From Byssovorax sp. (GTDB lineage Bacteria; Myxococcota_A; Polyangia; Polyangiales; Polyangiaceae): a stretch of 64,000 nucleotides of DNA. The position numbers and the translations under genes were made by a program. The stretch spans positions 62,001 to 126,000 of the forward strand of contig JANYGI010000034.1 of NCBI GenBank assembly GCA_025362495.1. Direction: 5' to 3'. The notes beneath the pieces are model-generated. The model was not told the DNA's origin, made no database searches, and saw only the letters and a list, made by a program, of their open reading frames with translations. Positions 1-64,000 of the stretch are shown in pieces; position 1 is the first letter of the stretch; every line of letters begins with the position of its first letter.

Positions 1-1751
1 CCCGCAACCCGCTCCGTCGATACTCACTCTTGCTTCTCGCGGCGCTGCCCGCGTGCAGCTCGTCCGGCGAGCCCGCGACGGCCACCGGGACCGGCGGTGA
101 CAGTCCCCTTCCGCCGGACACCACCGCGGCGACCTCGACGGCAATCGCTGCATCGAGCTCGGGCTCGGGCTCCGGAGGCTCCAGCAGCGTGTCGACGGGC
201 TCCGGCGGCTCCGGCGGCTCCGGCGGCGAGGCGCCCGGCTCGTGCATCATGGCGGGTGACACCGGCCTGGCGAAGAGCACGTGGGTCCACGTCGATCCGA
301 ACGGCAAACTCGCCTACAAGGCGCTTCCCACGGGCGAGCGCATCCTCGACTTCTCGCAGTCCGGCTATCGCGGCGGCGGCGTGGCGATTCCGAGCGTGCC
401 AGTCGTCAAGACCGTCAATCCCTCGGGCGGCGACGACACCGCCGCCATCCAGGGCGCGATCGACGCTGTCGCGGCGCTGCCCGCGAGCAATGGCCTTCGC
501 GGCGCCGTGCTCCTCGGCCCTGGCAAATTCGTGGTGAAGAGCACCCTCACCATCACGACGTCGGGTGTGGTGCTCCGCGGCAGCGGCTCGGGCGCGATGG
601 GCACGGTGCTCGCGCTCTCGGGCGCGCCGCGCGCGGCGGTGAGCATCCAGGGCAAAGGCTCCTGGCAGACGGTCGGCAAGGGCGCGACGATCACCGACGC
701 GTACGTGCCCTCGGGCGCCACGTCGTTTCACGTCGACAGCGCGACTGGCCTGCAGGTCGGCGATCACGTGCTCATCGATCGTCCGGTCACCGACGCGTGG
801 ATCCACTTCATGGGCATGGACAAGCTCGTCCGCAACGGCATGCCCGAGACGTGGATCGGCGCCGGGACGATCATCCACACCGATCGGGTGATCGCGGCGA
901 TCTCCGGCGATCAGATCACCCTCGACGTGCCGCTCTCGGACTCCTACGACGCGCAGTACACGAAGCCCGGCGTCAAGATCACGCCGTATACCTTCGACGG
1001 GCGCATCGAGCAGGTCGGCCTCGAGTCGATGCGCATCGTCGCGTCGGCGGCGAGCGTGCCCATCAGCGATCCCATCTTCTCGGTCCTCGACATGAACGAC
1101 GTCATCGACGGCTGGGTGAAGGACGTCGTGGCCGACGAGTGCACCAACGGCTTCTCGATCGGCGCGACGAGCAAGCGGATCACGGTGGACGGCGCCGTGT
1201 TCAACCGGGTCACGCCCATCGACGGCTCGGCGGGATACCCGTTCTCCTACGCGATCTCCGGGACGCAGACGCTGGTGATGCGCTCGTCCACGCACGCCGA
1301 CAAGGTGTACTCGTACGCGACGATGGCCCGGGTCTCGGGGCCGAACGTGCTGCTCGACTTCAAGGGCACCGGCACCTGGACGCGGATCGAGCCCCACCAG
1401 CGCTGGGCGACAGGCCTGCTCCTCGACGGCGTCGACTCGCCCGGCGGGAGCATCAACCTCATCGACCGTGGCTATCTGGGGAGCGGGCACGGCTGGACGA
1501 TCGGCTTCGCCGTGGCATGGAACGGCGTGGCGATGGATCTGACGGTGCAGCAGCCGCCCGGAGCGCAGAACTGGGCCATCGGCGCGTCGGGCGCGCTGAA
1601 GACCCAGGCCGAGGCGGGCAAGGCCGATACGACGCCGATGCCGTCCGGGATCACCGAGTCGATCGGGAAGGCCGTGGCGCCGAGGAGCCTTTATCTCGCG
1701 CAGCTCTGCGAGCGGCTGGGCCCGCAGGCGCTGGCGAACATCGGTTACTGA
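1..1751 (+). CDS. Secreted right-handed beta-helix (pectate-lyase-like) lipoprotein, 5' end outside window
   Basis: The reading frame is already open at base 3, and the first codons give a basic stretch followed by a leucine-rich core and the lipobox-like LPAC. The gene therefore probably starts just left of the window, with TTG at 30 only the first possible start inside it. After the lipobox comes a Thr/Ser/Gly linker of about 70 residues, typical of myxobacterial surface lipoproteins. The body has the signature of pectate-lyase-superfamily beta-helices: GGDDTAAIQGAIDAV, then a phrase GPGKF, then stacked short strands such as VVLRGSGSG. These proteins bind or cleave polysaccharides at the cell surface, but I cannot identify a catalytic site or substrate. 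Convergent to the next gene. Confidence 0.8.
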   Translation, partial: RNPLRRYSLLLLAALPACSSSGEPATATGTGGDSPLPPDTTAATSTAIAASSSGSGSGGSSSVSTGSGGSGGSGGEAPGSCIMAGDTGLAKSTWVHVDPNGKLAYKALPTGERILDFSQSGYRGGGVAIPSVPVVKTVNPSGGDDTAAIQGAIDAVAALPASNGLRGAVLLGPGKFVVKSTLTITTSGVVLRGSGSGAMGTVLALSGAPRAAVSIQGKGSWQTVGKGATITDAYVPSGATSFHVDSATGLQVGDHVLIDRPVTDAWIHFMGMDKLVRNGMPETWIGAGTIIHTDRVIAAISGDQITLDVPLSDSYDAQYTKPGVKITPYTFDGRIEQVGLESMRIVASAASVPISDPIFSVLDMNDVIDGWVKDVVADECTNGFSIGATSKRITVDGAVFNRVTPIDGSAGYPFSYAISGTQTLVMRSSTHADKVYSYATMARVSGPNVLLDFKGTGTWTRIEPHQRWATGLLLDGVDSPGGSINLIDRGYLGSGHGWTIGFAVAWNGVAMDLTVQQPPGAQNWAIGASGALKTQAEAGKADTTPMPSGITESIGKAVAPRSLYLAQLCERLGPQALANIGY

Positions 1752-1906
1752 GGTCGGGTGCGGGGGAGGGGCGCTGTGCCGCCATCCGGCGGCCTTTTCG
1801 ACGGGAGCGCGGCGGACAGGGCGTCTCGCCGCGGGCCGAGGGGCGATGTCCCCCGGGCCGGATCACCCCCGGCCAGGGCGGCCGGAGGTGACGGATCAGG
1901 CCTGGA

Positions 1907-4900
1907 TCAGGCCGCGCGACGCCGGCGGAAGGTCAGGAGCGCGGCCAGCGCGCTCCCGGCCAGCCAGCCGAGGCTGCCCGTGTCGTTGCCCGGCTGCGTC
2001 GAGCACATGATGCCAGTCGTGTGACCGACGTACGGCGCGGGGCCACCCGCGCCGGTGCGGCCGCCAGCGCCGCTGGAGCTGCTGGCGCCGCCGCTCGACG
2101 AGCTCCCACCGGCTCCGCTGCTCGCGCTGCCGCTGCCCGTGCTGGCGCTGCCCGCGCTGCCACTGCTCGCGCTGGTCGTGGTGGTGTCGATGTACTTCGG
2201 ACCGCAGGTGCCCACCGCCTCGGTCGTCGAGGAGCACGCGAGATCCGCAGAGCACGTGTTGCCGAAAGCGCCGCGGCAGCCGTCGTGACAGGCCAGCTTG
2301 TCGCAGACCTTGCCGCTGTGCGGCCCGCCGCAGGTGTCGTCGACGATGCACTCGACGCAGGCGCCGATGACCGTGTCGGCCGACGTGCAGAGCTTGGCGC
2401 CCGCGCACGCATTGCCGGCTTCGCCGCGGCAACCCGAGGTGCAGGTGTGCGAAGGGACGTCGCAGACGACGCCGCTCGTCGCGCCGCCGCAGTCGCTGTC
2501 CGTCATGCAGCCGCCGCACTTGCCGAGCGCGCCGTCCGTCGACGTGCACACCAGGCTGCCCGCGCAGCCGTTCCCGCCGATGCTCCGGCACCCCGCGGTG
2601 CACGACAGCGTTGACGTGTCGCAGACGAGGCCGCTCTTGGCGTCCCCGCAGTCGCTGTCGGCGAGGCACGCGACGCACGCGCCGATCGTGGCGGTCGCCG
2701 AGGTGCAGACCAGGTTGCCCGAGCAGCCGTTACCCGACTGGGCGCGGCAGCCGACCATGCACTTCTGCGTGCTCTGGTCGCAGACGATACCGCTCTTGGC
2801 GTCACCGCAGTTGCTGTCGGTCAGGCAGCCGACGCACTGGCCGGCGGCGCTCCCCTGCGAGGTGCAGACCAGGTTGCCGGAGCAGCCGTTGCCGTCTTCG
2901 CCGCCTTCGCCGCGGCAGCCGAGGACGCAGGTCTTCGAGGCCCCGTCGCAGATGCTGCCGCTGTGCGGTCCGCCGCAGTCCGCATCGGACACGCAGCCGG
3001 CGCAGGTGCCGATCGAGGCGTCCTGCGAGGTGCAGACCAGGTTGCCGGAGCAGCCGTTGCCGGCCTTGCCGCGGCAGCCGACGACGCACGCCTGCTTGGC
3101 GGTGTCGCAGACAGCGCCGCTGCTGGCGCCGCCGCAGCTCGCGTCGCTCAGGCAGCCCACGCAGGCTCCGATCGCGCCGTCCGTCGACGTGCACACGAGC
3201 GCTCCCGAGCAGCCGTTTCCGCCGCTGGCACGGCAGCCAGACTGGCAGCTGTGCTTGGTCGTATCGCAGACGAGGCCGCTCTGGGCGCCGCCGCAGTCGC
3301 TGTCGGCGAGGCACCCGAGACAGGTGCCAGCCGCGCTGTCCTGCGAGGTGCAAACGAGGTTGCCCGAGCAGCGGTTGCCCGCGGTGCCGCGGCAGCCAAG
3401 CACGCACGCGTGGGCGGCCGGATCACAGATGATCCCGCTCTGGGCGCCGCCGCAGTCGCTGTCCGCGAGGCAGGCGACGCAGGCGCCGACGCTCGCCGTC
3501 GTCGAGGTGCAGTGGAGCCCCGCGCCGCATCCGTTGCCGCCCTGACGACAGCCGAGAACGCAGGTGTACGAAGCGCCGGGGCCCATATCACAGACCTGGC
3601 CGCTCGCCGGGCTGCCACACTGGGCGTCCGCGAGGCACGCGCAGCCGTTGTTGCGGTTGCCGTCGCAGTCCGAGTCGATCGCATCGCCGCAGATCTCGGC
3701 GGAGGGCGCGCCGGGGACGGCATTGCACGTCGCGGTGCCATCTTGCTTGCAGACGAACGTGCCAGGCGCCACGCAGGCTCCGACTCCGTTCGAGCACGCC
3801 ATGCCCACGTTGAAGCCGTTGTCGACGACCCCATCGCAGTTGTCGTCGAGGCCGTTGCAGGTCTCGGCCTGGCTGCCGACCGCGATGAAGGGAACGCAGC
3901 TCAGCGCGCCGGCCGAGCAGGTGGTCGAGCCCGCGCCGCACACGCCGCTCAGCTGCGTGGAGCAGCTCGTGCCCGCGCCGGGGTTGCCGTTGTCGACGAC
4001 GCCGTCACAGTCGTTGTCGAGCCCGTCGCAGAGCTCGGCCGAAGGGGCGCTGGGGACCGCGTTGCACGCCGACGCCGTGGTCGATGAGCACTGCATGGTG
4101 CCGGCGTGCGAGCACTGGCCGACGCCGTTCGAGCAGGCCGCGCCGATGCTGAAGCCGTTGTCGATCACGCCGTCGCAATCGTTGTCCTTGCCATCGCACG
4201 TCTCGGCCGTGGCGCAGCACGCGGGGACGGTGATCGTGATGGTCCCTGCCGAGAAGCTCGAGAGGAGATCCGTCTGGCCGGCCGGGAGATCGATGCCGGA
4301 GTAGATAGCGCGGAAGTCCTGCGCGCCCGTCGCGGCCCACCCGCAGTCGGGCGTGAAGCTGAACGAGTACACGCCGTCGCCGTCAGGGTCGGTGTCGGTG
4401 CCAATCGCGAGGCCAGCGACGAAGAACGTGACGACGCCCTTGCTGGGGCCCGTCGCCGAAGCGTTGGTGGTGGTGTCCTTGACCGTGGCCTTGAGCAGGA
4501 TGGTCTGGCCCTTGGCGACCGAGCTGCCGTTGCCGCCCACGAGCGTCACGCCAGTGGAATCACCCGAGGTGGGAGGGGGCGGATCGGTGAACGTCGTGAT
4601 CCGCGCCGAGGCGGTGAGCGTCGACACGGCCTGCGAGGTCGCGACCACCGTCATCTGGACGGGGAGCGCGGCGGGCAGGTTGGCCGGAGCGTTGACCGTG
4701 AGCGTCACCGTCGTGTGAACGCCGGCGAGGACGGGCACAGAGCTGGCGATCGACGTCGTCCAGCCGGGCATGCCGCCGACCACCGTGAGGTTGTAGGTGT
4801 CGTTGATGATGCCGTGGTTCTGGAGATCGAAATCGTAGGTGACCGTCTGCGGGGTCGCCTGAGCAGGATTGATGATCTTGGAGACCACGCCCGCGTTCTT

Positions 4901-5950
4901 GAGCTTGACGCCGTAGTCGCCGTAACAGGCGAGGCCGAGCGTCGCGAACGTCGTGTAGATGTCGCTGCCCCAGGTGCCGTCCGAGCCCTGCTGGTTGTTG
5001 ACCCAGGCGAGAGACTGGAGAAGAGGGGTGTTCCCCGCCGCCGGGACACCGGACGTGCAGAGGGCGTAAACCGCCATGCCGCTGTTGAAGATGTCGGGGC
5101 TGTTGCCGGAGTAATAGCCCCACGCGTAGCCGAGGTTCGACTTGCGGGCGAGGAGGTCGGTCACCAGCGCTTGTACGTTGGCGTCGTTGTCGGCGAGGCC
5201 AGCGGCCTTGAGGCCAATGATGGCCCACGACAGCTCGTAGACGATGCCGGTGCCGCTGACGTCGCTGGAGTCGGACTTGTGCGCGATGATATAGTTGACG
5301 GCCTTGGTCATCGCCGCCTGGTACGTCGCCGCCTTGGCGGGATCGACGCGCTGGATGGCCTGGGCCATGCCGACCATGAAGCGCGCGGTGGTGGTGATAT
5401 CACCGTGCGCGGTGTCGCCGTCCTCGAAGTCCATCACCCAGCGCCCGTCGGCCGACTGGCTCGTCAGCGCCCAGTCGGCGCCCTTGACGAGGTTGTTGGA
5501 GTAGGCCGTCGAGACAAAGGCGTCGTAGCCGGCGATTCCGTAGAGGTTGTAGCTGCTCTTCAGGTTCTGCGGGCCGCCCCAGAGCCACGAGCCGCCGGAG
5601 TCCTGATCGTTGACGATCGCCTGAGCGATGAAGGGAGCGCCGAGGGTGGAGCTCATGTCGATGGTGAAGCCGGTCCCCTTGGCGATCGAGAGGCCGTAAA
5701 GGGCCGAGCCCTGGTGGTGGCAAGCGATGCACCCCTGGTTGATCGTCCAGTTCGAGACGCTGGGCGCCAGGTAATTGACCGCCTTCTGGACGGCCTGCGC
5801 GTTGGTGTCGCCGGTCGAGGCCGAGGCTCTGCGCGCGCTGAGCGCAAAGGCCAGGAGCAGCATCGTGGCCAGAAGAACGTTCCGGGAGGCTGTGCTCCGG
5901 GTGGGCGTTCGCGCGCTGGATGTGCGGCGAACCGGTGAGCGATTGATCAT
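1907..5950 (-). CDS. Giant surface protein: alpha-toroid with CxxCH, MopE motifs, nine Cys-rich repeats, MYXO-CTERM-like tail
   Basis: Predicted length is 1347 residues. I chose ATG at 5950 because it follows an AGAGGAG ribosome site and opens a signal peptide (basic N-terminus, hydrophobic residues 24-38, cut near 45). Residues about 50-390 look like prenyltransferase/squalene-cyclase-type alpha-toroid repeats, with motifs such as GSDGTWGSD. A CIACH motif at 74-78 could bind heme c covalently. Two Ig-like segments follow (about 400-575). Next come four MopE-type motifs (CDGxDNDCDGxxDNG form) and nine roughly 52-residue repeats with a C..C...C..C pattern. The end has a Ser/Gly/Ala linker, a single Cys, a hydrophobic helix and FRRRRAA, a MYXO-CTERM-type sorting signal. 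It is probably anchored or processed at the outer surface; ligand and function are unknown. Confidence 0.85.
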   Translation of the reverse strand: MINRSPVRRTSSARTPTRSTASRNVLLATMLLLAFALSARRASASTGDTNAQAVQKAVNYLAPSVSNWTINQGCIACHHQGSALYGLSIAKGTGFTIDMSSTLGAPFIAQAIVNDQDSGGSWLWGGPQNLKSSYNLYGIAGYDAFVSTAYSNNLVKGADWALTSQSADGRWVMDFEDGDTAHGDITTTARFMVGMAQAIQRVDPAKAATYQAAMTKAVNYIIAHKSDSSDVSGTGIVYELSWAIIGLKAAGLADNDANVQALVTDLLARKSNLGYAWGYYSGNSPDIFNSGMAVYALCTSGVPAAGNTPLLQSLAWVNNQQGSDGTWGSDIYTTFATLGLACYGDYGVKLKNAGVVSKIINPAQATPQTVTYDFDLQNHGIINDTYNLTVVGGMPGWTTSIASSVPVLAGVHTTVTLTVNAPANLPAALPVQMTVVATSQAVSTLTASARITTFTDPPPPTSGDSTGVTLVGGNGSSVAKGQTILLKATVKDTTTNASATGPSKGVVTFFVAGLAIGTDTDPDGDGVYSFSFTPDCGWAATGAQDFRAIYSGIDLPAGQTDLLSSFSAGTITITVPACCATAETCDGKDNDCDGVIDNGFSIGAACSNGVGQCSHAGTMQCSSTTASACNAVPSAPSAELCDGLDNDCDGVVDNGNPGAGTSCSTQLSGVCGAGSTTCSAGALSCVPFIAVGSQAETCNGLDDNCDGVVDNGFNVGMACSNGVGACVAPGTFVCKQDGTATCNAVPGAPSAEICGDAIDSDCDGNRNNGCACLADAQCGSPASGQVCDMGPGASYTCVLGCRQGGNGCGAGLHCTSTTASVGACVACLADSDCGGAQSGIICDPAAHACVLGCRGTAGNRCSGNLVCTSQDSAAGTCLGCLADSDCGGAQSGLVCDTTKHSCQSGCRASGGNGCSGALVCTSTDGAIGACVGCLSDASCGGASSGAVCDTAKQACVVGCRGKAGNGCSGNLVCTSQDASIGTCAGCVSDADCGGPHSGSICDGASKTCVLGCRGEGGEDGNGCSGNLVCTSQGSAAGQCVGCLTDSNCGDAKSGIVCDQSTQKCMVGCRAQSGNGCSGNLVCTSATATIGACVACLADSDCGDAKSGLVCDTSTLSCTAGCRSIGGNGCAGSLVCTSTDGALGKCGGCMTDSDCGGATSGVVCDVPSHTCTSGCRGEAGNACAGAKLCTSADTVIGACVECIVDDTCGGPHSGKVCDKLACHDGCRGAFGNTCSADLACSSTTEAVGTCGPKYIDTTTTSASSGSAGSASTGSGSASSGAGGSSSSGGASSSSGAGGRTGAGGPAPYVGHTTGIMCSTQPGNDTGSLGWLAGSALAALLTFRRRRAA
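2204..3640 (-). repeat. Nine tandem Cys-rich repeats (about 52 aa each)
   Basis: Within the large surface protein, nine consecutive copies share the pattern CLxDxxCGG..SGxxCD....C..GCR...GN.CSG.LVCTS......C. Each copy has about eight cysteines in conserved positions, suggesting disulphide-stapled modules. The period is close to 156 bp, except copy five, which has a short insertion (EGGED). The last copy is the most divergent. Confidence 0.85.
3640..4207 (-). repeat. Four MopE-type putative metal-binding motifs
   Basis: Four copies of the CDGxDNDCDGxxDNG motif are separated by about 45 residues. This Asp/Asn/Cys-rich loop is the putative metal-binding motif first named for methanotroph MopE and is abundant in myxobacterial secreted proteins. 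The fourth copy is degenerate (ICGDAIDSDCDGNRNNGC). Confidence 0.75.
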
Positions 5951-6204
5951 GAACAGGGCTCCTCTCTGAAGGGTGGTGCGCCGACGCGAGGCCCTCGTGC
6001 CGCGCCATGAGCCGCGGCAGCAGGGGCCTTGTCGGAGATCCTCCACGCGAGCTCCGCTGGAGCTGGGGGGGGGTCTCGCGGCGTGACGTCCCGAGGCTGT
6101 CGGAACGGTCACCCGGGAACACTCTTGAGCCCGCCGTCGAGATACCGTCGTGGCGCGGGGTTGCGGCGCACCAGAAATGACGACGTCGAGGTTCGCGGCC
6201 GCCG

Positions 6205-8088
6205 GTGCTAAGGTCCGCGCTCCCCGTGACCCCCCGAGCCTATTTCCGCCGGGCGGCGGACGATTTCTTCGCCGATCCGTGGCGCTCCGCGGCCGCGATC
6301 CTCGCCGTCTGCGCGATGATCACCACGGTCGCCCTCGTGGTCGGCCCGTGGTTCCGCGACACGCACACCTTTGGCTTCCACGACTGGGACGTGCAGGCCT
6401 CGCACCGCTACCTCGTCCTGCTCTCGCTCTTCCGCTACCACGAGCTCCCGGCGTGGAATCCCTTCGCCTGCGGGGGCTTTCCTGCGTGGGGCTACGTCGA
6501 GGCCGACACGATCGTCGTCTCGCCGTTCCTCCCCGCGTACCTCGTCCTCCCGCTCGCGCTCGCGCTGCGGATCGAGGTCCTCGGCATGGCGGCGATCGGC
6601 GCGGCCGGCGCCTACGCCGCGGCGTCGCGCTTCACGACGAGCCACGCGGCGCGGGCGCTGACGGCGGTGATCTGGGCCGTGAACGGGCGCTGGGCGCTGC
6701 AGACGGCCTCGGGGCACACCTGGCACCTCGCGTACGCCTGGCTGCCGTGGTGCCTCTTCTTCTTCGAGCGGGCGCGCGGCGGCGAGCTCGATCGGGGCGC
6801 CGCGCGCTCTCCCGAGCTTCGATCGAAGCAGATTTCGAGCTTTGGCCTCGGCGGTGCTTGCATCGCGATGCTGGTGTACTCGGGCGGGATCTACCCGTTG
6901 CCGCACACGGTCCTGGTGCTCGGCGTCTACGCGCTCCTGCTCGCGGTGCTCGACCGATCGCCGCGTCCGCTCGTCGCGCTGGCGATGATGGGCCTGCTCG
7001 GCGTCGGGCTCGCCGCGCCGAAGCTGCTGCCGCTGATCGACGGCTTCGGCAAGGCGCCGCGCCTGATCGAGTCGACCGAGACGATGGACCTCGGCGCGCT
7101 CTGGGCGATGCTCACCTCGCACGATCAAGCGTTCTCGTCGCGCCCCGCGCGGGTGACGCCGTACGGCTGGCACGAGTGGGGGATCTACGTCGGCGTCGCC
7201 GGAGCGGGCCTGCTCGTGCTCGGCGTCGCCTTCGTGCAAGGCAAGCGCGAGGCGGCCCTGAAGGCGCTCGGGATCCTCCTCGTGGCGCTGGGGTTCGGGG
7301 CCTTTCACCCCCAGGCGCCGTGGACGCTGCTGCACCGGTACTCGCCCGTGTTCCGATCGCAGCACGTGCCCTCGCGCTTCCTCTACCCCGCGATCCTGAT
7401 CCTCGGGCTGGTGGCCGCGGCCGGGATCGGGCGAGCGATCTCGTCGCGCGCGCGGAAGGCGCCGTGGCTCGACGCTGCGGCGGCCGTGCTCGTGCTCGCG
7501 CTCGGCGTCGACATTGGCCTCGTCGCCAGGAAGCCAATGGAGCAAGCCATGTGGATGGTGCCGCCGGACAGCATCCCGCAGGGCCGGCCGTTCCACTTCG
7601 AGACCGAGCCTCCGTTCCAGTACAAGCGCCGCGACTGGGCCGGGCCGATGTACCTGGCGATGCTCGGCAACACCGGCGTGATCAACTGCTACGGCGCGCC
7701 GCCGTTCGATCGCAAGGGCGCGCTCGCGACGAAGGATCCCCGCTTCAAGGGCGAGGTCCACGTCGAGGGCGAGGGCCGCGCGACGCTCGTGGCGTGGACG
7801 CCGAACCACGTCGTCATCGATGTGGACGGGGCGACACCGTCGTCGCTGCTCGTCTACAACATGAACTTCGACGAGGGCTGGACCGCCGACACCGGCCCGG
7901 TCGAGGCCTTCGAGAACGCCGTCGCCACGCGCCCGCGCGCCGGGAGCTCGCGGGTGACCCTGCGCTACCGGCCTCCGTACCTGTTCACAGGGCTGCTCCT
8001 CGGGGCGGTGACGCTGGCCGGCCTCGCCTTCGGCTACCGCCGCGCGCGCCGCGCCGAACGCGATGGCAGCGAGGCGGAGGCCACGTGA
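6205..8088 (+). CDS. Polytopic YfhO/PMT-like membrane protein, probable lipid-linked sugar transferase
   Basis: A 627-residue integral membrane protein. Hydrophobic segments start near residue 28 and alternate with short loops up to about residue 445. A soluble domain of about 140 residues follows, and a last helix lies near the C-terminus before an RRARR tail. The first loop has FGFHDWDVQ and later WNPFACGG, resembling the acidic first periplasmic loop of GT-C enzymes of the YfhO/PMT type. The assigned start is GTG at 6205; GTG at 6226 (giving TPRAYFRR) is equally possible. Its stop overlaps the next start by four bases, so it is translationally coupled to two more genes. Probable role: adding a sugar to an envelope glycan from a polyprenyl donor. 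The family is inferred, substrate unknown. Confidence 0.7.
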   Translation: MLRSALPVTPRAYFRRAADDFFADPWRSAAAILAVCAMITTVALVVGPWFRDTHTFGFHDWDVQASHRYLVLLSLFRYHELPAWNPFACGGFPAWGYVEADTIVVSPFLPAYLVLPLALALRIEVLGMAAIGAAGAYAAASRFTTSHAARALTAVIWAVNGRWALQTASGHTWHLAYAWLPWCLFFFERARGGELDRGAARSPELRSKQISSFGLGGACIAMLVYSGGIYPLPHTVLVLGVYALLLAVLDRSPRPLVALAMMGLLGVGLAAPKLLPLIDGFGKAPRLIESTETMDLGALWAMLTSHDQAFSSRPARVTPYGWHEWGIYVGVAGAGLLVLGVAFVQGKREAALKALGILLVALGFGAFHPQAPWTLLHRYSPVFRSQHVPSRFLYPAILILGLVAAAGIGRAISSRARKAPWLDAAAAVLVLALGVDIGLVARKPMEQAMWMVPPDSIPQGRPFHFETEPPFQYKRRDWAGPMYLAMLGNTGVINCYGAPPFDRKGALATKDPRFKGEVHVEGEGRATLVAWTPNHVVIDVDGATPSSLLVYNMNFDEGWTADTGPVEAFENAVATRPRAGSSRVTLRYRPPYLFTGLLLGAVTLAGLAFGYRRARRAERDGSEAEAT

Positions 8089-9014
8089 GCCGGGCGCCGA
8101 GCCGTCTCCGCTGGGCGCTCCTGGCGATACCGCTCCTCGGGCTGGCCGAGCTCGCGGGGCAGTACTGGGCCGAGCACCGCGCCCCCGCGTTCGAGGCCTG
8201 GGCGACGATCGAGGTGCCCGTCCGCGAGATGAAGCAGCCGGGCGATCTCGTGGTGATCGCGCCGGGCTGGGCCGATCCGCCGGCGCGCCGCGTGCTCGGC
8301 GACGATCTGATGCCGCTCCGCGACGTGGCCCGCCCCGACGAGACCCGGTACGCCCACGCGATCGAGGTGTCGATCCTCGGCGAGCGCGCGCCGGAGCTCC
8401 GCGGGTGGCGCGAGGAAGGCCGCCGCGACCAGGGTAAATTCGTCATTCGCCGCCTGGCGAACCCCGCGCCCGAGGCCGTGATCTACGACTTCGTCGATCA
8501 CGCGCGCCCCGGCGAGGCCGACGTGCGCGGCACCGATCCTCCGATGGATTGCCCCTGGAACGCCAGCGCGCCGGTGATCGCCGGCGGCCTCGGCGGTCAC
8601 CCGACGTTCCCCAAAGAGCGCTTCGAGTGCCCGGCCGGCGAGTACTTCAACGTCGGCGTGACGGTGATCGCCGACGAAGAGTTTCGCCCGCGCCGCTGCC
8701 TCTGGTCGCACCCGCTCCTGCACGGCGAGCTGGTGACGCGCTTCCACGACGTGCCGCTCGGCCAGGTGATCCGCGGCCACGGCGGCCTCTACTGGATGAT
8801 CGAGCGCGAGCGCAAGGGCGCGCCGATCACGCTCACGGTGCGCGTCGACGGCGATCCGATTGGCTCGTTCACGCATCACGACGGCGAGGGCTGGAAGGGC
8901 TTCGAGATGCCGCTCGGCGCCCACGCGGGGCAGCGCGCCCGCGAGGTCGAGCTCGCGGTGAGCACGACCAACTACAAGGATCGTCACTTCTGCTTCGAGG
9001 CCGACACGCGATGA
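8085..9014 (+). CDS. Membrane-anchored periplasmic protein of a glycosyltransferase operon
   Basis: GTG at 8085 lies in the GTGA overlap with the stop of the preceding gene, and the end overlaps the next ATG in the same way. The 309-residue product starts with one hydrophobic helix (about residues 9-25, WALLAIPLLGLAELAG) and continues as a soluble, mostly beta domain. Tight coupling to two polytopic glycosyltransferase-like genes suggests an accessory or substrate-binding role in the same membrane process. I recognise no family. Confidence 0.65.
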   Translation: MSRAPSRLRWALLAIPLLGLAELAGQYWAEHRAPAFEAWATIEVPVREMKQPGDLVVIAPGWADPPARRVLGDDLMPLRDVARPDETRYAHAIEVSILGERAPELRGWREEGRRDQGKFVIRRLANPAPEAVIYDFVDHARPGEADVRGTDPPMDCPWNASAPVIAGGLGGHPTFPKERFECPAGEYFNVGVTVIADEEFRPRRCLWSHPLLHGELVTRFHDVPLGQVIRGHGGLYWMIERERKGAPITLTVRVDGDPIGSFTHHDGEGWKGFEMPLGAHAGQRAREVELAVSTTNYKDRHFCFEADTR

Positions 9015-10771
9015 CCGACAAGATCCGCGGTCGCCTCCTCGACGCGCTCCTCTCGCTGGGGCTGTTCTCCGGCTACGTGATCGCCCTCCTGCGCAGCGTG
9101 CAGGATCTCGGCTACGCGCGCGACGAGGGCTTCTATTTCCAGGCCGCGTCGAGCTACGGGCGCTGGTTCGAGCTGCTCTTCAAGGACCGCAAGGCGGCGC
9201 TCGTCCCCCGGACGGTCGACACGTACTGGAACGCGAACCCCGAGCACCCCGGGCTCGTCAAAGGGCTCTTCGCGCTGTCGAATTTGATCTTGCAGAAGAA
9301 GCACCACCTCTTCGCCATGGAGGGGACGAGCTATCGATTCCCGGCGATGGTGCTCGGCGGCTTGGCGCTGGTGCTGGTGTACCTGTGGGGCAAAGAGGCG
9401 CGGGGGCGGGCAGCGGGCCTGTTCGCGGCCCTCTGCCTCGCGCTGATGCCGCGCTTCTTCTTCCAGGCGCACCTGGCGTGCTTCGACGTGCCGATAGTGA
9501 CGATGTGGACGCTGGCGGCCTATTCGTACTGGAAATCGGTGCGCGCGCCGTCGCTCTTGTGGCCGGTGCTCACGGGCATCGCGTTCGGGCTCGCGCTCGA
9601 CACCAAGCACAACGCGTGGTTCTTGCCCTTCGTCGTGGTGGCGCACATCGTAGCTCGCGAGGTGATTCACCAGCTCGACGCGCGCTGGCGCGGGGTCCGC
9701 GATCCTGGCTTTGCCGCCTCGCGCCTCCGGTCGCTCACGGCGCTCGGAGCGATGGCGCTCTTCGGCCCTCTGGTGTTCGTCGCCCTATGGCCGCACCTCT
9801 GGCACGATACCCTCGCTCGGGTCCGGTGGTACGCCTCGTTCCACCTCAACCACGAGTATTACAACATGGAGTTCCTGGGGAAGAATTACTGGTCTCCCCC
9901 GATGCCGCGCGGCTACGCCTGGGTGATGACGGCGACGACCGTCCCCGGGATCACCCTGCTCCTGTTCTTCGTGGGCCTCGCGACGCGGGCGCGAGCTCGC
10001 CTGTCCGCGCTGCTCGGCGCGGCGATGAAGGATCGCTCGGCCAGGATCGCGCGCTGGACGGCGAATATGCCGGCGCCGCGCTTTGATCCGGGCTCTACCG
10101 ATCTGCTCTGGCTCCTCGGCCTGGTGGTCAATTACGCCGCGTGGACGTCGCCCAATACGCCGATCTTCGGCGGGACGAAGCACTGGATGACGGCCTATCC
10201 GTTCCTCGCGCTCTTCGCGGGATGTGGCTTTGCCGCGGTGGTGCGCGAGCTGCGGCGCGAGCTGCTGCGTCATCGTCGTCGCTTCACCTGGGCGGTCGCC
10301 GCCGCGCGCCCGGCGCTGCCAGTGACGTTGCTGGCGGGCGCCTCGATGATCGCGGCGCCCGCGGCCGAGACGTTCCACGCCCACCCCTGGGGCCTCTCGG
10401 CGTATACGCCCCTCGCCGGCGGCGCGCCCGGCGCGGCGACGCTGGGCCTCAATCGCGGCTTCTGGGGCTACACCACGGGAGCGATCGTGCCGGACCTCGA
10501 CCGCGAGGTGCCGAAGCGAGGGAGCGTTTACATCCACGATACGGCCGGTCCGTCCTGGGACATGCTCGCCACCGACGGCCGGCTGCGCCGCGACATCCGC
10601 GGCGTGTGGTCGGTGGCGGGCGCGGATTTCGCGCTCTATCACCACGAGAAGCACATGCGCGGGCAAGAGTTCCAGGCCTGGGTGGCCTATGGAACGGTGC
10701 GGCCCCTGATCATCGCGGGCCTCGACGGGGTGCCGGTGATCCTGGTCTACAAGCAGCCTCCGCCGCGCTGA
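9011..10771 (+). CDS. GT39/ArnT-like dolichyl-phosphate-mannose-protein-mannosyltransferase-family membrane protein
   Basis: A 586-residue polytopic protein. The first luminal loop carries ARDEGFYFQA, the Asp-Glu pair expected at the catalytic site of PMT/ArnT GT-C transferases. LDTKHNAWFLP in a later loop and the many hydrophobic helices (for example LGGLALVLVYLWG and FGPLVFVALWPHLW) also fit GT39. The enzyme should transfer a sugar from a polyprenyl-phosphate donor to a protein or glycan on the periplasmic side. It is the third gene of a tightly coupled operon (ATGA overlap at 9011-9014) and convergent to the next lipoprotein gene. Acceptor and sugar cannot be read from the sequence. Confidence 0.8.
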   Translation: MTDKIRGRLLDALLSLGLFSGYVIALLRSVQDLGYARDEGFYFQAASSYGRWFELLFKDRKAALVPRTVDTYWNANPEHPGLVKGLFALSNLILQKKHHLFAMEGTSYRFPAMVLGGLALVLVYLWGKEARGRAAGLFAALCLALMPRFFFQAHLACFDVPIVTMWTLAAYSYWKSVRAPSLLWPVLTGIAFGLALDTKHNAWFLPFVVVAHIVAREVIHQLDARWRGVRDPGFAASRLRSLTALGAMALFGPLVFVALWPHLWHDTLARVRWYASFHLNHEYYNMEFLGKNYWSPPMPRGYAWVMTATTVPGITLLLFFVGLATRARARLSALLGAAMKDRSARIARWTANMPAPRFDPGSTDLLWLLGLVVNYAAWTSPNTPIFGGTKHWMTAYPFLALFAGCGFAAVVRELRRELLRHRRRFTWAVAAARPALPVTLLAGASMIAAPAAETFHAHPWGLSAYTPLAGGAPGAATLGLNRGFWGYTTGAIVPDLDREVPKRGSVYIHDTAGPSWDMLATDGRLRRDIRGVWSVAGADFALYHHEKHMRGQEFQAWVAYGTVRPLIIAGLDGVPVILVYKQPPPR

Positions 10772-10787
10772 CGCCGCAGCGGCGCGA

Positions 10788-11639
10788 TCAGGGCGAACAG
10801 AACCCGTACGACTTCGTGTCGAAGATGACGGTCGGGTTGAAGGCCTTGCAGAATGGCCGGGTGGCCGGGCACTCGGGGTGGTTCTTGGCGTCGGCCGGCG
10901 TGCACCACTCCTGGCAGCTGTAGTTCGGGGCCATCCCGACGCAGATCAGGCCGGGATTGCAGGAGTTCGACGCTGCGCAGGCGCTCCCTTCGGGCACGCC
11001 CGCCGTGGTGGCGCACTCGCTGTCTTTGACGTTGACGTCGAAGTTGTAAACGCAGGTGAGGCCCGCGCCACAGGGAGGCTCCGGGAAGATGGGGTTGCAG
11101 TGCGCGGTGCACACGCGCAGGCCCGGGATCATCGCCGCGACCCCGTCCTGGGCGACCTCGATGCATTTTTCATCGGGATCGCAGTCGTCGACGGTGTTGC
11201 AGATCGGCTTGCAAACGCGGCTGCGGTGGTCGCACCACGTGCCCTTCGCGCAGTCGCCGTCGGTCGTGCACCCCGACCACTTGGGCTTGGCCATGGCGCT
11301 GATGGGGATGCAGTCGGACGCCCCGGTGTCGAGCCCCTGCACGGCGCACTTGGTGTTGGGCATGGGGCAGCCGCACTCGTGGCCCGGGAGGTACTCGCAC
11401 GTGCCTTGTTTGCCGGTGTGCGAGAGCACGCACGCCGCCGCGCCGCCCGTGCCGCTCGTCGATGCGGTGCTCGTGCCGCCGCCGCCGCCCGCCCCGGTGA
11501 TGACGGAGCCGGTGCTGCCGGTGCCAATCGGATCGAAGCCGAAGGTCGGGTATCCGCAGGCCCCTTCGCCGACGAGCGCGCCGCCGGCGACGAGGAAGAT
11601 CAGCAGTGCACGAGGCGCGGTGAAGAGTTTCATGGGCAT
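10788..11639 (-). CDS. Cys-rich secreted lipoprotein of unknown function
   Basis: The product is about 283 residues. Starts are possible at GTG 11642, ATG 11639 and ATG 11633, and no strong ribosome site separates them. A signal peptide ends in GEGAC, giving a lipidated cysteine, followed by a Gly/Ser/Thr linker. The body contains about 20 cysteines in spaced pairs (for example ECGCPMPNTKC and DGDCAKGTWCD), so it should be disulphide-rich and outside the cytoplasm. Similar Cys-rich lipoproteins are common in myxobacteria, and none gives a function here. Convergent with the glycosyltransferase operon, 16 bases apart. Confidence 0.75.
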   Translation of the reverse strand: MPMKLFTAPRALLIFLVAGGALVGEGACGYPTFGFDPIGTGSTGSVITGAGGGGGTSTASTSGTGGAAACVLSHTGKQGTCEYLPGHECGCPMPNTKCAVQGLDTGASDCIPISAMAKPKWSGCTTDGDCAKGTWCDHRSRVCKPICNTVDDCDPDEKCIEVAQDGVAAMIPGLRVCTAHCNPIFPEPPCGAGLTCVYNFDVNVKDSECATTAGVPEGSACAASNSCNPGLICVGMAPNYSCQEWCTPADAKNHPECPATRPFCKAFNPTVIFDTKSYGFCSP

Positions 11640-11739
11640 CACGGAGGCCGGACGAAGGGCCTCGAGGATACAGGAGCGACCAGCGGGATCGCGCGAAATC
11701 GGCGGGATCCGCGCGTGTCGCCCGGGACCCCGACGGCTC

Positions 11740-13014
11740 TCAGCGCTTCTTCGTCGCCGTCTTCCGCGCCTTCGTCGCCTCCGCTTTGGCGGGAGCCTTG
11801 GCGGCGGGGGCCTTCTTCACGGCCGCCGTCTTCTTCGCGGCGGGCGCTTTCTTCGCGACGGTCTTCCTGGCGGCAGCCTTCGTCGCCGTCTTCCGCGCAG
11901 GCTCCGATTTCGCCGCCGGCGTCTTTGCCGCGGCCGGCGTCTTCGAGGCCGCACGCTTCGGCGGAGGAGCTTCGTCGTCCTCCTCCTGCTGCTGCTCCTC
12001 GTGCTCCTCGTCGTCTTCGTCCTCGTCGTCCTCGTCGTCGGGCTCGGCGAGCGTGACCTTGGTGGCTCGCGCCGCCTTCGCGGGGGCAGGGGACGGCGTC
12101 GCCGCCGGCACGCCTGCGGCGGCCCCGGGGCGTTCGCCGACGATCGCTCTGGCCTCGCGCGCGAACACGGAGACGAGCGCGTCGACGTCGCGCGCGTCCT
12201 GATCCGAGAGCGGCGTGAACGAGACGGCGAGCGTGCGCGCGTCGGCCATCTCCCAGCTCGCGATGCAGCCGCCGCGGAGGATCGTGTTCTGACCGGCGGC
12301 GTCGATCTTCGGCGCGAGCGCGCGGTGCTCCGCGGGCGCGAGCGGGCGGCCGAGATCGATGGTGCGGTCGATGGTCGGGAGGTCGACGATGCCGGCCTCG
12401 ACGAGATCGGTGAGCTCGTCGGCGATGGCCTCTTCGAGCTCGAGGCGGCCGTCGGGATCGCCGTCTTCGAGCGTGAACGTCGCCGCGCGATCCTCGGCGC
12501 TGTAGGCGGTGAAGTGCGCCTGCACGAGCTCGGCGGCGCGGCCGAGGGCCTCGCGCATCGCCGCGACCGTCGCCAGCTTGCTCACCGTCGCCGCGACGTA
12601 GCCGAGCGTATCGAGGCGGATGTTGACCTGCTCTTCGAGCACGTCCGCTCCCTCGGCCGGGGCGCGGAACAGGCCTTCCCGCAGCGCGCGGAAGATGTCG
12701 CGGCGGATGACGTTGTCCTCGGCGAACACGTCCTCGACGTGGTCCGAGTCCATCAGCGCGGTGGTGAGCTGGTCGACGAGAGCCTCGACCTCGTCGTCGA
12801 GGGCCTCGCTGCCGAAGGTGCTCGTCACCTCGCCGCCGATGATCGCCTGAGGCTCGAGCCGCGGCACGATCCGCAGCAGGCGCGGGGCCATGAGCTCCTC
12901 GAGCTCGCGGGCGAGCGCGGTCGCGCCACCCTTGACCACCAGGATGTGACCCTGGGCCTTCAGCGCGTCTACGACGCTCATGGAGAGCGTCCGGGAGAGG
13001 TTCCTCTCGTTCAC
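11740..13014 (-). CDS. Acidic protein with histone H1-like Lys/Ala-rich C-terminal tail
   Basis: A 424-residue protein in three parts. Residues 1-300 form a mostly helical globular domain that I do not recognise. Residues about 324-348 are almost entirely Asp/Glu/Gln. Residues 349-424 are a Lys/Ala/Pro/Thr tail with repeats of KTPAAAK and KKAPAAK, like eukaryotic histone H1 and bacterial H1-like proteins. The tail should bind nucleic acid loosely, and the acidic block may mask it. It lacks a signal peptide, so it is presumably cytoplasmic or nucleoid-associated. GTG at 13014 opens the frame; ATG at 12981 (SVVDALK) is a plausible alternative. Confidence 0.8.
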   Translation of the reverse strand: MNERNLSRTLSMSVVDALKAQGHILVVKGGATALARELEELMAPRLLRIVPRLEPQAIIGGEVTSTFGSEALDDEVEALVDQLTTALMDSDHVEDVFAEDNVIRRDIFRALREGLFRAPAEGADVLEEQVNIRLDTLGYVAATVSKLATVAAMREALGRAAELVQAHFTAYSAEDRAATFTLEDGDPDGRLELEEAIADELTDLVEAGIVDLPTIDRTIDLGRPLAPAEHRALAPKIDAAGQNTILRGGCIASWEMADARTLAVSFTPLSDQDARDVDALVSVFAREARAIVGERPGAAAGVPAATPSPAPAKAARATKVTLAEPDDEDDEDEDDEEHEEQQQEEDDEAPPPKRAASKTPAAAKTPAAKSEPARKTATKAAARKTVAKKAPAAKKTAAVKKAPAAKAPAKAEATKARKTATKKR

Positions 13015-13046
13015 GGGGCGAGGAGCTTACACGTTTTCCCGGGACG

Positions 13047-13262
13047 TCAAGCGTCGTTCTCCTCGATGTAGATCACGACGTCGCCGATGCGCGCGGGGAT
13101 GACCCCGGTTTGCTCGGGTCCGCTGCCCGGCCGCACGCGCACGCGCACGACGAAGCCGACGCCGTCCTCGCGCTCGACGCCGATGCCCGCGCACCACGGC
13201 TCGGCGCCGATCGCGGTCTTGAGCTGGTCTTTTGCCCGCCTGGCCGATCCCACGTCGCTCAT
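13047..13262 (-). CDS. Small 71-residue conserved-looking protein
   Basis: ATG at 13262 opens a 71-residue protein with the pattern AGIGVERED, then GFVVRVRVRPG, then VIPARIGDVVIYIEE. This alternation of a glycine-turn strand, a basic strand and an IP-x-x-IG-x-V strand resembles the short beta domain at the N-terminus of Nal1-like and other trypsin-like proteins (GVGxK...IPxxIdGVPV). Here it stands alone with no protease part. Divergent from the secreted hydrolase, 85 bases away. No function is assigned. Confidence 0.55.
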   Translation of the reverse strand: MSDVGSARRAKDQLKTAIGAEPWCAGIGVEREDGVGFVVRVRVRPGSGPEQTGVIPARIGDVVIYIEENDA

Positions 13263-13347
13263 CCGCGACGCTCTACCATCATTGCGGAGAGAAGGGATCG
13301 CCCGGCGCCTTCTCGACGCCGCTCGTCCCGTGCGAGGATGCGTCCGC

Positions 13348-14337
13348 ATGCGACGCTCGATCCCGGTCCTCGTGGCGGCCACGCTCGGGCTGCTCGGGGC
13401 GTCGAGCGCGCGGGCCGAGCCGCGCGGCGAGTCGATCGAGGGCTGGCCTTGCAAGGGCTGCGTCACCTTCGCGCCGCCGAGCGACGGGTCGAGGCGCCCG
13501 CTGCTGATCGCCCTGCACGGTGACGACGGCGGGACGGGCAAGCTCTTTCACGCGCTCTTGCCGGCGTCCGAGCAGGAGCGGGTGATCCTGATCTCGCTCC
13601 GCTGCCCCGTCGACCTCGGCTGCCGCACGAGCTGGTGGCAATGGCGAGGCACGTCGACGCACGATCCCCGGTGGATCCAGGCGCAGATCGCCGCCGCCGA
13701 GGCGCGCTTCGCGGTCGATCCAGCGCGCGTCTACGCGGCGGGGTACAGCGGCGGGGCGACCTACCTCGGCTGGTACGTGCCCACGTTTCCAGGCGATTTC
13801 GCGGCGATCGCGCACATCGCCGGCGGGATGCCGTGGGGTACGCCGTGCCCGGCGTGCAAGGTCCCGGTGCTCTTCACGCTCGGCGCGGCCGATCCCATGC
13901 TGGTGCCGTACACGCGCCCGCTGCGCGACTATTACCAGTCCTGCGGCGGGCACGAGATCATGTGGCAGACGCTGCGCGGGGTGACCCACGAGGGGATCAT
14001 CCCCACGGTGCAAGCAGGGAAAGGGAAGGAGATCCTGACCTGGTTGCTCGCCCATCGCGCCGCGTGCGGCGACGCCGCGCTCGACGCGGGGAGCGCCGCC
14101 GCCGACGCGGAGGCCGACGCTACGACCGCGGGGGATGGCGGCGCCCCGCCGATCGTCGACACCGCTTCGTTCCCCGATCGCCCCTCGCCGACGGAGGCGC
14201 GCACGCCGCTCCAGGTCGCGCCGAGAGCGTCGAGCTGCGCGTGTGATCTCGGCGCGGACGTCGCGAGCAGCGCCGCGCCTCTCGTGGGCCTCGCGCTGCT
14301 CGCGCTGCTCGCTACTCGCCGTAGCCGATCGCCTTGA
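13348..14337 (+). CDS. Secreted alpha/beta-hydrolase (esterase/PHB-depolymerase type) with MYXO-CTERM-like tail
   Basis: ATG at 13348 begins a signal peptide (RRSIPVLVAATLGLLG, cut near residue 24). The 329-residue product has an early LIALHGDDGG oxyanion strand and the nucleophile elbow AAGYSGGA, with Ser as catalytic residue. A late THEG is a candidate catalytic His. This arrangement fits polyhydroxybutyrate-depolymerase/LpqC-type esterases acting outside the cell. After an Ala/Asp-rich linker the C-terminus shows CACDLG, a hydrophobic helix and TRRSRSP, a MYXO-CTERM-type sorting tail. Its 3' end overlaps the convergent neighbour by 26 bases. The substrate is unknown. Confidence 0.8.
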   Translation: MRRSIPVLVAATLGLLGASSARAEPRGESIEGWPCKGCVTFAPPSDGSRRPLLIALHGDDGGTGKLFHALLPASEQERVILISLRCPVDLGCRTSWWQWRGTSTHDPRWIQAQIAAAEARFAVDPARVYAAGYSGGATYLGWYVPTFPGDFAAIAHIAGGMPWGTPCPACKVPVLFTLGAADPMLVPYTRPLRDYYQSCGGHEIMWQTLRGVTHEGIIPTVQAGKGKEILTWLLAHRAACGDAALDAGSAAADAEADATTAGDGGAPPIVDTASFPDRPSPTEARTPLQVAPRASSCACDLGADVASSAAPLVGLALLALLATRRSRSP

Positions 14338-15322
14338 CGGTGTACGTCAGCGGCGTGGCCGCGACGTTGTAGAGCTTGGCGCTGAACAGCGCGCTCGATC
14401 CGGCGTCGAGATCCGATCCGGCCACCAGCGTCTGCTCCGCGCCGACGATCTTCCCGTCGGCGCCGTACATCGACACGAGGGCCCACACCGACTTCGCCTT
14501 GAAGGCGCTGAGGTTGGTGATTTTCCCCTCGAGCGTGTGAGGCGAGTAGCCCTTCTTCGGGGTGAACTTGATGCCCTCGACCTTGAGATCGGCGAGCTCG
14601 GTCTTGGTGAATGAGCGCGTCGGCGTGATGGAGATCTTCGTCGTCGCGAAGGCGTCGGTCTTGAGCGTGAGGAACGTGCACGGGACCTTCTCGCCGACCG
14701 GGAGCGCGTGGACCACGCTCGCGCACGTGCCGCTGTCGACCGCCGTGCCCGACGCGTCGAGGAGCGTGACCCGGGCGCTCGGGTAGCCGATGGGCGCGTC
14801 GCCGGTGTTGTAGATCTCGCCGACGAAGTAGCGCGCGCTGCCGAAGCTACCCTTGAAATCACGGAGATCGCGGAGCTCGGCCTTGAGCGTGCTCGTGCCC
14901 TCGGCGGGGATGATGCCGCCGCCGGCGGTGCTGCCGAGGCGGGGCGGAGGCGCGGCCGTCGATGCGGCGGCGATCGCGCTCGACGCGCGGCGCAAGCTCA
15001 CCAGGGCGAGGACACCGACGAGGATCCCGCCCACGACGAAGAGCCCGAGGCACCCGAGGCCGACGATGAGCCCGACGTTCGGCCCCTTGTTCGGCGGCGG
15101 CATCGGTTGCATCGGTTGCATCGGCGGCATCGGCGGACCGCCGTAGCCGCCCGCAGGAGGCCCTCCGTAGCCACCACCTGGCGGGCCGCCGTAGCCACCG
15201 CCGGGAGGCGGACCACCGAAGCCACCGCCGCCCGGAGGAGGACCGTATCCGCCGCCCGGAGGCGCGCCGCCGCCCGGCCCGTAGCCACCCGGTGCGCCGC
15301 CCGTCACGTGGAGTCCAGTCAT
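14312..15322 (-). CDS. Gly/Pro/Tyr-rich single-pass membrane protein with FxLYD-like domains
   Basis: ATG at 15322 was chosen because the sequence before it (MTGLHVTGGAPGG) is the start of the low-complexity region and upstream codons look non-coding. Residues 7-80 are GGYGGPP-type repeats. One transmembrane helix follows (about 83-108, IVGLGCLGLFVVGGILVG). The rest is extracytoplasmic beta sandwich. FVGEIYNTG...VTLLDASGTAVDSG matches the FxLYD domain pattern (a strand, an Asn turn, then a LxD strand), and a second, weaker copy lies near WALVSMYGADGKIVG. FxLYD domains are found in surface proteins of unknown ligand. Its 3' end overlaps the convergent esterase gene. It is divergent from the PEGA lipoprotein. 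Confidence 0.75.
   Translation of the reverse strand: MTGLHVTGGAPGGYGPGGGAPPGGGYGPPPGGGGFGGPPPGGGYGGPPGGGYGGPPAGGYGGPPMPPMQPMQPMPPPNKGPNVGLIVGLGCLGLFVVGGILVGVLALVSLRRASSAIAAASTAAPPPRLGSTAGGGIIPAEGTSTLKAELRDLRDFKGSFGSARYFVGEIYNTGDAPIGYPSARVTLLDASGTAVDSGTCASVVHALPVGEKVPCTFLTLKTDAFATTKISITPTRSFTKTELADLKVEGIKFTPKKGYSPHTLEGKITNLSAFKAKSVWALVSMYGADGKIVGAEQTLVAGSDLDAGSSALFSAKLYNVAATPLTYTVKAIGYGE
15083..15304 (-). repeat. Low-complexity GGYGGPP-type coding repeat
   Basis: Coding positions 7-80 of the FxLYD membrane protein are irregular repeats of GGYG, GPPP and GGPPAGG, ending in three MQP/MPP units. In DNA this appears as tandem ccgccgtagcc-like units. It is likely unstructured and cytoplasmic, because it lies before the single membrane helix. 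Confidence 0.8.
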
Positions 15323-15396
15323 GGCGCGGGAGTATGCCGTAAAAGCCCGCGCGCCGGTGCGGCGATCCTCCGCGGGGCCTGGTAGCATGCGCCGCC

Positions 15397-15783
15397 ATGA
15401 TGCACAGCGCGTATCGCGCGGCGTTTGCCGCGGTGGTCTCGGGAATGATCGGGTGCGGCGCGGCCGAGCCTCCGCCGGCCGCGCCGGTCGCGGCCGCCGC
15501 GCCCGAGGAGCCGGTCGCCGACGAGACCGGGCAGCTCGAGATCATGTGCAACCCGCCGACCCCGGTCCTGGTCGACGGCAAGAAGGCGGGGACGACGCCG
15601 ATCAGCGGCTTCCGCGTCGCCCCCGGCAGCCACGACGTGACCTTCGTCGACGAGCTCACCGGCAACCGCACGATGACCATCTCGCTCGGGCCGGGCGAGG
15701 GGCGCGCCGTGGTGTCGGATCGCCCGCCGACGGCGTCGGAGCCCGTCGACGCGAAGCCCGCCAAGGGCGCCAAGAAGAAGTAG
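15397..15783 (+). CDS. PEGA-domain lipoprotein
   Basis: A 128-residue product with a signal peptide ending in GMIGC (lipobox, lipidated Cys at 20) and a Pro/Ala linker. One PEGA domain follows, recognisable by LVDGKKAGTTPI and the strand VAPGSHDVTFV (usual pattern: a short strand, xVDGxxxGxTP, then xLxPGxHxV). The C-terminus is Lys-rich (KPAKGAKKK). PEGA domains occur in surface lipoproteins and kinases of deltaproteobacteria and probably bind or decorate the envelope. ATG at 15397 and 15400 are both possible. Divergent from the FxLYD protein, and followed by an oxidoreductase gene 46 bases downstream. Confidence 0.8.
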   Translation: MMHSAYRAAFAAVVSGMIGCGAAEPPPAAPVAAAAPEEPVADETGQLEIMCNPPTPVLVDGKKAGTTPISGFRVAPGSHDVTFVDELTGNRTMTISLGPGEGRAVVSDRPPTASEPVDAKPAKGAKKK

Positions 15784-15829
15784 CTTGCTCGATCCGAGCG
15801 CGCGCGCCGCGTGAAGGAAGGATCCCCCG

Positions 15830-16948
15830 ATGACCTCAGCCACCCTTGCTCCGGGCGTTCGCGTCGTCGTCGCCCGCTTCGCCGACTCGCCTCCCGAGGC
15901 CATCGAGACCGGCCTCGCGGTAGAGCCGATGCCGGCGCCCGATCCCGCCACGCTCGGCCCGCGCGACGTCATCGTCGCCGTGCGCAGCGCCGCCGTCGGG
16001 TGGGTCGATCTGCTGATGACGAGCGGGCAGTACCAGCACATGCCGCACCCGCCGTACACGCCCGGCCTCGAGTCGGCCGGCGAGATCGTGTGGGTCGGAC
16101 ACGATGCTCGCGGCGAGCTCGCCGTCGGTGATCGCGTCCTTGTCGACGGCTTCCTCGCGGGCCCGCGATCGCTCGGCGCATACCAGGCCTACGGCGGCTT
16201 CGCGACCTACGTCGTCGCCCCCGCGGAGGCCGCGCGAAAGATCCCCGGCACGCTCACCTACGACCAGGCCGCGAGCCTGCTCGGGAGCTACGAGACGGCC
16301 TACCATTGCCTCATCACGCGCGGCCGCCTGAAGGCCGGCGAGACGGCGCTGATCCACGGCGCGTCGGGCGCGACGGGCCTCGCCGCCGTGCAGGTCGCGA
16401 AGATCCTCGGGGCCACGGTGATCGCCACCGGCCGCTCCGACGAGAAGCTCGCCGTGGTGAAAGAGCAGGGCGCGGATCACGTGATCAACTGCCGCGGCGA
16501 AGGCGACGCCGTCCGCCCGTTCCGCGACGAGGTCAAGGCGCTCACCGGCGGCCGCGGCGTCGACGTCGTTTACGACGCGGTCGGCGGCGACATCTCGCTC
16601 GAGAGCCTGCGCTGCGTCGCGTTCGGCGCGCGCTTCCTGATCGTCGGCTGGGCCTCCACGCCGTTCGTGGCGCGCGGCAAGGGGCAGCGCGGCGCCCCCA
16701 ACGCCAACCTGCTGCCGACGAACCTGATCATGATGAAGAGCCTCGACGTGCTGGGCTGCCCCACGGCGATCTCGACGGCGCAGGATCCCGGGAGCCGCGC
16801 GCCGCGCCTCGCGCAGGTGCTGGCGTGGGCCGAGAGCGGGCAGATCCGGCCGCACGTTTCGCATACGTTCCCGCTCGCCGAGTTCAAGGAAGCGATGCGC
16901 GCGAAGTGGAGCGGCGCCGTGATCGGCGGCTGCGTGCTGCATCCGTGA
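15830..16948 (+). CDS. Medium-chain dehydrogenase/reductase, quinone oxidoreductase-like
   Basis: A GAAGGAAGG ribosome site lies 9 bases before ATG 15830. The 372-residue product is a typical MDR enzyme: an N-terminal GroES-like domain, then a Rossmann domain with HGASGATGLAAVQVAK (glycine-rich NADPH loop), and VVYDAVGGD shortly after. There is no catalytic-zinc Cys/His set, so it belongs to the zeta-crystallin/QOR-like group that reduces quinones or enones with NADPH in the cytosol. It resembles NADPH:quinone oxidoreductase-family proteins and may act on a fatty-acid or xenobiotic enoyl group. It is likely monocistronic. Confidence 0.85.
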   Translation: MTSATLAPGVRVVVARFADSPPEAIETGLAVEPMPAPDPATLGPRDVIVAVRSAAVGWVDLLMTSGQYQHMPHPPYTPGLESAGEIVWVGHDARGELAVGDRVLVDGFLAGPRSLGAYQAYGGFATYVVAPAEAARKIPGTLTYDQAASLLGSYETAYHCLITRGRLKAGETALIHGASGATGLAAVQVAKILGATVIATGRSDEKLAVVKEQGADHVINCRGEGDAVRPFRDEVKALTGGRGVDVVYDAVGGDISLESLRCVAFGARFLIVGWASTPFVARGKGQRGAPNANLLPTNLIMMKSLDVLGCPTAISTAQDPGSRAPRLAQVLAWAESGQIRPHVSHTFPLAEFKEAMRAKWSGAVIGGCVLHP

Positions 16949-17314
16949 CGCGCGGCCGCGTCCTCATCCCCGGAGGCGCGGCGAGCGCCAAGGGGATCTT
17001 CCCGCCCGCCGCCGGGATCCTGTGGGGAGCCTCCGCGCTCGACCCGGCGCGAGCGGCGCGCCGCCGCGGGTCGAGCCGGCCGGTGGCGAGAACGGGCGAT
17101 CGACGTCGCGATCGCGTCCCCGGGAGGTGAAGCGGCGTCGATCGAGTCGTCGATCGGGTGCGGAGGGGCTACATTTCGCGCGCTCACCGGGGCGAGGCCG
17201 CCGCGCGGAGATCGTTCGCGCGACGGCGCGGCGTTGATCTCGTGCCCCGGCGCTGTTTCGCGCTCGATCGACGGCTCGTCGATCCTGGTTGCGGCGCGCT
17301 GCGAGGATCGTCGC
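16949..17314. other. 366-bp gap without a recognised gene
   Basis: Short frames run through here on both strands, but none has a ribosome site, codon bias like its neighbours or a recognisable motif. The segment lies between two 3' ends (oxidoreductase from the left, helical protein from the right). I see no clear terminator stem with a T-run. Confidence 0.4.
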
Positions 17315-18004
17315 TCAGACGGGGCCGGCGGGCGCGGGGGCGGCGGGGGTGTCGCCGTCGACCACGGGCGCGTCGGTCTTCTTGCCCGCGATCCGCGGGA
17401 AGAACCGCGCGGCCCGGGCGCGCCCGACCTCGCCGACGATGGCGCCGTAGCTCTTTTCGAGCTGCTTTTGCCACGCCTCTGTGGCGGCGGTGAGGCGCGT
17501 CGAGGCCAGCGATTCGGCGGTGCGGGCGCTCGTGAGGGCCTCGACCGCGTCGCGAAAGCCCGCGAGCCCCGCGTCGATCGCCGCGGTGGTCTGGATACGA
17601 ACCTCGTCCGCGGCGGGGAGGTGCTCTTCGTGGCGGAGCTTGAGCTCGCCATAGCGCTTGACCTCCTCGTCGAGCGGAGACGCGGTGTAATAGCCGACGC
17701 CGTCAGTGTAGATGAGTGTGTACGGCGCCGTCTTCACCGCGTCGGTGGAGCGCCCGGCGAGCTTGAGACGGGACGCCTGGGCGGCTTCGTCGAGATCGTC
17801 GTCGTAGGCGTCGCGATCGGCCAAAGCGTCCTGGATTGGCTTGTCGGCGTCTTCCAGGGCTCGGCCGGTGACGAGGATGAGGGCTGTGGCCTTCTCGATG
17901 TCGGCGGCGAGGGAGAGGAGCCTGGCCCGGCGGAGGCGGCGAGCGACGTAGTTGCCGTAGCGGACGCGCTGGGAGAAATGGGCGGAAGGGGCGGGGAGGC
18001 GCAT
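17315..18004 (-). CDS. Alpha-helical protein of unknown function
   Basis: ATG at 18004 gives 229 residues. The sequence is predominantly charged helix with little hydrophobic core, apart from a central segment with YTLIYTDGVGYYTASPLDEE. There is no signal peptide or membrane segment. The C-terminus is Ala/Pro rich. It lies 82 bases downstream of the 94-residue partner of the EACC1-like protein and on the same strand, so it may belong to the same unit. I do not recognise the family and assign no function. Confidence 0.7.
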   Translation of the reverse strand: MRLPAPSAHFSQRVRYGNYVARRLRRARLLSLAADIEKATALILVTGRALEDADKPIQDALADRDAYDDDLDEAAQASRLKLAGRSTDAVKTAPYTLIYTDGVGYYTASPLDEEVKRYGELKLRHEEHLPAADEVRIQTTAAIDAGLAGFRDAVEALTSARTAESLASTRLTAATEAWQKQLEKSYGAIVGEVGRARAARFFPRIAGKKTDAPVVDGDTPAAPAPAGPV

Positions 18005-18086
18005 GAGGGGAGGTGCCTTTCTGGAATGCGGTGATGGCGAGTGATGGTCAGTCAAATACCAGGAAATAAACAGACGAAACCAAGCG

Positions 18087-18371
18087 TCATGGGGTCTTGA
18101 TCGCGGCGTCGATGAGCGCCTGAATCTGCGTCGCATGCTCGGGCTTGCCAGGTCGCACGAAGCCGTCGCGCGACCTCGTCAGGATCGGGACGGCCTCCGT
18201 CTTGCGGCCCGTGGCGAGCAGGAGCTGCGCAAGATCGAGTCCGACGTCCTCGGCCAAGCCCTCGAAGCGTGCGGTCGCGTCGGCGTCGAGGACGCGTGAC
18301 TCATCAAGTGCGGGATCCTCGCAGCGCAGCGTCATGCGACCCGCGTCGAGGCTGAGGACCGCGGTCGTCAC
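18087..18371 (-). CDS. 94-residue helical partner coupled to the EACC1-like gene
   Basis: GTG at 18371 overlaps the stop of the upstream gene in a GTGA arrangement, which supports translational coupling and sets this start. The product begins with a short beta strand pair (TAVLSLDAGRMTLRCED) and ends in helices with a TPR-like phrase (AQLLLATGRKTEAVPILTRS). CHAT- or TPR-type effectors are often found next to EACC1 genes. This small protein may be a reduced partner or the remains of a larger one; I cannot tell which. It lacks any catalytic motif. Confidence 0.6.
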   Translation of the reverse strand: MTTAVLSLDAGRMTLRCEDPALDESRVLDADATARFEGLAEDVGLDLAQLLLATGRKTEAVPILTRSRDGFVRPGKPEHATQIQALIDAAIKTP

Positions 18372-18775
18372 TTCTTCGTGGGCGCCTCCACATCGCGTTC
18401 CGCTTCGGGAAGAGAGTCGATGACGTCGGCCGGCTCGGCGCGCGTCAGATCCACCGGGGCGCGCCGGTCCGAGATGAGCGCGATGCGCGTCCCGGCTTTG
18501 CCACGCGCCTTCGCCCATGCGAGCACGCGCTCTATCCGCGCGACGAGCTTCATCTTCTCGGCGAGATCGATCGTGTTGCGGATGGCGCCTGGTAGCCCGA
18601 AGATGAACGCCGCGATCGCGAGATGCGTCGCGTCGACCTTGCGTCCCGAAGCCTCGGTTTCCTGTGGCGTGATCGGCGTCCCCTCTGCCCCGAACGCATC
18701 ACGCAAGAGCGCTTGCAGGTCGCGGCCTGCATCCTCGGCGTCTGGCCCGGTGATCTCGATCGTCGGCTGGCCCAT
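18368..18775 (-). CDS. EACC1-like (effector-associated constant component) protein
   Basis: A 135-residue protein starting IEITGPDAEDAGRDLQALL. It continues with a central DATHLAIAAFIFGLPGAIRN helix and a KAGTRIALISD strand near the end. The layout (an acidic strand, DAE helix, hydrophobic helix, basic strand) resembles the effector-associated constant component 1 described for predicted NTP-dependent conflict systems of multicellular bacteria. No effector domain (caspase, trypsin, TIR) is fused to it, and none is in the next few genes. The match is from pattern only, so the family assignment is tentative. Confidence 0.5.
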   Translation of the reverse strand: MGQPTIEITGPDAEDAGRDLQALLRDAFGAEGTPITPQETEASGRKVDATHLAIAAFIFGLPGAIRNTIDLAEKMKLVARIERVLAWAKARGKAGTRIALISDRRAPVDLTRAEPADVIDSLPEAERDVEAPTKK

Positions 18776-18965
18776 CGCGTCCTCCCGGGGCGCTCGCGTG
18801 CCTCGCGATCGTCTGTCCCCCGCACGCAGGCTACGGGAACCTTGCGGCGCAAGGCAACCTGCGCGAGGCGAGGCAGCGAGCTCGGCGCCCTGTCGCGACC
18901 CACCGCGCGATTCACGCCTCGCGAGAGCTCTGGCAGTCGCGCGGCGCTCGGACTATCCTCGTCGG

Positions 18966-19193
18966 ATGAGCACGGCGAGAAAGCTGACCGCGGAAGCACT
19001 CCAGCTCGACGACGCCGAGCGGGCGACGATGGTGCTCGAGCTGATGGATTCGCTTTCGCGCCCCGATTCGCGCGACGAGGCCGGATGGATCGCCGAGATT
19101 GAAGGGCGAGCGCACCGGGCAATCTCCGGCGAGTCCGCGGGCGTGGACTTCGACACCGCGGTCGACAGCATCTCGCGCGATCTCGGGCTGTGA
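18966..19193 (+). CDS. Addiction-module antitoxin-type protein (PF09720-like)
   Basis: ATG at 18966 encodes 75 residues with AEALQLDDAERATMVLELMDSL, the signature of the putative addiction module component family (N-terminal helix then an LxLMDSL motif). Such proteins bind DNA and neutralise a ParE/RelE-type toxin. The toxin gene starts in the GTGA overlap at 19190, so the two are one operon. Codon use and position fit a genuine type II module. Confidence 0.8.
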   Translation: MSTARKLTAEALQLDDAERATMVLELMDSLSRPDSRDEAGWIAEIEGRAHRAISGESAGVDFDTAVDSISRDLGL

Positions 19194-19507
19194 CGAAACC
19201 TCGCCTCGCGCCCGAGGCCGAGGCCGAGCTTCGAGACGCGGCGAGCTGGTACAGGGAGCGCGACGCCGAGGTCGCCCGCCGGTTCCTTCGCGAAGCCCGG
19301 ACGGTGGTTGCGGCGATCGCGCGGAAGCCTCTCCGGTTTCCGGTGCTCGTCGAGCCGGCGATGAACCCGCCGATCCGCCGGGCGCTCTTTCCCGGCTTTC
19401 CCTACGCGATCATTTTCCTGGTCACCGACGACGTGATTCACGTGCTGGCGATTGCCCACCAGCACCGCGCCCCGGGCTACTGGCTCCATCGGATCACGCC
19501 GCCTTGA
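19190..19507 (+). CDS. RelE/ParE-family toxin
   Basis: GTG at 19190 overlaps the antitoxin stop. The 105-residue protein has the ParE/RelE fold pattern: APEAEAELRDAASWYRERD near the N-terminus, FLREARTVVAAIARKP in the second helix, and FPYAIIFLVTDDVIHVLAIAH in the last strands. The family acts on gyrase (ParE) or on ribosome-bound mRNA (RelE); the sequence alone does not show which. Its stop directly abuts the convergent stop of the MerR-TPR gene at 19508. Confidence 0.8.
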   Translation: MTKPRLAPEAEAELRDAASWYRERDAEVARRFLREARTVVAAIARKPLRFPVLVEPAMNPPIRRALFPGFPYAIIFLVTDDVIHVLAIAHQHRAPGYWLHRITPP

Positions 19508-20542
19508 TCAGAGGTGCTTCCTGGCGATCTCCGCCCACGTCCCCGTCGGCTCGATCTCCAGGTACTTCCGCCAGCACGGCCTGGCCTTCTCCGGACTCCC
19601 CACCTGCTCGTAGGCCATGGCCAGGTTGAAATAGGCGTCCGCGAACCGCGGATCACTGCCAATCGCCCCACGGAAGAACGTCACCGCGTCCGCGGCCTGG
19701 CCGCGCTCGAGCATCACGTAACCGAGGTTGTACTGCGCCTCGGGCTGCGTCGCTTCGATCTCCAGTGCCTTCCGGTAGAACACCTCGGCGTTCTCCTCGT
19801 CGCCTCGGCGGAAGCACACGTTGCCGAGGTTGGTATAGGCAATCGCCAGCCACGGATCGAGCTCGATGGCGCGGCGATAGAGCTCCTCGGCTTCGGGGAT
19901 CGTCGCCGGGTTCTCGTCGAGCTGGCTGGCCTTGACGTAGAGATCGTACGCGGTGCGCGCGCGGTCGCGGCCCACGACGGGGCGGAGCACGCGGACCACG
20001 TCGTCGCGCAAGGACTTCACCTCGAAGTCGAGGACCATCTGCCCGGTGAGCGGCTCGAAGCTCCCGTGCGTGCTCTTCACGACGACGCGCTGCCCGTCGG
20101 AGATGATCCGCAGCTCGGCGAGCGGGCGCGTGACCCTGGGCAGCGAGGCGCGGATGTTGTCGACGGCGCGCGCCACGTCGCGCAGGCGGACCTTGCGCAG
20201 CAAGAGATCGCGCGCGGCGCGGAGCGCGATGATGTCCGGGAACGTGTAGGCGCGGCGGCCGCGACGGCGACCGCTAGGCGTGACGATGCCAGCCTTGTCG
20301 AGCGAGCGCAGGCGGCCGACCGAGATCGCGAGGAGCTTCACGACCTCGGGGCCCGTGAAGAGATCGCTCACGGGCTCGCGCGAGTGCGGGGGCAGCGTCC
20401 CCGGCGGCGTCGCGGTCGCGCTGCTGCCATGGAGCGCCGGCGGAGGCTCGCTCACGCGGCCGCCGCCAGGCCCGAAGATGACGTGGATCACCTTGTCCAC
20501 GGCCGGGATCGGCTCGCGGCGGTCTTTCTTCTTCTTGCTCAT
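19508..20542 (-). CDS. MerR-type HTH plus TPR regulator
   Basis: A 344-residue protein. After a basic N-terminus and a Pro-rich linker comes a MerR-like helix-turn-helix (TGPEVVKLLAISVGRLRSLDKAG, then TFPDIIALRAARDL). A middle beta domain (REKLISDGQRVVVKS-like region) follows, and then at least three TPR motifs near residues 220-330 (AYTNLGNVCFRRGDEENAEV, AQYNLGYVMLERGQAADAV). HTH-plus-TPR proteins of this kind in myxobacteria are thought to be transcription factors with protein partners. Its start overlaps the stop of the upstream gene (ATGA at 20539-20542), so both are one operon. No target is known. Confidence 0.8.
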   Translation of the reverse strand: MSKKKKDRREPIPAVDKVIHVIFGPGGGRVSEPPPALHGSSATATPPGTLPPHSREPVSDLFTGPEVVKLLAISVGRLRSLDKAGIVTPSGRRRGRRAYTFPDIIALRAARDLLLRKVRLRDVARAVDNIRASLPRVTRPLAELRIISDGQRVVVKSTHGSFEPLTGQMVLDFEVKSLRDDVVRVLRPVVGRDRARTAYDLYVKASQLDENPATIPEAEELYRRAIELDPWLAIAYTNLGNVCFRRGDEENAEVFYRKALEIEATQPEAQYNLGYVMLERGQAADAVTFFRGAIGSDPRFADAYFNLAMAYEQVGSPEKARPCWRKYLEIEPTGTWAEIARKHL

Positions 20543-21015
20543 CGCGCGCCCACCGCGGCGACCAGAGGCCGCCGCAACGGCGCCGACATCTCGATGGAAA
20601 TGATCACGCCGAGCGCTCCCGCGTCGACGCGCAGATCGGCGCGCGCGCTGCCGAGGGGCGAGCCGGCGCGCGCGGTGGCCTCGCGGTGCGCGATGCGCAG
20701 CGCGCGGAGGCGCAGGTGCGGATCACCGCGGAGCACGATGGCCAGCGCGTCGACGTCGAGATCGGGATCGGGATCGGGATCGGGAAGGAGGCCGCCATGA
20801 GATCGCCGGAGGAGGAGCACGCTGGTCGTCCCATGATAAACGAGAGCGCCGTCCTCGATCGAGACTTGCCCTTCGCTCATCACGTCGGCCGCGTCGAGCA
20901 GATCGCGAAAGCGCCCTTCATGCGCGGTGCACAGCTCCACGACGCGCCGCTGCACCAGCGGCACGCTGCGGATCTTGACGAGCCCTGGCGAGGATCCGAG
21001 CGAGCGCGTTTGCAT
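20539..21015 (-). CDS. Uncharacterised 158-residue protein, operon with the MerR-TPR gene
   Basis: ATG at 21015 was chosen over an upstream extension because earlier codons have a non-coding profile. The protein has VPLVQRRVVELCTAHEGRFRDLLDAADVMSEGQVS, a compact helix-strand unit, then a Gly linker, a DPDPDPDLDV stretch and an Arg/Ala-rich C-terminus. It is cytoplasmic with no membrane segment. The stop overlaps the start of the MerR-TPR gene, so expression is coupled. I do not recognise a family. Confidence 0.65.
   Translation of the reverse strand: MQTRSLGSSPGLVKIRSVPLVQRRVVELCTAHEGRFRDLLDAADVMSEGQVSIEDGALVYHGTTSVLLLRRSHGGLLPDPDPDPDLDVDALAIVLRGDPHLRLRALRIAHREATARAGSPLGSARADLRVDAGALGVIISIEMSAPLRRPLVAAVGAR
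20761..20784. repeat. Four perfect ATCGGG hexamers
   Basis: The unit atcggg is repeated four times in tandem. Read on the minus strand it encodes the DPDPDPD run of the gene at 20539-21015, so the repeat keeps frame. A hexamer repeat can expand or contract without a frameshift. Confidence 0.85.
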
Positions 21016-21184
21016 TCCACGACGAGCGTAGGACGCCTCGGCTGACGACCACGAATCCCCGGTGATTCGCGGATGAAACTTGCGCGCACCGGGCGCATGT
21101 GCGGGAGCGGACGCGCCGTGCCGGAACTTGGCCGGGCGGCGCCGAGTCTGCGACCGTTCGCGGACAGTACCCCGGAGGACAGCC

Positions 21185-21529
21185 ATGGAACAGCAGGGAT
21201 CCGAGCGCCGCATCCACAAGGTCTACATCACGCGCAACACCGAGTACCACCTCCGCAACGAGGTCTGCGTCGCGGTGCGCGATCGCAAGTCGCGCTCGTT
21301 CCGACCGGCGCACATCGCGCTGAACCTGCGCCTCGAAGGCGGGGTGAAGATCTTCGCCAACGGAGCGCTGATCCCCAATATCAAGCGCCCCGAGGTCGGC
21401 GACGCGATCTTCTTCACCCGTCTCGACCAGGGCGGCGACGAGAAGCAGATCGTCACGAGCCGCGTCGAGCAGATCGATCGCCCGTCGAAGCGCGACGTGA
21501 TGCTCTACCCGGGCAAGCGCCGCTCGTAA
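21185..21529 (+). CDS. 114-residue conserved-looking protein
   Basis: GGAGGACAGCC precedes ATG 21185, a good ribosome site. The product has KVYITRNTEYHLRNEVCVAVRDRKSR, then HIALNLRLEGGVKIFANGALIP, with a basic C-terminus (KRDVMLYPGKRRS). The alternating pattern suggests a small all-beta fold, possibly binding a nucleic acid or polysaccharide, but I recognise no family. Its stop is three bases from the convergent stop of the next gene. Confidence 0.7.
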   Translation: MEQQGSERRIHKVYITRNTEYHLRNEVCVAVRDRKSRSFRPAHIALNLRLEGGVKIFANGALIPNIKRPEVGDAIFFTRLDQGGDEKQIVTSRVEQIDRPSKRDVMLYPGKRRS

Positions 21530-21532
21530 CGG

Positions 21533-21844
21533 CTACGTCGCGGAGGGAGGCGGCGTGCGGCGCGGGCCCTTGCCGGTCCGCGCCGGTGCCTTCGGCGTGC
21601 GCGCCGCGACCTCGGGCGGCAGCGCGACGGGGGCCGCCCTCTTCGACTGGAAGCGCGGCGGCGGCGCCTTCTTCTCGAAGCCGCGGAGGACCGCGATCGT
21701 GAACGCGGTCAGCCCGAGGGCCACGCAGATCGCCATGCCGGGCACGCGCACCCAGAGCGGGATCTTGAGGCCGAAGATCATCGCCGCGAGCGTGAAGAGC
21801 GAGCCGCCGCCCATGAGCAGCGCGAAGGGGTTCAGGGAGCCCAT
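21533..21844 (-). CDS. Small two-helix membrane protein
   Basis: A 103-residue protein with two predicted membrane helices (about 6-24 and 33-50, VPGMAICVALGLTAFTIAV) and a basic, Pro/Lys-rich cytoplasmic tail. It starts 21 bases downstream of the rhodanese-MoeB stop on the same strand, so it is probably in that operon. No function is assigned. Confidence 0.65.
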   Translation of the reverse strand: MGSLNPFALLMGGGSLFTLAAMIFGLKIPLWVRVPGMAICVALGLTAFTIAVLRGFEKKAPPPRFQSKRAAPVALPPEVAARTPKAPARTGKGPRRTPPPSAT

Positions 21845-21865
21845 GGGAAGCGCGCCTCGTCTCGT

Positions 21866-23032
21866 TCAGCCGATGGAGCAGAAGCCTTCGTAGTCGATGT
21901 ACGAGGTGATCGTCGGGTTGTCGCCGCACACCGGGCAGGTCTTGTCGCGGCGGAGCTTGAGCTCGCCGAACTTCATCCGGAGCGAGTCGTACGTCAGCAG
22001 CCGGCCGATGAGCGGGTTGCCCTTGCCGAGGATCAGCTTGATGGCCTCGGTCGCCTGGATGACGCCGACGACGCCCGGGAGGATGCCGAGCACGCCGGCT
22101 TCCTGGCAGCTCGGCGCGAGGTGCGGCGGCGGCGGCTCGGGGTAGAGGCAGCGGTAGCAGGGCCCGCCCGTGTGCGGCGAGAACGTGGTGACCTGCCCGT
22201 CGAAGCGGAAGATCGAGCCGTGCACTACGGGCTTCTTCAGGAACACCGACGCGTCGTTGACGAGGTAGCGCGTGGGGAAATTGTCGCAGCCGTCGACGAT
22301 GACGTCGAAGCCCGCGAAGATCCGGTCGACGTTGGAGCTGTCGACGCGCTCCTGGAACTTGATGACCTTCACGTCGGGGTTGAGGTCGTTGATGGCCTTC
22401 TCGGCGCTGTCGACCTTGTACGTACCGAGGCGTGACGTGGCGTGGATGATCTGGCGCTGCAGGTTCGACGCGTCGACGGTGTCGGCGTCGACGAGCCCGA
22501 GCGTGCCGACACCGGCCGCCGCGAGGTAGAGCGCCGCGGGGCTGCCGAGCCCGCCCGCGCCGAGGAGCAGCACCTTCGAGGCCAGCAGCTTGGCTTGCCC
22601 GATCTCGCCGACCTCGGGCAGGAGCAGGTGGCGCGAGTAGCGATCGCGCTGGGCCTCGGTGAGCTGCGGCGGCTTCTCCATCGGGAGGCCGAGATCCTTC
22701 CAGCGCACGAACCCGGGATTGGCACTCTCGACGTGGGTGTAGCCGAGATCGGAGAGCGTCTTGGCCGCGAGGGCCGAGCGCGTCCCGCCCGCGCAATAAA
22801 GGACGATCGGCGCGTTCTTGTCGGTGACTTTGCCCTCGATCTGCATCTCGAGGAAGCCGCGTGGCACCGAGATCGCGCCCGGGATGTACCCGTCGCGGAA
22901 CTCTTCTTTCTCGCGCACGTCGACGAGGATCATCGGCGTCTTTTCGTCGAGCCGGCGCTTGATCTCCTCGAGCGTGACGGTGGCGATCGACTTGCGAATG
23001 TCGGCGATCAGATCGGTGTAGGTCGTGGGCAT
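21866..23032 (-). CDS. moeB: Rhodanese-MoeB/ThiF-type adenylyltransferase fusion
   Basis: A 388-residue protein. Residues about 20-120 are a rhodanese domain with active-site Cys80 in YCAGGTRS. Residues about 125-388 are an E1-like adenylyltransferase with LLGAGGLGSPAALYLAAAG (ATP loop 159-165) and DADTVDASNLQRQ. Two CxxC pairs (CYRC, CPVC) should hold a structural zinc. MoeB activates the C-terminal glycine of MoaD for molybdopterin synthesis, and the rhodanese can supply persulphide sulphur. In the well-known MOCS3/MoeZ proteins the rhodanese is at the C-terminus, so the order here is reversed. No other molybdopterin or thiamine gene is in the window. Confidence 0.85.
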   Translation of the reverse strand: MPTTYTDLIADIRKSIATVTLEEIKRRLDEKTPMILVDVREKEEFRDGYIPGAISVPRGFLEMQIEGKVTDKNAPIVLYCAGGTRSALAAKTLSDLGYTHVESANPGFVRWKDLGLPMEKPPQLTEAQRDRYSRHLLLPEVGEIGQAKLLASKVLLLGAGGLGSPAALYLAAAGVGTLGLVDADTVDASNLQRQIIHATSRLGTYKVDSAEKAINDLNPDVKVIKFQERVDSSNVDRIFAGFDVIVDGCDNFPTRYLVNDASVFLKKPVVHGSIFRFDGQVTTFSPHTGGPCYRCLYPEPPPPHLAPSCQEAGVLGILPGVVGVIQATEAIKLILGKGNPLIGRLLTYDSLRMKFGELKLRRDKTCPVCGDNPTITSYIDYEGFCSIG

Positions 23033-23166
23033 GGGATGGCCTCGGGGGACGACGGGCGAAGTGCAAGGAGAGCGGCGCGATCCGTTTTAGTAGACCGGTT
23101 GTCCGCTTTGTAAGACGGGAAAGTAGGCGTCAACGAGCGCGCGTCAAGGAGCGCGGCGCGATGCGC

Positions 23167-24729
23167 CTATTTGCTCGCGGGCAGCAGCTCCGCCTTGCTG
23201 CGGAGCGAGGCCAGGACTTCTTCCTTTTCCTGACCGCCGTCGCACTTCAGCTTCACCGTTTTGTCGAGCGGCGTCTCGACGATCTGCGCGGGCTGATCCT
23301 TGGCCGTGCAGAACGTCACGACCTTGGTGCCGGGGGCGAGGCGGCCGTTGCGGAGCTGCTTGCGCACGACCTTGATCGGGGCGTCGTCGGCGACGCGCTT
23401 GACGGTGATCTCCTTGGCCGAGGCCTCGGCGACGATCCCGAGCTCGAGCGTCGGCTCGTCCTTGCGGAGCGGGCCCCACACGCGCTGGCCCTTGAGCTGA
23501 TCGTCGGGCACCAGCCAGTCGATCGTCGCCTCGCTGGCGAGATGCTCGACGGGCACCCAGCCCGTCGCCTTCTCGAGCATCTGCGTCAGCGGCCCCGTGC
23601 CCGGATCGGTGTCGGTGATCAGCGCGCGCCCCTTCGTGGTGCCGAGGATCCACACCTCGGTCCCGTGGGCGAGATCGCGCTTCGACTCGCCGTCGATCTT
23701 CGTCGCGGGGAACACCGGGATGCGCCCGTGCGCCCAGCGCTTCTCGGGCTTCTTCAGGATCTTCATCGCCGCGTGCGAGGCTTCGACCCACACGGCGAGG
23801 GTGTCGCGCTTCTTCGCGACATCGGCCGGCAGGGCCCTGTCGGGCGCGAGCGCGGCGGCGTCGGGTGCCATCGCCTCCCACTTCACGAGCTTGATCAGCG
23901 CGTCGACGTCGCGGAGCGTCTTCGGCGCGTCGTTCGACCCGAGGGACTTCTGCGAGGCCGCCATGATCTCCGGGCCGACGCCGGCGCGCACCTGCTCGAT
24001 CAGCGCCGTGGCCTGCTCCGGCGACGCGTCGCCCTTCTTCACGAGCGCGTCGATCTTGTCGACAGCGGCCGCCCATTTGTGGGCCTTGAGCTCGTCGGAG
24101 ATCTGCCCCTTGTAGGCGTCGAGGAGCGTCGCATCGAGCTCGGCCACGAGCTTCTTCCAGCCCGTCAAGCCGAGGACGACCTTGGCCTCGGGCGTGTCGA
24201 CGAGCTTGCGCGCCTCGCCGTACGTCGCCGCCATGACCTTGTCGTCGGTCACGGCCTGGATGCACTTCAGCGCGTCCGCCCCGACCTGGTGCCGCAGCTC
24301 GCGCGTGAACGTCTCGCTCTCGTGGGACTTGATCGGCTCCGAGAGCTGCTTGAACGCGCCGTCGCAGTCCTTGTCCTTGAACTTGTCGGCGACCTCGTTG
24401 GCCCAGAGCTTCGCCTCGCGCTTGTCGAGCTTGTCGACGGCGGTCTCGATCTCGAAGCGCTGCGACTCGATCGCGAGCTCGGCTGCCTCGGCCAGAAGCT
24501 TGCGCGCGCGGTCGTACTTCTTCTCGTTCATCGCGCGGCCGGCGTCGTCGATCTTCTTTCGACCCTGCTCGATCCGGGCCTGCTCGCCGGGATCCGCCGC
24601 GGTGACCGGGCCCTTCTTGGCGGGCTCGGGATCGCCGCAGCCCAGGGAGCCGAACGCCGCGAGGGCGAGGGAGACAGCGCCGAGGACGGCGCGAGCGGAG
24701 GTCGGGAGCCGGGGAAGCGTGAACGCCAT
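23167..24729 (-). CDS. Large Lys/Ala-rich lipoprotein, coiled-coil plus SH3-like region
   Basis: ATG at 24729 opens a basic signal peptide ending in SLGCG (lipobox); GTG at 24756 is a possible earlier start. The 520-residue product has charged helices with TPR-like spacing to about residue 300. A beta-rich C-terminal half contains RIPVFPATKIDGES and VWILGTTKGRALITDT, resembling SH3-type domains. The region near the end has KVVTFCTAKD. It is likely anchored in the envelope. I find no enzyme motif and no partner gene. Confidence 0.7.
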   Translation of the reverse strand: MAFTLPRLPTSARAVLGAVSLALAAFGSLGCGDPEPAKKGPVTAADPGEQARIEQGRKKIDDAGRAMNEKKYDRARKLLAEAAELAIESQRFEIETAVDKLDKREAKLWANEVADKFKDKDCDGAFKQLSEPIKSHESETFTRELRHQVGADALKCIQAVTDDKVMAATYGEARKLVDTPEAKVVLGLTGWKKLVAELDATLLDAYKGQISDELKAHKWAAAVDKIDALVKKGDASPEQATALIEQVRAGVGPEIMAASQKSLGSNDAPKTLRDVDALIKLVKWEAMAPDAAALAPDRALPADVAKKRDTLAVWVEASHAAMKILKKPEKRWAHGRIPVFPATKIDGESKRDLAHGTEVWILGTTKGRALITDTDPGTGPLTQMLEKATGWVPVEHLASEATIDWLVPDDQLKGQRVWGPLRKDEPTLELGIVAEASAKEITVKRVADDAPIKVVRKQLRNGRLAPGTKVVTFCTAKDQPAQIVETPLDKTVKLKCDGGQEKEEVLASLRSKAELLPASK

Positions 24730-24820
24730 GGGGCGGGACTGTCCCATTGCCAGCACATCACCGTCAATGTTCCGAAGGCGGTTCCTTGACCGAGCGCCGC
24801 CGCCGCCCTAGTCGGGGCCC

Positions 24821-25495
24821 ATGGCGAACGCGACGGACAGGGCCGAGGAGGAGGAGCAGGTGTTCAACGAGCCGCGGGTGACGATCAACCGCGTCTACAC
24901 CAAGCAGGGCGACACCGGGCTCACCCGGCTCGTCGGCGGGCAGCGGGTGCCGAAGCACGACGCGCGGATCGAGGCCTACGGGACGGTCGACGAGCTCAAT
25001 GCCTTCGTCGGCGTCGCCCGGCAGTCGCTGGTCGAGGCGTTCCCGACGGCCCCGCCCGAGCGCAAAGAGGCCCTGGCGAACCTGGGCGCCACGCTGATGC
25101 GCGTCCAGCACGAGCTCTTCAACCTCGGCTCGATCCTGGCCACCTTGCCCGAGGACGTTCATCCGAAGCAGCCCCGCGTCACGGCGGCCGAGGTCGCGCG
25201 CCTCGAAGAAGAGATGGATGCCTGCCAGGTCGAGCTCGCGACGCTGCGTAGCTTCGTGCTCCCCGGCGGCTGCCGCCTCAACGCCGATCTCCACGTGACC
25301 CGCACGATCTGTCGGCGCGCCGAGCGCTTGACCACCGAGCTCGCCGCGGCGACGCCGGTCGATCCCGACGCGGTGAAGTACCTCAATCGCCTCAGCGACG
25401 CGTTCTTCGTGTGGAGCCGCTGGGCGTCGCTCTTGCTCGGAGCGGAAGAGCTCCTCTGGCAGCCCAACCAGGCCGCGAGCGCGCACAAGTCCTGA
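24821..25495 (+). CDS. pduO: PduO-type ATP:cob(I)alamin adenosyltransferase
   Basis: A 224-residue cytosolic enzyme that transfers the adenosyl group of ATP to cob(I)alamin to make coenzyme B12. The motifs fit PduO/MMAB: YTKQGDTGLTRLVGGQ (ATP loop), IEAYGTVDELNAFVGVAR, FVLPGGCRLNADLHVTRT and ICRRAERL. Helices typical of the trimeric fold are present across the full length. No cobalamin biosynthesis gene is beside it, so it may serve a B12-dependent mutase elsewhere. Start at ATG 24821. Confidence 0.9.
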   Translation: MANATDRAEEEEQVFNEPRVTINRVYTKQGDTGLTRLVGGQRVPKHDARIEAYGTVDELNAFVGVARQSLVEAFPTAPPERKEALANLGATLMRVQHELFNLGSILATLPEDVHPKQPRVTAAEVARLEEEMDACQVELATLRSFVLPGGCRLNADLHVTRTICRRAERLTTELAAATPVDPDAVKYLNRLSDAFFVWSRWASLLLGAEELLWQPNQAASAHKS

Positions 25496-25563
25496 GAAGT
25501 CAATTTGACACCCCGGGCCAGCCGCCCGACCATGCGGTCCGATCTTCCAGGAGGGCTCAACGC

Positions 25564-26997
25564 ATGAATCGACTCGGCATGGCTTCGGGACTGGGCGTCG
25601 TCTTCGCTGCGACTCTGCCCTTCATCGGCTGCTCCAGCGATCCGGCGACCGGCGGCGCGACCGGGGGCTCGAGCGCGACGTCGACGTCGACGGGCGGCCC
25701 GACGGCCCAGCCCACGTTCCACAAGGACATCGAGCCCATCCTCCAGCGCAGCTGCCAGAGCTGCCATACGGCCGGGAAAATCGCGCCGTTCGCGCTCTCC
25801 ACCTACGACGACGCGAAGACGGTCGCGAGCCTGCTCGTCACGCGCACCCAGGATCGAACGATGCCGCCCTGGGGCGCGTTCGAGACCGACACCTGCAAGC
25901 CGCGCCACGGCTGGAAAGACGATAAACGCCTCTCCGACGCCGAGATCAAGACGATCGAGGCCTGGAACACCGCGGGCGCCCCGGAGGGCGATCCCAAGGA
26001 CGCTCCCGAGAAGCCGGCTCCGGCGGTCGAGGGCCTGCCCGGCGTGCAGCTCACCGTGGCTCCCAAAACCCCCTTCGTGGCGAGCGGCGAGAAGGACCAG
26101 TTCCGCTGCTTCGTGCTCGATCCCAAGCTCGACAAGAAGCGGTATCTCAACGGGACCCACTTCATCGCCGGCAACCCCAAGGTCGTGCATCACGCGCTGA
26201 TGTTCCTCGACCAGGCCGGCGAGAGCGTGGCCAAGGCTGACGCCGACGGCGGCTACGACTGCTTCGGCGGCCCCGAGATCTCCAAGGCCAACCTCATCGC
26301 CGCGTGGGCTCCGGGCGGCGTGCCCAACGAGTACCCGTCGAACATCGGCCTGCCCGTCGAAGCGGGGTCGAAGCTGGTGATGCAGATTCACTATCACCCG
26401 GCCGGCGCCACCGGCGCTCCCGACGCGACGCAGTTCCAGATGCGGTTCACCGACGCCGATCCCGACTACGAGGCGGCCATCGCCCTGATTGGCAATTTCA
26501 CCAAGCAAGACGCGAGCGGAGACGGCCTCTTGCCCGGCCCCGACGACATGGGAGGCCCGCAGTTCCTGATCCCGGCCGGAGCCAAGGCCCACACCGAGAC
26601 GATGCGCTTCACCGTGCCCGGCGGCCTGCCCCCGCTCAAGGTCTACGGCATCGCGACTCACATGCACTACGTGGGCACCGACATGAGCATCCAGGTCGCG
26701 CGCGCGACGCCGACGGCCACGCAGCCCGCCGACGAGTGCCTGGTCGAGACGCCCCGGTGGGACTTCAACTGGCAGCGTCAGTACGCGTACGACGCCGAGA
26801 TCGCCGCTCTGCCGACGCTCGTCGCCGGCGACCAGGTCACGTTCAAGTGCACCTACGACAACAGCACGGAGAACCCCTTCGTCAAGCGTGCTCTGCTCGA
26901 GCAGAATCTGTCGTCCCCCCAGGACGTGAGCCTGGGCGAGACGACGCTCGACGAGATGTGCCTCGGCGCCATCAACGTCATCTACAAGGTCAAGTAG
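25564..26997 (+). CDS. Secreted copper monooxygenase-like lipoprotein with N-terminal CxxCH
   Basis: AGGAGGGCTCAACGC precedes ATG 25564. The 477-residue product has a signal peptide ending in FIGCS (lipobox) and a Thr/Gly linker. A cytochrome-c-like segment has CQSCH and DRTMPPW, where the Met could be an axial ligand. The remainder matches PHM/dopamine-beta-hydroxylase-like type II copper, ascorbate-dependent monooxygenases: VVHHALMFLD, then MQIHYHP, then THMHYVG. These His clusters are the expected CuM/CuB ligands. Fused to a CxxCH electron-carrier part, the enzyme could oxidise an extracellular substrate. Substrate unknown. Confidence 0.8.
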   Translation: MNRLGMASGLGVVFAATLPFIGCSSDPATGGATGGSSATSTSTGGPTAQPTFHKDIEPILQRSCQSCHTAGKIAPFALSTYDDAKTVASLLVTRTQDRTMPPWGAFETDTCKPRHGWKDDKRLSDAEIKTIEAWNTAGAPEGDPKDAPEKPAPAVEGLPGVQLTVAPKTPFVASGEKDQFRCFVLDPKLDKKRYLNGTHFIAGNPKVVHHALMFLDQAGESVAKADADGGYDCFGGPEISKANLIAAWAPGGVPNEYPSNIGLPVEAGSKLVMQIHYHPAGATGAPDATQFQMRFTDADPDYEAAIALIGNFTKQDASGDGLLPGPDDMGGPQFLIPAGAKAHTETMRFTVPGGLPPLKVYGIATHMHYVGTDMSIQVARATPTATQPADECLVETPRWDFNWQRQYAYDAEIAALPTLVAGDQVTFKCTYDNSTENPFVKRALLEQNLSSPQDVSLGETTLDEMCLGAINVIYKVK

Positions 26998-27064
26998 GTA
27001 CAGGACGCGGCGACGGGATCCCGACGATGCCAGATCGACGGGAGCCCTCGCGCCGCAGCCCTGC

Positions 27065-28291
27065 TCAAGGGCACGTGACGAGCGACGCGCGGATCTTGCC
27101 GTCCTTCTCTGCATAGACGACGCCGAGCGTGCCATTCGCGTCGCCGGTCCGGGTGATCCGCGGGTAGCGCGCCGCGATCCCGTCGCCCGAGATGCGGAGA
27201 TCCTGGCCGTCCGTCATCAGGGTCGGCGCGACCAGCGAGAGGTAGATGGCCGGGGGCCCGTCGCGGAACTGGTAGTACACGACGGCCTCGCGGGTGCCCG
27301 TCCAGGCCACGTCAGGGTAGTTGGCGCTCGCGGGCGACATCGGAATACGCATCTCCGCCCCCGCCTGCGCGCTCTTGTCGATCCGGGTCAGATAGACAGT
27401 CTCGTTGCCGTCGCCGGCGCGGTTGTCCTCCCACACGACCGACAGCGTCCCGTCGTCGTGGACGGCGACGCGGGGCGCGTTGGCCTTGCCGACGGCCTCG
27501 CGGAACATCACCGGCGCGAGCGGCGCGCCCGGGCTCGTCATCATCGAGGCGCCGAGCTTGCTGCCCGCGATCCAGGTGATCCCGAGGGCCGCGCCGGAGC
27601 CGCCGATCGCCGGGCTCACGCCCTGATCGATCGATGTCGTACTGACCAGCATCTCGCCGTTCAGGAGACCGAGCATCGAGCTCGTGGAGTCGCTCCAGGC
27701 CACCGCCGTGCCCACCGGCGCCGGCGCCGCGGTCGGGCGCGCATCGGCGCTGGCGCTCTTGGCGATCTGGAAAGCCAGGCCCTTCGGCATGCCCTGGGCA
27801 TCGACACGTCGACCCATGACGACGGTGCCAGTCGGGCTCCCGGTGTCCTGCCAGACCACGAGGAAACCGCCCGCTTCGGGGACGACGCTCGGGTACGCGG
27901 ACATCCCCGGTCCCTCGGCCAGCGCCTGCTCCGTCACCTTCGCGCCCTTGGCGTCGAGGAGCGCCACGCGGATGTCCCCCGCGTCTTTCACGGTGCTGGT
28001 CCACGCGACGAGGTAGCGGTCGCCGCCGAACGCCACGGTCGGCGAAGACCCGGAGCCGGCGCTGACGATCAAATCCTGCACTCCGACGGCGCACTTCGCG
28101 GCGGGCCCGCCCGAGGACGTCGTCGCTCCGGCGCCCGTCGACGCCGAGCCCCCGGACGTCGTCCCGGTCTCGCCGCTGCATCCTCCGGCGAACCCGAGGA
28201 CGCCGAGCGCGATCCCCGCGATCCCCGCGCGCCGCAGCGACGCTCCTCGATGAGTGGCCGCGATCGTTCTCCCGATGATTCCGTGCTGCAT
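27065..28291 (-). CDS. Secreted beta-propeller-like lipoprotein
   Basis: AGGGGGATCG lies right before ATG 28291. The 408-residue product has a signal peptide ending in GFAGGC (lipobox), followed by a Thr/Gly/Ser linker. Several strand motifs with VAWT, VVWQD, VVWED and VVYAE spacing, as GGDRYLVAWTS, resemble a six- or seven-bladed propeller of repeated domains. It has no recognisable enzyme site. Convergent with the copper oxygenase gene, 67 bases away. Confidence 0.7.
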   Translation of the reverse strand: MQHGIIGRTIAATHRGASLRRAGIAGIALGVLGFAGGCSGETGTTSGGSASTGAGATTSSGGPAAKCAVGVQDLIVSAGSGSSPTVAFGGDRYLVAWTSTVKDAGDIRVALLDAKGAKVTEQALAEGPGMSAYPSVVPEAGGFLVVWQDTGSPTGTVVMGRRVDAQGMPKGLAFQIAKSASADARPTAAPAPVGTAVAWSDSTSSMLGLLNGEMLVSTTSIDQGVSPAIGGSGAALGITWIAGSKLGASMMTSPGAPLAPVMFREAVGKANAPRVAVHDDGTLSVVWEDNRAGDGNETVYLTRIDKSAQAGAEMRIPMSPASANYPDVAWTGTREAVVYYQFRDGPPAIYLSLVAPTLMTDGQDLRISGDGIAARYPRITRTGDANGTLGVVYAEKDGKIRASLVTCP

Positions 28292-28450
28292 CGATCCCCC
28301 CTGTTGCCGTGACGCGCTTCGTTCGATGGAACGACGGCGCCGGTCGGTGCGGATGCTCGCCCGCGGAAGCACGGTCTCGACGGCGCGCCGCCGCGGGCGG
28401 TCACGGCGCGAGGTGGCCGGGTTTGCCACCTCGGTTAGACTGCCGCGCCT

Positions 28451-29149
28451 ATGCGCACTTTCGGACGGTCACGCGGCGCGCTCTGGACGTCGCTCGCGCT
28501 GACCTTCGCGGCCGGCTGCGCGCCGGCGGTCGCCCCCGCGGTGGCGCCTGCGCCCGCGCCCACGAAGGTCGACGGGCCCCCGACGGCGGCCGCCGCCGCA
28601 CCCGCACCTGCGGCCGCGCCGCCGCCCGCCCCGCCGCCGCTCGAAGGCGATGGGCCCGTCGCGGTGCCCGTACCGATCGAGGGATCGGACCTCGTGCGCG
28701 GCCGCACCGCGGTGAAGATCAACGCCCCGATCGCCCGCGTGCGCGAGTCCGTCGTCGACTTCGCACACTACGCCGAGTTCATGCCGCACTACCTCACGTC
28801 GAGGCTCCTCGGCCGCACCGCGACCGGCGCGCGCGACGTATACATGGAAATCGAAGCGCTCCACGGGGCCGTGAAGATGTGGGCCGAGGTCGAGTTCGCG
28901 AAGCCGATCGTCGTCGACGGCGTCGAGACCCACGTCTCGAAATTCGTGAAGGGCAACGTCGAGGACTTCGTCGCGATCTGGCGGCTGCGCAAGATCGACG
29001 AGCTGACGACGGAGCTCTCGCTCGAGGTGTTCCTGCAGCCGTCGATCCCGCTGCCCACGTCGCTGATGAACAAGGAAAACGTAGGCGGATCGCTCAAGGG
29101 CGTGATGGCAATGCGCGGCCGCATCGAGGGCAGCGCGCCGACGCCCTGA
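28451..29149 (+). CDS. SRPBCC-type (START-like) lipoprotein
   Basis: A 232-residue product with a signal peptide ending in FAAGC (lipobox) and a Pro/Ala linker of about 45 residues. The C-terminal half has the SRPBCC order: VRGRTAVKINAPIARV (strand and helix), VVDFAHYAEFMPHYL, then strands ending in VAIWRLRKID and a long C-terminal helix. The fold binds hydrophobic ligands. Its ligand is unknown. The stop codon directly abuts the convergent stop of the next gene. Confidence 0.75.
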   Translation: MRTFGRSRGALWTSLALTFAAGCAPAVAPAVAPAPAPTKVDGPPTAAAAAPAPAAAPPPAPPPLEGDGPVAVPVPIEGSDLVRGRTAVKINAPIARVRESVVDFAHYAEFMPHYLTSRLLGRTATGARDVYMEIEALHGAVKMWAEVEFAKPIVVDGVETHVSKFVKGNVEDFVAIWRLRKIDELTTELSLEVFLQPSIPLPTSLMNKENVGGSLKGVMAMRGRIEGSAPTP

Positions 29150-29566
29150 TCACGGACAGCCCTTGGGAGCGCTGCCGGCGATCGTCGCCACGACACAGAC
29201 GCTCGCGCGCTGCGAGAGGTCCATGCAGCTGGTCGCGTCAGCGTAGTACTGGAGGCAGCCGTTGACCGCGCCCTGGTCGTACTGGAGGCAGTCCGTCCCC
29301 GCCTGGGTGCGGAGAAAATCGGGGCACACGCGCGTGGTGGAGGCGCAGCCCATGGCCATGAAATGCTGCGTCTGCGCGTCGGTGAGCGTGCTGCACGCCG
29401 CCCCTTCGGCCACCGGCATCCCGTTGCCCGGCGGGTGAAACTTCCCGTCGCTGGCGTCGGCTGGATCGCCGGTGGTGCCGCTCCCGATGTCGGTGCCACA
29501 GCCCGACGAAACCAGCACGAGCAGCGACGAAGCGAGGACGAGGTGCAAAGCGATGGAGGGGCGCAT
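29150..29566 (-). CDS. Small Cys-rich lipoprotein
   Basis: A 138-residue product with a signal peptide ending in SSGC (lipobox). Eight or more cysteines in the mature part (for example CVVATIAGSAPKGCP at the end) suggest several disulphides. It probably sits on the outer face of a membrane. No family or function is recognised. It lies 46 bases downstream of the MarR gene on the same strand. Confidence 0.65.
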   Translation of the reverse strand: MRPSIALHLVLASSLLVLVSSGCGTDIGSGTTGDPADASDGKFHPPGNGMPVAEGAACSTLTDAQTQHFMAMGCASTTRVCPDFLRTQAGTDCLQYDQGAVNGCLQYYADATSCMDLSQRASVCVVATIAGSAPKGCP

Positions 29567-29612
29567 GATGGCCTCGCCGCTTAGCAGAGGCCGGCGGCGG
29601 GATCCATGAGCC

Positions 29613-30185
29613 CTACCGCGATCGGCGCGCCGGAGCCGTCTCGCGCGCGCGGCTCGCCGGCTCGCCGAGGGCCTCGGTGATCGCCACGAGGACGGCCTGC
29701 GTCGCCGCCACGCGGGCGTCGGGGAAGCGCGTCAGCGTCGTGCGGACCCTGGCCTCGACGGTGCCGGCGCGGAGCGCGTCGAGATCGCGCCCCTTGGCCG
29801 TCAGGCTGAAGAGCGCGCGCCGCGCGTCGCTCGGATCGGGATCGCGCCGCACGAGCGCGCGGGTGACGAGGCGGCCGAGGACGCCGGTCAGCGTGCTCGG
29901 GTGCACGTGCATCAAGCGCGCGAGCCGACCCGCGGCGATCCCCGGGAATCGCCCCACGATCCGGATCACCAGCCGCTGCGGGCCGGTGACGCCGATGGCC
30001 GCGTCCATCCGCTTCGACGAGGCCTCGAGGGCGTGGTTGACGCCCCAGAGGAGGCGCATGAACTCCAGTCCTTCGCCGAGGTTGACCTCCGGCTCGTCGG
30101 CCGCGGCGCGCGTGGGCTCCCGTCGCGCCGCCGTCTCCGGCCGCTTGCGTGGCCCTCCCGAACGCGGCTTCGCGATGGTGGTCAT
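29613..30185 (-). CDS. MarR-family transcriptional regulator
   Basis: A 190-residue protein. The winged helix-turn-helix is visible as AAGRLARLMHVHPSTLTGVLGRL (recognition helix) with the wing RRDPDPSDARRALFSLT, and flanking helices form the dimer interface. It starts 216 bases from the peroxiredoxin gene and is transcribed away from it. A shared regulatory region is likely, and peroxide or another ligand may control it. There is no cysteine in the protein, so it is not an OhrR-type thiol sensor. Confidence 0.85.
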   Translation of the reverse strand: MTTIAKPRSGGPRKRPETAARREPTRAAADEPEVNLGEGLEFMRLLWGVNHALEASSKRMDAAIGVTGPQRLVIRIVGRFPGIAAGRLARLMHVHPSTLTGVLGRLVTRALVRRDPDPSDARRALFSLTAKGRDLDALRAGTVEARVRTTLTRFPDARVAATQAVLVAITEALGEPASRARETAPARRSR

Positions 30186-30400
30186 ACAGAGCCGTACATA
30201 CCATCAAATGAGCCCTGACAGCGCTTTTGAACGCCGACTTCCGGGCGCTCGTCCGGGGCCCGGCGGCGCGCCGATCGGTCCCTCTTGATTTCGAGCTTCA
30301 CCGGGCGCAAAAGGCTTGCCGCATCTGTGCACGATGGAGGCGTGGGCTCCGGCCCCCGCGCCTCGAACCCACCCCATCGGTGCAAGAGAGGGCAAGACCA

Positions 30401-31069
30401 ATGACGACCACCGCTCCGACCATCGCAACCGAGCAGGCCCCCCGCATCGAGCTCAACGGCCCCGCGCCGGACTTCGAGGCCAACACCACCCACGGGCCGA
30501 TCCGCCTGTCCACGTGGCAGAAGGACAAGTGGGTCATCCTGTTCTCGCACCCGGCGGACTTCACGCCGGTGTGCACGACCGAGTTCATCGAGTTCGCGAA
30601 GAACAACGACGCCCTCGTCGCGAAGAACGTGGCCGTGATCGGCAACTCGATCGACAGCATCTACAGCCACATCGCGTGGGTGCGGAACATCGAGGAGAAG
30701 TTCGGCGTGAAGATCCCGTTCCCGGTGATCGCCGACCTCGATCAGAAGGTCGCTCGCCTCTACGGCATGGTCCACACGCCGAGCTCGGTCACGGCCGCCG
30801 TTCGCTGCGTGTTCTTCATCGATCCCAAGCGCAACGTGCGCGCGATGATCTACTACCCCCTCAACGTGGGTCGGAACTTCGACGAGATCATCCGCGTCGT
30901 CGACGCGCTCCAGATGGCGGACGCCAACGGCGTCGCGTGCCCGGCCAACTGGCGCCCGGGCGACGAGGTCATCGTCCCCGCGCCGATGACGGCGCAGGGC
31001 GCGCAGGACCGCGTCGGCAACAAGGATTTCGCCGTGACCGACTGGTACTTCTCGAAGAAGAAGATCTAG
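30401..31069 (+). CDS. Peroxiredoxin, Prx6-type
   Basis: A 222-residue cytosolic thiol peroxidase. The catalytic Cys58 lies in SHPADFTPVCTTEFIEF, and later sections (VIADLDQKVARLYGM, then the long C-terminal arm with DWYFSKKKI) are full Prx6/AhpC-like. A second Cys near VRCVFFID and one in GVACPAN are present, but the pattern is of 1-Cys type. It reduces H2O2 and organic peroxides. GAGAGGGCAAGACCA precedes ATG 30401. A perfect terminator hairpin follows the gene. Confidence 0.9.
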   Translation: MTTTAPTIATEQAPRIELNGPAPDFEANTTHGPIRLSTWQKDKWVILFSHPADFTPVCTTEFIEFAKNNDALVAKNVAVIGNSIDSIYSHIAWVRNIEEKFGVKIPFPVIADLDQKVARLYGMVHTPSSVTAAVRCVFFIDPKRNVRAMIYYPLNVGRNFDEIIRVVDALQMADANGVACPANWRPGDEVIVPAPMTAQGAQDRVGNKDFAVTDWYFSKKKI

Positions 31070-31113
31070 GCAGCACGGCGGCTCCGGCGCGCAGCGCCCG
31101 GCCCCGATCGAGC

Positions 31114-31149
31114 GAAGAGCCGCGCCTTCCTGCGCGGCTCTTCCGTTTT
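31114..31149 (+). terminator. Rho-independent terminator of the peroxiredoxin gene
   Basis: A perfect 12-bp stem (gaagagccgcgc / gcgcggctcttc) with loop cttcct is followed by cgttttcc, 45 bases after the peroxiredoxin stop. Strong GC content and a short T-run fit an intrinsic terminator. Confidence 0.85.
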
Positions 31150-31189
31150 CCATAGCCTTTCCCGAGCGTTTCAGGAAAAGTCGTCGGCA

Positions 31190-33913
31190 ATGCGGAGGCT
31201 TCTCGGCCGGAGCACAGTCGCCGTGGCCATCGCCGCGGTCGGCCTCGTCGTGGGGGCGCGCAACGCCGGGCTCCGGGCCTCGTTCTCCGCGGGCTACCGC
31301 GCGTTTCGCGATCCCGCGCTCCTCGATCCGCCGGCCCCTCCGCCGCCCAGCTCTGTCGATTGCCGCCGCTTCGCGACCGAGTCACCGGCCCTCGCCGCGT
31401 CGCCGGACGAGGTCGCGCGCGATCTGCAAAAGGCTGTGCCTGAAGAGGATCTCGACGATCCCGAGGGCGCGACCCTCGCCAGCCTCACCCTCCCCGACAT
31501 CCACGCGCCGGTCACCCGCCGGACGATGCGCTTCGTGAAATTCCTGGCTCGCACCGATGCCGGGCGGAAGGTGTTCCTCGCGCGCTTTCGCCGCGCCGGA
31601 AAGTACCGCGACCAGATCGAGAGCTCGCTCCGCGAGGCGGGCTTGCCCGAAGATCTCGTCTGGCTCGCCGCGGTCGAGAGCGGCTTCGATCCGCGCGCCG
31701 TCTCGCGCGCCGGGGCCGCGGGCCTCTTCCAGTTCATGCCCGAAACGGGGCAGCTCTACGGCCTCGATCAATCGCCGTGGGTCGACGAGCGCCGCAGCGT
31801 CTCGCGCGCCACCGCCGCGGCCGTCACCCACCTGCGCGATCTCTACGAGCGCTTTCACCGCTGGGATCTCGCGCTCGCGGCCTACAACGCCGGCTACGAT
31901 CGCGTCGTCGGCGCGATGGACAGGCTGGCGCGCGAGCGCGGCCCGGTGCGCCTCGACGACAAGCCGATCGAGTTCTCCGATCTCGCGGCGGCCCACGCGC
32001 TGCCCGAGGAGACGACGAGCTACGTCCCGCAGATCCTGGCGTTCGCGCTCGTCGCCGGCAACCTCGCGCACTTCGGCCTCGACGACGCCGAGCTCGCCGC
32101 GTCGCTCGATCCCGGCGAGATCGCCGTCCCCGAGGGCACGCGCCTGCGCACCATCGCCCGCGCCGCGGGGATCTCGACGGTGCAGCTCCGCGAGTACAAC
32201 CCGCAGATCCTCCGTGATCGCGTCCCGCCGACGGGCGGCGATTACCTGATCACCGTCCCGTCGGATCGCGTCGCGCACGCGCTCGCCACGTTCCCTTCGT
32301 ACCTCGATCAAGAGGTCCTCGCGGAGAACGATCCCGACGACGACGCCACGGTGTTGCCCGTCGTCAACGCCGTCGACGGTGTTGACGCCGCCGTCAACGA
32401 GGCGCTGCCGCGGCGCCCCGTGCCCCTCGGGCGCAACCGCCTGCCCACGTTCGCGCTCCCCGGCGAGCAGCGCGAGCTGCTCGGCACCTCGTCGCTCGAC
32501 GCCGCGAGCGTCCTCGGCGCCAGGCTCCCGCAGGTGCTGCTCGGCGTGGGGATCGGCTGGCAGAAGCCCTACGACGACGATCCTCTCGGCCTCCTGCGCG
32601 GGCGCTTCGCGGCGTCCTCGGCCAAGGGGCGCGACGCGGCGCTCGAGAAGCAGCTCGGCTTCCTCGACGAGCCCGCGGCGATGGAGTCGCTGCGCAGCTT
32701 CACGCTCCCGAACGGGATCGCCGTCCGCCTCCGCCGCGACGCCGGCGCCGCGTTCACGTCGATCACCGTGCGAATCGCCGGCGACGGCGTCGTGCAAGAC
32801 GATCGTCCGGCGTCGGGCGGGCGCCGCGTCGGCCACGCCGGCGACGGCGGCGGCGCCACCGAGACGCTGCACACGCTCACCGTGGCGAAGGGCGACGTCG
32901 AGGCCGGGATCGAGCTCGCCGCCGCGCGCGTTCGCCTCGCGCTCGGCGACGCGTCGAGCGCCGAGGTGGTCGAGATCCGACGCCAGGCCGGCGAGCCGCG
33001 TCGCAAGATCCTCGCCGGCACGCCCTACGGTCCGGCGTGGATCGCCCTTGGAAACGCGCTGTTTCCGGCGGGCCACCCGCTCGCGGGCACCGTCCTCGGC
33101 ACCAGCTCCGATCCGTCGGGTGCGCGCGATCTCCTCCTCGCCGAGACGATCGCCGCCGAGCACACCCGCGCCCGCGCGTCGATCACCGTCGTCGGCGACG
33201 TCGACGAGCTCCGCGCGAAGAAGCTCGCCGACGCCTTCCTCGGTAACCTCGCCGCGCCCACGATCGAGGCGATTCCGCCGCATCCGCGCGAGGATCGCAT
33301 CTTCGTCGAGGACGCCGTCCCGTCGCCGCGCGCGCTCTACGGGTGGATCGGCCCGGCCGAGGGCGAGACCGGCGACGCCTCGATCCGCGTGGCGATCGAG
33401 ATCCTCCAGAACCCGAAGATCGCCCGACTCGCGCACACGCTGATCGACTCGGGCCTGGCCTCGCTGGCGCAGGCGGCGATCGATCCCGGGCAGCGCGCCT
33501 CGGTCGCCGCCATCGAGGTCGCGCCCTCGAGCGGCCACGATCTCGCCGAGGTCGACAGGCGCCTCGAGGCCGAGCTCACGGCCTTCGGCGAGAGCGGCCC
33601 CACCTCGCTCGAGCTCGCGGTCGCGAAGGCGTACCTCACCGCCCGCATGAAGAAAGAGCTGGCCCCGCCGCCCTCGGTGCTTGCGGCCGCGGTGCACTCC
33701 GCGACCACGCAGCGCCTCCGCCGCGCGCTCCGCCCGGGCCAGGCCGAGAAGGTCCTCGCGGCGATCGACGACGTCTCGCAGAGCTCGGTGAAGGCCGCCG
33801 TGAAGCACATCCTGACCAGGGATCATCGCGTGGTGATCACCACCGTTCCCACGACGAAGTCGGCGCTCTCGGCCGCCGAGCCCACCGGCGGCCGCTCGAC
33901 GACGCTGCGCTGA
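31190..33913 (+). CDS. MltD-like lytic transglycosylase fused to a degenerate M16-like domain
   Basis: A 907-residue product with an N-terminal hydrophobic anchor (about residues 9-23). Residues about 100-290 are an SLT domain. WLAAVESGFDPRAVS carries the catalytic Glu163, then GLFQFMPETG and LAAYNAGY, the three hallmark motifs. A LysM-like unit follows around 315-360 (VPEGTRLRTIARAAGIST). From about residue 499 the sequence becomes M16 peptidase-like (FTLPNGIAVRLRRD, later long helices with TLTVAKGDVEAGIELAAARV), but the HxxEH zinc motif is absent. The first part should cleave peptidoglycan in the periplasm. The second part is probably a non-catalytic scaffold, an inference. Confidence 0.8.
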   Translation: MRRLLGRSTVAVAIAAVGLVVGARNAGLRASFSAGYRAFRDPALLDPPAPPPPSSVDCRRFATESPALAASPDEVARDLQKAVPEEDLDDPEGATLASLTLPDIHAPVTRRTMRFVKFLARTDAGRKVFLARFRRAGKYRDQIESSLREAGLPEDLVWLAAVESGFDPRAVSRAGAAGLFQFMPETGQLYGLDQSPWVDERRSVSRATAAAVTHLRDLYERFHRWDLALAAYNAGYDRVVGAMDRLARERGPVRLDDKPIEFSDLAAAHALPEETTSYVPQILAFALVAGNLAHFGLDDAELAASLDPGEIAVPEGTRLRTIARAAGISTVQLREYNPQILRDRVPPTGGDYLITVPSDRVAHALATFPSYLDQEVLAENDPDDDATVLPVVNAVDGVDAAVNEALPRRPVPLGRNRLPTFALPGEQRELLGTSSLDAASVLGARLPQVLLGVGIGWQKPYDDDPLGLLRGRFAASSAKGRDAALEKQLGFLDEPAAMESLRSFTLPNGIAVRLRRDAGAAFTSITVRIAGDGVVQDDRPASGGRRVGHAGDGGGATETLHTLTVAKGDVEAGIELAAARVRLALGDASSAEVVEIRRQAGEPRRKILAGTPYGPAWIALGNALFPAGHPLAGTVLGTSSDPSGARDLLLAETIAAEHTRARASITVVGDVDELRAKKLADAFLGNLAAPTIEAIPPHPREDRIFVEDAVPSPRALYGWIGPAEGETGDASIRVAIEILQNPKIARLAHTLIDSGLASLAQAAIDPGQRASVAAIEVAPSSGHDLAEVDRRLEAELTAFGESGPTSLELAVAKAYLTARMKKELAPPPSVLAAAVHSATTQRLRRALRPGQAEKVLAAIDDVSQSSVKAAVKHILTRDHRVVITTVPTTKSALSAAEPTGGRSTTLR

Positions 33914-34100
33914 CGCCTCGCGTCGCCTCGTTTGCCGGCGCAGCAAGAGCGCGTCAACGCGGCTCGGCCACAACAATGCAGCACCGCAGCAGCGCTCTCG
34001 GTGCGACGCCCACATCAACACATCAGTAGTCCAGAGTGATTCTGCGTCCGGCGCCAAGAGGCACGTTGACGAACGGAGTCGATTCCGATGCGATGAGGCC

Positions 34101-34988
34101 ATGAGCCGAATCGTCGCCAAGGTTGCCGCGCTCTCCACCGCCGCCGCGACGCTCCTCGCGCCGGCCCTCGCCTCTGCCACGAGCTACAGCCTGTGGATCC
34201 ACGGTCGGAACACCTCGCAGAGCACCCAGACTGGCAACTACGCCGACTTTTCGTACTGGGGGCCTGCGAGCACCGCCGCCGGCGTCAACAAGAAGGCTGT
34301 CAACTGGAACGGCGTCGGCCACATCTCGGACACCAACGGAGCCATTCGCAACGCGCTCGACTGCTTCTGTACGGGGCAAAACTGGTGCTATGTCGCGGCG
34401 CACAGCGCGGGTGACGCCCAGATTGGCTATGCCCTGAGCCTGTACGGCGGCACCTCGCGCAACGTCAAGAACGCGAGCCCGGGGCCCTCGGGCACCTGCG
34501 GTGACGCGGGCGGCACCCAGACGGGCTGGAACATCAAATGGGTCGACGTCGGGGGCGGCGCCGGCGGCGGGACGGAGCTCGCCAACCTCGGTTACTGGGC
34601 CGTGTCGGACGCGATCACCAGCGATCTGCGCACCGGCACCGTGCGATCGATGTACAACCACAACTCCACGCAGAACGCCCTGTTTTCCATGTTCGCCGGC
34701 GCCAAGGGCACGGCCTACTCGGGCGCGCTGCCGGGGCAGGACGACGAGGTGGTGGCCTATCACTCGACGGGCGCCCTCTCGGCGACCGGCAGCTTCTGCA
34801 ACCCGGGCGACTGGTTCTGCGACGACTCGCTCTACCTGGGTACGCAGGGCTCGAAGTCGGCGCCGAAGTGGTCGAACCACACGGTCCAGTTTCGCGACGA
34901 CGGCGAGAATTACAATCATTACACGTCGGGCACGTGGGGCGGCATCATGAGCGTCGTCCGGCAAGACATGGTGAGCTACGCGTACTGA
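34101..34988 (+). CDS. Secreted hydrolase-like protein
   Basis: A 295-residue product with a clear signal peptide (AALSTAAATLLAPALASA, cut near residue 27). The body starts with YSLWIHGRNTSQS and has AAHSAGDAQIGYAL around the middle, which has the S-x-G of an alpha/beta-hydrolase elbow with a Ser nucleophile. Several cysteines (CFCTGQNWCY, then FCNPGDWFCDD) suggest disulphides. The protein would act outside the cytoplasm. The hydrolase assignment comes from pattern only; the catalytic acid and His are not certain. No substrate can be named. Confidence 0.65.
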   Translation: MSRIVAKVAALSTAAATLLAPALASATSYSLWIHGRNTSQSTQTGNYADFSYWGPASTAAGVNKKAVNWNGVGHISDTNGAIRNALDCFCTGQNWCYVAAHSAGDAQIGYALSLYGGTSRNVKNASPGPSGTCGDAGGTQTGWNIKWVDVGGGAGGGTELANLGYWAVSDAITSDLRTGTVRSMYNHNSTQNALFSMFAGAKGTAYSGALPGQDDEVVAYHSTGALSATGSFCNPGDWFCDDSLYLGTQGSKSAPKWSNHTVQFRDDGENYNHYTSGTWGGIMSVVRQDMVSYAY

Positions 34989-35061
34989 GGCGACGACGGC
35001 GCGGCTGCGGATCGCCGCCGTCGGGGCGATCACCCTCGGTGTCCTCGGCGCTCTCGTCCTC

Positions 35062-36174
35062 GTGTGGCGTCCTCTCGGCGCCGCGCCGAGCGAGCCTGTC
35101 GCGCCGCCGCGGAAGCCCGCCGCGATGGCGCTCGCGACGCCCGGTGCGAGCCGCCTCCGCGCGAGAGAGGCAGAGTTGCCGGCGCCGGGATCGAGCCGCG
35201 CCGAGCCGCCGGCCACGACCGAAGTCTGGGCCCGACGGCTCGTTCGAGCGCAGGAGACGCTCGCCGCCTACCGCACCAGCACACGCTATCCGCCGGGCTC
35301 ACGGCCTCTCGCGGAGCACCCGGATCAGGCGCTGCCCCACCACGTCGGGCCGCTCTCGCTCCCGCTCGCGCGCGGAGGCGGCAAGCTCTCCACGGCGAAG
35401 GTCACGCTGAAGCAAGATCGGCTGTTCCTCGTGGGCGACGAGCGCGCGGCCCTGGCGCTCGGGTGCAGCGACGGCGACGGCCCCGCGACGTGCGCGATCA
35501 TCTCGGCGGCGGCGATCGTCCCGCCCGACGGCCGCGCCGCGCCCTCGCGAGCCGCCGTGCCGATCACCTTCAATCCAGCCGACGACGGCAGCCTCGCGAC
35601 GTCGTTCCAGCCGAGCGCGCAGGGCTTCGGAGGCTACCGGGGCCCGATCCGCGTCGAGGTCGCTCTCGACGTCGCCGGCGAGCGCGGCGGCGCGTCGTTC
35701 GATCTCGTCTACTCGCCCGCAGCCCCGGCGATCTTCACCGGCCGCGTCGACGAGGCGCTCCGCTCAGGCTCGCTCGATCTCGACGTGGAGATGATGATCG
35801 ACGAGCCGGGCCGCTACGTGATCACCGCGCGCGTCGACGACGAGAGCGGCCACTCGTTCGCGTACCTCTCGGAGAATCAAGAGCTCGCGGCCGGGCGACA
35901 GGCGGTGAGGCTCCGTGTCTTCGGGAAGCTCATCCGCGACGAGGGCGCGCTGTCGCCCTTTCATTTAAGGGATCTCGAGGGCTTTCATCTGCTGGAGGAT
36001 GCCTATCCCGATCGCGACTCCATGCCTGCCCGAGAGGGCGTCGTGTTCACGACGAAGAGCTACGCGCTCCGCGATTTCTCCGACGACGCCTGGGAGAGCG
36101 ACGAGAAGTCTCGCCACCTGAAGGAGCTCAGCAAGGACGTCGATGAGGCCGCCGCGCACGCCGGAGGGGGCTGA
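35062..36174 (+). CDS. Uncharacterised envelope protein; start codon unclear
   Basis: The first usual start in frame is GTG 35062. However, the same frame reads a hydrophobic helix before it (positions about 35011-35061, IAAVGAITLGVLGALVLV). Codons between the in-frame stop at 34972 and this helix include only a CTG at 35005 as a candidate start. The real N-terminus is thus probably a membrane anchor with a rare start, or the helix is lost. The 370-residue remainder has strands such as RVEVALDVAGERGGASFDLVY and VITARVDDESGH, suggesting Ig-like beta sandwiches, and a charged C-terminus. It may act in the envelope with the adjacent secreted hydrolase genes. No family is recognised. Confidence 0.65.
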   Translation: MWRPLGAAPSEPVAPPRKPAAMALATPGASRLRAREAELPAPGSSRAEPPATTEVWARRLVRAQETLAAYRTSTRYPPGSRPLAEHPDQALPHHVGPLSLPLARGGGKLSTAKVTLKQDRLFLVGDERAALALGCSDGDGPATCAIISAAAIVPPDGRAAPSRAAVPITFNPADDGSLATSFQPSAQGFGGYRGPIRVEVALDVAGERGGASFDLVYSPAAPAIFTGRVDEALRSGSLDLDVEMMIDEPGRYVITARVDDESGHSFAYLSENQELAAGRQAVRLRVFGKLIRDEGALSPFHLRDLEGFHLLEDAYPDRDSMPAREGVVFTTKSYALRDFSDDAWESDEKSRHLKELSKDVDEAAAHAGGG

Positions 36175-36260
36175 GCCGTGACGCGACGATAGTGCTCCCG
36201 CGACCCGAAGCGCGTCGCGCCCGCTTGACGACGCCGCATTTCCCGCGTTCAACGTCCGCG

Positions 36261-37049
36261 ATGATGGCCCGACGTTTCCGTGCGCCCTCGGTGGTGGTGG
36301 TGGTGCTCGCTCTGCTCGCCGGTTGCTCGCGCGACCGCAAAGACCTTCCCAGCGGCGCCTCGACGAGCGAGCCGGCCACGGCCTGGTGCGGTGAGGGGTG
36401 GCGCGCGCTCGACGACGGCGCCTGCCTCGCCGTGCCCGATCATCTGGCGACGCCGACGAGCCTCGTCGTCTACGCTCACGGGATGAGCGCCCCCGACGCG
36501 CTCCCGACCGACGAACAGGCCACCTTGCTCGCGGCGGCGCGCTCGCACGGGTTCGCGGTGCTGTTCGTGCGGGGCAAGGCCGGCCTCTGCGCCTGGGACC
36601 CGGGCGTCGTAGATCACCTGTGCTGGCCGACCAAGCAAGAGACGGTGGACACGGCCGGGCCGGCGATCCTCGCCGAGTGGGAGCGAGCGCAGGCGCGTGC
36701 AGAGGCGACGGTGGGCGCGCGCTTCGACCGGCGGTATCTCTTCGGCTTCTCCAACGGCGGCTATTTCGTCGCGTTTCTCACCGTCGAAGGGCGCTATCGC
36801 GTCGACGGCGCAGGGCTGGTCGGGGCGGGGCGAACCGCGGTCGACGAGTCGCTCTCGGGCGCTGCGCGTCCGCCGTTCTATCTCGCGGTGGGCGATCAAG
36901 AAGAAGAGGTCACGCAGAAAGACGCGGCCACGCTGGCGCAGGTGCTCGATCGCGCCGGGTGGAAGACCGCGCATGTGGTCCACCCGGGCCGCGGTCACGA
37001 GCTCCACGAGGACGATCTCGCCGCCGCGTGGACGCTCTGGGGTCGTTGA
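36261..37049 (+). CDS. Secreted alpha/beta-hydrolase lipoprotein
   Basis: ATG at 36261 (or 36264) gives about 262 residues. A signal peptide ends in LLAGCS (lipobox). The core has SLVVYAHGMSAPD (oxyanion strand), then FDRRYLFGFSNGGYFVAF with a GFSNG nucleophile elbow (Ser), and a late GRGHELHEDDL with a possible catalytic His. It fits secreted esterase/PHB-depolymerase-like proteins. Several similar hydrolases lie within 30 kb, suggesting a predatory or polymer-degrading repertoire (inference). Convergent to the serpin gene, 22 bases apart. Confidence 0.8.
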   Translation: MMARRFRAPSVVVVVLALLAGCSRDRKDLPSGASTSEPATAWCGEGWRALDDGACLAVPDHLATPTSLVVYAHGMSAPDALPTDEQATLLAAARSHGFAVLFVRGKAGLCAWDPGVVDHLCWPTKQETVDTAGPAILAEWERAQARAEATVGARFDRRYLFGFSNGGYFVAFLTVEGRYRVDGAGLVGAGRTAVDESLSGAARPPFYLAVGDQEEEVTQKDAATLAQVLDRAGWKTAHVVHPGRGHELHEDDLAAAWTLWGR

Positions 37050-37071
37050 TCGCCACGATCGCGCGGGTCGT

Positions 37072-38388
37072 TCACGTCGAAGGATCCTCGACCCGGCCGA
37101 GGAACAGGACCGTCCCGGTGTGCCCGTCGCGGATGAGAAACAGATAGGGGCGATCGAAGCTGATCGCGGCGGGCAAGTACGCTGCGGTGGCCTTGAAGCC
37201 GGTGGCGGTGGCTGCGGCGGCCTCGGTGCCGGCCTCGTCGACGTCGATGAAGGTCCGGTGAACGACCGAGTCGAGAGCGAGCCCGTGGCGCGGGCTGATC
37301 CCCGTGAAGTCCGCGAGATCGGTGAAGGCCGTCGGCATGCCGAGGGCCGCGAGAGGTGACGCCAGCGCGATCGACGACTCGATCTTGAACACCGGTAGCG
37401 AGACCGAGACGGAGCGGCGATCGAGCCCGTCGACGATCGAGGTCAGCCGCGCGGGCGTGAGCGTCGACTCGAGCGACACCATGCCTCCCGGCGAGGGCAG
37501 GAGGAGAATCATCGAGAGATCGCCGGCGTCGTAAGGGATCTGGAGCGCCGCGTAGCCGGGGCCCTCGCCATACCCGAGGTCCTGCTTGGCCGTCATCGTG
37601 GGGACCTCGCGCGTCGTGCCGTCCGGCCGGGTGAAGGTCGCGAACCGGGTGTCGTCGGGATCGAAGGGCGTCTTCCAGGCCGCGCTGAACGAGACCGCGT
37701 TGCCGAGGACGAGTCGCGTGGCGCCGGTGATCGAGCCTGGATCGAGCAGGGAGTCGATCCACTCGCCGGTGTGCTCACTCATCCAGCCGTTGATCGTCGA
37801 CAGGGCCTGATCCGGCGTCCCGCTGAAGTCGACCGAGCGCGCCTCTGCGCCGTAGTCCCGAGCGAGGGTGTCGAGGAACGGCGCGGCGAACGGATACCCT
37901 TGCTGGTCCCAGACCGCGCTGGCGATGCCGAGGTGAAACACCCCACCGTCGGCGCCGGCGCCCGGGTTGGCCGGATGCGTCAGCGCGTGATCGATGGTGT
38001 TGAAGGCGGGATGGAGGCGACTCGGGGGGAGGCCGAGGTGGAGCGCGGCCGCCATCTCCAGCGCGGTGTAGCCGCGCGCGCCGGCCATGGTCATGGCGAG
38101 GGATTCGGACACGCTGAAGGGCGACAAGCAGAGATTACCAGGGCTCCCGGCGATCTGGCGGTAGAGGTTGAAGGCAAACGCCGTGTTGCCGTGCACCACC
38201 GTGGCGACGTCGATCGCGGGGGCGCTGGGCGACTCGACCCGCTGCTGCGCGGACGCGACGACGCAGCCCGGATCGCTGGCCCCGGCGCAATCGTCATCCA
38301 CAGAAGTGGTAGGGCCGATGCAGCCCGGGAGCGCGGCGAGAAGCGATGCGACGGTGAGCGAACGAGCGAAAGATCTGGAGAAGTACAT
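37072..38388 (-). CDS. Serpin-family lipoprotein (serine-protease inhibitor)
   Basis: A GGAGG ribosome site lies 8 bases before ATG 38388. The 438-residue product has a signal peptide ending in ALPGCI (lipobox), a short linker, then a full serpin fold: FAFNLYRQIAGSPGNLCLSPFSVSESL, VLGNAVSFSAAWKTPF, and the C-terminal strand SFDRPYLFLIRD. The reactive-centre loop is at about 384-404: DEAGTEAAAATATGF shows the conserved hinge (G at P15, then small residues). Alignment to alpha-1-antitrypsin puts P1 near Thr401 to Ala403, suggesting inhibition of elastase-like proteases. Anchored in the envelope, it may protect against self or prey proteases. Confidence 0.85.
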   Translation of the reverse strand: MYFSRSFARSLTVASLLAALPGCIGPTTSVDDDCAGASDPGCVVASAQQRVESPSAPAIDVATVVHGNTAFAFNLYRQIAGSPGNLCLSPFSVSESLAMTMAGARGYTALEMAAALHLGLPPSRLHPAFNTIDHALTHPANPGAGADGGVFHLGIASAVWDQQGYPFAAPFLDTLARDYGAEARSVDFSGTPDQALSTINGWMSEHTGEWIDSLLDPGSITGATRLVLGNAVSFSAAWKTPFDPDDTRFATFTRPDGTTREVPTMTAKQDLGYGEGPGYAALQIPYDAGDLSMILLLPSPGGMVSLESTLTPARLTSIVDGLDRRSVSVSLPVFKIESSIALASPLAALGMPTAFTDLADFTGISPRHGLALDSVVHRTFIDVDEAGTEAAAATATGFKATAAYLPAAISFDRPYLFLIRDGHTGTVLFLGRVEDPST

Positions 38389-38905
38389 GTTCGTGGCCTC
38401 CGCGTCGGCGTCGAGCAGAACCTGTGCCGCGACGCTCGCTCGGCGTCGCGGGCGAGGGGGCTCGAGCGCCGATTGGACGCGCGGTCACCGCCCGACGACA
38501 GGCCGTGATCGAGCGCACGAGGACGCATTACAGCCGCGCGGTCGCAGGGTGTGCGCGGGTGACGCACCGGGGCACGCTGTGCCGCTCAGCAGGTCGGCCC
38601 CACAGGAGATCCCGATAGTGCCGTTCCCATCGACTCTCCGCGGATCCCGCTGCTCCCGGCGACGCATATTGCATCAGATGATCCAGGGCTGTACAATAAA
38701 TCTTCCAGGACAATTAAATTGTATCCATGCAATAGATGTATCCATCCAGAGATTGACAGACGTTGATCCAGGCAATTTTATCGATCACCAGGAACTTTGA
38801 GTTTGATCCAGGATGGTCGGTCGGGTGCACCTCGGAGCGGCGCAGGCCTGGCCGGGCGGGAGCCCAACGTGCCAGCCACGTTCCCTGTTTGCAAGTGAGG
38901 CGCGG
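38389..38905. other. 517-bp gene-free segment with an AT-rich island
   Basis: This gap lies between the serpin start and the end of the broken conflict gene. The half next to the serpin (38389-38660) is GC-rich and without recognisable features. Positions 38661-38820 have 67 G/C in 160 bases by hand count (about 42 per cent), far below the neighbouring genes. The motif TGATCCAGG occurs three times (38679, 38764, 38804), and palindromes are listed as separate features. Confidence 0.65.
38667..38734. repeat. Nested inverted repeats in the AT-rich island
   Basis: Outer arms tattgcat (38667-38674) and atgcaata (38727-38734) are perfect inverted repeats. Inside are tacaat (38692-38697) and attgta (38718-38723), and the near-palindrome caattaaattg (38711-38721). 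The spacing of the arms is unequal, so they do not form one simple stem. They may be protein-binding sites or remains of an inserted element. Confidence 0.45.
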
Positions 38906-41900
38906 TCAGGGCGCGTCGGCCCCGAACCAGTGCCGCCAGACGTAGGCGGCAGCGGGATCGCCGGCGTCTTTCGCGACGCGCACGCTCTGGAACAGCATCG
39001 CGCGCGTCGCGGGGTCGGAGGTGGGAGCGGCGATGGTGGCCTCGCGTCCGCCGCCTCGATCGAGGCTCGTCCCCAGAATCAAGAGGCCGAGTGAGCTGAT
39101 CCAGTGTGGCTTCTCCCCGTTCCAGTGCTTCATCACGAACCAGGAGCGCTCCACCCCGTCTTCCCCCCCGACGGACAGGCTCTCGCAGTCGGGGGAGAAG
39201 CGCATCGATCGCACCGCGGTGCTGTAGAAGGTGCCGAGGGTAGTACCGCTCGCGAGATCTTCGACGATGACCGGGACCCAGGGGGCGGTGGGCCGCGAGC
39301 CGCCCGCCCGCGAGGCCGAGACGTAGGCAAAGAGAGGGCGCGCGAGCTCGATCCGCGGCTCGCTGTCGCTGCGCGGCCGGGGCCCGAGCGCGCGTGAAAT
39401 GCAGAACGCGCCCGGGCCTTCGGCGGCCTGCGCGGAGAAGACGAGGGGCGTGGTCAACAGATCGGGACTGGTACCCTTTTGCAAGGCGATCGCGGCCGCG
39501 AGCCCGCCTTCTTGCTCGGCGAGGGGCGCCACGCGCGGCGTGCCGACGCGCGCCGAGGTGACGCCGCCGCGCGTGCGAATGTCGACCAGGCTGTCGGTGG
39601 AAGGCGCCATCGTCAGATAGACATCGCCCGATGGCGTGCGGCCCGCGCTGATGACGGGCGCCGTCGCCAGCAACGTCTGGAGGAGGGCGTGGCCGACGCT
39701 CGTCGACATGCGCAAGGGCGGGAGCACGCTGTCGTCCGCGGCGCTCTGGAGCAGCAGCGAAGGTGGTTGACCCGAGAGTTCGGTGGTCTTGTCGAAGCGG
39801 ATCTTGTAGCGACCGCCCGCCGTCGACCACGCTGCGTCGAGGTCGGCCGCGGCGCGCGCCGGGGCGGCGTCCGCCGGCAGCTGGTGATCGATTGACGCTG
39901 ATCGCGCCGAGACGATCTGGAGCTGGCCAACCTCGGAGATCCCGACGACCAGGCCAGCCTCCAGCACCGGAAGATGCGCGCGGAGATCCACCGTGCGGAC
40001 CGGGCGAAACGAGGGCCACCGCGCGGCATCGAACCAGAACGTCCGGTACTCGCGGCCCGTGCACGACGCGACGAGACCCGCGCCGGGCCCGCTCGTGGGG
40101 CGCGTGAAGCGAGGCAGCCCTGACGGCTCGAGGCCGTGCGCGCAGGCGAGGTGGTCGTGATCTTCGCTGGCGAAGAACCCCGTGTCTTGCAGGTAAATCG
40201 CGTGCTCCGTCGGGCGCACGACGACGACCGGCTCGCGGGTGAAGTCGGCGAACGACGTCGCTGATTGGTTGAACCGGCCCACGAGGACCCGCTGCCCGCC
40301 TTCGTCGACATCGCGGACACACGGCTTCGTCTGGGCGGAGAATACCGTTGCGCTCCACGCAGGCCTGTCGCTGCCGGCGGCCGTCACCTCCAGCAGATAC
40401 CGGTCGGCTGCGCCTCGCACCTCTCTCATCCTGGCAGCGTACGCGCCACCAGAAGAGGTGGTGTCCAGGCAGAAGTCGATCGGTGTCGGAGCCGCGGAGC
40501 GACCCGCCGCTGCCGCCCGCGGATCGGCGGGGCCGACGGCCACCCACTCCCGGTCGAGCCGGGCCCCGGTTCTGCCGATGTCGCCCCCGAGCAAGAGCAT
40601 GTCGTCGGCGGCTCCGATCCGGATCGCGCGGCTGCTCGCCGACCACTAGGCTCGCCGGGTCGAGTCGCCGTGGGCCATCGCCAGCATCCGTGGGCCGGAG
40701 GGCGAGCCAGCCTCCCAGATCGCGAGCTGGTCCGAGCCCTGTTCCATCGCCGAGACCCACTTGCCATCCGGGCTGAGGCGAGGAGCATAGAAGTGCTTCC
40801 CCTCTAGATCCAGAGTCTGCGCGGGTCCGAGGACGCGCCCGGAGAGCACGGCCGCGGCGTCCACGGGGATGATCCAGATGGCGCCGTCGGCGAGCTGCGC
40901 CAGGGCCTCGCGCCCATCGGCGCTGAGGTCCGTGGCGAGGATGCGGCGAACCGCGGTCGCGTGGCCCGCGAGCTCGCCGCTGGCCAGCAGGTCGGCCGAC
41001 ACGATCGGCGCGTCGACCGCCACCTGGATCGTCCGGGCGACGAGCGAATCGAGGCGCGGATCGTCCGCGGGCAAGAGCTCCACGGCGCGGCAGAGCAGCG
41101 GCAGCGCTTCGAGCGGGCTCGTGGCCTTCTCCCGCCCGCACGAGGAGCTGCTCGACGCTCGCCAGCGCCTCCGCGCGGCCCTTGAGAGCGTTGTAGACCT
41201 CGACGGTGAGCGCGGGCGCTCCAGGGCTCTTCTGGTCGGCGGCCTCGAACATCCGCGTCATGATGATCTGCAGCGTCGGCGCGACCGGCGACCCCGGGTC
41301 CGAGAGCAGGCCATTGCTGACGATCAGTGGCAGATCGGGATCCACGCTCGCGCGCCACTTGGCCTGGCTCCGCGGTGTTCGCTGGAGGCCGAGGACGATC
41401 TCCTGGATGCCGTCCTCGTCGAGGCGCTCCAGCAAGATCCGGCTGAACGAGAGGCCGCGATCCTCGAGGCGAGCCGAGATCTCGGCGAGCCACTCCTTGC
41501 GGAACGAGAGCACGAGTCGCCCGCGCGGCCGCGCGGCCGCGTCGCCGAACACCGTGGCCAGGTGCGCGTCGAGCTCGCTGAGCTCGACGTCGCCGGGATC
41601 CTGCCCCGGAGCGAGGGAGTCGGGCAGGGGACCGGTGCGCTCGTTCGATCGGGTATAGGCCTCCTCGACCTGATCGAGCACCACGATCAGCGGCTTTCCG
41701 AGCGCTTTTTCGACCTCTCGCCACAGGAGCGCCGGCGCGGTCGCTCCGGCCGAGACCGCTGTTCCGAGGGCGCCGGCGAGCGCCGTCGTGAGCGAGTGAA
41801 CGAGGCCTTGGGCCGCGTCGCGGCGGACGTAGAGCGGCTCGCGATGGAGCCGCAGGCGCGGCGTGAGGCCGGCGTCGAGCACCGAGGATTTCCCGACGCC

Positions 41901-42614
41901 GGTCTGTCCGAAGAAGAGCACGATGGGCGGGGCGTCCTCGGAGAGGAGGAATCGATAGAGCTCGTGCAGCTCGCGACCGCGCCCGAAGAAGATCTCGGCG
42001 TCAGCCTCGGTGTACCGCTCGAGGTAGCGAAAGAACCGCCCGGGCAAGGCCCGCTGCGGCAGGCCGGGGAGGCCGCGATAAGGATCCAGGAGAGGGAGTC
42101 GCTCTCCGATGGTGTCGAGGATCGAGGCGATCGGGCAGGCGTAGAGGTGGCCTTTGCTCAGCTCGTCTTGATCGGTGAGCGTCGAGCGGATGACGCCGAC
42201 GAGCGCGCCGCCCACGAAGCACGGGCCGCCCGAGAGACCGGCGATGTCGTTGTCCTTCGCCGACTCCACGAAGAGCTGGATCGCGGCGGCCTCGGCCGGC
42301 TTTCGCGGGCCCTTGGCGGTCCCGGCATAGGTGGTGTCCGCGTCGGCGATGTACCCGTGGTAGGAACGGCCAACCTTGCTGTTCTCGGCCGGGAAGCCGA
42401 AGGTGCGCGCCGCGACCTTCTCGCCGATCTCACCGCGGCCCAGCGTCCCGAGCGGGGCAGGGAGGATGTCGACGTCGTGATCGAGCCGGAGAAGGACCCA
42501 GTCGGCGTCGGGATCGAAGCACCCCTCGACGACAGTGGCCCTGGTCGCGATGCCCTTCTTGACGAACACCAGATCGACCGTGCCTGTCGGGGCGAACGCG
42601 GGTGGCTCCTGGGT
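38906..42614 (-). pseudogene. Broken trypsin-like / STAND NTPase / WD40-like protein
   Basis: Reading right to left, the frame from 42614 has a trypsin-like C-terminal half (DPDADWVLLRLD, then GLSGGPCFVGGALVGVI with the catalytic Ser). Then comes FFGRGRELHELYRFL, followed by a P-loop FFGQTGVGKSSVLDAG and a Walker B LIVVLDQVEEAY, as in STAND NTPases. At about 41131 a +1 shift (extra base in a CCC run) moves the frame. It continues with ALPLLCRAVELLPADD and WD40-like units (RLSPDGKWVSAMEQGSDQLAIW, split here by position). An amber stop at 40646-40648 interrupts it, and the frame resumes with WSASSRAIRIG and runs to 38906. The trypsin N-terminus with the catalytic His is missing. Such architectures are known from predicted conflict systems; this copy looks dead. 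Confidence 0.75.
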
Positions 42615-43935
42615 AGGTGGCGCCGCCGGGGAGCTCGATCCGCTTGGCGAGGTGGGTGTGGCCGAAGACCACGTAGCGTCGGCCGGTGGCGGCGAGGTTC
42701 TGCGCGGCGTCGAGATAGGCCTTCTCGGTCTCGACGGCGACGTTGAAGGACTGGTTGTTTCGCGCGGCTCGGAGCGCGTCGAGCAGGGCCGGCAAGCGGG
42801 CCTTGAGGCCGCGCGGATCGACCGATCCCAGGAGGCGGAGCACGTGCCCCGAGACGCCGGCGATGTCCTGTCCACGGGGAGCGTCCGCGGCCTCGTGGCT
42901 GTCGATCGGCGGCGGATCGGCCGCGTCGGCCGCCGCGAGCTTGCGGAGAAACTCCACCGCTCCGGCTTCGGTCATCGGCCCTGCAAGCAGCGCCAGGAGC
43001 TGCTCTTCGTCGCGCTGCCGCGCCGTCTTCTTGCGCGCGTGGCGCGGTCGCGCCGGGGCGTCGTCGTCGTCGCTCGCCGCCGTGTCGGCGCCGTGCGGCT
43101 CCTGGTCGCTCTGGCCCTCGCGCGCCGCGATGTCGCGCCGCAAGGACGCCTCCGCGGTGAGCCAGAGCAGATAAGGCAGCTTCCAGCGCACCCCGGGGAC
43201 GAGCGCCGCGAGGATGGGCAGCACCGCCTCGGTCTCGGGCTTGAGCAGATCCACGAACGGATAGCGGGCCTTGCTCGGGTCCATCACGTGGGCGACGAGG
43301 CGGCTGCCCGGCGGCGCGTGGTAGGGCCCGTCGTCGGTGGGCTCGCCCCGCGATTGCATCGCCCGCGCCTGGCGGAGCGCGTCGTGATCGATGCGGTTGA
43401 ATCCATCGTAGCGATTGCCATGCTCGATCAGGGCGTCGCCGACGACGTAGGCCTGGTCGTCGAGCAAGAACGTGAAGGCCGAGTGTTCGTCCGCGCCCAG
43501 ATGGCCGCGAAGCGCCGCGTGGACGGCAGGATAGGAGAGCTCGACGTCGTGGTTGCCGAGGAGGACCGTCAGCGCGTGGCCGGCCGCGAGGAGCGCCCCC
43601 AGCGCGTCGAAGAAGGGTTGATCACGAAGGACGATGTCGCGGAGCTTGCGGACGGCCTCTCCGGGGGAGTGCACCGTCGGCGACCAGGTGGTCGGCGCAG
43701 CCCCGCCGCCGTGCGGAGGTAGATCGGGCTCGGCGAGAAAGTCGATGAAGTCGCCGTTGATCACCAGCTCGAGGCCGACGTCGGGGGAGCGCACCTCGGC
43801 GACGATGTGCTCGACGAACCTGCGGAGCTCGTCCACGCGCGTGCACATGCGGAAGCCGCGATCGTCGCCGCCCGCGCCGTAGCGGCCGCCGACGTGGAGA
43901 TCCGAGATGACGTAGACCGATCGGGATCCGCGCAT
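42430..43935 (-). CDS. Calcineurin-like metallophosphoesterase with a truncated C-terminus
   Basis: ATG at 43935 (RGSRSVYVISDLH) was chosen because upstream codons look non-coding. The 501-residue frame has the complete metal-binding set: DLH (residues 12-14), GDFID (61-65), GNHD (127-130) and GHTH (425-428). After GGATY near position 42613 the expected family pattern (NTGTW-like strand) is missing. The rest, to the stop at 42430, is an out-of-frame reading of the neighbouring trypsin-like gene. An acidic insert around DTAASDDDDAPARPRHARKK lies in the middle. The enzyme should hydrolyse phosphoesters with two metal ions; substrate unknown. Divergent from proS. Confidence 0.75.
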   Translation of the reverse strand: MRGSRSVYVISDLHVGGRYGAGGDDRGFRMCTRVDELRRFVEHIVAEVRSPDVGLELVINGDFIDFLAEPDLPPHGGGAAPTTWSPTVHSPGEAVRKLRDIVLRDQPFFDALGALLAAGHALTVLLGNHDVELSYPAVHAALRGHLGADEHSAFTFLLDDQAYVVGDALIEHGNRYDGFNRIDHDALRQARAMQSRGEPTDDGPYHAPPGSRLVAHVMDPSKARYPFVDLLKPETEAVLPILAALVPGVRWKLPYLLWLTAEASLRRDIAAREGQSDQEPHGADTAASDDDDAPARPRHARKKTARQRDEEQLLALLAGPMTEAGAVEFLRKLAAADAADPPPIDSHEAADAPRGQDIAGVSGHVLRLLGSVDPRGLKARLPALLDALRAARNNQSFNVAVETEKAYLDAAQNLAATGRRYVVFGHTHLAKRIELPGGATYPGATRVRPDRHGRSGVRQEGHRDQGHCRRGVLRSRRRLGPSPARSRRRHPPCPARDAGPR

Positions 43936-44162
43936 TGGCGCGATGGTAACGTGGGCCGCGACGCCGGCACGAGGAAACGTCGCGGCCGGCCCGACGCGGC
44001 TTCGCGGTGTCGTCGTCGCCTCGATCGCTGCCTGCTCCGGCCGTTCTTCGCAGTATTTCCCTTCACCGGGCGCCGTCCGCTTCCGCTCCGACCCCGGTCC
44101 GGTGCTAGGGTGCCGCCCGCCGTTCCCTCTTTCCATCCCGTTTCTCTGCAGGAGACCCGCCC

Positions 44163-45731
44163 GTGGCCAAGCCCGAGACCCCCAAGACCGCGATCACCCC
44201 CACCCGCGCCCAGGACTACGCCGAGTGGTACCAGCAGGTGGTGCGCGCCGCCGATCTCGCCGAGAACAGCCCGGTGCGTGGCTGCATGGTGATCAAGCCG
44301 TGGGGCTACGCGATCTGGGAGAACATCCAGCGCGAGCTCGATACGATGTTCAAGGAGACGGGGCACAAGAACGCCTATTTCCCGCTCCTCATCCCCAAGA
44401 GCTTCCTCGAAAAAGAGGCCGCGCACGTCGACGGGTTCGCCAAGGAGTGCGCCGTCGTCACCCACCATCGCCTCGTCGCGGGGCCGAACGGCGGGCTCAT
44501 CCCCGATCCGAAGGCCGAGCTCGAAGAGCCGCTGATCATCCGCCCCACGTCGGAGACGATCATCGGCGCCGCCTTCGCGAGCTGGGTGCAGAGCTACCGC
44601 GATCTGCCGCTGCTCATCAACCAGTGGGCCAACGTGATGCGGTGGGAGCTTCGAACGCGCCTGTTCCTTCGAACGGCCGAGTTCCTCTGGCAAGAGGGGC
44701 ATACCGCCCACTCCACCGAGGCCGAGGCCCGGGAAGAGACGATGAAGATGCTCGGTGTCTACACGACCTTCGCCGAGGAGTACATGGCCACTCCGGTGAT
44801 CTACGGCCCGAAGACGGCTGCCGAGCGCTTCCCCGGCGCCGTCGACACCTTCTGCATCGAGGCCATGATGCAGGACCGCAAGGCCCTCCAGGACGGGACT
44901 TCGCACTTCCTCGGGCAGAACTTCTCGCGCGCGAGCGGCATCGAGTTCCAGACCAAGGAAGAGACCCGCGAGCTGGCCTGGACGACGTCGTGGGGTGTCT
45001 CGACCCGCCTCATCGGCAGCCTGATCATGACCCACAGCGACGACGATGGCCTGGTGTTGCCGCCGCGCCTCGCGCCCGCGCACGTGGTGCTCTTGCCGGT
45101 GTTCCGCGGCGACGAGAGCAAGCCCGCCGTGATGGAGTACATCAACGCCCTCGCGAAGGAGCTCCGCCAGCAGCGCTTCGGCGAGCGCCGCGTCGAGGTC
45201 GAGATCGACGCGCGCGATCTCCGCGGCGGCGACAAGCAGTGGGAGTGGATCAAGAAGGGTATCCCGCTGCGCGTCGAGGTCGGCCCGCGCGACGTCGAGG
45301 CCAATGCGGTGATGGTCGCGCGCCGCGATCGCGGCCCCAAGGAGAAGGCCGCGATGCCGCGCGCCGACTTCGTGGGATCGATCGTCAGCATCCTGAACGA
45401 CATGCAGAGTGGCATGTTCCAGAAGGCGCTCGCCTACCGCAACGAGCACACGAAGCCGATCGACGACAAGCGCGAGTTCGACGCCTTCTTCACGCCGAAG
45501 AGCAAGGTGGAAGACAAGGCCGAGATCCACGGCGGATTCGCCCTCTCGCACTGGTGTGGCGATCCCACCTGCGAGGCGCACGTGAAGGATTCGCTCAAGG
45601 TGACGATCCGCTGTGTACCCCAGGGCGGGTATGCCGGCGCGCCGTGGGCCGACAGGGTAGAAGAGCAGGGCGCGTGCGTCGTATGCGGTAAATCGAGCCC
45701 GCAGCGCGTGGTCTTCGCAAAGTCGTATTGA
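44163..45731 (+). CDS. proS: Prolyl-tRNA synthetase
   Basis: The 522-residue product starts at GTG 44163 with an upstream AGGAGA. It is the short ProS form without an inserted editing domain. Class II motifs are visible: motif 1 around KPWGYAIWENIQRELD, motif 2 RWELRTRLFLRTAEFLWQEGHTAH, and motif 3 in the C-terminal anticodon-binding region. The C-terminal end has cysteines in a CGDPTCEAHV / CVVCGKSS arrangement, a zinc-binding tail common in this archaeal/eukaryotic-like group. It charges tRNA-Pro with proline. Confidence 0.95.
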   Translation: MAKPETPKTAITPTRAQDYAEWYQQVVRAADLAENSPVRGCMVIKPWGYAIWENIQRELDTMFKETGHKNAYFPLLIPKSFLEKEAAHVDGFAKECAVVTHHRLVAGPNGGLIPDPKAELEEPLIIRPTSETIIGAAFASWVQSYRDLPLLINQWANVMRWELRTRLFLRTAEFLWQEGHTAHSTEAEAREETMKMLGVYTTFAEEYMATPVIYGPKTAAERFPGAVDTFCIEAMMQDRKALQDGTSHFLGQNFSRASGIEFQTKEETRELAWTTSWGVSTRLIGSLIMTHSDDDGLVLPPRLAPAHVVLLPVFRGDESKPAVMEYINALAKELRQQRFGERRVEVEIDARDLRGGDKQWEWIKKGIPLRVEVGPRDVEANAVMVARRDRGPKEKAAMPRADFVGSIVSILNDMQSGMFQKALAYRNEHTKPIDDKREFDAFFTPKSKVEDKAEIHGGFALSHWCGDPTCEAHVKDSLKVTIRCVPQGGYAGAPWADRVEEQGACVVCGKSSPQRVVFAKSY

Positions 45732-45765
45732 ACGGGCCCGAGCTTCGGGCGACCATGCGAGCAAC

Positions 45766-46968
45766 GTGTCTACCTTCGAGCTGGTCGTCGAGCAGGTCCG
45801 CGCAGTCGCTGGAGCGGATTTCGCGTTCGTGCTGACACGACGGGGGCGTCTCGTGACCCGAGACGCCCCGCGCGACATGGGCGAGAGCGGCCGCCAGGCG
45901 ATCGTGGAGGCCGCGCGCACGCTCGATAGCGGCGGGGTCGGCGAGCTGACGGTGCCGCGGCAGGAGCTGGTTCCGTACGGCGGCGCGGCGCCGATCGACG
46001 TGCACTTCGGCGTGGCCGCGGATCAGGCGATCCTCTGCGTGGTGATGTCGAGCTGGGTCGGCAAGGCCATGGTCTCGCAGGCATTGAAGGACGGCGTGGC
46101 GAAGATCGAGGCGGTGATCGCCGCGAGCGGCCGCGAGCCGATGCGCCGACGCAAGAGCCAGCTGCCGCCGCCGATGGGCAGGTCGACCGTGGGCCTCGTG
46201 ACGGCCTCGGGTGCGACGACGCACGCGGCGCGATCGCTCGAAAAATCCCCCGTGATCCAGCGCGCGCCCTCGCGTCCTCCGCCGCGGGGGCGCCCGGGAT
46301 CGCTCCCCGAGATCTCGGTCGGCACCGCGGAGCTGGGGCGCGAGTCGCTGGCCGCGATCGAGCGCGAGCTGGGCGATGGTCGGCCGCGGCAGTCGTCGGC
46401 GCCGCAGATCACCATGGGCGAAGCGGAGCTCGGGCGCGAGTCGCTCGCGGCGATCGACGGCGAGCTGCGCGGCGGGCACCGCGCCACCATGCCGCTCATC
46501 AGCATCGAGGAAGGCGAGCTCGGCCGCGAGTCGCTCGAGGCGATCGATCGCGAGCTGCGTGGCATCCCCCGGGGATCTGCGCCGCTGATCACGCTCGGCG
46601 AGGCCTCGCTCGGCCGCGAGTCGCTCGCCGCGATCGAGCTCGACGACGAGGAGCGCCCTTCCGGCGTGCGCCTCGCGCGGCGCGCGGTGCAGACCTCGCT
46701 GCCCGACACGCTGCACATCGAGCTCGAGAACCTCGACGAGCTCGACATCCGCGCGACGCCGAACCCCGACTCGACCCGCATGACGCAGCCCTGGGTCGAG
46801 CTCCCCGAGGACACCAAGCGCGCCCTCGACGCCGAGCGCCTCGGCCGGCAGCTCTCGCCCCCGAGGCTGACGTTGAAGCTCGAGGACGCCGACACCGACG
46901 TGTTCGAAGCGGCGCGCCTCGATCCGGTGCTGCCGCCGCGCGCCCCTTTGGCGAAGCGCCGAAAATGA
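45766..46968 (+). CDS. Roadblock/LC7-like protein with four ELGRESLAAI repeats
   Basis: GTG at 45766 gives 400 residues. Residues about 1-120 look like a Roadblock/LC7 (MglB-like) fold: LVVEQVRAVAGADFAFVLTRRGRLVT, a pair of strands, then a long helix after VGKAMVSQALKDGVAKIEAV. A basic Pro/Arg linker follows. Four tandem repeats start at residues 189, 221, 251 and 281, each containing LGRESLxAI and an acidic end. The rest is acidic and low-complexity. Roadblock proteins in myxobacteria act as regulators of small GTPases such as MglA. The repeats may each bind a partner. The gene starts 34 bases after proS. Confidence 0.75.
   Translation: MSTFELVVEQVRAVAGADFAFVLTRRGRLVTRDAPRDMGESGRQAIVEAARTLDSGGVGELTVPRQELVPYGGAAPIDVHFGVAADQAILCVVMSSWVGKAMVSQALKDGVAKIEAVIAASGREPMRRRKSQLPPPMGRSTVGLVTASGATTHAARSLEKSPVIQRAPSRPPPRGRPGSLPEISVGTAELGRESLAAIERELGDGRPRQSSAPQITMGEAELGRESLAAIDGELRGGHRATMPLISIEEGELGRESLEAIDRELRGIPRGSAPLITLGEASLGRESLAAIELDDEERPSGVRLARRAVQTSLPDTLHIELENLDELDIRATPNPDSTRMTQPWVELPEDTKRALDAERLGRQLSPPRLTLKLEDADTDVFEAARLDPVLPPRAPLAKRRK
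46309..46656 (+). repeat. Four copies of the ELGRESLAAI motif
   Basis: The protein repeat is about 30-32 residues (periods 32, 30 and 30): an aliphatic strand (ITMGEAELG form), RESLAAI, then an acidic or basic tail such as DGELRGGHR. Copies differ at DNA level, so they are not recent duplicates. The core LGRESL is the same in all four, and the preceding residue is Ser in the last copy (SLGRESL). Confidence 0.8.
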
Positions 46969-46981
46969 GGCGTCCGAGACT

Positions 46982-48178
46982 CTAGCTCTCGAGGAGCTGA
47001 GTCACCAGAGTAGGCCAGTCTGCGTCCGCCGGCAAACGACCCTCGGCGTGCTCGGGTCGGCCGCCTCCACGGCCCTTGGCGGCCGCGGCGGCGCGCTTCA
47101 GGAAGGATCCACAGTCAATTTTCGAGGCGTTTCCGCGGGAGATCATCACGGCCAGGCCACCTTCGACGCGGCTGGCGAGGAAGGCTGTCGCCTCGGGCAG
47201 GGCGGTGATCCGGCCGGCGACGCGGCGGAGGATCTCCACGCCGAGATCGTCGAGCACGGCAATCGCGCGGTGATCAGGATCGTTCGCGGCCGCGGCGGCG
47301 AGCTCGGCGGCGGCCGCGTCCGCGAGGCGACCGCGGGCGTCGCCCAGCGATTCCCGCGCGGAGCCCAGCTCGCGGCGTAGCTTCTCGACCGCGGTGGGGA
47401 CGTCGCGCGGGCCGCAGGTGAAGGCGCGGCCGAGATCGCGGAGCACGCCGGCCTCGTCCCAGAGCTCGCGTCGCGCGCGCGGACCCGCCGAGAACGTGAC
47501 GCGCGCCTTGCCCTTGTAGCGCTCGATCCCGAGCACGCGCACGAGGCCGACCTGCGCGGTGCGCGTGCAGTGGGTGCCGCCGCACGGCGACACGTCGAGG
47601 TCGCCGATGGCGACGACGCGGATGTTCTCGGTGACCTTGGGGGCGCGTCGGAGCGGGAGGCTCGCGAGCTCGGCCGGCGTGGGAAAGAAGGCGCGGATCG
47701 GCGCGTCATCGTCGATGACGGCGTTGACGAGGGCCTCGGACTCCGCGACGAGGCGCTCGTCGAGCGTCTCGCGATCGACGTCGATGGTGCAGGTGGTCTC
47801 GCCGAGTCGCGACGAGACCGTGGCCGCGAACGCCAGATCGGTGAGGGCGCGCGAGAGCATGTGCTGGCCGGTGTGCAGCGCCATGTGGACGCGGCGGCGC
47901 CCGCGATCGACGCCGCCCACCACCGAGGCGCCGACGTCGAGGAGCGCGCCGCCCTCGAGCACGTGATGAACCTGCCCGTCGTCGTCGACCTGAACGTCGG
48001 CTATCGCCGCGCCGCCGAGCCGCCCACGATCGGCCATTTGCCCGCCCGATTCGGGGTAAAACGCGCTGCGATCGAGGAGGACCGAGGGCGCCCCGTTCAG
48101 CGCTCCATGGCCGATGACGGTGGCCGTGAAGTCGAGCAGCAGCGGATCGTCGTGATAGAGGCGCACGGTGGCGGTCAT
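46982..48178 (-). CDS. AlaX-type alanyl-tRNA editing protein with DHHA1-like tail
   Basis: ATG at 48178 (TATVRLYHDD) gives 398 residues. The AlaRS-type editing core is present: HTGQHMLSRAL and CGGTHCTRTAQVG supply the His/Cys zinc set. The C-terminal half carries coiled-coil helices and a DHHA1-like beta strand end (GLAVMISRGNASKIDCGSFLK). The editing protein hydrolyses mischarged Ser- or Gly-tRNA-Ala. It lacks the aminoacylation domain, so it is free-standing AlaX. Convergent to the Roadblock gene. Confidence 0.85.
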   Translation of the reverse strand: MTATVRLYHDDPLLLDFTATVIGHGALNGAPSVLLDRSAFYPESGGQMADRGRLGGAAIADVQVDDDGQVHHVLEGGALLDVGASVVGGVDRGRRRVHMALHTGQHMLSRALTDLAFAATVSSRLGETTCTIDVDRETLDERLVAESEALVNAVIDDDAPIRAFFPTPAELASLPLRRAPKVTENIRVVAIGDLDVSPCGGTHCTRTAQVGLVRVLGIERYKGKARVTFSAGPRARRELWDEAGVLRDLGRAFTCGPRDVPTAVEKLRRELGSARESLGDARGRLADAAAAELAAAAANDPDHRAIAVLDDLGVEILRRVAGRITALPEATAFLASRVEGGLAVMISRGNASKIDCGSFLKRAAAAAKGRGGGRPEHAEGRLPADADWPTLVTQLLES

Positions 48179-48293
48179 GGCGCGGCGAGGCCTACCACGA
48201 GGGCGCGGGCGCGGGTAGCGGACGGCCGAGCCCGAGCATGCCAGGCAGGAGAGTGCCAATCATCGCCGACTCGGCGCGATCGGCGGGCGACCT

Positions 48294-49301
48294 TCAGCGG
48301 CCCAGCCCGGGCAATATCGTCTCTCGGAGGATCGACGGGAGCAGGTGCAGCTGAGCGCAGTGGGCGTCGCGATCGGCCCCCGCGTAGCCGCGGATCACCA
48401 GGCGCCCCTCCTCGAAGATGCGGGTGAGGGCGTGGGGATCGCGGGTGTCGGCGTCGACGGGAGCTGCCTTGACGCCGAGCTCGTCGAGGAGATACGAGGC
48501 CACCTCACCGGTCGAGGCGTAGCCCGGAGTGCCAATCGCCGTGTGGGTGAGATAGAAGGCCGAGGCGCTCCCGCGGGCCTTGCGCGCCGCCTCCAGGAAC
48601 AGGGGGAGCTGGCCGTGCTCGACGGTGTGTTTGCCGCCGAGATACCCGGCATAAAGAGAATCGAGGAGGACAATCGCCGCGAGCCGCGGATCGGGCTTCG
48701 TGAGGATCGGGCCGATCGCGCCGTATCCCGCGCTCCACGAGGAGAGGACGATCACCTCGGCGTGCGCCGCGGCGAGCCCGTTGACGGCCGCCACCTCGCG
48801 TTCGACGGCGTCGACGAGGTGATCGAACGTGGCTGGCCCGGGCGTGAAAGCGCGCTCGTAGGCGTGGGATCCGACGCCGGCGTCGAGCGCCGCGATCACG
48901 AGGTCGAGCCCCTCGGGCGCGAGCTGCTTGCGGACGGGCTCGGCGCCGTGAAGGTGAATGAGCAGCCGAAACGACCCATCGGGCCGCACGGCGCGCCCCG
49001 CGGGCACGAGGACCCGTGCCGGCGGCGCTCCTTCACGGGTGGACAGGGTGCGCCAGGCCCCGTAGTCGCCAAAGCCACGATCGGTGAAGTGACACCCTGC
49101 GGCCCGCTCGTCCTCGGCGGGGAGGTCTTCCATCGCGCGAGGCGGCGCTCCGCTGGGGAGGGGCGGTGGCAAGGCCGCGCTCGTCGCTACCGCTGCTTCG
49201 ACCTGCGTCGGCGGAGCCTGCTTGACGGCAGCCGCGCCGGCGATGACCACCGCGGCGCTCGCCGCGAGGATCAGCACGTCACGCCCTCGGGTCACCCCCA
49301 T
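48294..49301 (-). CDS. Secreted hydrolase-like protein
   Basis: A 335-residue product with an N-terminal hydrophobic segment (VLILAASAAVVIAGAAA, signal or anchor). The core has GSFRLLIHLHGAEP, then VIVLSSWSAGYGAIGP with a SxSxG-like elbow (Ser), resembling alpha/beta-hydrolases. A late GYAGADRDAHCAQLH could hold the His. It would act on the outside. No substrate is known. The gene lies 27 bases downstream of the kinase gene on the same strand. Confidence 0.7.
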   Translation of the reverse strand: MGVTRGRDVLILAASAAVVIAGAAAVKQAPPTQVEAAVATSAALPPPLPSGAPPRAMEDLPAEDERAAGCHFTDRGFGDYGAWRTLSTREGAPPARVLVPAGRAVRPDGSFRLLIHLHGAEPVRKQLAPEGLDLVIAALDAGVGSHAYERAFTPGPATFDHLVDAVEREVAAVNGLAAAHAEVIVLSSWSAGYGAIGPILTKPDPRLAAIVLLDSLYAGYLGGKHTVEHGQLPLFLEAARKARGSASAFYLTHTAIGTPGYASTGEVASYLLDELGVKAAPVDADTRDPHALTRIFEEGRLVIRGYAGADRDAHCAQLHLLPSILRETILPGLGR

Positions 49302-49328
49302 CGCCGCGGAATCGAGGGCACAGGCCGT

Positions 49329-50939
49329 TCAGAAGCCGGGATTCTGGACCGTGGGTACCCACTGCGTCGACGCGGCGCGAGGCGCCTTGCCCGGGACGTC
49401 GGCCGAAGCGCTGGGCGCCGCTTTCGCGCCGGTCCCCGTGGAGCCGCCCTTCTTCTTGTCGTCGGTGGTCGGGAGATCGTTGATGCTCACGACGGTGGTG
49501 CTCGCGCTCGGCGTGGGCTTCGCCGTCTCGACCAGGGCCGCGGTGACGGCGGGCTGCGTGGTCGGCGGCGCCGTGACCGAGACCGCCGGGGCCCCGCTCG
49601 GCGGCGCGTGCGCGGCGCCCGACGCGGTGCTCGCGGTGCTGTTGTGCAGGAACGCGAACGCGATGGCCGCGGCCGCGACGGCCACGCCGGCGCCGAGGTA
49701 AAGGCCGGAGCGGTTGCGCCGCATCCCCGCGACCTCGTCCGGCGTCGGCTCGCCGGTGACGACGAGCGGCGGTGAGACGCCGGAGAGCGACGACGGCGTG
49801 CTCGAGGGCCCGGCCGGCACCGAGACACGATCGGGGAGGAGCTCTTCCCGCGTGACGCCCGAGTTCATCTTCGTGAGGACGATCTCGGACACGTTCTCGT
49901 GGATCGTCGGCGCGATGATCACCTGCGGGTGCGTGCCCGTGGCGAAGCGCTCGTCGGCGACGCGCACCGCATCGCGGAGCGCCGCCCGACGCTTGGCCCC
50001 GCGATCGCCCATGAGCGTGCGGACGAAGCCGCCGATGTCGTCGTCGGCGATCCCCATCGAGGCGAGCGCGCGCTCGAGGGCGTTCCCGAGCTCGATCATC
50101 GTCTGGTAGCGCTTGTCCGGGTCCTTCTGGAGGCACTTGACGAGGACTTGCTCGAGCTCTTGCGGGTAGTTCGGGTTCTTCACCCGCGGCGGGAGCAGCG
50201 GCCGCGAGATGATGTTGCGCATCGTGACGAGATCGTTCTCGCCGAGGAAGGGGTGGAGCCCCGTCGTCAGCTTGTAGAGCACGATGCCCATCGCGAAGAT
50301 GTCGGTGCGCCGGTCGACGTTGCCGCCCCGTGTTTGCTCGGGCGACATGTACGGGACCTTGCCCTTGAGCTGCCCGGCCGTCGTCTCGCCGCCGGAGCGG
50401 CCCACGGCTTTGGCCACGCCGAAGTCGACGATTTTCACGATCCCGTCGTAGGTGACGAGGATGTTCTGCGGGGATACGTCGCGGTGGACGAGCTGGAGCG
50501 GGACGTCGTTCTCGTCGTGGAGCTCGTGCGCGGCGTGGAGGCCGGCGCAGGCCTGCATGACGACGCGGAGCGCGATGCGCTGGGGGAGCTGGGTGTTGTT
50601 CTTGCGCGCGGCCTTGTGGACGACGCTCAGCGCTTCACCGTCGACCCACTCCATCACGAGGTAGAGGATCTCGTCTTGCTCGCCGAGGTCGAGGATCTCG
50701 GCCACGTTGGGGTGGTGGATCTTCGCGGCTAGGGCGGCCTCGTCGAGGAACATCTGCTCGAACTGCGGATCGTCCGAGAGCGTCGGCAGCATCGTCTTGA
50801 TGGCCACCGTCTTCTGGAAGCCGCGCGAGCCTTTCTGCCGCGCCGCCCAGACCGTGGCCATGCCTCCTTGCGCGATGGGCAGGAGCAGCTCGTAGCGGCC
50901 GAGCACCATTCCGGGGGCAAGCTTGTCGTTCGTGCTCAT
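49329..50939 (-). CDS. Membrane-anchored Ser/Thr protein kinase (PknB-like)
   Basis: A 536-residue protein. The kinase domain (about 15-290) has all elements: glycine loop AQGGMATVWAA, VAIK with Lys48, catalytic HRD 152-154 (HRDVSPQN), DFG 172-174, and the SPE motif at 199-201. One transmembrane helix follows near residue 425 (LYLGAGVAVAAAAIAFAF), then a Pro/Ala/Ser-rich outer segment. Eukaryote-like kinases are numerous in myxobacteria and phosphorylate signalling proteins. ATG at 50939 is followed by a kinase start motif. Its targets cannot be inferred. Confidence 0.9.
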   Translation of the reverse strand: MSTNDKLAPGMVLGRYELLLPIAQGGMATVWAARQKGSRGFQKTVAIKTMLPTLSDDPQFEQMFLDEAALAAKIHHPNVAEILDLGEQDEILYLVMEWVDGEALSVVHKAARKNNTQLPQRIALRVVMQACAGLHAAHELHDENDVPLQLVHRDVSPQNILVTYDGIVKIVDFGVAKAVGRSGGETTAGQLKGKVPYMSPEQTRGGNVDRRTDIFAMGIVLYKLTTGLHPFLGENDLVTMRNIISRPLLPPRVKNPNYPQELEQVLVKCLQKDPDKRYQTMIELGNALERALASMGIADDDIGGFVRTLMGDRGAKRRAALRDAVRVADERFATGTHPQVIIAPTIHENVSEIVLTKMNSGVTREELLPDRVSVPAGPSSTPSSLSGVSPPLVVTGEPTPDEVAGMRRNRSGLYLGAGVAVAAAAIAFAFLHNSTASTASGAAHAPPSGAPAVSVTAPPTTQPAVTAALVETAKPTPSASTTVVSINDLPTTDDKKKGGSTGTGAKAAPSASADVPGKAPRAASTQWVPTVQNPGF

Positions 50940-51111
50940 CGGACGCGGTCTTCGTCTCCTGCCTCACGCAGATGCCCAGCGGACAACGCGAGCCCCGGTT
51001 CCCGCGGAGAATAGCACCCCTGTACCGATGTGGAGCAATCAGAACGAACGTATTTCGCACCTTGGCGGTGCGACCACCCCCCGAGCCGGAGCCGGAGGGT
51101 GGCGTCTGGCT

Positions 51112-51768
51112 TCACGCGCCACCGGGAACGGGGCCCCCCCAGAGCTTGGTGTAGACGGCAGCCATCTTGTCGTGGGCCTCGGGGCTGAAGCCGTTGCCCT
51201 TGTAGGGCCACGCGAAGCCGTCGGCCTTCACCTGGTTGCACGAGAGCGAGACCATCACGTCGGCGGGGGCCTGACCGGGGCGCTGCATGCTGAAGGCCAT
51301 GCCGGGCGTGAAGCACTGGCCGGGCGAGCCTTCGAAGCTGCCCTTGGAGCCGAGGATGTCGAGGATCTCGTTCTTGAGCGTCTCGTCGGTCAGCGGCATC
51401 TGCGCGGTGATCGCGAACGAGTTCTTGTAGAGCGGGACCTGCGGCTGGACCGGCGCGGCGGGGCTAGGCGAAGCGCCCGGGATCAGGCCGGGGGGAAGGA
51501 AGCCGGGGGGCAGCGCGGCGCCGACGCCCTGGAGGATCTGGTTGCCCATCGCCGTCATTTCCGGCGGGAGGCCGGGGATGCCCGGGATGCCCGGGAGGCC
51601 GGGGATGCCACCGGCAGCCGGCATCGCCGCGACGGGCGGCGGCTGGCTCAGCCGGAGGACGGTGATCTGCGCCTTGTCCATTTCGTTGAACGGGGCGGTG
51701 CGACCGGCGCAACCCGCGGCAAGGGGGACCAAGAAGGTGAGTGCTGCGAAGATTGAGCGGTGGTTCAT
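51112..51768 (-). CDS. Lipoprotein with short collagen-like GIPG repeats
   Basis: A 218-residue product with a signal peptide ending in PLAAGC (lipobox). Residues about 54-67 contain GIPGLPGIPGIPGLP, a short Gly-Ile-Pro repeat. The rest is a compact domain with IVxAQMPLTDETLKNEILDIL-like helices and one or two disulphide candidates (CFTPG, SLSCNQ). It is probably anchored at the outer membrane; function unknown. It lies upstream of a small secreted gene transcribed away from it. Confidence 0.65.
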   Translation of the reverse strand: MNHRSIFAALTFLVPLAAGCAGRTAPFNEMDKAQITVLRLSQPPPVAAMPAAGGIPGLPGIPGIPGLPPEMTAMGNQILQGVGAALPPGFLPPGLIPGASPSPAAPVQPQVPLYKNSFAITAQMPLTDETLKNEILDILGSKGSFEGSPGQCFTPGMAFSMQRPGQAPADVMVSLSCNQVKADGFAWPYKGNGFSPEAHDKMAAVYTKLWGGPVPGGA

Positions 51769-52196
51769 CGTGGGAACGATCTATCACGCCCTCGCGCGAA
51801 ATGGGAAATGGAGCCCGTCGAGAGTGTGCTCGCCTGTCGCAAAAAGGCTTGATTTCGCGTTGAATATCGTCGCTCGTCGCCCGTCGACGGGGCGCTCGCT
51901 CCCATCGTCGTCGCACCGATGATCGGGTATCGAGGGGCGATCTCGGGTTCCGCGCTCACCGCGCAGAGCGGTCGGGAGGGAGCTTGAGGCGATCGTCGGC
52001 GGGGCGCTCCGCGGCGTCAGCAAGTTAACCCCGTTCGACGCGCTGCCGCGCGGGAGGCGGCAACGGGCTGACGACGAACCTCGCGTCGAGGCGTGGATTC
52101 GCTGGTGTTGTGGACAGCGGGGGCGCGGTCCGTGATATGCACAAGGAATCGGACCGACTCTGTCTCGAGCACGACCCATCAAGGAGAAGACCCGCC
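51769..52196. other. 428-bp divergent intergenic region
   Basis: This gap separates two divergent genes and must hold both promoters. I see no recognisable gene. A weak promoter-like pair, tggaca at 52111-52116 and tgatat at 52133-52138 (16-base spacer), lies before the gene at 52197. The -10 match is poor, so I do not call it a promoter. Confidence 0.5.
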
Positions 52197-52727
52197 ATGC
52201 GAGCTAACCTGTTCGTCTCGTCGCTGTTCGCTGTGTCCCTCATCGGGGGCGTCGCCCTCGCCGAGCGCCCGTCCGAAGGTGGCGAAGGCCGCCACCCCAT
52301 CCGCGATCACAAGCTCCAGGACGTGAAGCCGCACGAGGCCACGACGGTGCGCGAGCACGCCGCGCCGACCCACCAGGAGAAGACCTCGGCGCGCGAGCCG
52401 AAGACGGTGAAGGAGCTGCCGACGCGCGGCGACAACATCGATCGCTCGTACGCGAACCGCGCGGCCGTCGGCAGCGACAAGGGCCAGCAGAACGCGGCGC
52501 CGTCGAGCAAGACGGTGAACCAGGCCTACGTGCAGGCCCGCAACTGCTCCGATCTCGACACCGACTGCGCCAAGGTTCATGGCAGGCCCGCCGGCGAGAC
52601 CTCGGTCGCGAAGAAGGACAGCGACAACCAGCACAAGGTGTCGCGCGCCCAGGTCAAGGAGATGGTCGAAAAGCTCCACAAGATGATGTGCGAGCGCCAC
52701 GCCTCGTCGTGCGCGGACAACCTGTAG
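52197..52727 (+). CDS. Secreted small basic protein
   Basis: AAGGAGAAGACCCGCC precedes ATG 52197, a strong ribosome site. The 176-residue product has a signal peptide (LFVSSLFAVSLIGGVALA), then a highly hydrophilic region with many Lys, His, Glu and Arg residues and a few Cys near the C-terminus (KMMCERHASSCADNL). It is likely disordered and exported. No family is recognised. A terminator hairpin follows. Confidence 0.7.
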   Translation: MRANLFVSSLFAVSLIGGVALAERPSEGGEGRHPIRDHKLQDVKPHEATTVREHAAPTHQEKTSAREPKTVKELPTRGDNIDRSYANRAAVGSDKGQQNAAPSSKTVNQAYVQARNCSDLDTDCAKVHGRPAGETSVAKKDSDNQHKVSRAQVKEMVEKLHKMMCERHASSCADNL

Positions 52728-52753
52728 ACGCCGAACGATCGTCGGCTCGCGAG

Positions 52754-52789
52754 CCCCTCTCCTCGGCATCGAGGCGGGGGGTTTTGCTT
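52754..52789 (+). terminator. Rho-independent terminator after the small secreted gene
   Basis: The arms cccctctcctcg and cgaggcgggggg (one G-U pair and one mismatch) enclose loop gcat. A run of T follows at 52782-52785 (gggttttgcttttg). It starts 27 bases after the stop of the small secreted protein. Confidence 0.7.
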
Positions 52790-52914
52790 TTGTGCGCCCC
52801 GGACATCGTTGGAGCTCAAACGATCTGTCGCGGGTGATCCGCGAGCGCGTGCAGCGGGCGCGCACCCTGGCGTGGTGCGGAGCGTGCACGGCGTACGGGC
52901 GGAGGGTGACGATC

Positions 52915-53955
52915 ATGTCGGTGGGGCGCTTGATCGTGCCGCCGCTCGAGGCGCGGCCGCTGTGCTCGATCGTGATCCCGTGCCTGAACGAGGCGCGGGA
53001 CATCGAGTCGGTGGTGCGCGGGGCGATGGAGCAGCGGTATCCGCCGCACGCGCTGGAGATCCTGGTCGCGGATGGAGGATCGACCGACGGAACGCAGGCG
53101 ATCGTGGCGCGGCTCGCGGCGGAAGATCCGCGCGTGCAGCTCGTCGATAACCCCGGGCGGTTCCCCTCGGCGGGGATGAACGCCGGGATCCGCCGCGCGC
53201 GGGGGACGGTGATCGTGCGGATGGACGCGCACGCCGCGTACGCCGCCGACTACGTGCTGGCGTCGGTCGAGGCGCTGCAGCGGACGGGCGCGTGCAACGT
53301 CGGCGGCGCGGCGCGGGCCAAGCATCGATCGACGTTCCAGCGGGCCGTGAGCGCCGCGCTGGCGAGCCCGCTCGCCGTCGGCGGCTCAGCGTACCGCGAC
53401 GCCACGCGCGAGGGGTTCGTCGAGACGGTGTTCAACGGCGCGTTCCGTCGCGAGGCCATCGATCACGTCGGGCTCTACGACGAGCGCGCGCGCACGAACG
53501 AGGACGCCGAGCTCAACCAGCGGATCATCGAGGCGGGCGGGCGGGTGTACTTGAGCCGGTCGATCGTGGCCTTTTACTATCCGCGAGCGTCGCTGAGCGG
53601 ACTCGCCGCGCAGTACCTGAGCTACGGCCAGGGCCGCGCGAGGACGCTGCTGCGACGAGGTCGGCTGCTCTCCTCGCGGCCGCTCGTGCCCTTCGCGGCG
53701 GTGACGATCTTCGCGGTGCTCGCGGTGTTCGCGGCGCTCTTGCCGGGGGCGGCGTGGCTGCTCGCGGCTGCGTGCGAGATCTATCTCGGCGTCGTGCTGC
53801 TCGAATCGGCGCGCCTCGCGGCGACGGATCTGCGCTTCTTTCCGCTGCTGATCGCCATATTTCCGGTGATGCACGCGGCGCACGGGCTCGGCGTGTGGGA
53901 GGGGCTCTTTCGCTTTGCGGGCGTCGATCTCGAGCCGCGCCGGGCGCCGCGCTGA
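52915..53955 (+). CDS. GT2 glycosyltransferase (ExoA-like) with membrane segments
   Basis: GGAGGGTGACGATC lies before ATG 52915. The 346-residue protein has a GT-A nucleotide-sugar-binding start (SIVIPCLNEARDIESVVRG), DGGSTDGTQAIVARLA and VRMDAHAAY (DxD-like region), and a later EDAELNQRI motif. At least two hydrophobic segments near the end (FAAVTIFAVLAVFAALLPG) resemble the ExoA family that adds sugars to polyprenol-linked exopolysaccharide. The next gene starts 6 bases after the stop. Probable role: exopolysaccharide or O-antigen synthesis. Confidence 0.8.
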   Translation: MSVGRLIVPPLEARPLCSIVIPCLNEARDIESVVRGAMEQRYPPHALEILVADGGSTDGTQAIVARLAAEDPRVQLVDNPGRFPSAGMNAGIRRARGTVIVRMDAHAAYAADYVLASVEALQRTGACNVGGAARAKHRSTFQRAVSAALASPLAVGGSAYRDATREGFVETVFNGAFRREAIDHVGLYDERARTNEDAELNQRIIEAGGRVYLSRSIVAFYYPRASLSGLAAQYLSYGQGRARTLLRRGRLLSSRPLVPFAAVTIFAVLAVFAALLPGAAWLLAAACEIYLGVVLLESARLAATDLRFFPLLIAIFPVMHAAHGLGVWEGLFRFAGVDLEPRRAPR

Positions 53956-53961
53956 GGGCCT

Positions 53962-55395
53962 GTGCTGCCGATCCTCGTGGCGCTGTGGCAGACCGACGCG
54001 ACCGTTCGCGGGGCGATCGACGAGCAGCTCCAGACGAGCTTCGTCGGCTCGAGCTCGGCCGCGGCGCTGACGGGCGGCGAGCTCGGCTTCGACGCCGCCG
54101 CGATCAGCGGGCGATCGAGCTGGGCTCTGCGCGCCGACGGGCACTACGCGCACGCGTTCGGGTTCTCGTTCTCGGGTGGGGCCGACGCGCCCACGGGGAC
54201 GGGCTCGTTCAACGTCTCGGGCACGAGCTCGTGGCAGGTGGCCCCGCACGCGCAGCTCGGCCTCGATGCGCAGGGATCGATCGCCAATCGCTTCGGAACA
54301 AGGGAGATCGAGGGCGCCGCGGCGGTCGATCCGTTCCAGTCCGGCGATCGGACCACGTACGCGTTCGGGAGCGGCGCGAGGCTCTTCGTGGGCGCGGGCA
54401 AGCGCAGCTCGCTCCGGTTTGGCGCGGGGTTCATGCAGGAGGGCGGGCTCGCCGCCGACGCGCCCGACGCCGTGGGGCTCGACGCGTTCACGGTGCGCGG
54501 CGACCTCGGCTGGGGCCGCGAGATCGGCCCGCGCGACACGATCGTGCCCGAGCTCGGGATCGTGGCGACGCATTTCGAGCACGCGATCCTCGACGTCGAT
54601 CTCCATCGCGGGCAGCTCGACACGACGGCGCTCACCGCTCGACTCGGCGACACCCACGGGTTTTCCAGGCAATTCACCGGGGATTTCAGCGTGGGCGCGA
54701 CGCTTGTCCGATCGGAGCTCGGGCAGGGGAGCGAGCCGGCTTCGTTCGACGCCGCGCCCGACGCGCGCCTCGGGCTGGCGTGGACCGGGCGGGCGACGCG
54801 GGCGAGCGCGAGCTACTCGTTCGGGTTCGCGTCGCTGGGGCCGCGGGTCGCGTACGGGCAGCAGCACGCGCTCGGCGCGGAGCTCGCGCTGCGACCGGTG
54901 GACGGCGCGAAGTGGCGAGATCTGCTGGTGCACGCGACGGCGCGGTTCGCGCACGGCTCCGCGGCGGTGGCGATCCCCGCGCCGATCGGGAGCGCGACGC
55001 CGCCCGGGCGCGGGTGGCTCACGACGACGTCGGCCGCCGTGGGAGCGCTCGTCGAGGCGCCGATCGCGCGCGCCCTGTCGTTTCGAACGGGGCTCGATCT
55101 GCAGCTCGGGCGAGGGACGATCGATCCCGCACCCAGCAGCGGATCGCCCGGCATGGCGCTCCAGGCCATCGTGCTGATCGGGATCGCGGGGACGCTGTCG
55201 ACCGATCCGGCGCGCGCCGCGCGCAAGGATCCGCTGGAGGAAGAGCAGGCGCGGGAGCGCGCCGAGCCCGGGGCGTGGCAGCGGATGGATGATCGCGCGC
55301 GGGAGTACCAGCCCCGCCGCGACGACGCCGAGGGCTCCGACGCCATCGACAGCGACCGCGCGCCGCCTGACGAAGACACCGACCGGGATCGCTGA
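53962..55395 (+). CDS. Outer-membrane beta-barrel candidate next to the GT2 gene
   Basis: The 477-residue product starts at GTG 53962, only 6 bases after the glycosyltransferase stop, which suggests one transcript. No clear signal peptide is visible, so the start may be slightly off. The body has repeated alternating beta strands rich in Gly, Ala, Arg and aromatic residues (FGFSFSGGADAP, LGLDAQGSIAN, RFGAGFMQEGG), typical of outer-membrane barrels. The C-terminal 60 residues are charged (EEEQARERAEP). It may form a secretion or export pore for the glycan, by context only. Confidence 0.6.
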   Translation: MLPILVALWQTDATVRGAIDEQLQTSFVGSSSAAALTGGELGFDAAAISGRSSWALRADGHYAHAFGFSFSGGADAPTGTGSFNVSGTSSWQVAPHAQLGLDAQGSIANRFGTREIEGAAAVDPFQSGDRTTYAFGSGARLFVGAGKRSSLRFGAGFMQEGGLAADAPDAVGLDAFTVRGDLGWGREIGPRDTIVPELGIVATHFEHAILDVDLHRGQLDTTALTARLGDTHGFSRQFTGDFSVGATLVRSELGQGSEPASFDAAPDARLGLAWTGRATRASASYSFGFASLGPRVAYGQQHALGAELALRPVDGAKWRDLLVHATARFAHGSAAVAIPAPIGSATPPGRGWLTTTSAAVGALVEAPIARALSFRTGLDLQLGRGTIDPAPSSGSPGMALQAIVLIGIAGTLSTDPARAARKDPLEEEQARERAEPGAWQRMDDRAREYQPRRDDAEGSDAIDSDRAPPDEDTDRDR

Positions 55396-55410
55396 GGCGC
55401 GATCCCGGTC
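55381..55410. terminator. Bidirectional terminator between the barrel gene and gyrA
   Basis: A perfect 12-bp stem (gaccgggatcgc at 55381-55392, gcgatcccggtc at 55399-55410) encloses loop tgaggc, which contains the stop codon of the + gene. It lies at the convergent ends of the barrel gene and gyrA. No long T-run follows on either side. Confidence 0.6.
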
Positions 55411-55419
55411 GGATCGCGA

Positions 55420-58077
55420 TCAGCTCGCGGCGCCGTCGTCGCTCGGCGTGGTGTCGTCCGTGGCCGCCGCGGAGACACCGTTGACATCGGTGACACCGTT
55501 GACGTCGACCTCGCCGTCGGTGGGCGGGGTGCCGCCGCCCTCGGGGACGTCGACGACCGCGAACGCCTCGATGGCGACGACGCGCTCGCCGTCGTCGACG
55601 TTCATCAGGCGCACGCCCTGAGCGTTGCGGCCCGTCTCGCGGATCTCGCTGGCGCGGGTGCGGATCATCTGGCCGCGGTCGGTGACGAGCATGACCTCGT
55701 CGGTGGGGCCGACCATGGCGATGCCGACGACCGGGCCGTTGCGATCGCTGGCGTCGATGAGGATCACGCCCTTGCCGCCGCGGCTCTGCTTGCGGAACTC
55801 TTCGAGCGGCGTCTGCTTGCCGTAGCCGCGCTCGCACACCGCGAGCACGCGGTCGCGCTCCGGCGTCGCGACGACGAGACCGACGACGACGTCGCCGCCG
55901 TCGGCTTCGTCGAGCTCGATGCCCTTCACGCCCATCGTCGCGCGGCCGGTGGGGCGCACGTCGCCCTCCGAGAAGCGGATCGACATGCCGCGTCGGGTGG
56001 CGATGACCAGCTCGCGGGTGCCGTCGGTGATCGCGGCCGACAGCAGCTGATCGGCCTCCTCGATCTTCACGCCGATGATGCCCTTCTCGCGGTAGTTCTC
56101 GTACTCGCTGAGCATCGTCTTCTTGATCTGACCGCGGCGCGTGAGCGTGACGACGAAGGTGTTGTCATCGAACACGGCCGGCACCGGCGTGATCGCGCAG
56201 ACCTTCTCGCCCGGCTCCATACCGACGAAGTTGACGATCGCGCGGCCCTTGGCGTTGCGCGCGCCCTCGGGGATCTCGAAGACCTTCTTGACGTAGACCT
56301 TCCCCTTGTCGCTGAAGAAGAAGACGTACGAGTGGGTGGAGGCCACGAAGAGCTGGCTGACCCAGTCCTCGTCGCGCGCTTCCATCCCCACGGTGCCCTT
56401 GCCGCCGCGCTTCTGGGCGCGATACGTCGAGGTCGGCGTGCGCTTGAGGTAGCCGGCGTGGGAGATGGTGACGACCATGTCCTCTTCCTGGATCAAGTCT
56501 TCCAGGTTGATCTCGGCCTCGGCGGCGACGATCTCGGTGCGGCGCTTGTCGCCGAAGCGGGCCTTGATGTCCTCGAGCTCGAGGATGATCACGTTCATCA
56601 GGAGCACCGAGTCGGCGAGGATGGCGCGCAGGCGCTCGATCTCGATCGAGAGCTCGCCGTACTCGCGGGCGAGCTTCTCGCGCTCGAGGCCGGTGAGGCG
56701 CGAGAGGCGCATCTCGAGGATGGCCTTCACCTGGCGGTCCGACAGGAAGTAGTCGACGCGGCCGTCGGCCTCGACGCACTCGGGCTCGGGGCGGCCGGCG
56801 CGGCGGAGGAACTCGCCGAGGCCGTGCAAGGGCAGGGCAAGCAGGCGGTCGCGGGCCTCGTCGACGTCGGCGCTCGATCGGATCGTGGCGATGACGCGAT
56901 CGATGTCGGTCGTCGCCATGCCCAGGCCTTCGATCAGCTCGCGCTGGGCCTCGGCCTGGCGGAGCTCGAAGCGGCAGCGGCGGGTGACGACGTCGCGGCG
57001 GTGCTCGATGAAGTGGGCGAGCGTCTCCTTGAGGTTGAGCACCGCGGGGCGGCCGTTGGCGATGGCGAGGTTGATCACGCCGAACGTCGCCTGCAGATCC
57101 GTCAGCCGGTAGAGCTGGTTCAGGATCACCTGCGGGAAGATGTCTTTCTTCAGCTCGATGACGATGCGCATGCCCTCGCGATCGCTCTCGTCGCGGACCT
57201 CGCTGATGCCTTCGATGCGCTTCTCGCGCATGCACTCGGCGATCTTCGCGACAAGGCGGGCCTTGTTCACCTGGTAGGGGATCTCGGTGATGATCAGGTG
57301 CTCGCGGTCGCCCTTCATCGATTTCTCGATGATCGATCGGCCGCGCATGCAGATCGATCCGCGGCCGGTGCGGTAGGCCTGCTCGATGCCGGCGCGGCCG
57401 TAAATCAGGCCTGCCGTGGGGAAATCGGGGCCGGGGATGATCTTGATCAGCTCGTCGATCGTCGTCTCGGGCTCGTGCAAAAGGGCCAGCGTGCCGTCGA
57501 TGATCTCGACCAGGTTGTGGGGCGGGATGTTCGTCGCCATGCCGACGGCGATGCCGCTCGACCCGTTGACGAGGAGCTGCGGGTACTTCGCCGGGAGGAC
57601 CGCGGGCTCGAGCTCGGAGTCGTCGTAGTTGGGCTGGAAGTCGACCGTCTCTTTCTCGAGATCGGTGAGCAGCTCGACCGCCATGCGCGAGAGGCGGGAC
57701 TCGGTGTAACGCATGGCGGCCGGCGGATCGCCGTCGACCGAGCCGTAGTTGCCCTGCCCGTCGATGAGCGGATACCGCAGGCTGAACGGCTGGGCCATGC
57801 GGACGAGCGCGTCGTAGACCGAGGCGTCGCCGTGCGGGTGGTACTTGCCGAGCACGTCGCCGACGACACGCGCGCATTTCTTGTGCGCGCCGCCGGGGCC
57901 GATCTTCTGCTCGCTCATCGAGTAGAGGATGCGGCGGTGGACGGGCTTGAGGCCGTCGCGCACGTCGGGGATCGCGCGCCCGATGATCACGCTCATCGCG
58001 TAATCGAGGTAGCTCGTGCGCAGCTCGTCCTGGATGCTGACCGGGACCTTCTGCTGGATGTTCGAGGTGTCACTCAT
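55420..58077 (-). CDS. gyrA: DNA gyrase subunit A
   Basis: An 885-residue protein, the A subunit that cuts and rejoins DNA with GyrB to introduce negative supercoils. ATG at 58077 gives [17 protein letters not shown]. The breakage-reunion domain has [20 protein letters not shown] and the catalytic Tyr124 in MRYTESRL. The C-terminal beta-pinwheel carries a GyrA-box-like QKRGGKG. In the quinolone-resistance region the usual Ser83 (E. coli numbering) is Ala, as in mycobacteria. The acidic, variable C-terminal tail ends in [11 protein letters not shown]. No gyrB is in the window. Confidence 0.95.
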
Positions 58078-58255
58078 GCGTGGCTCGGCCCCTCGGGCGA
58101 GGCCGCACCGTGGACGCTTGCTTGCGCCCCGATGCGCTCGGCGTGGCGCGCGGAAGATCCCGGAAACAGGACGGGATTCGGCGCCGGGAGGGGGCCTTTC
58201 ACGTAGTCCAACGCGCGCCGCGGCGCAACGGTTTGACCCCGCGAACGAGCGCTAT

Positions 58256-59185
58256 TTACTGCGCCGTGAAGGGGCCGCAATCGGCGGGAACGGTGAACCC
58301 TGCGCGGGCGACCGCCGAGCACGTCGCGGTGTACGCGGGAGTGCCCGGCATCTCGCTTTTGTCGTGGGCGGCGAGGTGGAACGTGTACGTCGCGCCGGGG
58401 ACGAGGTTCTTCGCGTACGTCTTCAGCGCGGTGCCGTTGCAGGGGAGGCCGAGGTAGCCAGTGAGGCTCGCGTCGTCGGCCTTGATGTCGAGCTTGGTGA
58501 TCGTCCCGTTCGGCTGGTTGATGCCGTCTTCGCTGGTGCAAACGAGCGCGCCCAGCGAGTCGCGCGGGTCGACGGTGATCGCGGTCGGGCCGCCGCCCTG
58601 CGCGTCGGTGAAGGGCTCGTCGCACGAGGCGATGACGTTGCCGTCGGTGACGGGCTTGCTCGGCAGGTTGCCGCACGAGGTCTGCCAGCGCCGCGCGACC
58701 GGGACCACGCCGGCCGTGAGCGCGGCGGCGCACACCACGTTCGGCGAGGTGCCCGCCGGGAGCATGATGCGACTGCCAGACTCGGCGCCGCCGCACGGGA
58801 CCAGCGCGGCGGCGGGCAGATCGTAGCCGTCGATGCTGACGGTGTACTGGTGCCCTTCGAGCACGTAGCGGAACGAGACCGGCTGCGAGCACGAGGTGGG
58901 CGGCGACGACGCGAGATCGATCTGCGGGCCGTGCGCCGGCGTTTCGCTGAGCGTCGCGACGTAGCTCTTCAGCGCGCCGGGCAGGTTGCTGCAGGCCACC
59001 TTGCCGAGGAACGTCGCGGGATCGATCGTCAGCGACGTGGGGACGACCGCCGTCGTCGTCGTCGTGTCGGTGGCGGCGACGCAGCTCGCGGACACGAGCA
59101 GCGCGAGGCCCGCGATCGCGGCGACGGCGCGCGGCGACGGGGAGCAAGGGAGGCGCAAAAGGCTCGAGCGCACGCGACGGATCAC
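58256..59185 (-). CDS. Cys-rich secreted lipoprotein
   Basis: The 309-residue product starts at GTG 59185 and has a signal peptide ending in LVSASC (lipobox), followed by a Thr-rich linker. About ten cysteines are spread over two similar halves (LxxYVATLSETPAHG and LKTYAKNLVPGATYTFHLAAHD), which suggests an internal duplication of about 130 residues. It is likely envelope-anchored and disulphide-bonded. No family is recognised. It lies downstream of another Cys-rich lipoprotein. Confidence 0.7.
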   Translation of the reverse strand: MIRRVRSSLLRLPCSPSPRAVAAIAGLALLVSASCVAATDTTTTTAVVPTSLTIDPATFLGKVACSNLPGALKSYVATLSETPAHGPQIDLASSPPTSCSQPVSFRYVLEGHQYTVSIDGYDLPAAALVPCGGAESGSRIMLPAGTSPNVVCAAALTAGVVPVARRWQTSCGNLPSKPVTDGNVIASCDEPFTDAQGGGPTAITVDPRDSLGALVCTSEDGINQPNGTITKLDIKADDASLTGYLGLPCNGTALKTYAKNLVPGATYTFHLAAHDKSEMPGTPAYTATCSAVARAGFTVPADCGPFTAQ

Positions 59186-59276
59186 GACGCGTGAGGTAGT
59201 CGATGCGGTGGGGCGAAGCCAGGGAAACCGACGTCGCGAAGCGGGGATCTACGCCGCGAGCAACGCGGGCTCGCGA

Positions 59277-59768
59277 TCATTTCGCGTCGGTCGCCGCGTC
59301 GATGGCGCCGGCGTCCACGGCGGGCACGAGCGAGGCAAAGTTGCAGGCGGCCAGGAGATCGACCTTTTCCTGGAGGACCACGCACGGGGTGAGGGTGGTG
59401 TCGGCGCCGGCGATGAGCGCCGCGCCCGCGCAGCCCTGGATGGTCTTCGCCCCGGCCTTCGCGCAGGTCGCGGTGGCGTTGACGGCCGCGACGCAAGCGT
59501 CGATCGTCGCGGTCACCGGCGTGCCAGCGTCGGCGTTCTCGACGCCGTCGAGGCATTGATCCCGGTAGAACAGGGTGCACGACTGCACCTTGTCGTCGGC
59601 GAAGCCGCACGCCGTCGCGGCGTTGCAGCGGGCCGTCTCGATGGTGCGGCACGCGTCGACGCCGACCGCGTCGGACCCGCAGCTCGTGGGGGCGAGGAGG
59701 GAGACGAGCGCGAGCGCCGCGAGCGAGGCGGAGAGCAAGAGGCCGACGAGGGTACGGGGGCGGGACAC
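59277..59768 (-). CDS. Small Cys-rich lipoprotein
   Basis: GTG at 59768 gives 163 residues with a signal peptide (LVGLLLSASLAALALVSLL) and a lipobox-like PTSC. About ten cysteines lie in pairs with spacing like C-x-C (CNAATACGF, CAKAGAK, CAGAALIAG). It is likely a small extracytoplasmic disulphide-rich protein. Function unknown. Confidence 0.65.
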   Translation of the reverse strand: MSRPRTLVGLLLSASLAALALVSLLAPTSCGSDAVGVDACRTIETARCNAATACGFADDKVQSCTLFYRDQCLDGVENADAGTPVTATIDACVAAVNATATCAKAGAKTIQGCAGAALIAGADTTLTPCVVLQEKVDLLAACNFASLVPAVDAGAIDAATDAK

Positions 59769-59834
59769 CGCTGGGGCCTAGCATGCAGCGAAAGCCGAGG
59801 GCCAGTTTTCGGCGAGCGCGCTACGCTCGCGCCC

Positions 59835-60728
59835 GTGCCTGTTCCGCCGTCTGCCATGATCCTCGCCGCCGGTTTCGGCACGCGCCTCCGCCCGCTCACC
59901 GACGAGCTGCCGAAGCCGCTCGTCCCGGTCGGCGATCGCGCCGCCGTCGCGCACATCGCGGATCGCCTTGCAAAAGCGGGGATCGCGGAGGCCGTCCTCA
60001 ACACGCACCACCTCGCCGAGGCGTTCACGCCACGACGGATCGCGGCGCTTCCGCTCCGGCTGCGGGTGATCCACGAGCCGTCGATCCTCGGCACCGCGGG
60101 CGGCGTCGCCAACGCGGCGCCGCTGCTCGGCGACGGCGAGGTGATCCTCTGGAATGGGGACATCCTGGCCGACGTCGACATCGCGGCGTTGCTGGAAATC
60201 CATCGCGCCGCTCGGGCGCCCGCGACGATGGTGATCGCGCCTCGGCCGCACGGCGAGGGGACGGTCGGCGTCGACCCGACCGGCGCGATCGTGCGGCTCC
60301 GCGGCGAGCTCTTCGGCGACGAGGTCAGCGGCGGGGATTTTCTCGGCATCTATGCGATCGGGCCAGCGTTGCGCGCCCGGCTGCCTCGCGAGGGGTGCTT
60401 GATCGGCGACGGCTGCCTCCCGGCGCTGCGGGCCGGCCAGCGGATCGCGAGCTTCCCGGTGACGACGGCGTGGGACGACATCGGCTCGATCGCCTCGTAT
60501 CTGCGGGCGAACCGGCGCTGGCTGGGTCGCGTCGGTCAAGGCAATCACGTGGGCGAAGGCGCGGTGATCGCCGCGGGCGTGACGATCGAGGACAGCGTGA
60601 TCGGCGCCGGTGCCGAGCTCCGCGGTCACGGGGTGGTGCGCGGCGCGGTGATCTGGCCCGGGGCGCGCGCCGAGGCGCCCCTCGAAGACGCCGTTGTGAC
60701 GACGACGGGGCTCGTCGTGCGCGGCTGA
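59835..60728 (+). CDS. Sugar-1-phosphate nucleotidyltransferase
   Basis: The 297-residue product starts at GTG 59835 (ATG at 59856 is possible and begins the catalytic motif). MILAAGFGTRLRPLTDELPKPL is the nucleotidyltransferase signature (split by position; Gly-rich loop then PKPL), and VILWNGDILADVD contains the metal-binding Asp. The C-terminal half has left-handed helix-like repeats (VIAAGVTIEDSVIGAGAE). It should make a nucleotide-sugar such as GDP-mannose or an NDP-hexose for envelope glycans. The exact sugar is undetermined. Confidence 0.85.
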   Translation: MPVPPSAMILAAGFGTRLRPLTDELPKPLVPVGDRAAVAHIADRLAKAGIAEAVLNTHHLAEAFTPRRIAALPLRLRVIHEPSILGTAGGVANAAPLLGDGEVILWNGDILADVDIAALLEIHRAARAPATMVIAPRPHGEGTVGVDPTGAIVRLRGELFGDEVSGGDFLGIYAIGPALRARLPREGCLIGDGCLPALRAGQRIASFPVTTAWDDIGSIASYLRANRRWLGRVGQGNHVGEGAVIAAGVTIEDSVIGAGAELRGHGVVRGAVIWPGARAEAPLEDAVVTTTGLVVRG

Positions 60729-60938
60729 TCGCCGAGCCGATCCGCCCGCGTGCGCCGCGGCGAGCTGCGCGATTGTCTCGAAGGTCCTGGATCGCACGCC
60801 TGTCAATCGAGGCTTGATTTTACGTTCTTCTTCGTGCGTCCTGGATCGAGCGCCGGCCTGGAGCAGCGGGCGGATCTCCGCCGACGCGCACCCCCGATGG
60901 CACCTCGATTGCCGCGCTCCGTGAGGTGGGGGGAGACC

Positions 60939-61856
60939 ATGGCGATTGGTGACCACGACCCTTTCTCGGGCGACAGCGTCAGGGGCGGAGCAACCGAGAT
61001 CCACGTCCACGAGGCCCGGGCGCGCGCCGCCCCGCTTCGTCGTGACGCGCGGACCTACCTGGCTTGCGCGGCGCTCAACCCGTATCACGTGATCCTGCTG
61101 GCGGGCGCGCTGCTCCTTTGCCTGATCAGCTGGAGCTTCTGGGCGCTCCTGGTCGAGCTCGGCGCGGATCTCCTCGTGCTCGCGATCCTGCCGTGGTGCG
61201 GCTTCTTCCGCCGCCGCGCCGACGTTCAGCTCGATCAGGCCGCGCGCCTCGAGGCCACGCGGGCGCGCGAGGCCTTGATCCAGCGCATGGGCGAGGGGCA
61301 TCGACACGAGCTCTCGCGCCTCGACGCGCTGGTCGAGCGGACCCGGGATCCGCGCCTGCGCGGGGGGCGCGAGCTGCCGGAGATCGCCGACGAAGGGGGC
61401 GGCCTCGACCGCCTCGCCTACCGCTACATTCGCCTGGCGATCGCCCATCGTTGCTGCGCCGAGACGCTGGCGATGACCGACTACCGCGCGCTGCAGGCGA
61501 CCATCCGCTCGCTCGAAGCGACGCTGCCCGCGCCGGCGCCGCGCATCCGTCACATGATGGAACGGCGCCTCTCGGTGGCGAAAAAGCGCGTGGAGCACTG
61601 GGGTCACGCGCGCGAGAACCTCGAGCTGTTGACCCACGAGCTGTCGACGATCGTCGAGCTGGTGCAGCTCGTTCACGAGCGGACGACGGCGCCGGTGGGA
61701 GGTCCACGCTTCTGCACCGACGTCGACGGTATGCTCGCCGATATCGACGACAGCGAGGGCATCGAGCGCGAGATCGCAGCCCTCGGTACGGAGGATGGTC
61801 TGGAGCTCCTCGAAGAGCTCGAAGCGGCGCCGGTGATGGCGCTCTGCCGACGGTGA
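60939..61856 (+). CDS. Membrane protein with a long charged helical region
   Basis: A GGGGGGAGACC site precedes ATG 60939. The 305-residue product has two membrane segments near residues 50-90 (YHVILLAGALLLCLISWSFW, then LLVLAILPWCGFF). A highly charged helical domain of about 200 residues follows, rich in Arg, Glu and Leu with coiled-coil spacing. It has no enzyme motif. A long inverted repeat lies after the stop. Confidence 0.6.
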   Translation: MAIGDHDPFSGDSVRGGATEIHVHEARARAAPLRRDARTYLACAALNPYHVILLAGALLLCLISWSFWALLVELGADLLVLAILPWCGFFRRRADVQLDQAARLEATRAREALIQRMGEGHRHELSRLDALVERTRDPRLRGGRELPEIADEGGGLDRLAYRYIRLAIAHRCCAETLAMTDYRALQATIRSLEATLPAPAPRIRHMMERRLSVAKKRVEHWGHARENLELLTHELSTIVELVQLVHERTTAPVGGPRFCTDVDGMLADIDDSEGIEREIAALGTEDGLELLEELEAAPVMALCRR

Positions 61857-61863
61857 CGGGCGA

Positions 61864-61910
61864 GGGGCGCTGGCCGACGTGGAGGCTCGCTCCGCGCTCG
61901 CCAGCGCCCC
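61864..61910. repeat. 10-bp inverted repeat between convergent genes
   Basis: ggggcgctgg at 61864-61873 and ccagcgcccc at 61901-61910 form a perfect stem, with a 27-base loop that can itself pair in part. No T-run follows. It may be a weak bidirectional terminator between the two converging genes. Confidence 0.45.
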
Positions 61911-61916
61911 GGGCGA

Positions 61917-62642
61917 CTAGCGACGAAGGACGCCGAGGACGCGGGAGCTGACCGCCGATCCGCTGAAGAGGATCGAGGCGCCGACGGCGAGCAATCCGAC
62001 GAGCGAGAGCGTGAGCGGATCGATGCCGATGAGGGCGAGGATCCCGAGCACGATCGCCGCGATGCCGATCAACATCTGGGTGCCCGACGCGGCGACGCTG
62101 ACCTCGTGCGTCGATCGCTCGAAGCGCTCCCGCTCGCCCGCGCCGCGCATCGAGCCGAGATCCACCGCGGCGCCCGTCCCGACGAGCATCGCGCCGCCGA
62201 ACACCAGCAGCGCGACCGGGATGAGGATCTGCGGCGCCACGCCGATCAGGGCCAGGATCCCGAGGACGATCCCCGCGGCACCGCCGAGGATTTCACTGGT
62301 CATCCCACCGCCGATCTCGGACTTCGGGGACCACTCGTAACCCGGCGTCTCGGCGACGGTCTTCGACCACCGCGCCGCCACCGCCCCTCCTTGCGCCAGG
62401 AGCGCGACGCCGACGGCGATGGTGGCGATCGCCGCCAGGTACCCCGGCAGAACGCCGGCCAGCCCGATGATCGCCAGCGCCGCAGCGGCGAGGCCGGCGA
62501 GGGCCTCCGTGATCGAGCCGCCGGCGATCACCTTGGCGGTCTTGCGCTCTGCGCGCTCATGCCGCATCGGCCCGCGGCCGCTGCTCTCGACGATGACGTC
62601 TCGTCGCTCGTGGTGTTCGGTTTCCGGTCCAATCTCAGCCAT
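61917..62642 (-). CDS. Membrane protein with three similar hydrophobic hairpins
   Basis: AAGGGGGAAAT precedes ATG 62642. The 241-residue product begins with a charged cytoplasmic stretch and then has three roughly 65-residue hydrophobic units. Each shows a LxILALIG-type helix, a Pro-containing turn and a second helix ending in a small-residue motif (LLVFGGAMLVGTG; LLAVGASILFSG). This suggests triplication of a helical hairpin. Function unknown; it ends close to the convergent neighbour. Confidence 0.7.
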   Translation of the reverse strand: MAEIGPETEHHERRDVIVESSGRGPMRHERAERKTAKVIAGGSITEALAGLAAAALAIIGLAGVLPGYLAAIATIAVGVALLAQGGAVAARWSKTVAETPGYEWSPKSEIGGGMTSEILGGAAGIVLGILALIGVAPQILIPVALLVFGGAMLVGTGAAVDLGSMRGAGERERFERSTHEVSVAASGTQMLIGIAAIVLGILALIGIDPLTLSLVGLLAVGASILFSGSAVSSRVLGVLRR

Positions 62643-62812
62643 ATTTCCCCCTTTTCCCGTGGTGCAGGCCACCGCAGGCGATGGCCGAACTCGGGCGAAT
62701 GCGAGTTGCACGCGGCACGCCAGGAAACGCGCGGGGAAGCCGCCTGCGGCGGTACGTCACCAGGTCGAGAAGGAAGTGCACAGCCGGCCCTCGCGAGCCG
62801 ACGACCCCCGCG

Positions 62813-64000
62813 CTAGTGCGGGAAGAGCAGCTCGACCGAGAGCGCGGGCTTGGCGTCGAGGACGCGCGTCCCGCCGAGGATCGCCAGCGTCCCGTTGGGC
62901 GCGGGGACGACCGCGGCGCCGCGGCGAGGCTCGCGCAGAGGCAGCTCGGTCGCGGACTTGCCGAGCTGGAGCACGAAGGTCTTCGTCTCGGGCGCCTCAT
63001 CGATCGTGTCGCCGACGACGATGAAGCGCTCGCCGCCCAGCGTGTACGCGCGGACCGCGGTGAGGCCGACCGAGGGATCCGAGCCGGTGATCACCGTCGC
63101 GAGGCAGGCGTTGACGCAGGTCGCATCGATGCGGCGGATCGGCGCGGGCGCGCCGCCGACGAGGGTGCCGCCGATGAGCGTGACGCCGTTCGCGCCGTCG
63201 ATCACCGCGCCGGCTCCTGCTGTCGGATCGGGCGGGAAGTCGCCCTGCGCCCGGAACGCCGTCGCCGCGGGGCCAAGCACCTCCACCCCCGCGCCGGTCG
63301 CGCTTCCGCCGGCGACGACGAGGCCCACGCCCTCGACCCACACGGCCGCCGCGCCGGAGCGCGCTTCGATGAGCTCGAGCGACGTCAGCGTCCCGTCGGC
63401 GGCGGCCACGAGCACGCTCTTCGTGGGAGCGCCGCTCTGCCGCGTCCCGCCGACGACGAACGTCCGCCCATCGCTCGAATCGATCGACTGCCCGCCGGCG
63501 ACGAGGCTGTACGACGCCAGGCCGGTCGGCGTCGTCACGTCGGTCGCCACGCCCGTCCCGAGATCGATCGACGTCGCGCCCTTCGCGTCCGTGAAGAGCA
63601 CCGCGGTGCCGCGGGGGACCAGCGTCTCGGGCGGGCGCACGATCCCGCCGACGGTCACGCCGCCGAGCGCGAACAGATCGTAGAGATCGGCCTGGTCGGG
63701 CTTGTCGGAAGTGCCGCCGCCGAGCACGAGGTAGCGCTCGGCTCCCGTGCTCGCGACGCCTCCGACGTGGGTCTGCGCGAGCGCGCCCGGCGGCCGCGCC
63801 CACTCGTTCACGCGCTGCACGAACACCGGGAGCGTCCCCGTCACCGAGTCGAGCGGGATGGCGCCGAGCGATCGCCCGCGCATGACGGTCTGGCCTTGCG
63901 CGTCGGTGCCAGTCACCTCGAACGTGAGCTGGTCGGTGTTGTCGACGTCGCCGAAATCGAACGTGCCGCCCGGGGTCGCCGGGGCCGTCACCGCCACGGA
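62813..64000 (-). CDS. Secreted kelch-like beta-propeller protein, 5' end outside window
   Basis: The frame is still open at the right edge of the window (GTG at 63997 is only the first possible start), so the gene is truncated. The visible part, about 394 residues, has repeated kelch-type blades: YLVLGGGTSD, TFVVGGTRQSG, LVVAGGSATGAGVE, ITLIGGTLVGG-like strands and LAILGGTRV near the end. Such propellers bind glycans or proteins. The C-terminal end shows no membrane anchor. A signal peptide would lie to the right of the window. Confidence 0.75.
   Translation of the reverse strand, partial: SVAVTAPATPGGTFDFGDVDNTDQLTFEVTGTDAQGQTVMRGRSLGAIPLDSVTGTLPVFVQRVNEWARPPGALAQTHVGGVASTGAERYLVLGGGTSDKPDQADLYDLFALGGVTVGGIVRPPETLVPRGTAVLFTDAKGATSIDLGTGVATDVTTPTGLASYSLVAGGQSIDSSDGRTFVVGGTRQSGAPTKSVLVAAADGTLTSLELIEARSGAAAVWVEGVGLVVAGGSATGAGVEVLGPAATAFRAQGDFPPDPTAGAGAVIDGANGVTLIGGTLVGGAPAPIRRIDATCVNACLATVITGSDPSVGLTAVRAYTLGGERFIVVGDTIDEAPETKTFVLQLGKSATELPLREPRRGAAVVPAPNGTLAILGGTRVLDAKPALSVELLFPH

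Follow-up and report, generated by a model that had tools for sequence, protein, structure and literature searches.

Intact relatives of a broken metallophosphoesterase-trypsin locus, found in at least three phyla, suggest that the protease turns on the phosphoesterase

Why does a calcineurin-like metallophosphoesterase (MPE) stand beside the remains of a trypsin, a STAND-type NTPase and a WD40-like region, and was this combination a cassette that the genome has lost? The question is raised by the minus strand between 43935 and 38909 of the window, by which we mean the whole 64,000-nucleotide stretch of Byssovorax sp. DNA that was analysed. This stretch lies on contig 193 of the 240 that make up the 10.84 Mb genome. 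The MPE, a trypsin remnant, an nSTAND1 NTPase and a WD40-like C-terminus follow one another in that order, and the ORF read-out divides them into three reading frames with one further stop. The first-pass annotation had proposed these four domains, and Pfam, motifs and alignment to an intact relative confirm them; its two neighbouring genes are in fact two genes fused by deletion.

The intact relative is L045, a Myxococcaceae MAG locus found by protein search of genome contigs, where an MPE of 483 aa is followed after a 21 bp gap by a single 1582-aa protein with an N-terminal Trypsin_2 domain (1.2e-11), an nSTAND1 domain (4.6e-28) and a WD40-like C-terminus. The MPE of the window (42619..43935, minus strand; Pfam PF00149 Metallophos 3.7e-5, above the curated cut-off) shares 45% identity with that of L045 up to 42619, lacks the C-terminal ~70 residues from the YxNxGTW motif onward, and its ORF continues out of frame as far as 42430. 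Its metal motifs are intact: alignments with relatives show SDLH, GD, GNHD, HGN and GHTH all present, and the five metal-binding motifs of calcineurin-like metallophosphoesterases (D-x-H, GD, GNHD, H, GHxH) are found in two alignments. Alignment and insert lengths place a hypervariable insert between the DLLKPE and GHTH motifs (42688..43203, minus strand).

The trypsin-like remnant (about 42060..42617, minus strand), delimited by alignment to the Trypsin_2 domain of L045, has the Asp (42503-42501) and the Ser (42233-42231, in GLSGGPC) of the catalytic triad and is missing the catalytic His. It matches the PADLOC models LmuA (9.5e-6) and Avs1b (5.5e-4), and its Trypsin_2 Pfam score is just 0.08 because the first part of the domain is missing. 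The nSTAND1 domain (about 41160..42032, minus strand; Pfam PF20703 2.2e-22) carries a Walker A motif, GQTGVGKS, at 41909-41886 (-). The WD40-like region (41122-38909, minus strand), which has weak Pfam support (PD40 0.065), consists of a first piece that ends at a TAG (40646..41122; tblastn with the L045 propeller 2.3e-13) and a second piece in unchanged frame (38909..40645; tblastn 6.7e-18), which aligns to the end of the propeller in the intact protein of L045 (residues 1426-1582). About 500 bp downstream on the same strand lies a serpin gene with an N-terminal signal-like segment (37072-38388 (-); Pfam 6.6e-96); it was rejected as a part of the cassette, since none of the fetched relative loci has a serpin. 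Elsewhere the window encodes a ParE-type toxin (19190-19507 (+); Pfam 3.5e-10).

Comparison with the intact loci L045 and L121 places the junction of one deletion at 42600..42630 (~42615, minus strand). The MPE breaks off just before the conserved YxNxGTW motif and the trypsin resumes past its catalytic His, so that ~360-380 bp comprising the MPE C-terminus, the intergenic gap and the trypsin N-terminus with that His are gone. At a second junction (41120..41150, minus strand; L045 comparison), ~620 bp have been lost with the end of the STAND domain and a linker/TM segment, and the frame changes; the interval from 9326 to 10008 of L045 measures 682 bp and its counterpart in the window ~58 bp. 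Further on, an in-frame TAG (40648-40646 (-)) interrupts a reading frame that is otherwise continuous. With two deletions, a frame change and a TAG, the nSTAND1 protein of the window has no complete reading frame, and the copy is broken, as the first-pass annotation had suspected. A GC3 frame scan gives coding-type values (0.86-0.90) in every cassette fragment, which makes the loss look recent, and we consider it plausible from the sequence that this is a young pseudogene of a two-gene cassette. The lesions could instead be assembly errors in a genome that carries an intact cassette, as the division of the draft into 240 contigs and the coding-like GC3 of all fragments would allow. We regard this as very improbable, given that losses of ~360 and ~620 bp and a stop fall in a single locus while the remaining genes of the window appear undamaged in the same scan, and that the deleted pieces of both junctions were not found elsewhere in the assembly.

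Adjacency of the two genes, on which the proposal of a cassette depends, is kept in the intact orthologues. An intact MPE and protease pair is present at L121 (genome G397), in the same family as the window, and phylum and class searches recovered five further loci with the gene order of L045 (L122, L123, L130, L131 and L172). Intact copies contain both trypsin and nSTAND1, and the best of these copies also a propeller, which is strong in the partner protein of L122. Features of nSTAND1 conflict proteins are found accordingly: the nSTAND1 domain itself in the window and L045, and an N-terminal effector with C-terminal sensor repeats in L045 and L122. The pairing and the domain content of the cassette are well supported, and we hold them with high confidence. 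The intact cassette of L045 is also adjoined by a Lit-type peptidase U49 gene (13078-14016; PADLOC Lit 8.8e-78) and a gene for a large CHAT protein (2-3847), surroundings that look like a defence island.

The MPE belongs to an unnamed subfamily that we found in 55 loci and that is marked by conserved SDxH, GD, GNHDxEL, HGxxDxxN, KP and GHTH-type motifs. At 42 of the 55 loci the same strand carries a protease gene that starts -21 to +133 bp downstream, in many cases with an overlap; 17 of these partners are CHAT proteases, 16 trypsins and nine C25-like caspase-fold proteases, a count that used profiles built from members of the set, on which the weakest partner calls depend. Directly downstream of the other 13 MPEs, most of them more distant members, there is no protease gene. 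Partners were labelled C25-like on the basis of two weak Pfam matches (0.002 and 1.8e-4, short of the curated cut-off) together with a conserved H and C. Catalytic residues of the partners are kept almost throughout (trypsin H/D/S in 16/16, CHAT H/C in 15/15, C25-like H/C in 13/14). As a control, about 28 distinct other, more distant MPE loci with flanks of at least 1.5 kb included one with a protease neighbour, L111, and this lone exception is itself a C25-type relative.

The distinct MPE/trypsin-STAND-WD40 cassette of the first-pass annotation therefore stands as a pairing and was drawn too narrowly: proteases of the CHAT and C25-like types also partner this MPE subfamily, and MPE plus protease is therefore the better description of the cassette, of which trypsin-STAND-WD40 is one form. 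The partner proteases carry STAND/NACHT, propeller, FGE and TPR-S domains. The pairs occur in Myxococcota, in Acidobacteriota (L199 and L202 with CHAT, L203 with trypsin-AAA) and in Planctomycetota (L206 and L207, both with CHAT), and the subfamily is patchy, being present in 29 of 318 genomes of the class. The window's own genome holds an intact MPE-CHAT(-TPR-S) pair (L072, contig 141, 3569-6981). We further note a three-gene form made up of an MPE, an ABC ATPase and a trypsin-NACHT-FGE protein (L127, 5903-13500), and CHAT-nSTAND1 proteins adjoining MPE genes that join the CHAT and STAND types (L136, 6762-11225, where the protein has a propeller, and L133, 1-3499). No relatives of the MPE were found among viral contigs, and a PDB profile search with an MPE alignment gave no match at 0.001.

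In a maximum-likelihood tree of 47 MPEs, the CHAT-linked rows fall in one clade (13/13; SH-aLRT 99), the C25-linked rows cluster in another and the trypsin-linked rows group together. Partner class changes seven times on this tree, compared with 28 times in shuffles. Such a pattern arises when a linked pair shares descent, and it indicates that the pairs stay together, not that the protease cuts the MPE.

Across the subfamily, the insert between DLLKPE and GHTH varies from 100 to 185 residues and is almost without conservation, although invariant motifs flank it; by analogy with known pro-enzymes we propose it as the region of gating and cleavage. A G[DE][IL][SAG] motif occurs at least twice in five of the eight trypsin-STAND MPEs, as against 0.04 expected from shuffling, and never so in the other classes. 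Three of these five MPEs come from one genus, so few independent lineages lie behind the repeat, which may be structural in origin; the window MPE itself has no such repeat. Many of the CHAT-linked MPEs carry a motif of the type G-x-L-[GS] (11/13 for one form). An LG motif was rejected as a mark of CHAT cleavage, LG pairs being barely above composition (10/13 compared with 6.3 expected). The AlphaFold model of the L045 MPE, from a two-row alignment with the window row, has a pLDDT of 38.6, too low for the model to be used.

The intact copies in at least three phyla suggest that the protease turns on the phosphoesterase. Our best model, on which our judgement is evenly balanced, is that the protease cleaves the MPE and so activates it. 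The gating is inferred by analogy because MBL pro-enzyme-protease pairs share the layout and the L045 trypsin matches Avs1b. In this model the propeller would sense a product of infection, the STAND domain would oligomerise with ATP and activate the trypsin, and the trypsin would cut the MPE within its variable insert. Once opened, the MPE would hydrolyse a phosphodiester substrate, halting the cell or the virus; a CHAT or C25-like protease would replace the trypsin in the sister cassettes. Judged from the family, nucleic acid or a nucleotide is the likeliest substrate, and the role of the cassette, as we infer it, is probably anti-viral defence.

Control could also run the other way, with the protease as effector and the MPE as a brake that destroys a nucleotide second messenger triggering the protease, the pair forming a controlled switch. 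According to passages of two studies of conflict systems (PMC7159879, PMC8195603), calcineurin-type MPEs are predicted to cleave (cyclic) nucleotides, and the MPE has a gene of its own placed upstream, a common arrangement for regulators. We nevertheless consider a brake unlikely: no gene for a nucleotide cyclase came to light among the neighbours of the intact pairs, in what was not a dedicated search for one, the variability of the insert matches that of a cleavage region, and the tracking of MPE clades by three unrelated protease types fits an enzyme-substrate pair better. That the two proteins are parallel effectors, triggered together and neither acting on the other, seems to us quite unlikely, even though combined effectors are frequent among the conflict systems in passages of Kaur et al. 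(PMC7159879) and the catalytic motifs of the MPE are complete. MPE phylogeny tracks protease class, which linked descent alone could explain, and the insert motif repeat is limited to one class, both of which speak against parallel action.

A role in housekeeping or development instead of defence, such as the metabolism of envelope or lipid phosphoesters alongside a quality-control protease, would agree with the lack of a PADLOC model for the MPE. It is very unlikely given the patchy occurrence of the subfamily, the partner domains, which are typical of conflict systems, and the Lit-type gene next to the L045 cassette.

Beyond the model of cleavage and activation, the calcineurin-like MPE may be a second, independently evolved protease-gated hydrolase that has co-diversified with trypsin, CHAT and C25-like proteases in at least three phyla, forming a general immune module convergent with MBL-protease pairs; this reading is possible, and we lean slightly away from it. 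If true, the design of a dormant hydrolase with an activating protease, which has been demonstrated for a single nuclease fold to date, would have evolved again in another enzyme class and would accept three types of protease. With the MPE subfamily as a search handle, multicellular bacteria could be mined for defence loci not yet explored, and the occurrence of a broken copy and an intact MPE-CHAT paralogue in one genome implies turnover of such modules.

The closest precedent is described in passages of Tuck et al. 2025 (PMC12799240), where MBL nucleases whose genes lie next to those of trypsin fusions or caspases are shown to be pro-enzymes with two gating inserts, the trypsin cutting the pro-nuclease after Ile. 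The trypsin pairs are reported there for AVAST-1, Hachiman, Lamassu and DRT and the caspase pairs for Canu. Passages of that paper, of PMC7159879 and of PMC8195603 make no mention of an MPE-protease pair, and we found no published description of one in a search whose scope was literature outside subscription. The cassette resembles AVAST type 1 and other MBL-trypsin pairs in the variable inserts of the hydrolase and in a trypsin domain that weakly matches the Avs1b model, its best match in L045 (PADLOC 4.3e-9, NCBIfam 5e-9). The hydrolase of AVAST type 1 is MBL, whereas here it is a calcineurin-like MPE, and the NTPase here is nSTAND1 with a propeller. Membership in AVAST-1 was rejected because the upstream gene is PF00149 with calcineurin metal motifs and no MBL match, as was identity with Avs1b, since the NCBIfam NF041810 score is 33.9 bits where the cut-off is 1500 and comes from the trypsin domain only.

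Canu, as passages of the same paper present it, is alike in that a hydrolase family takes caspase-type proteases as partners in place of trypsin-type ones. Its nuclease is MBL-type and lies downstream of the caspase, whereas the MPE lies upstream of the CHAT or C25-like protease; with this order and no MBL nuclease downstream of a caspase gene, membership in Canu was rejected too. The sister cassettes share with CHAT systems such as the Craspase TPR-CHAT (PMC9729208) a CHAT protease as the activated component, but they have no CRISPR component and their partner is an MPE. Finally, the nSTAND1 conflict proteins in passages of Kaur et al. 2021 (PMC8195603) likewise combine an N-terminal trypsin or calcineurin domain with a C-terminal sensor in multicellular bacteria; there either domain serves as the fused effector, whereas here the two are encoded by separate genes.
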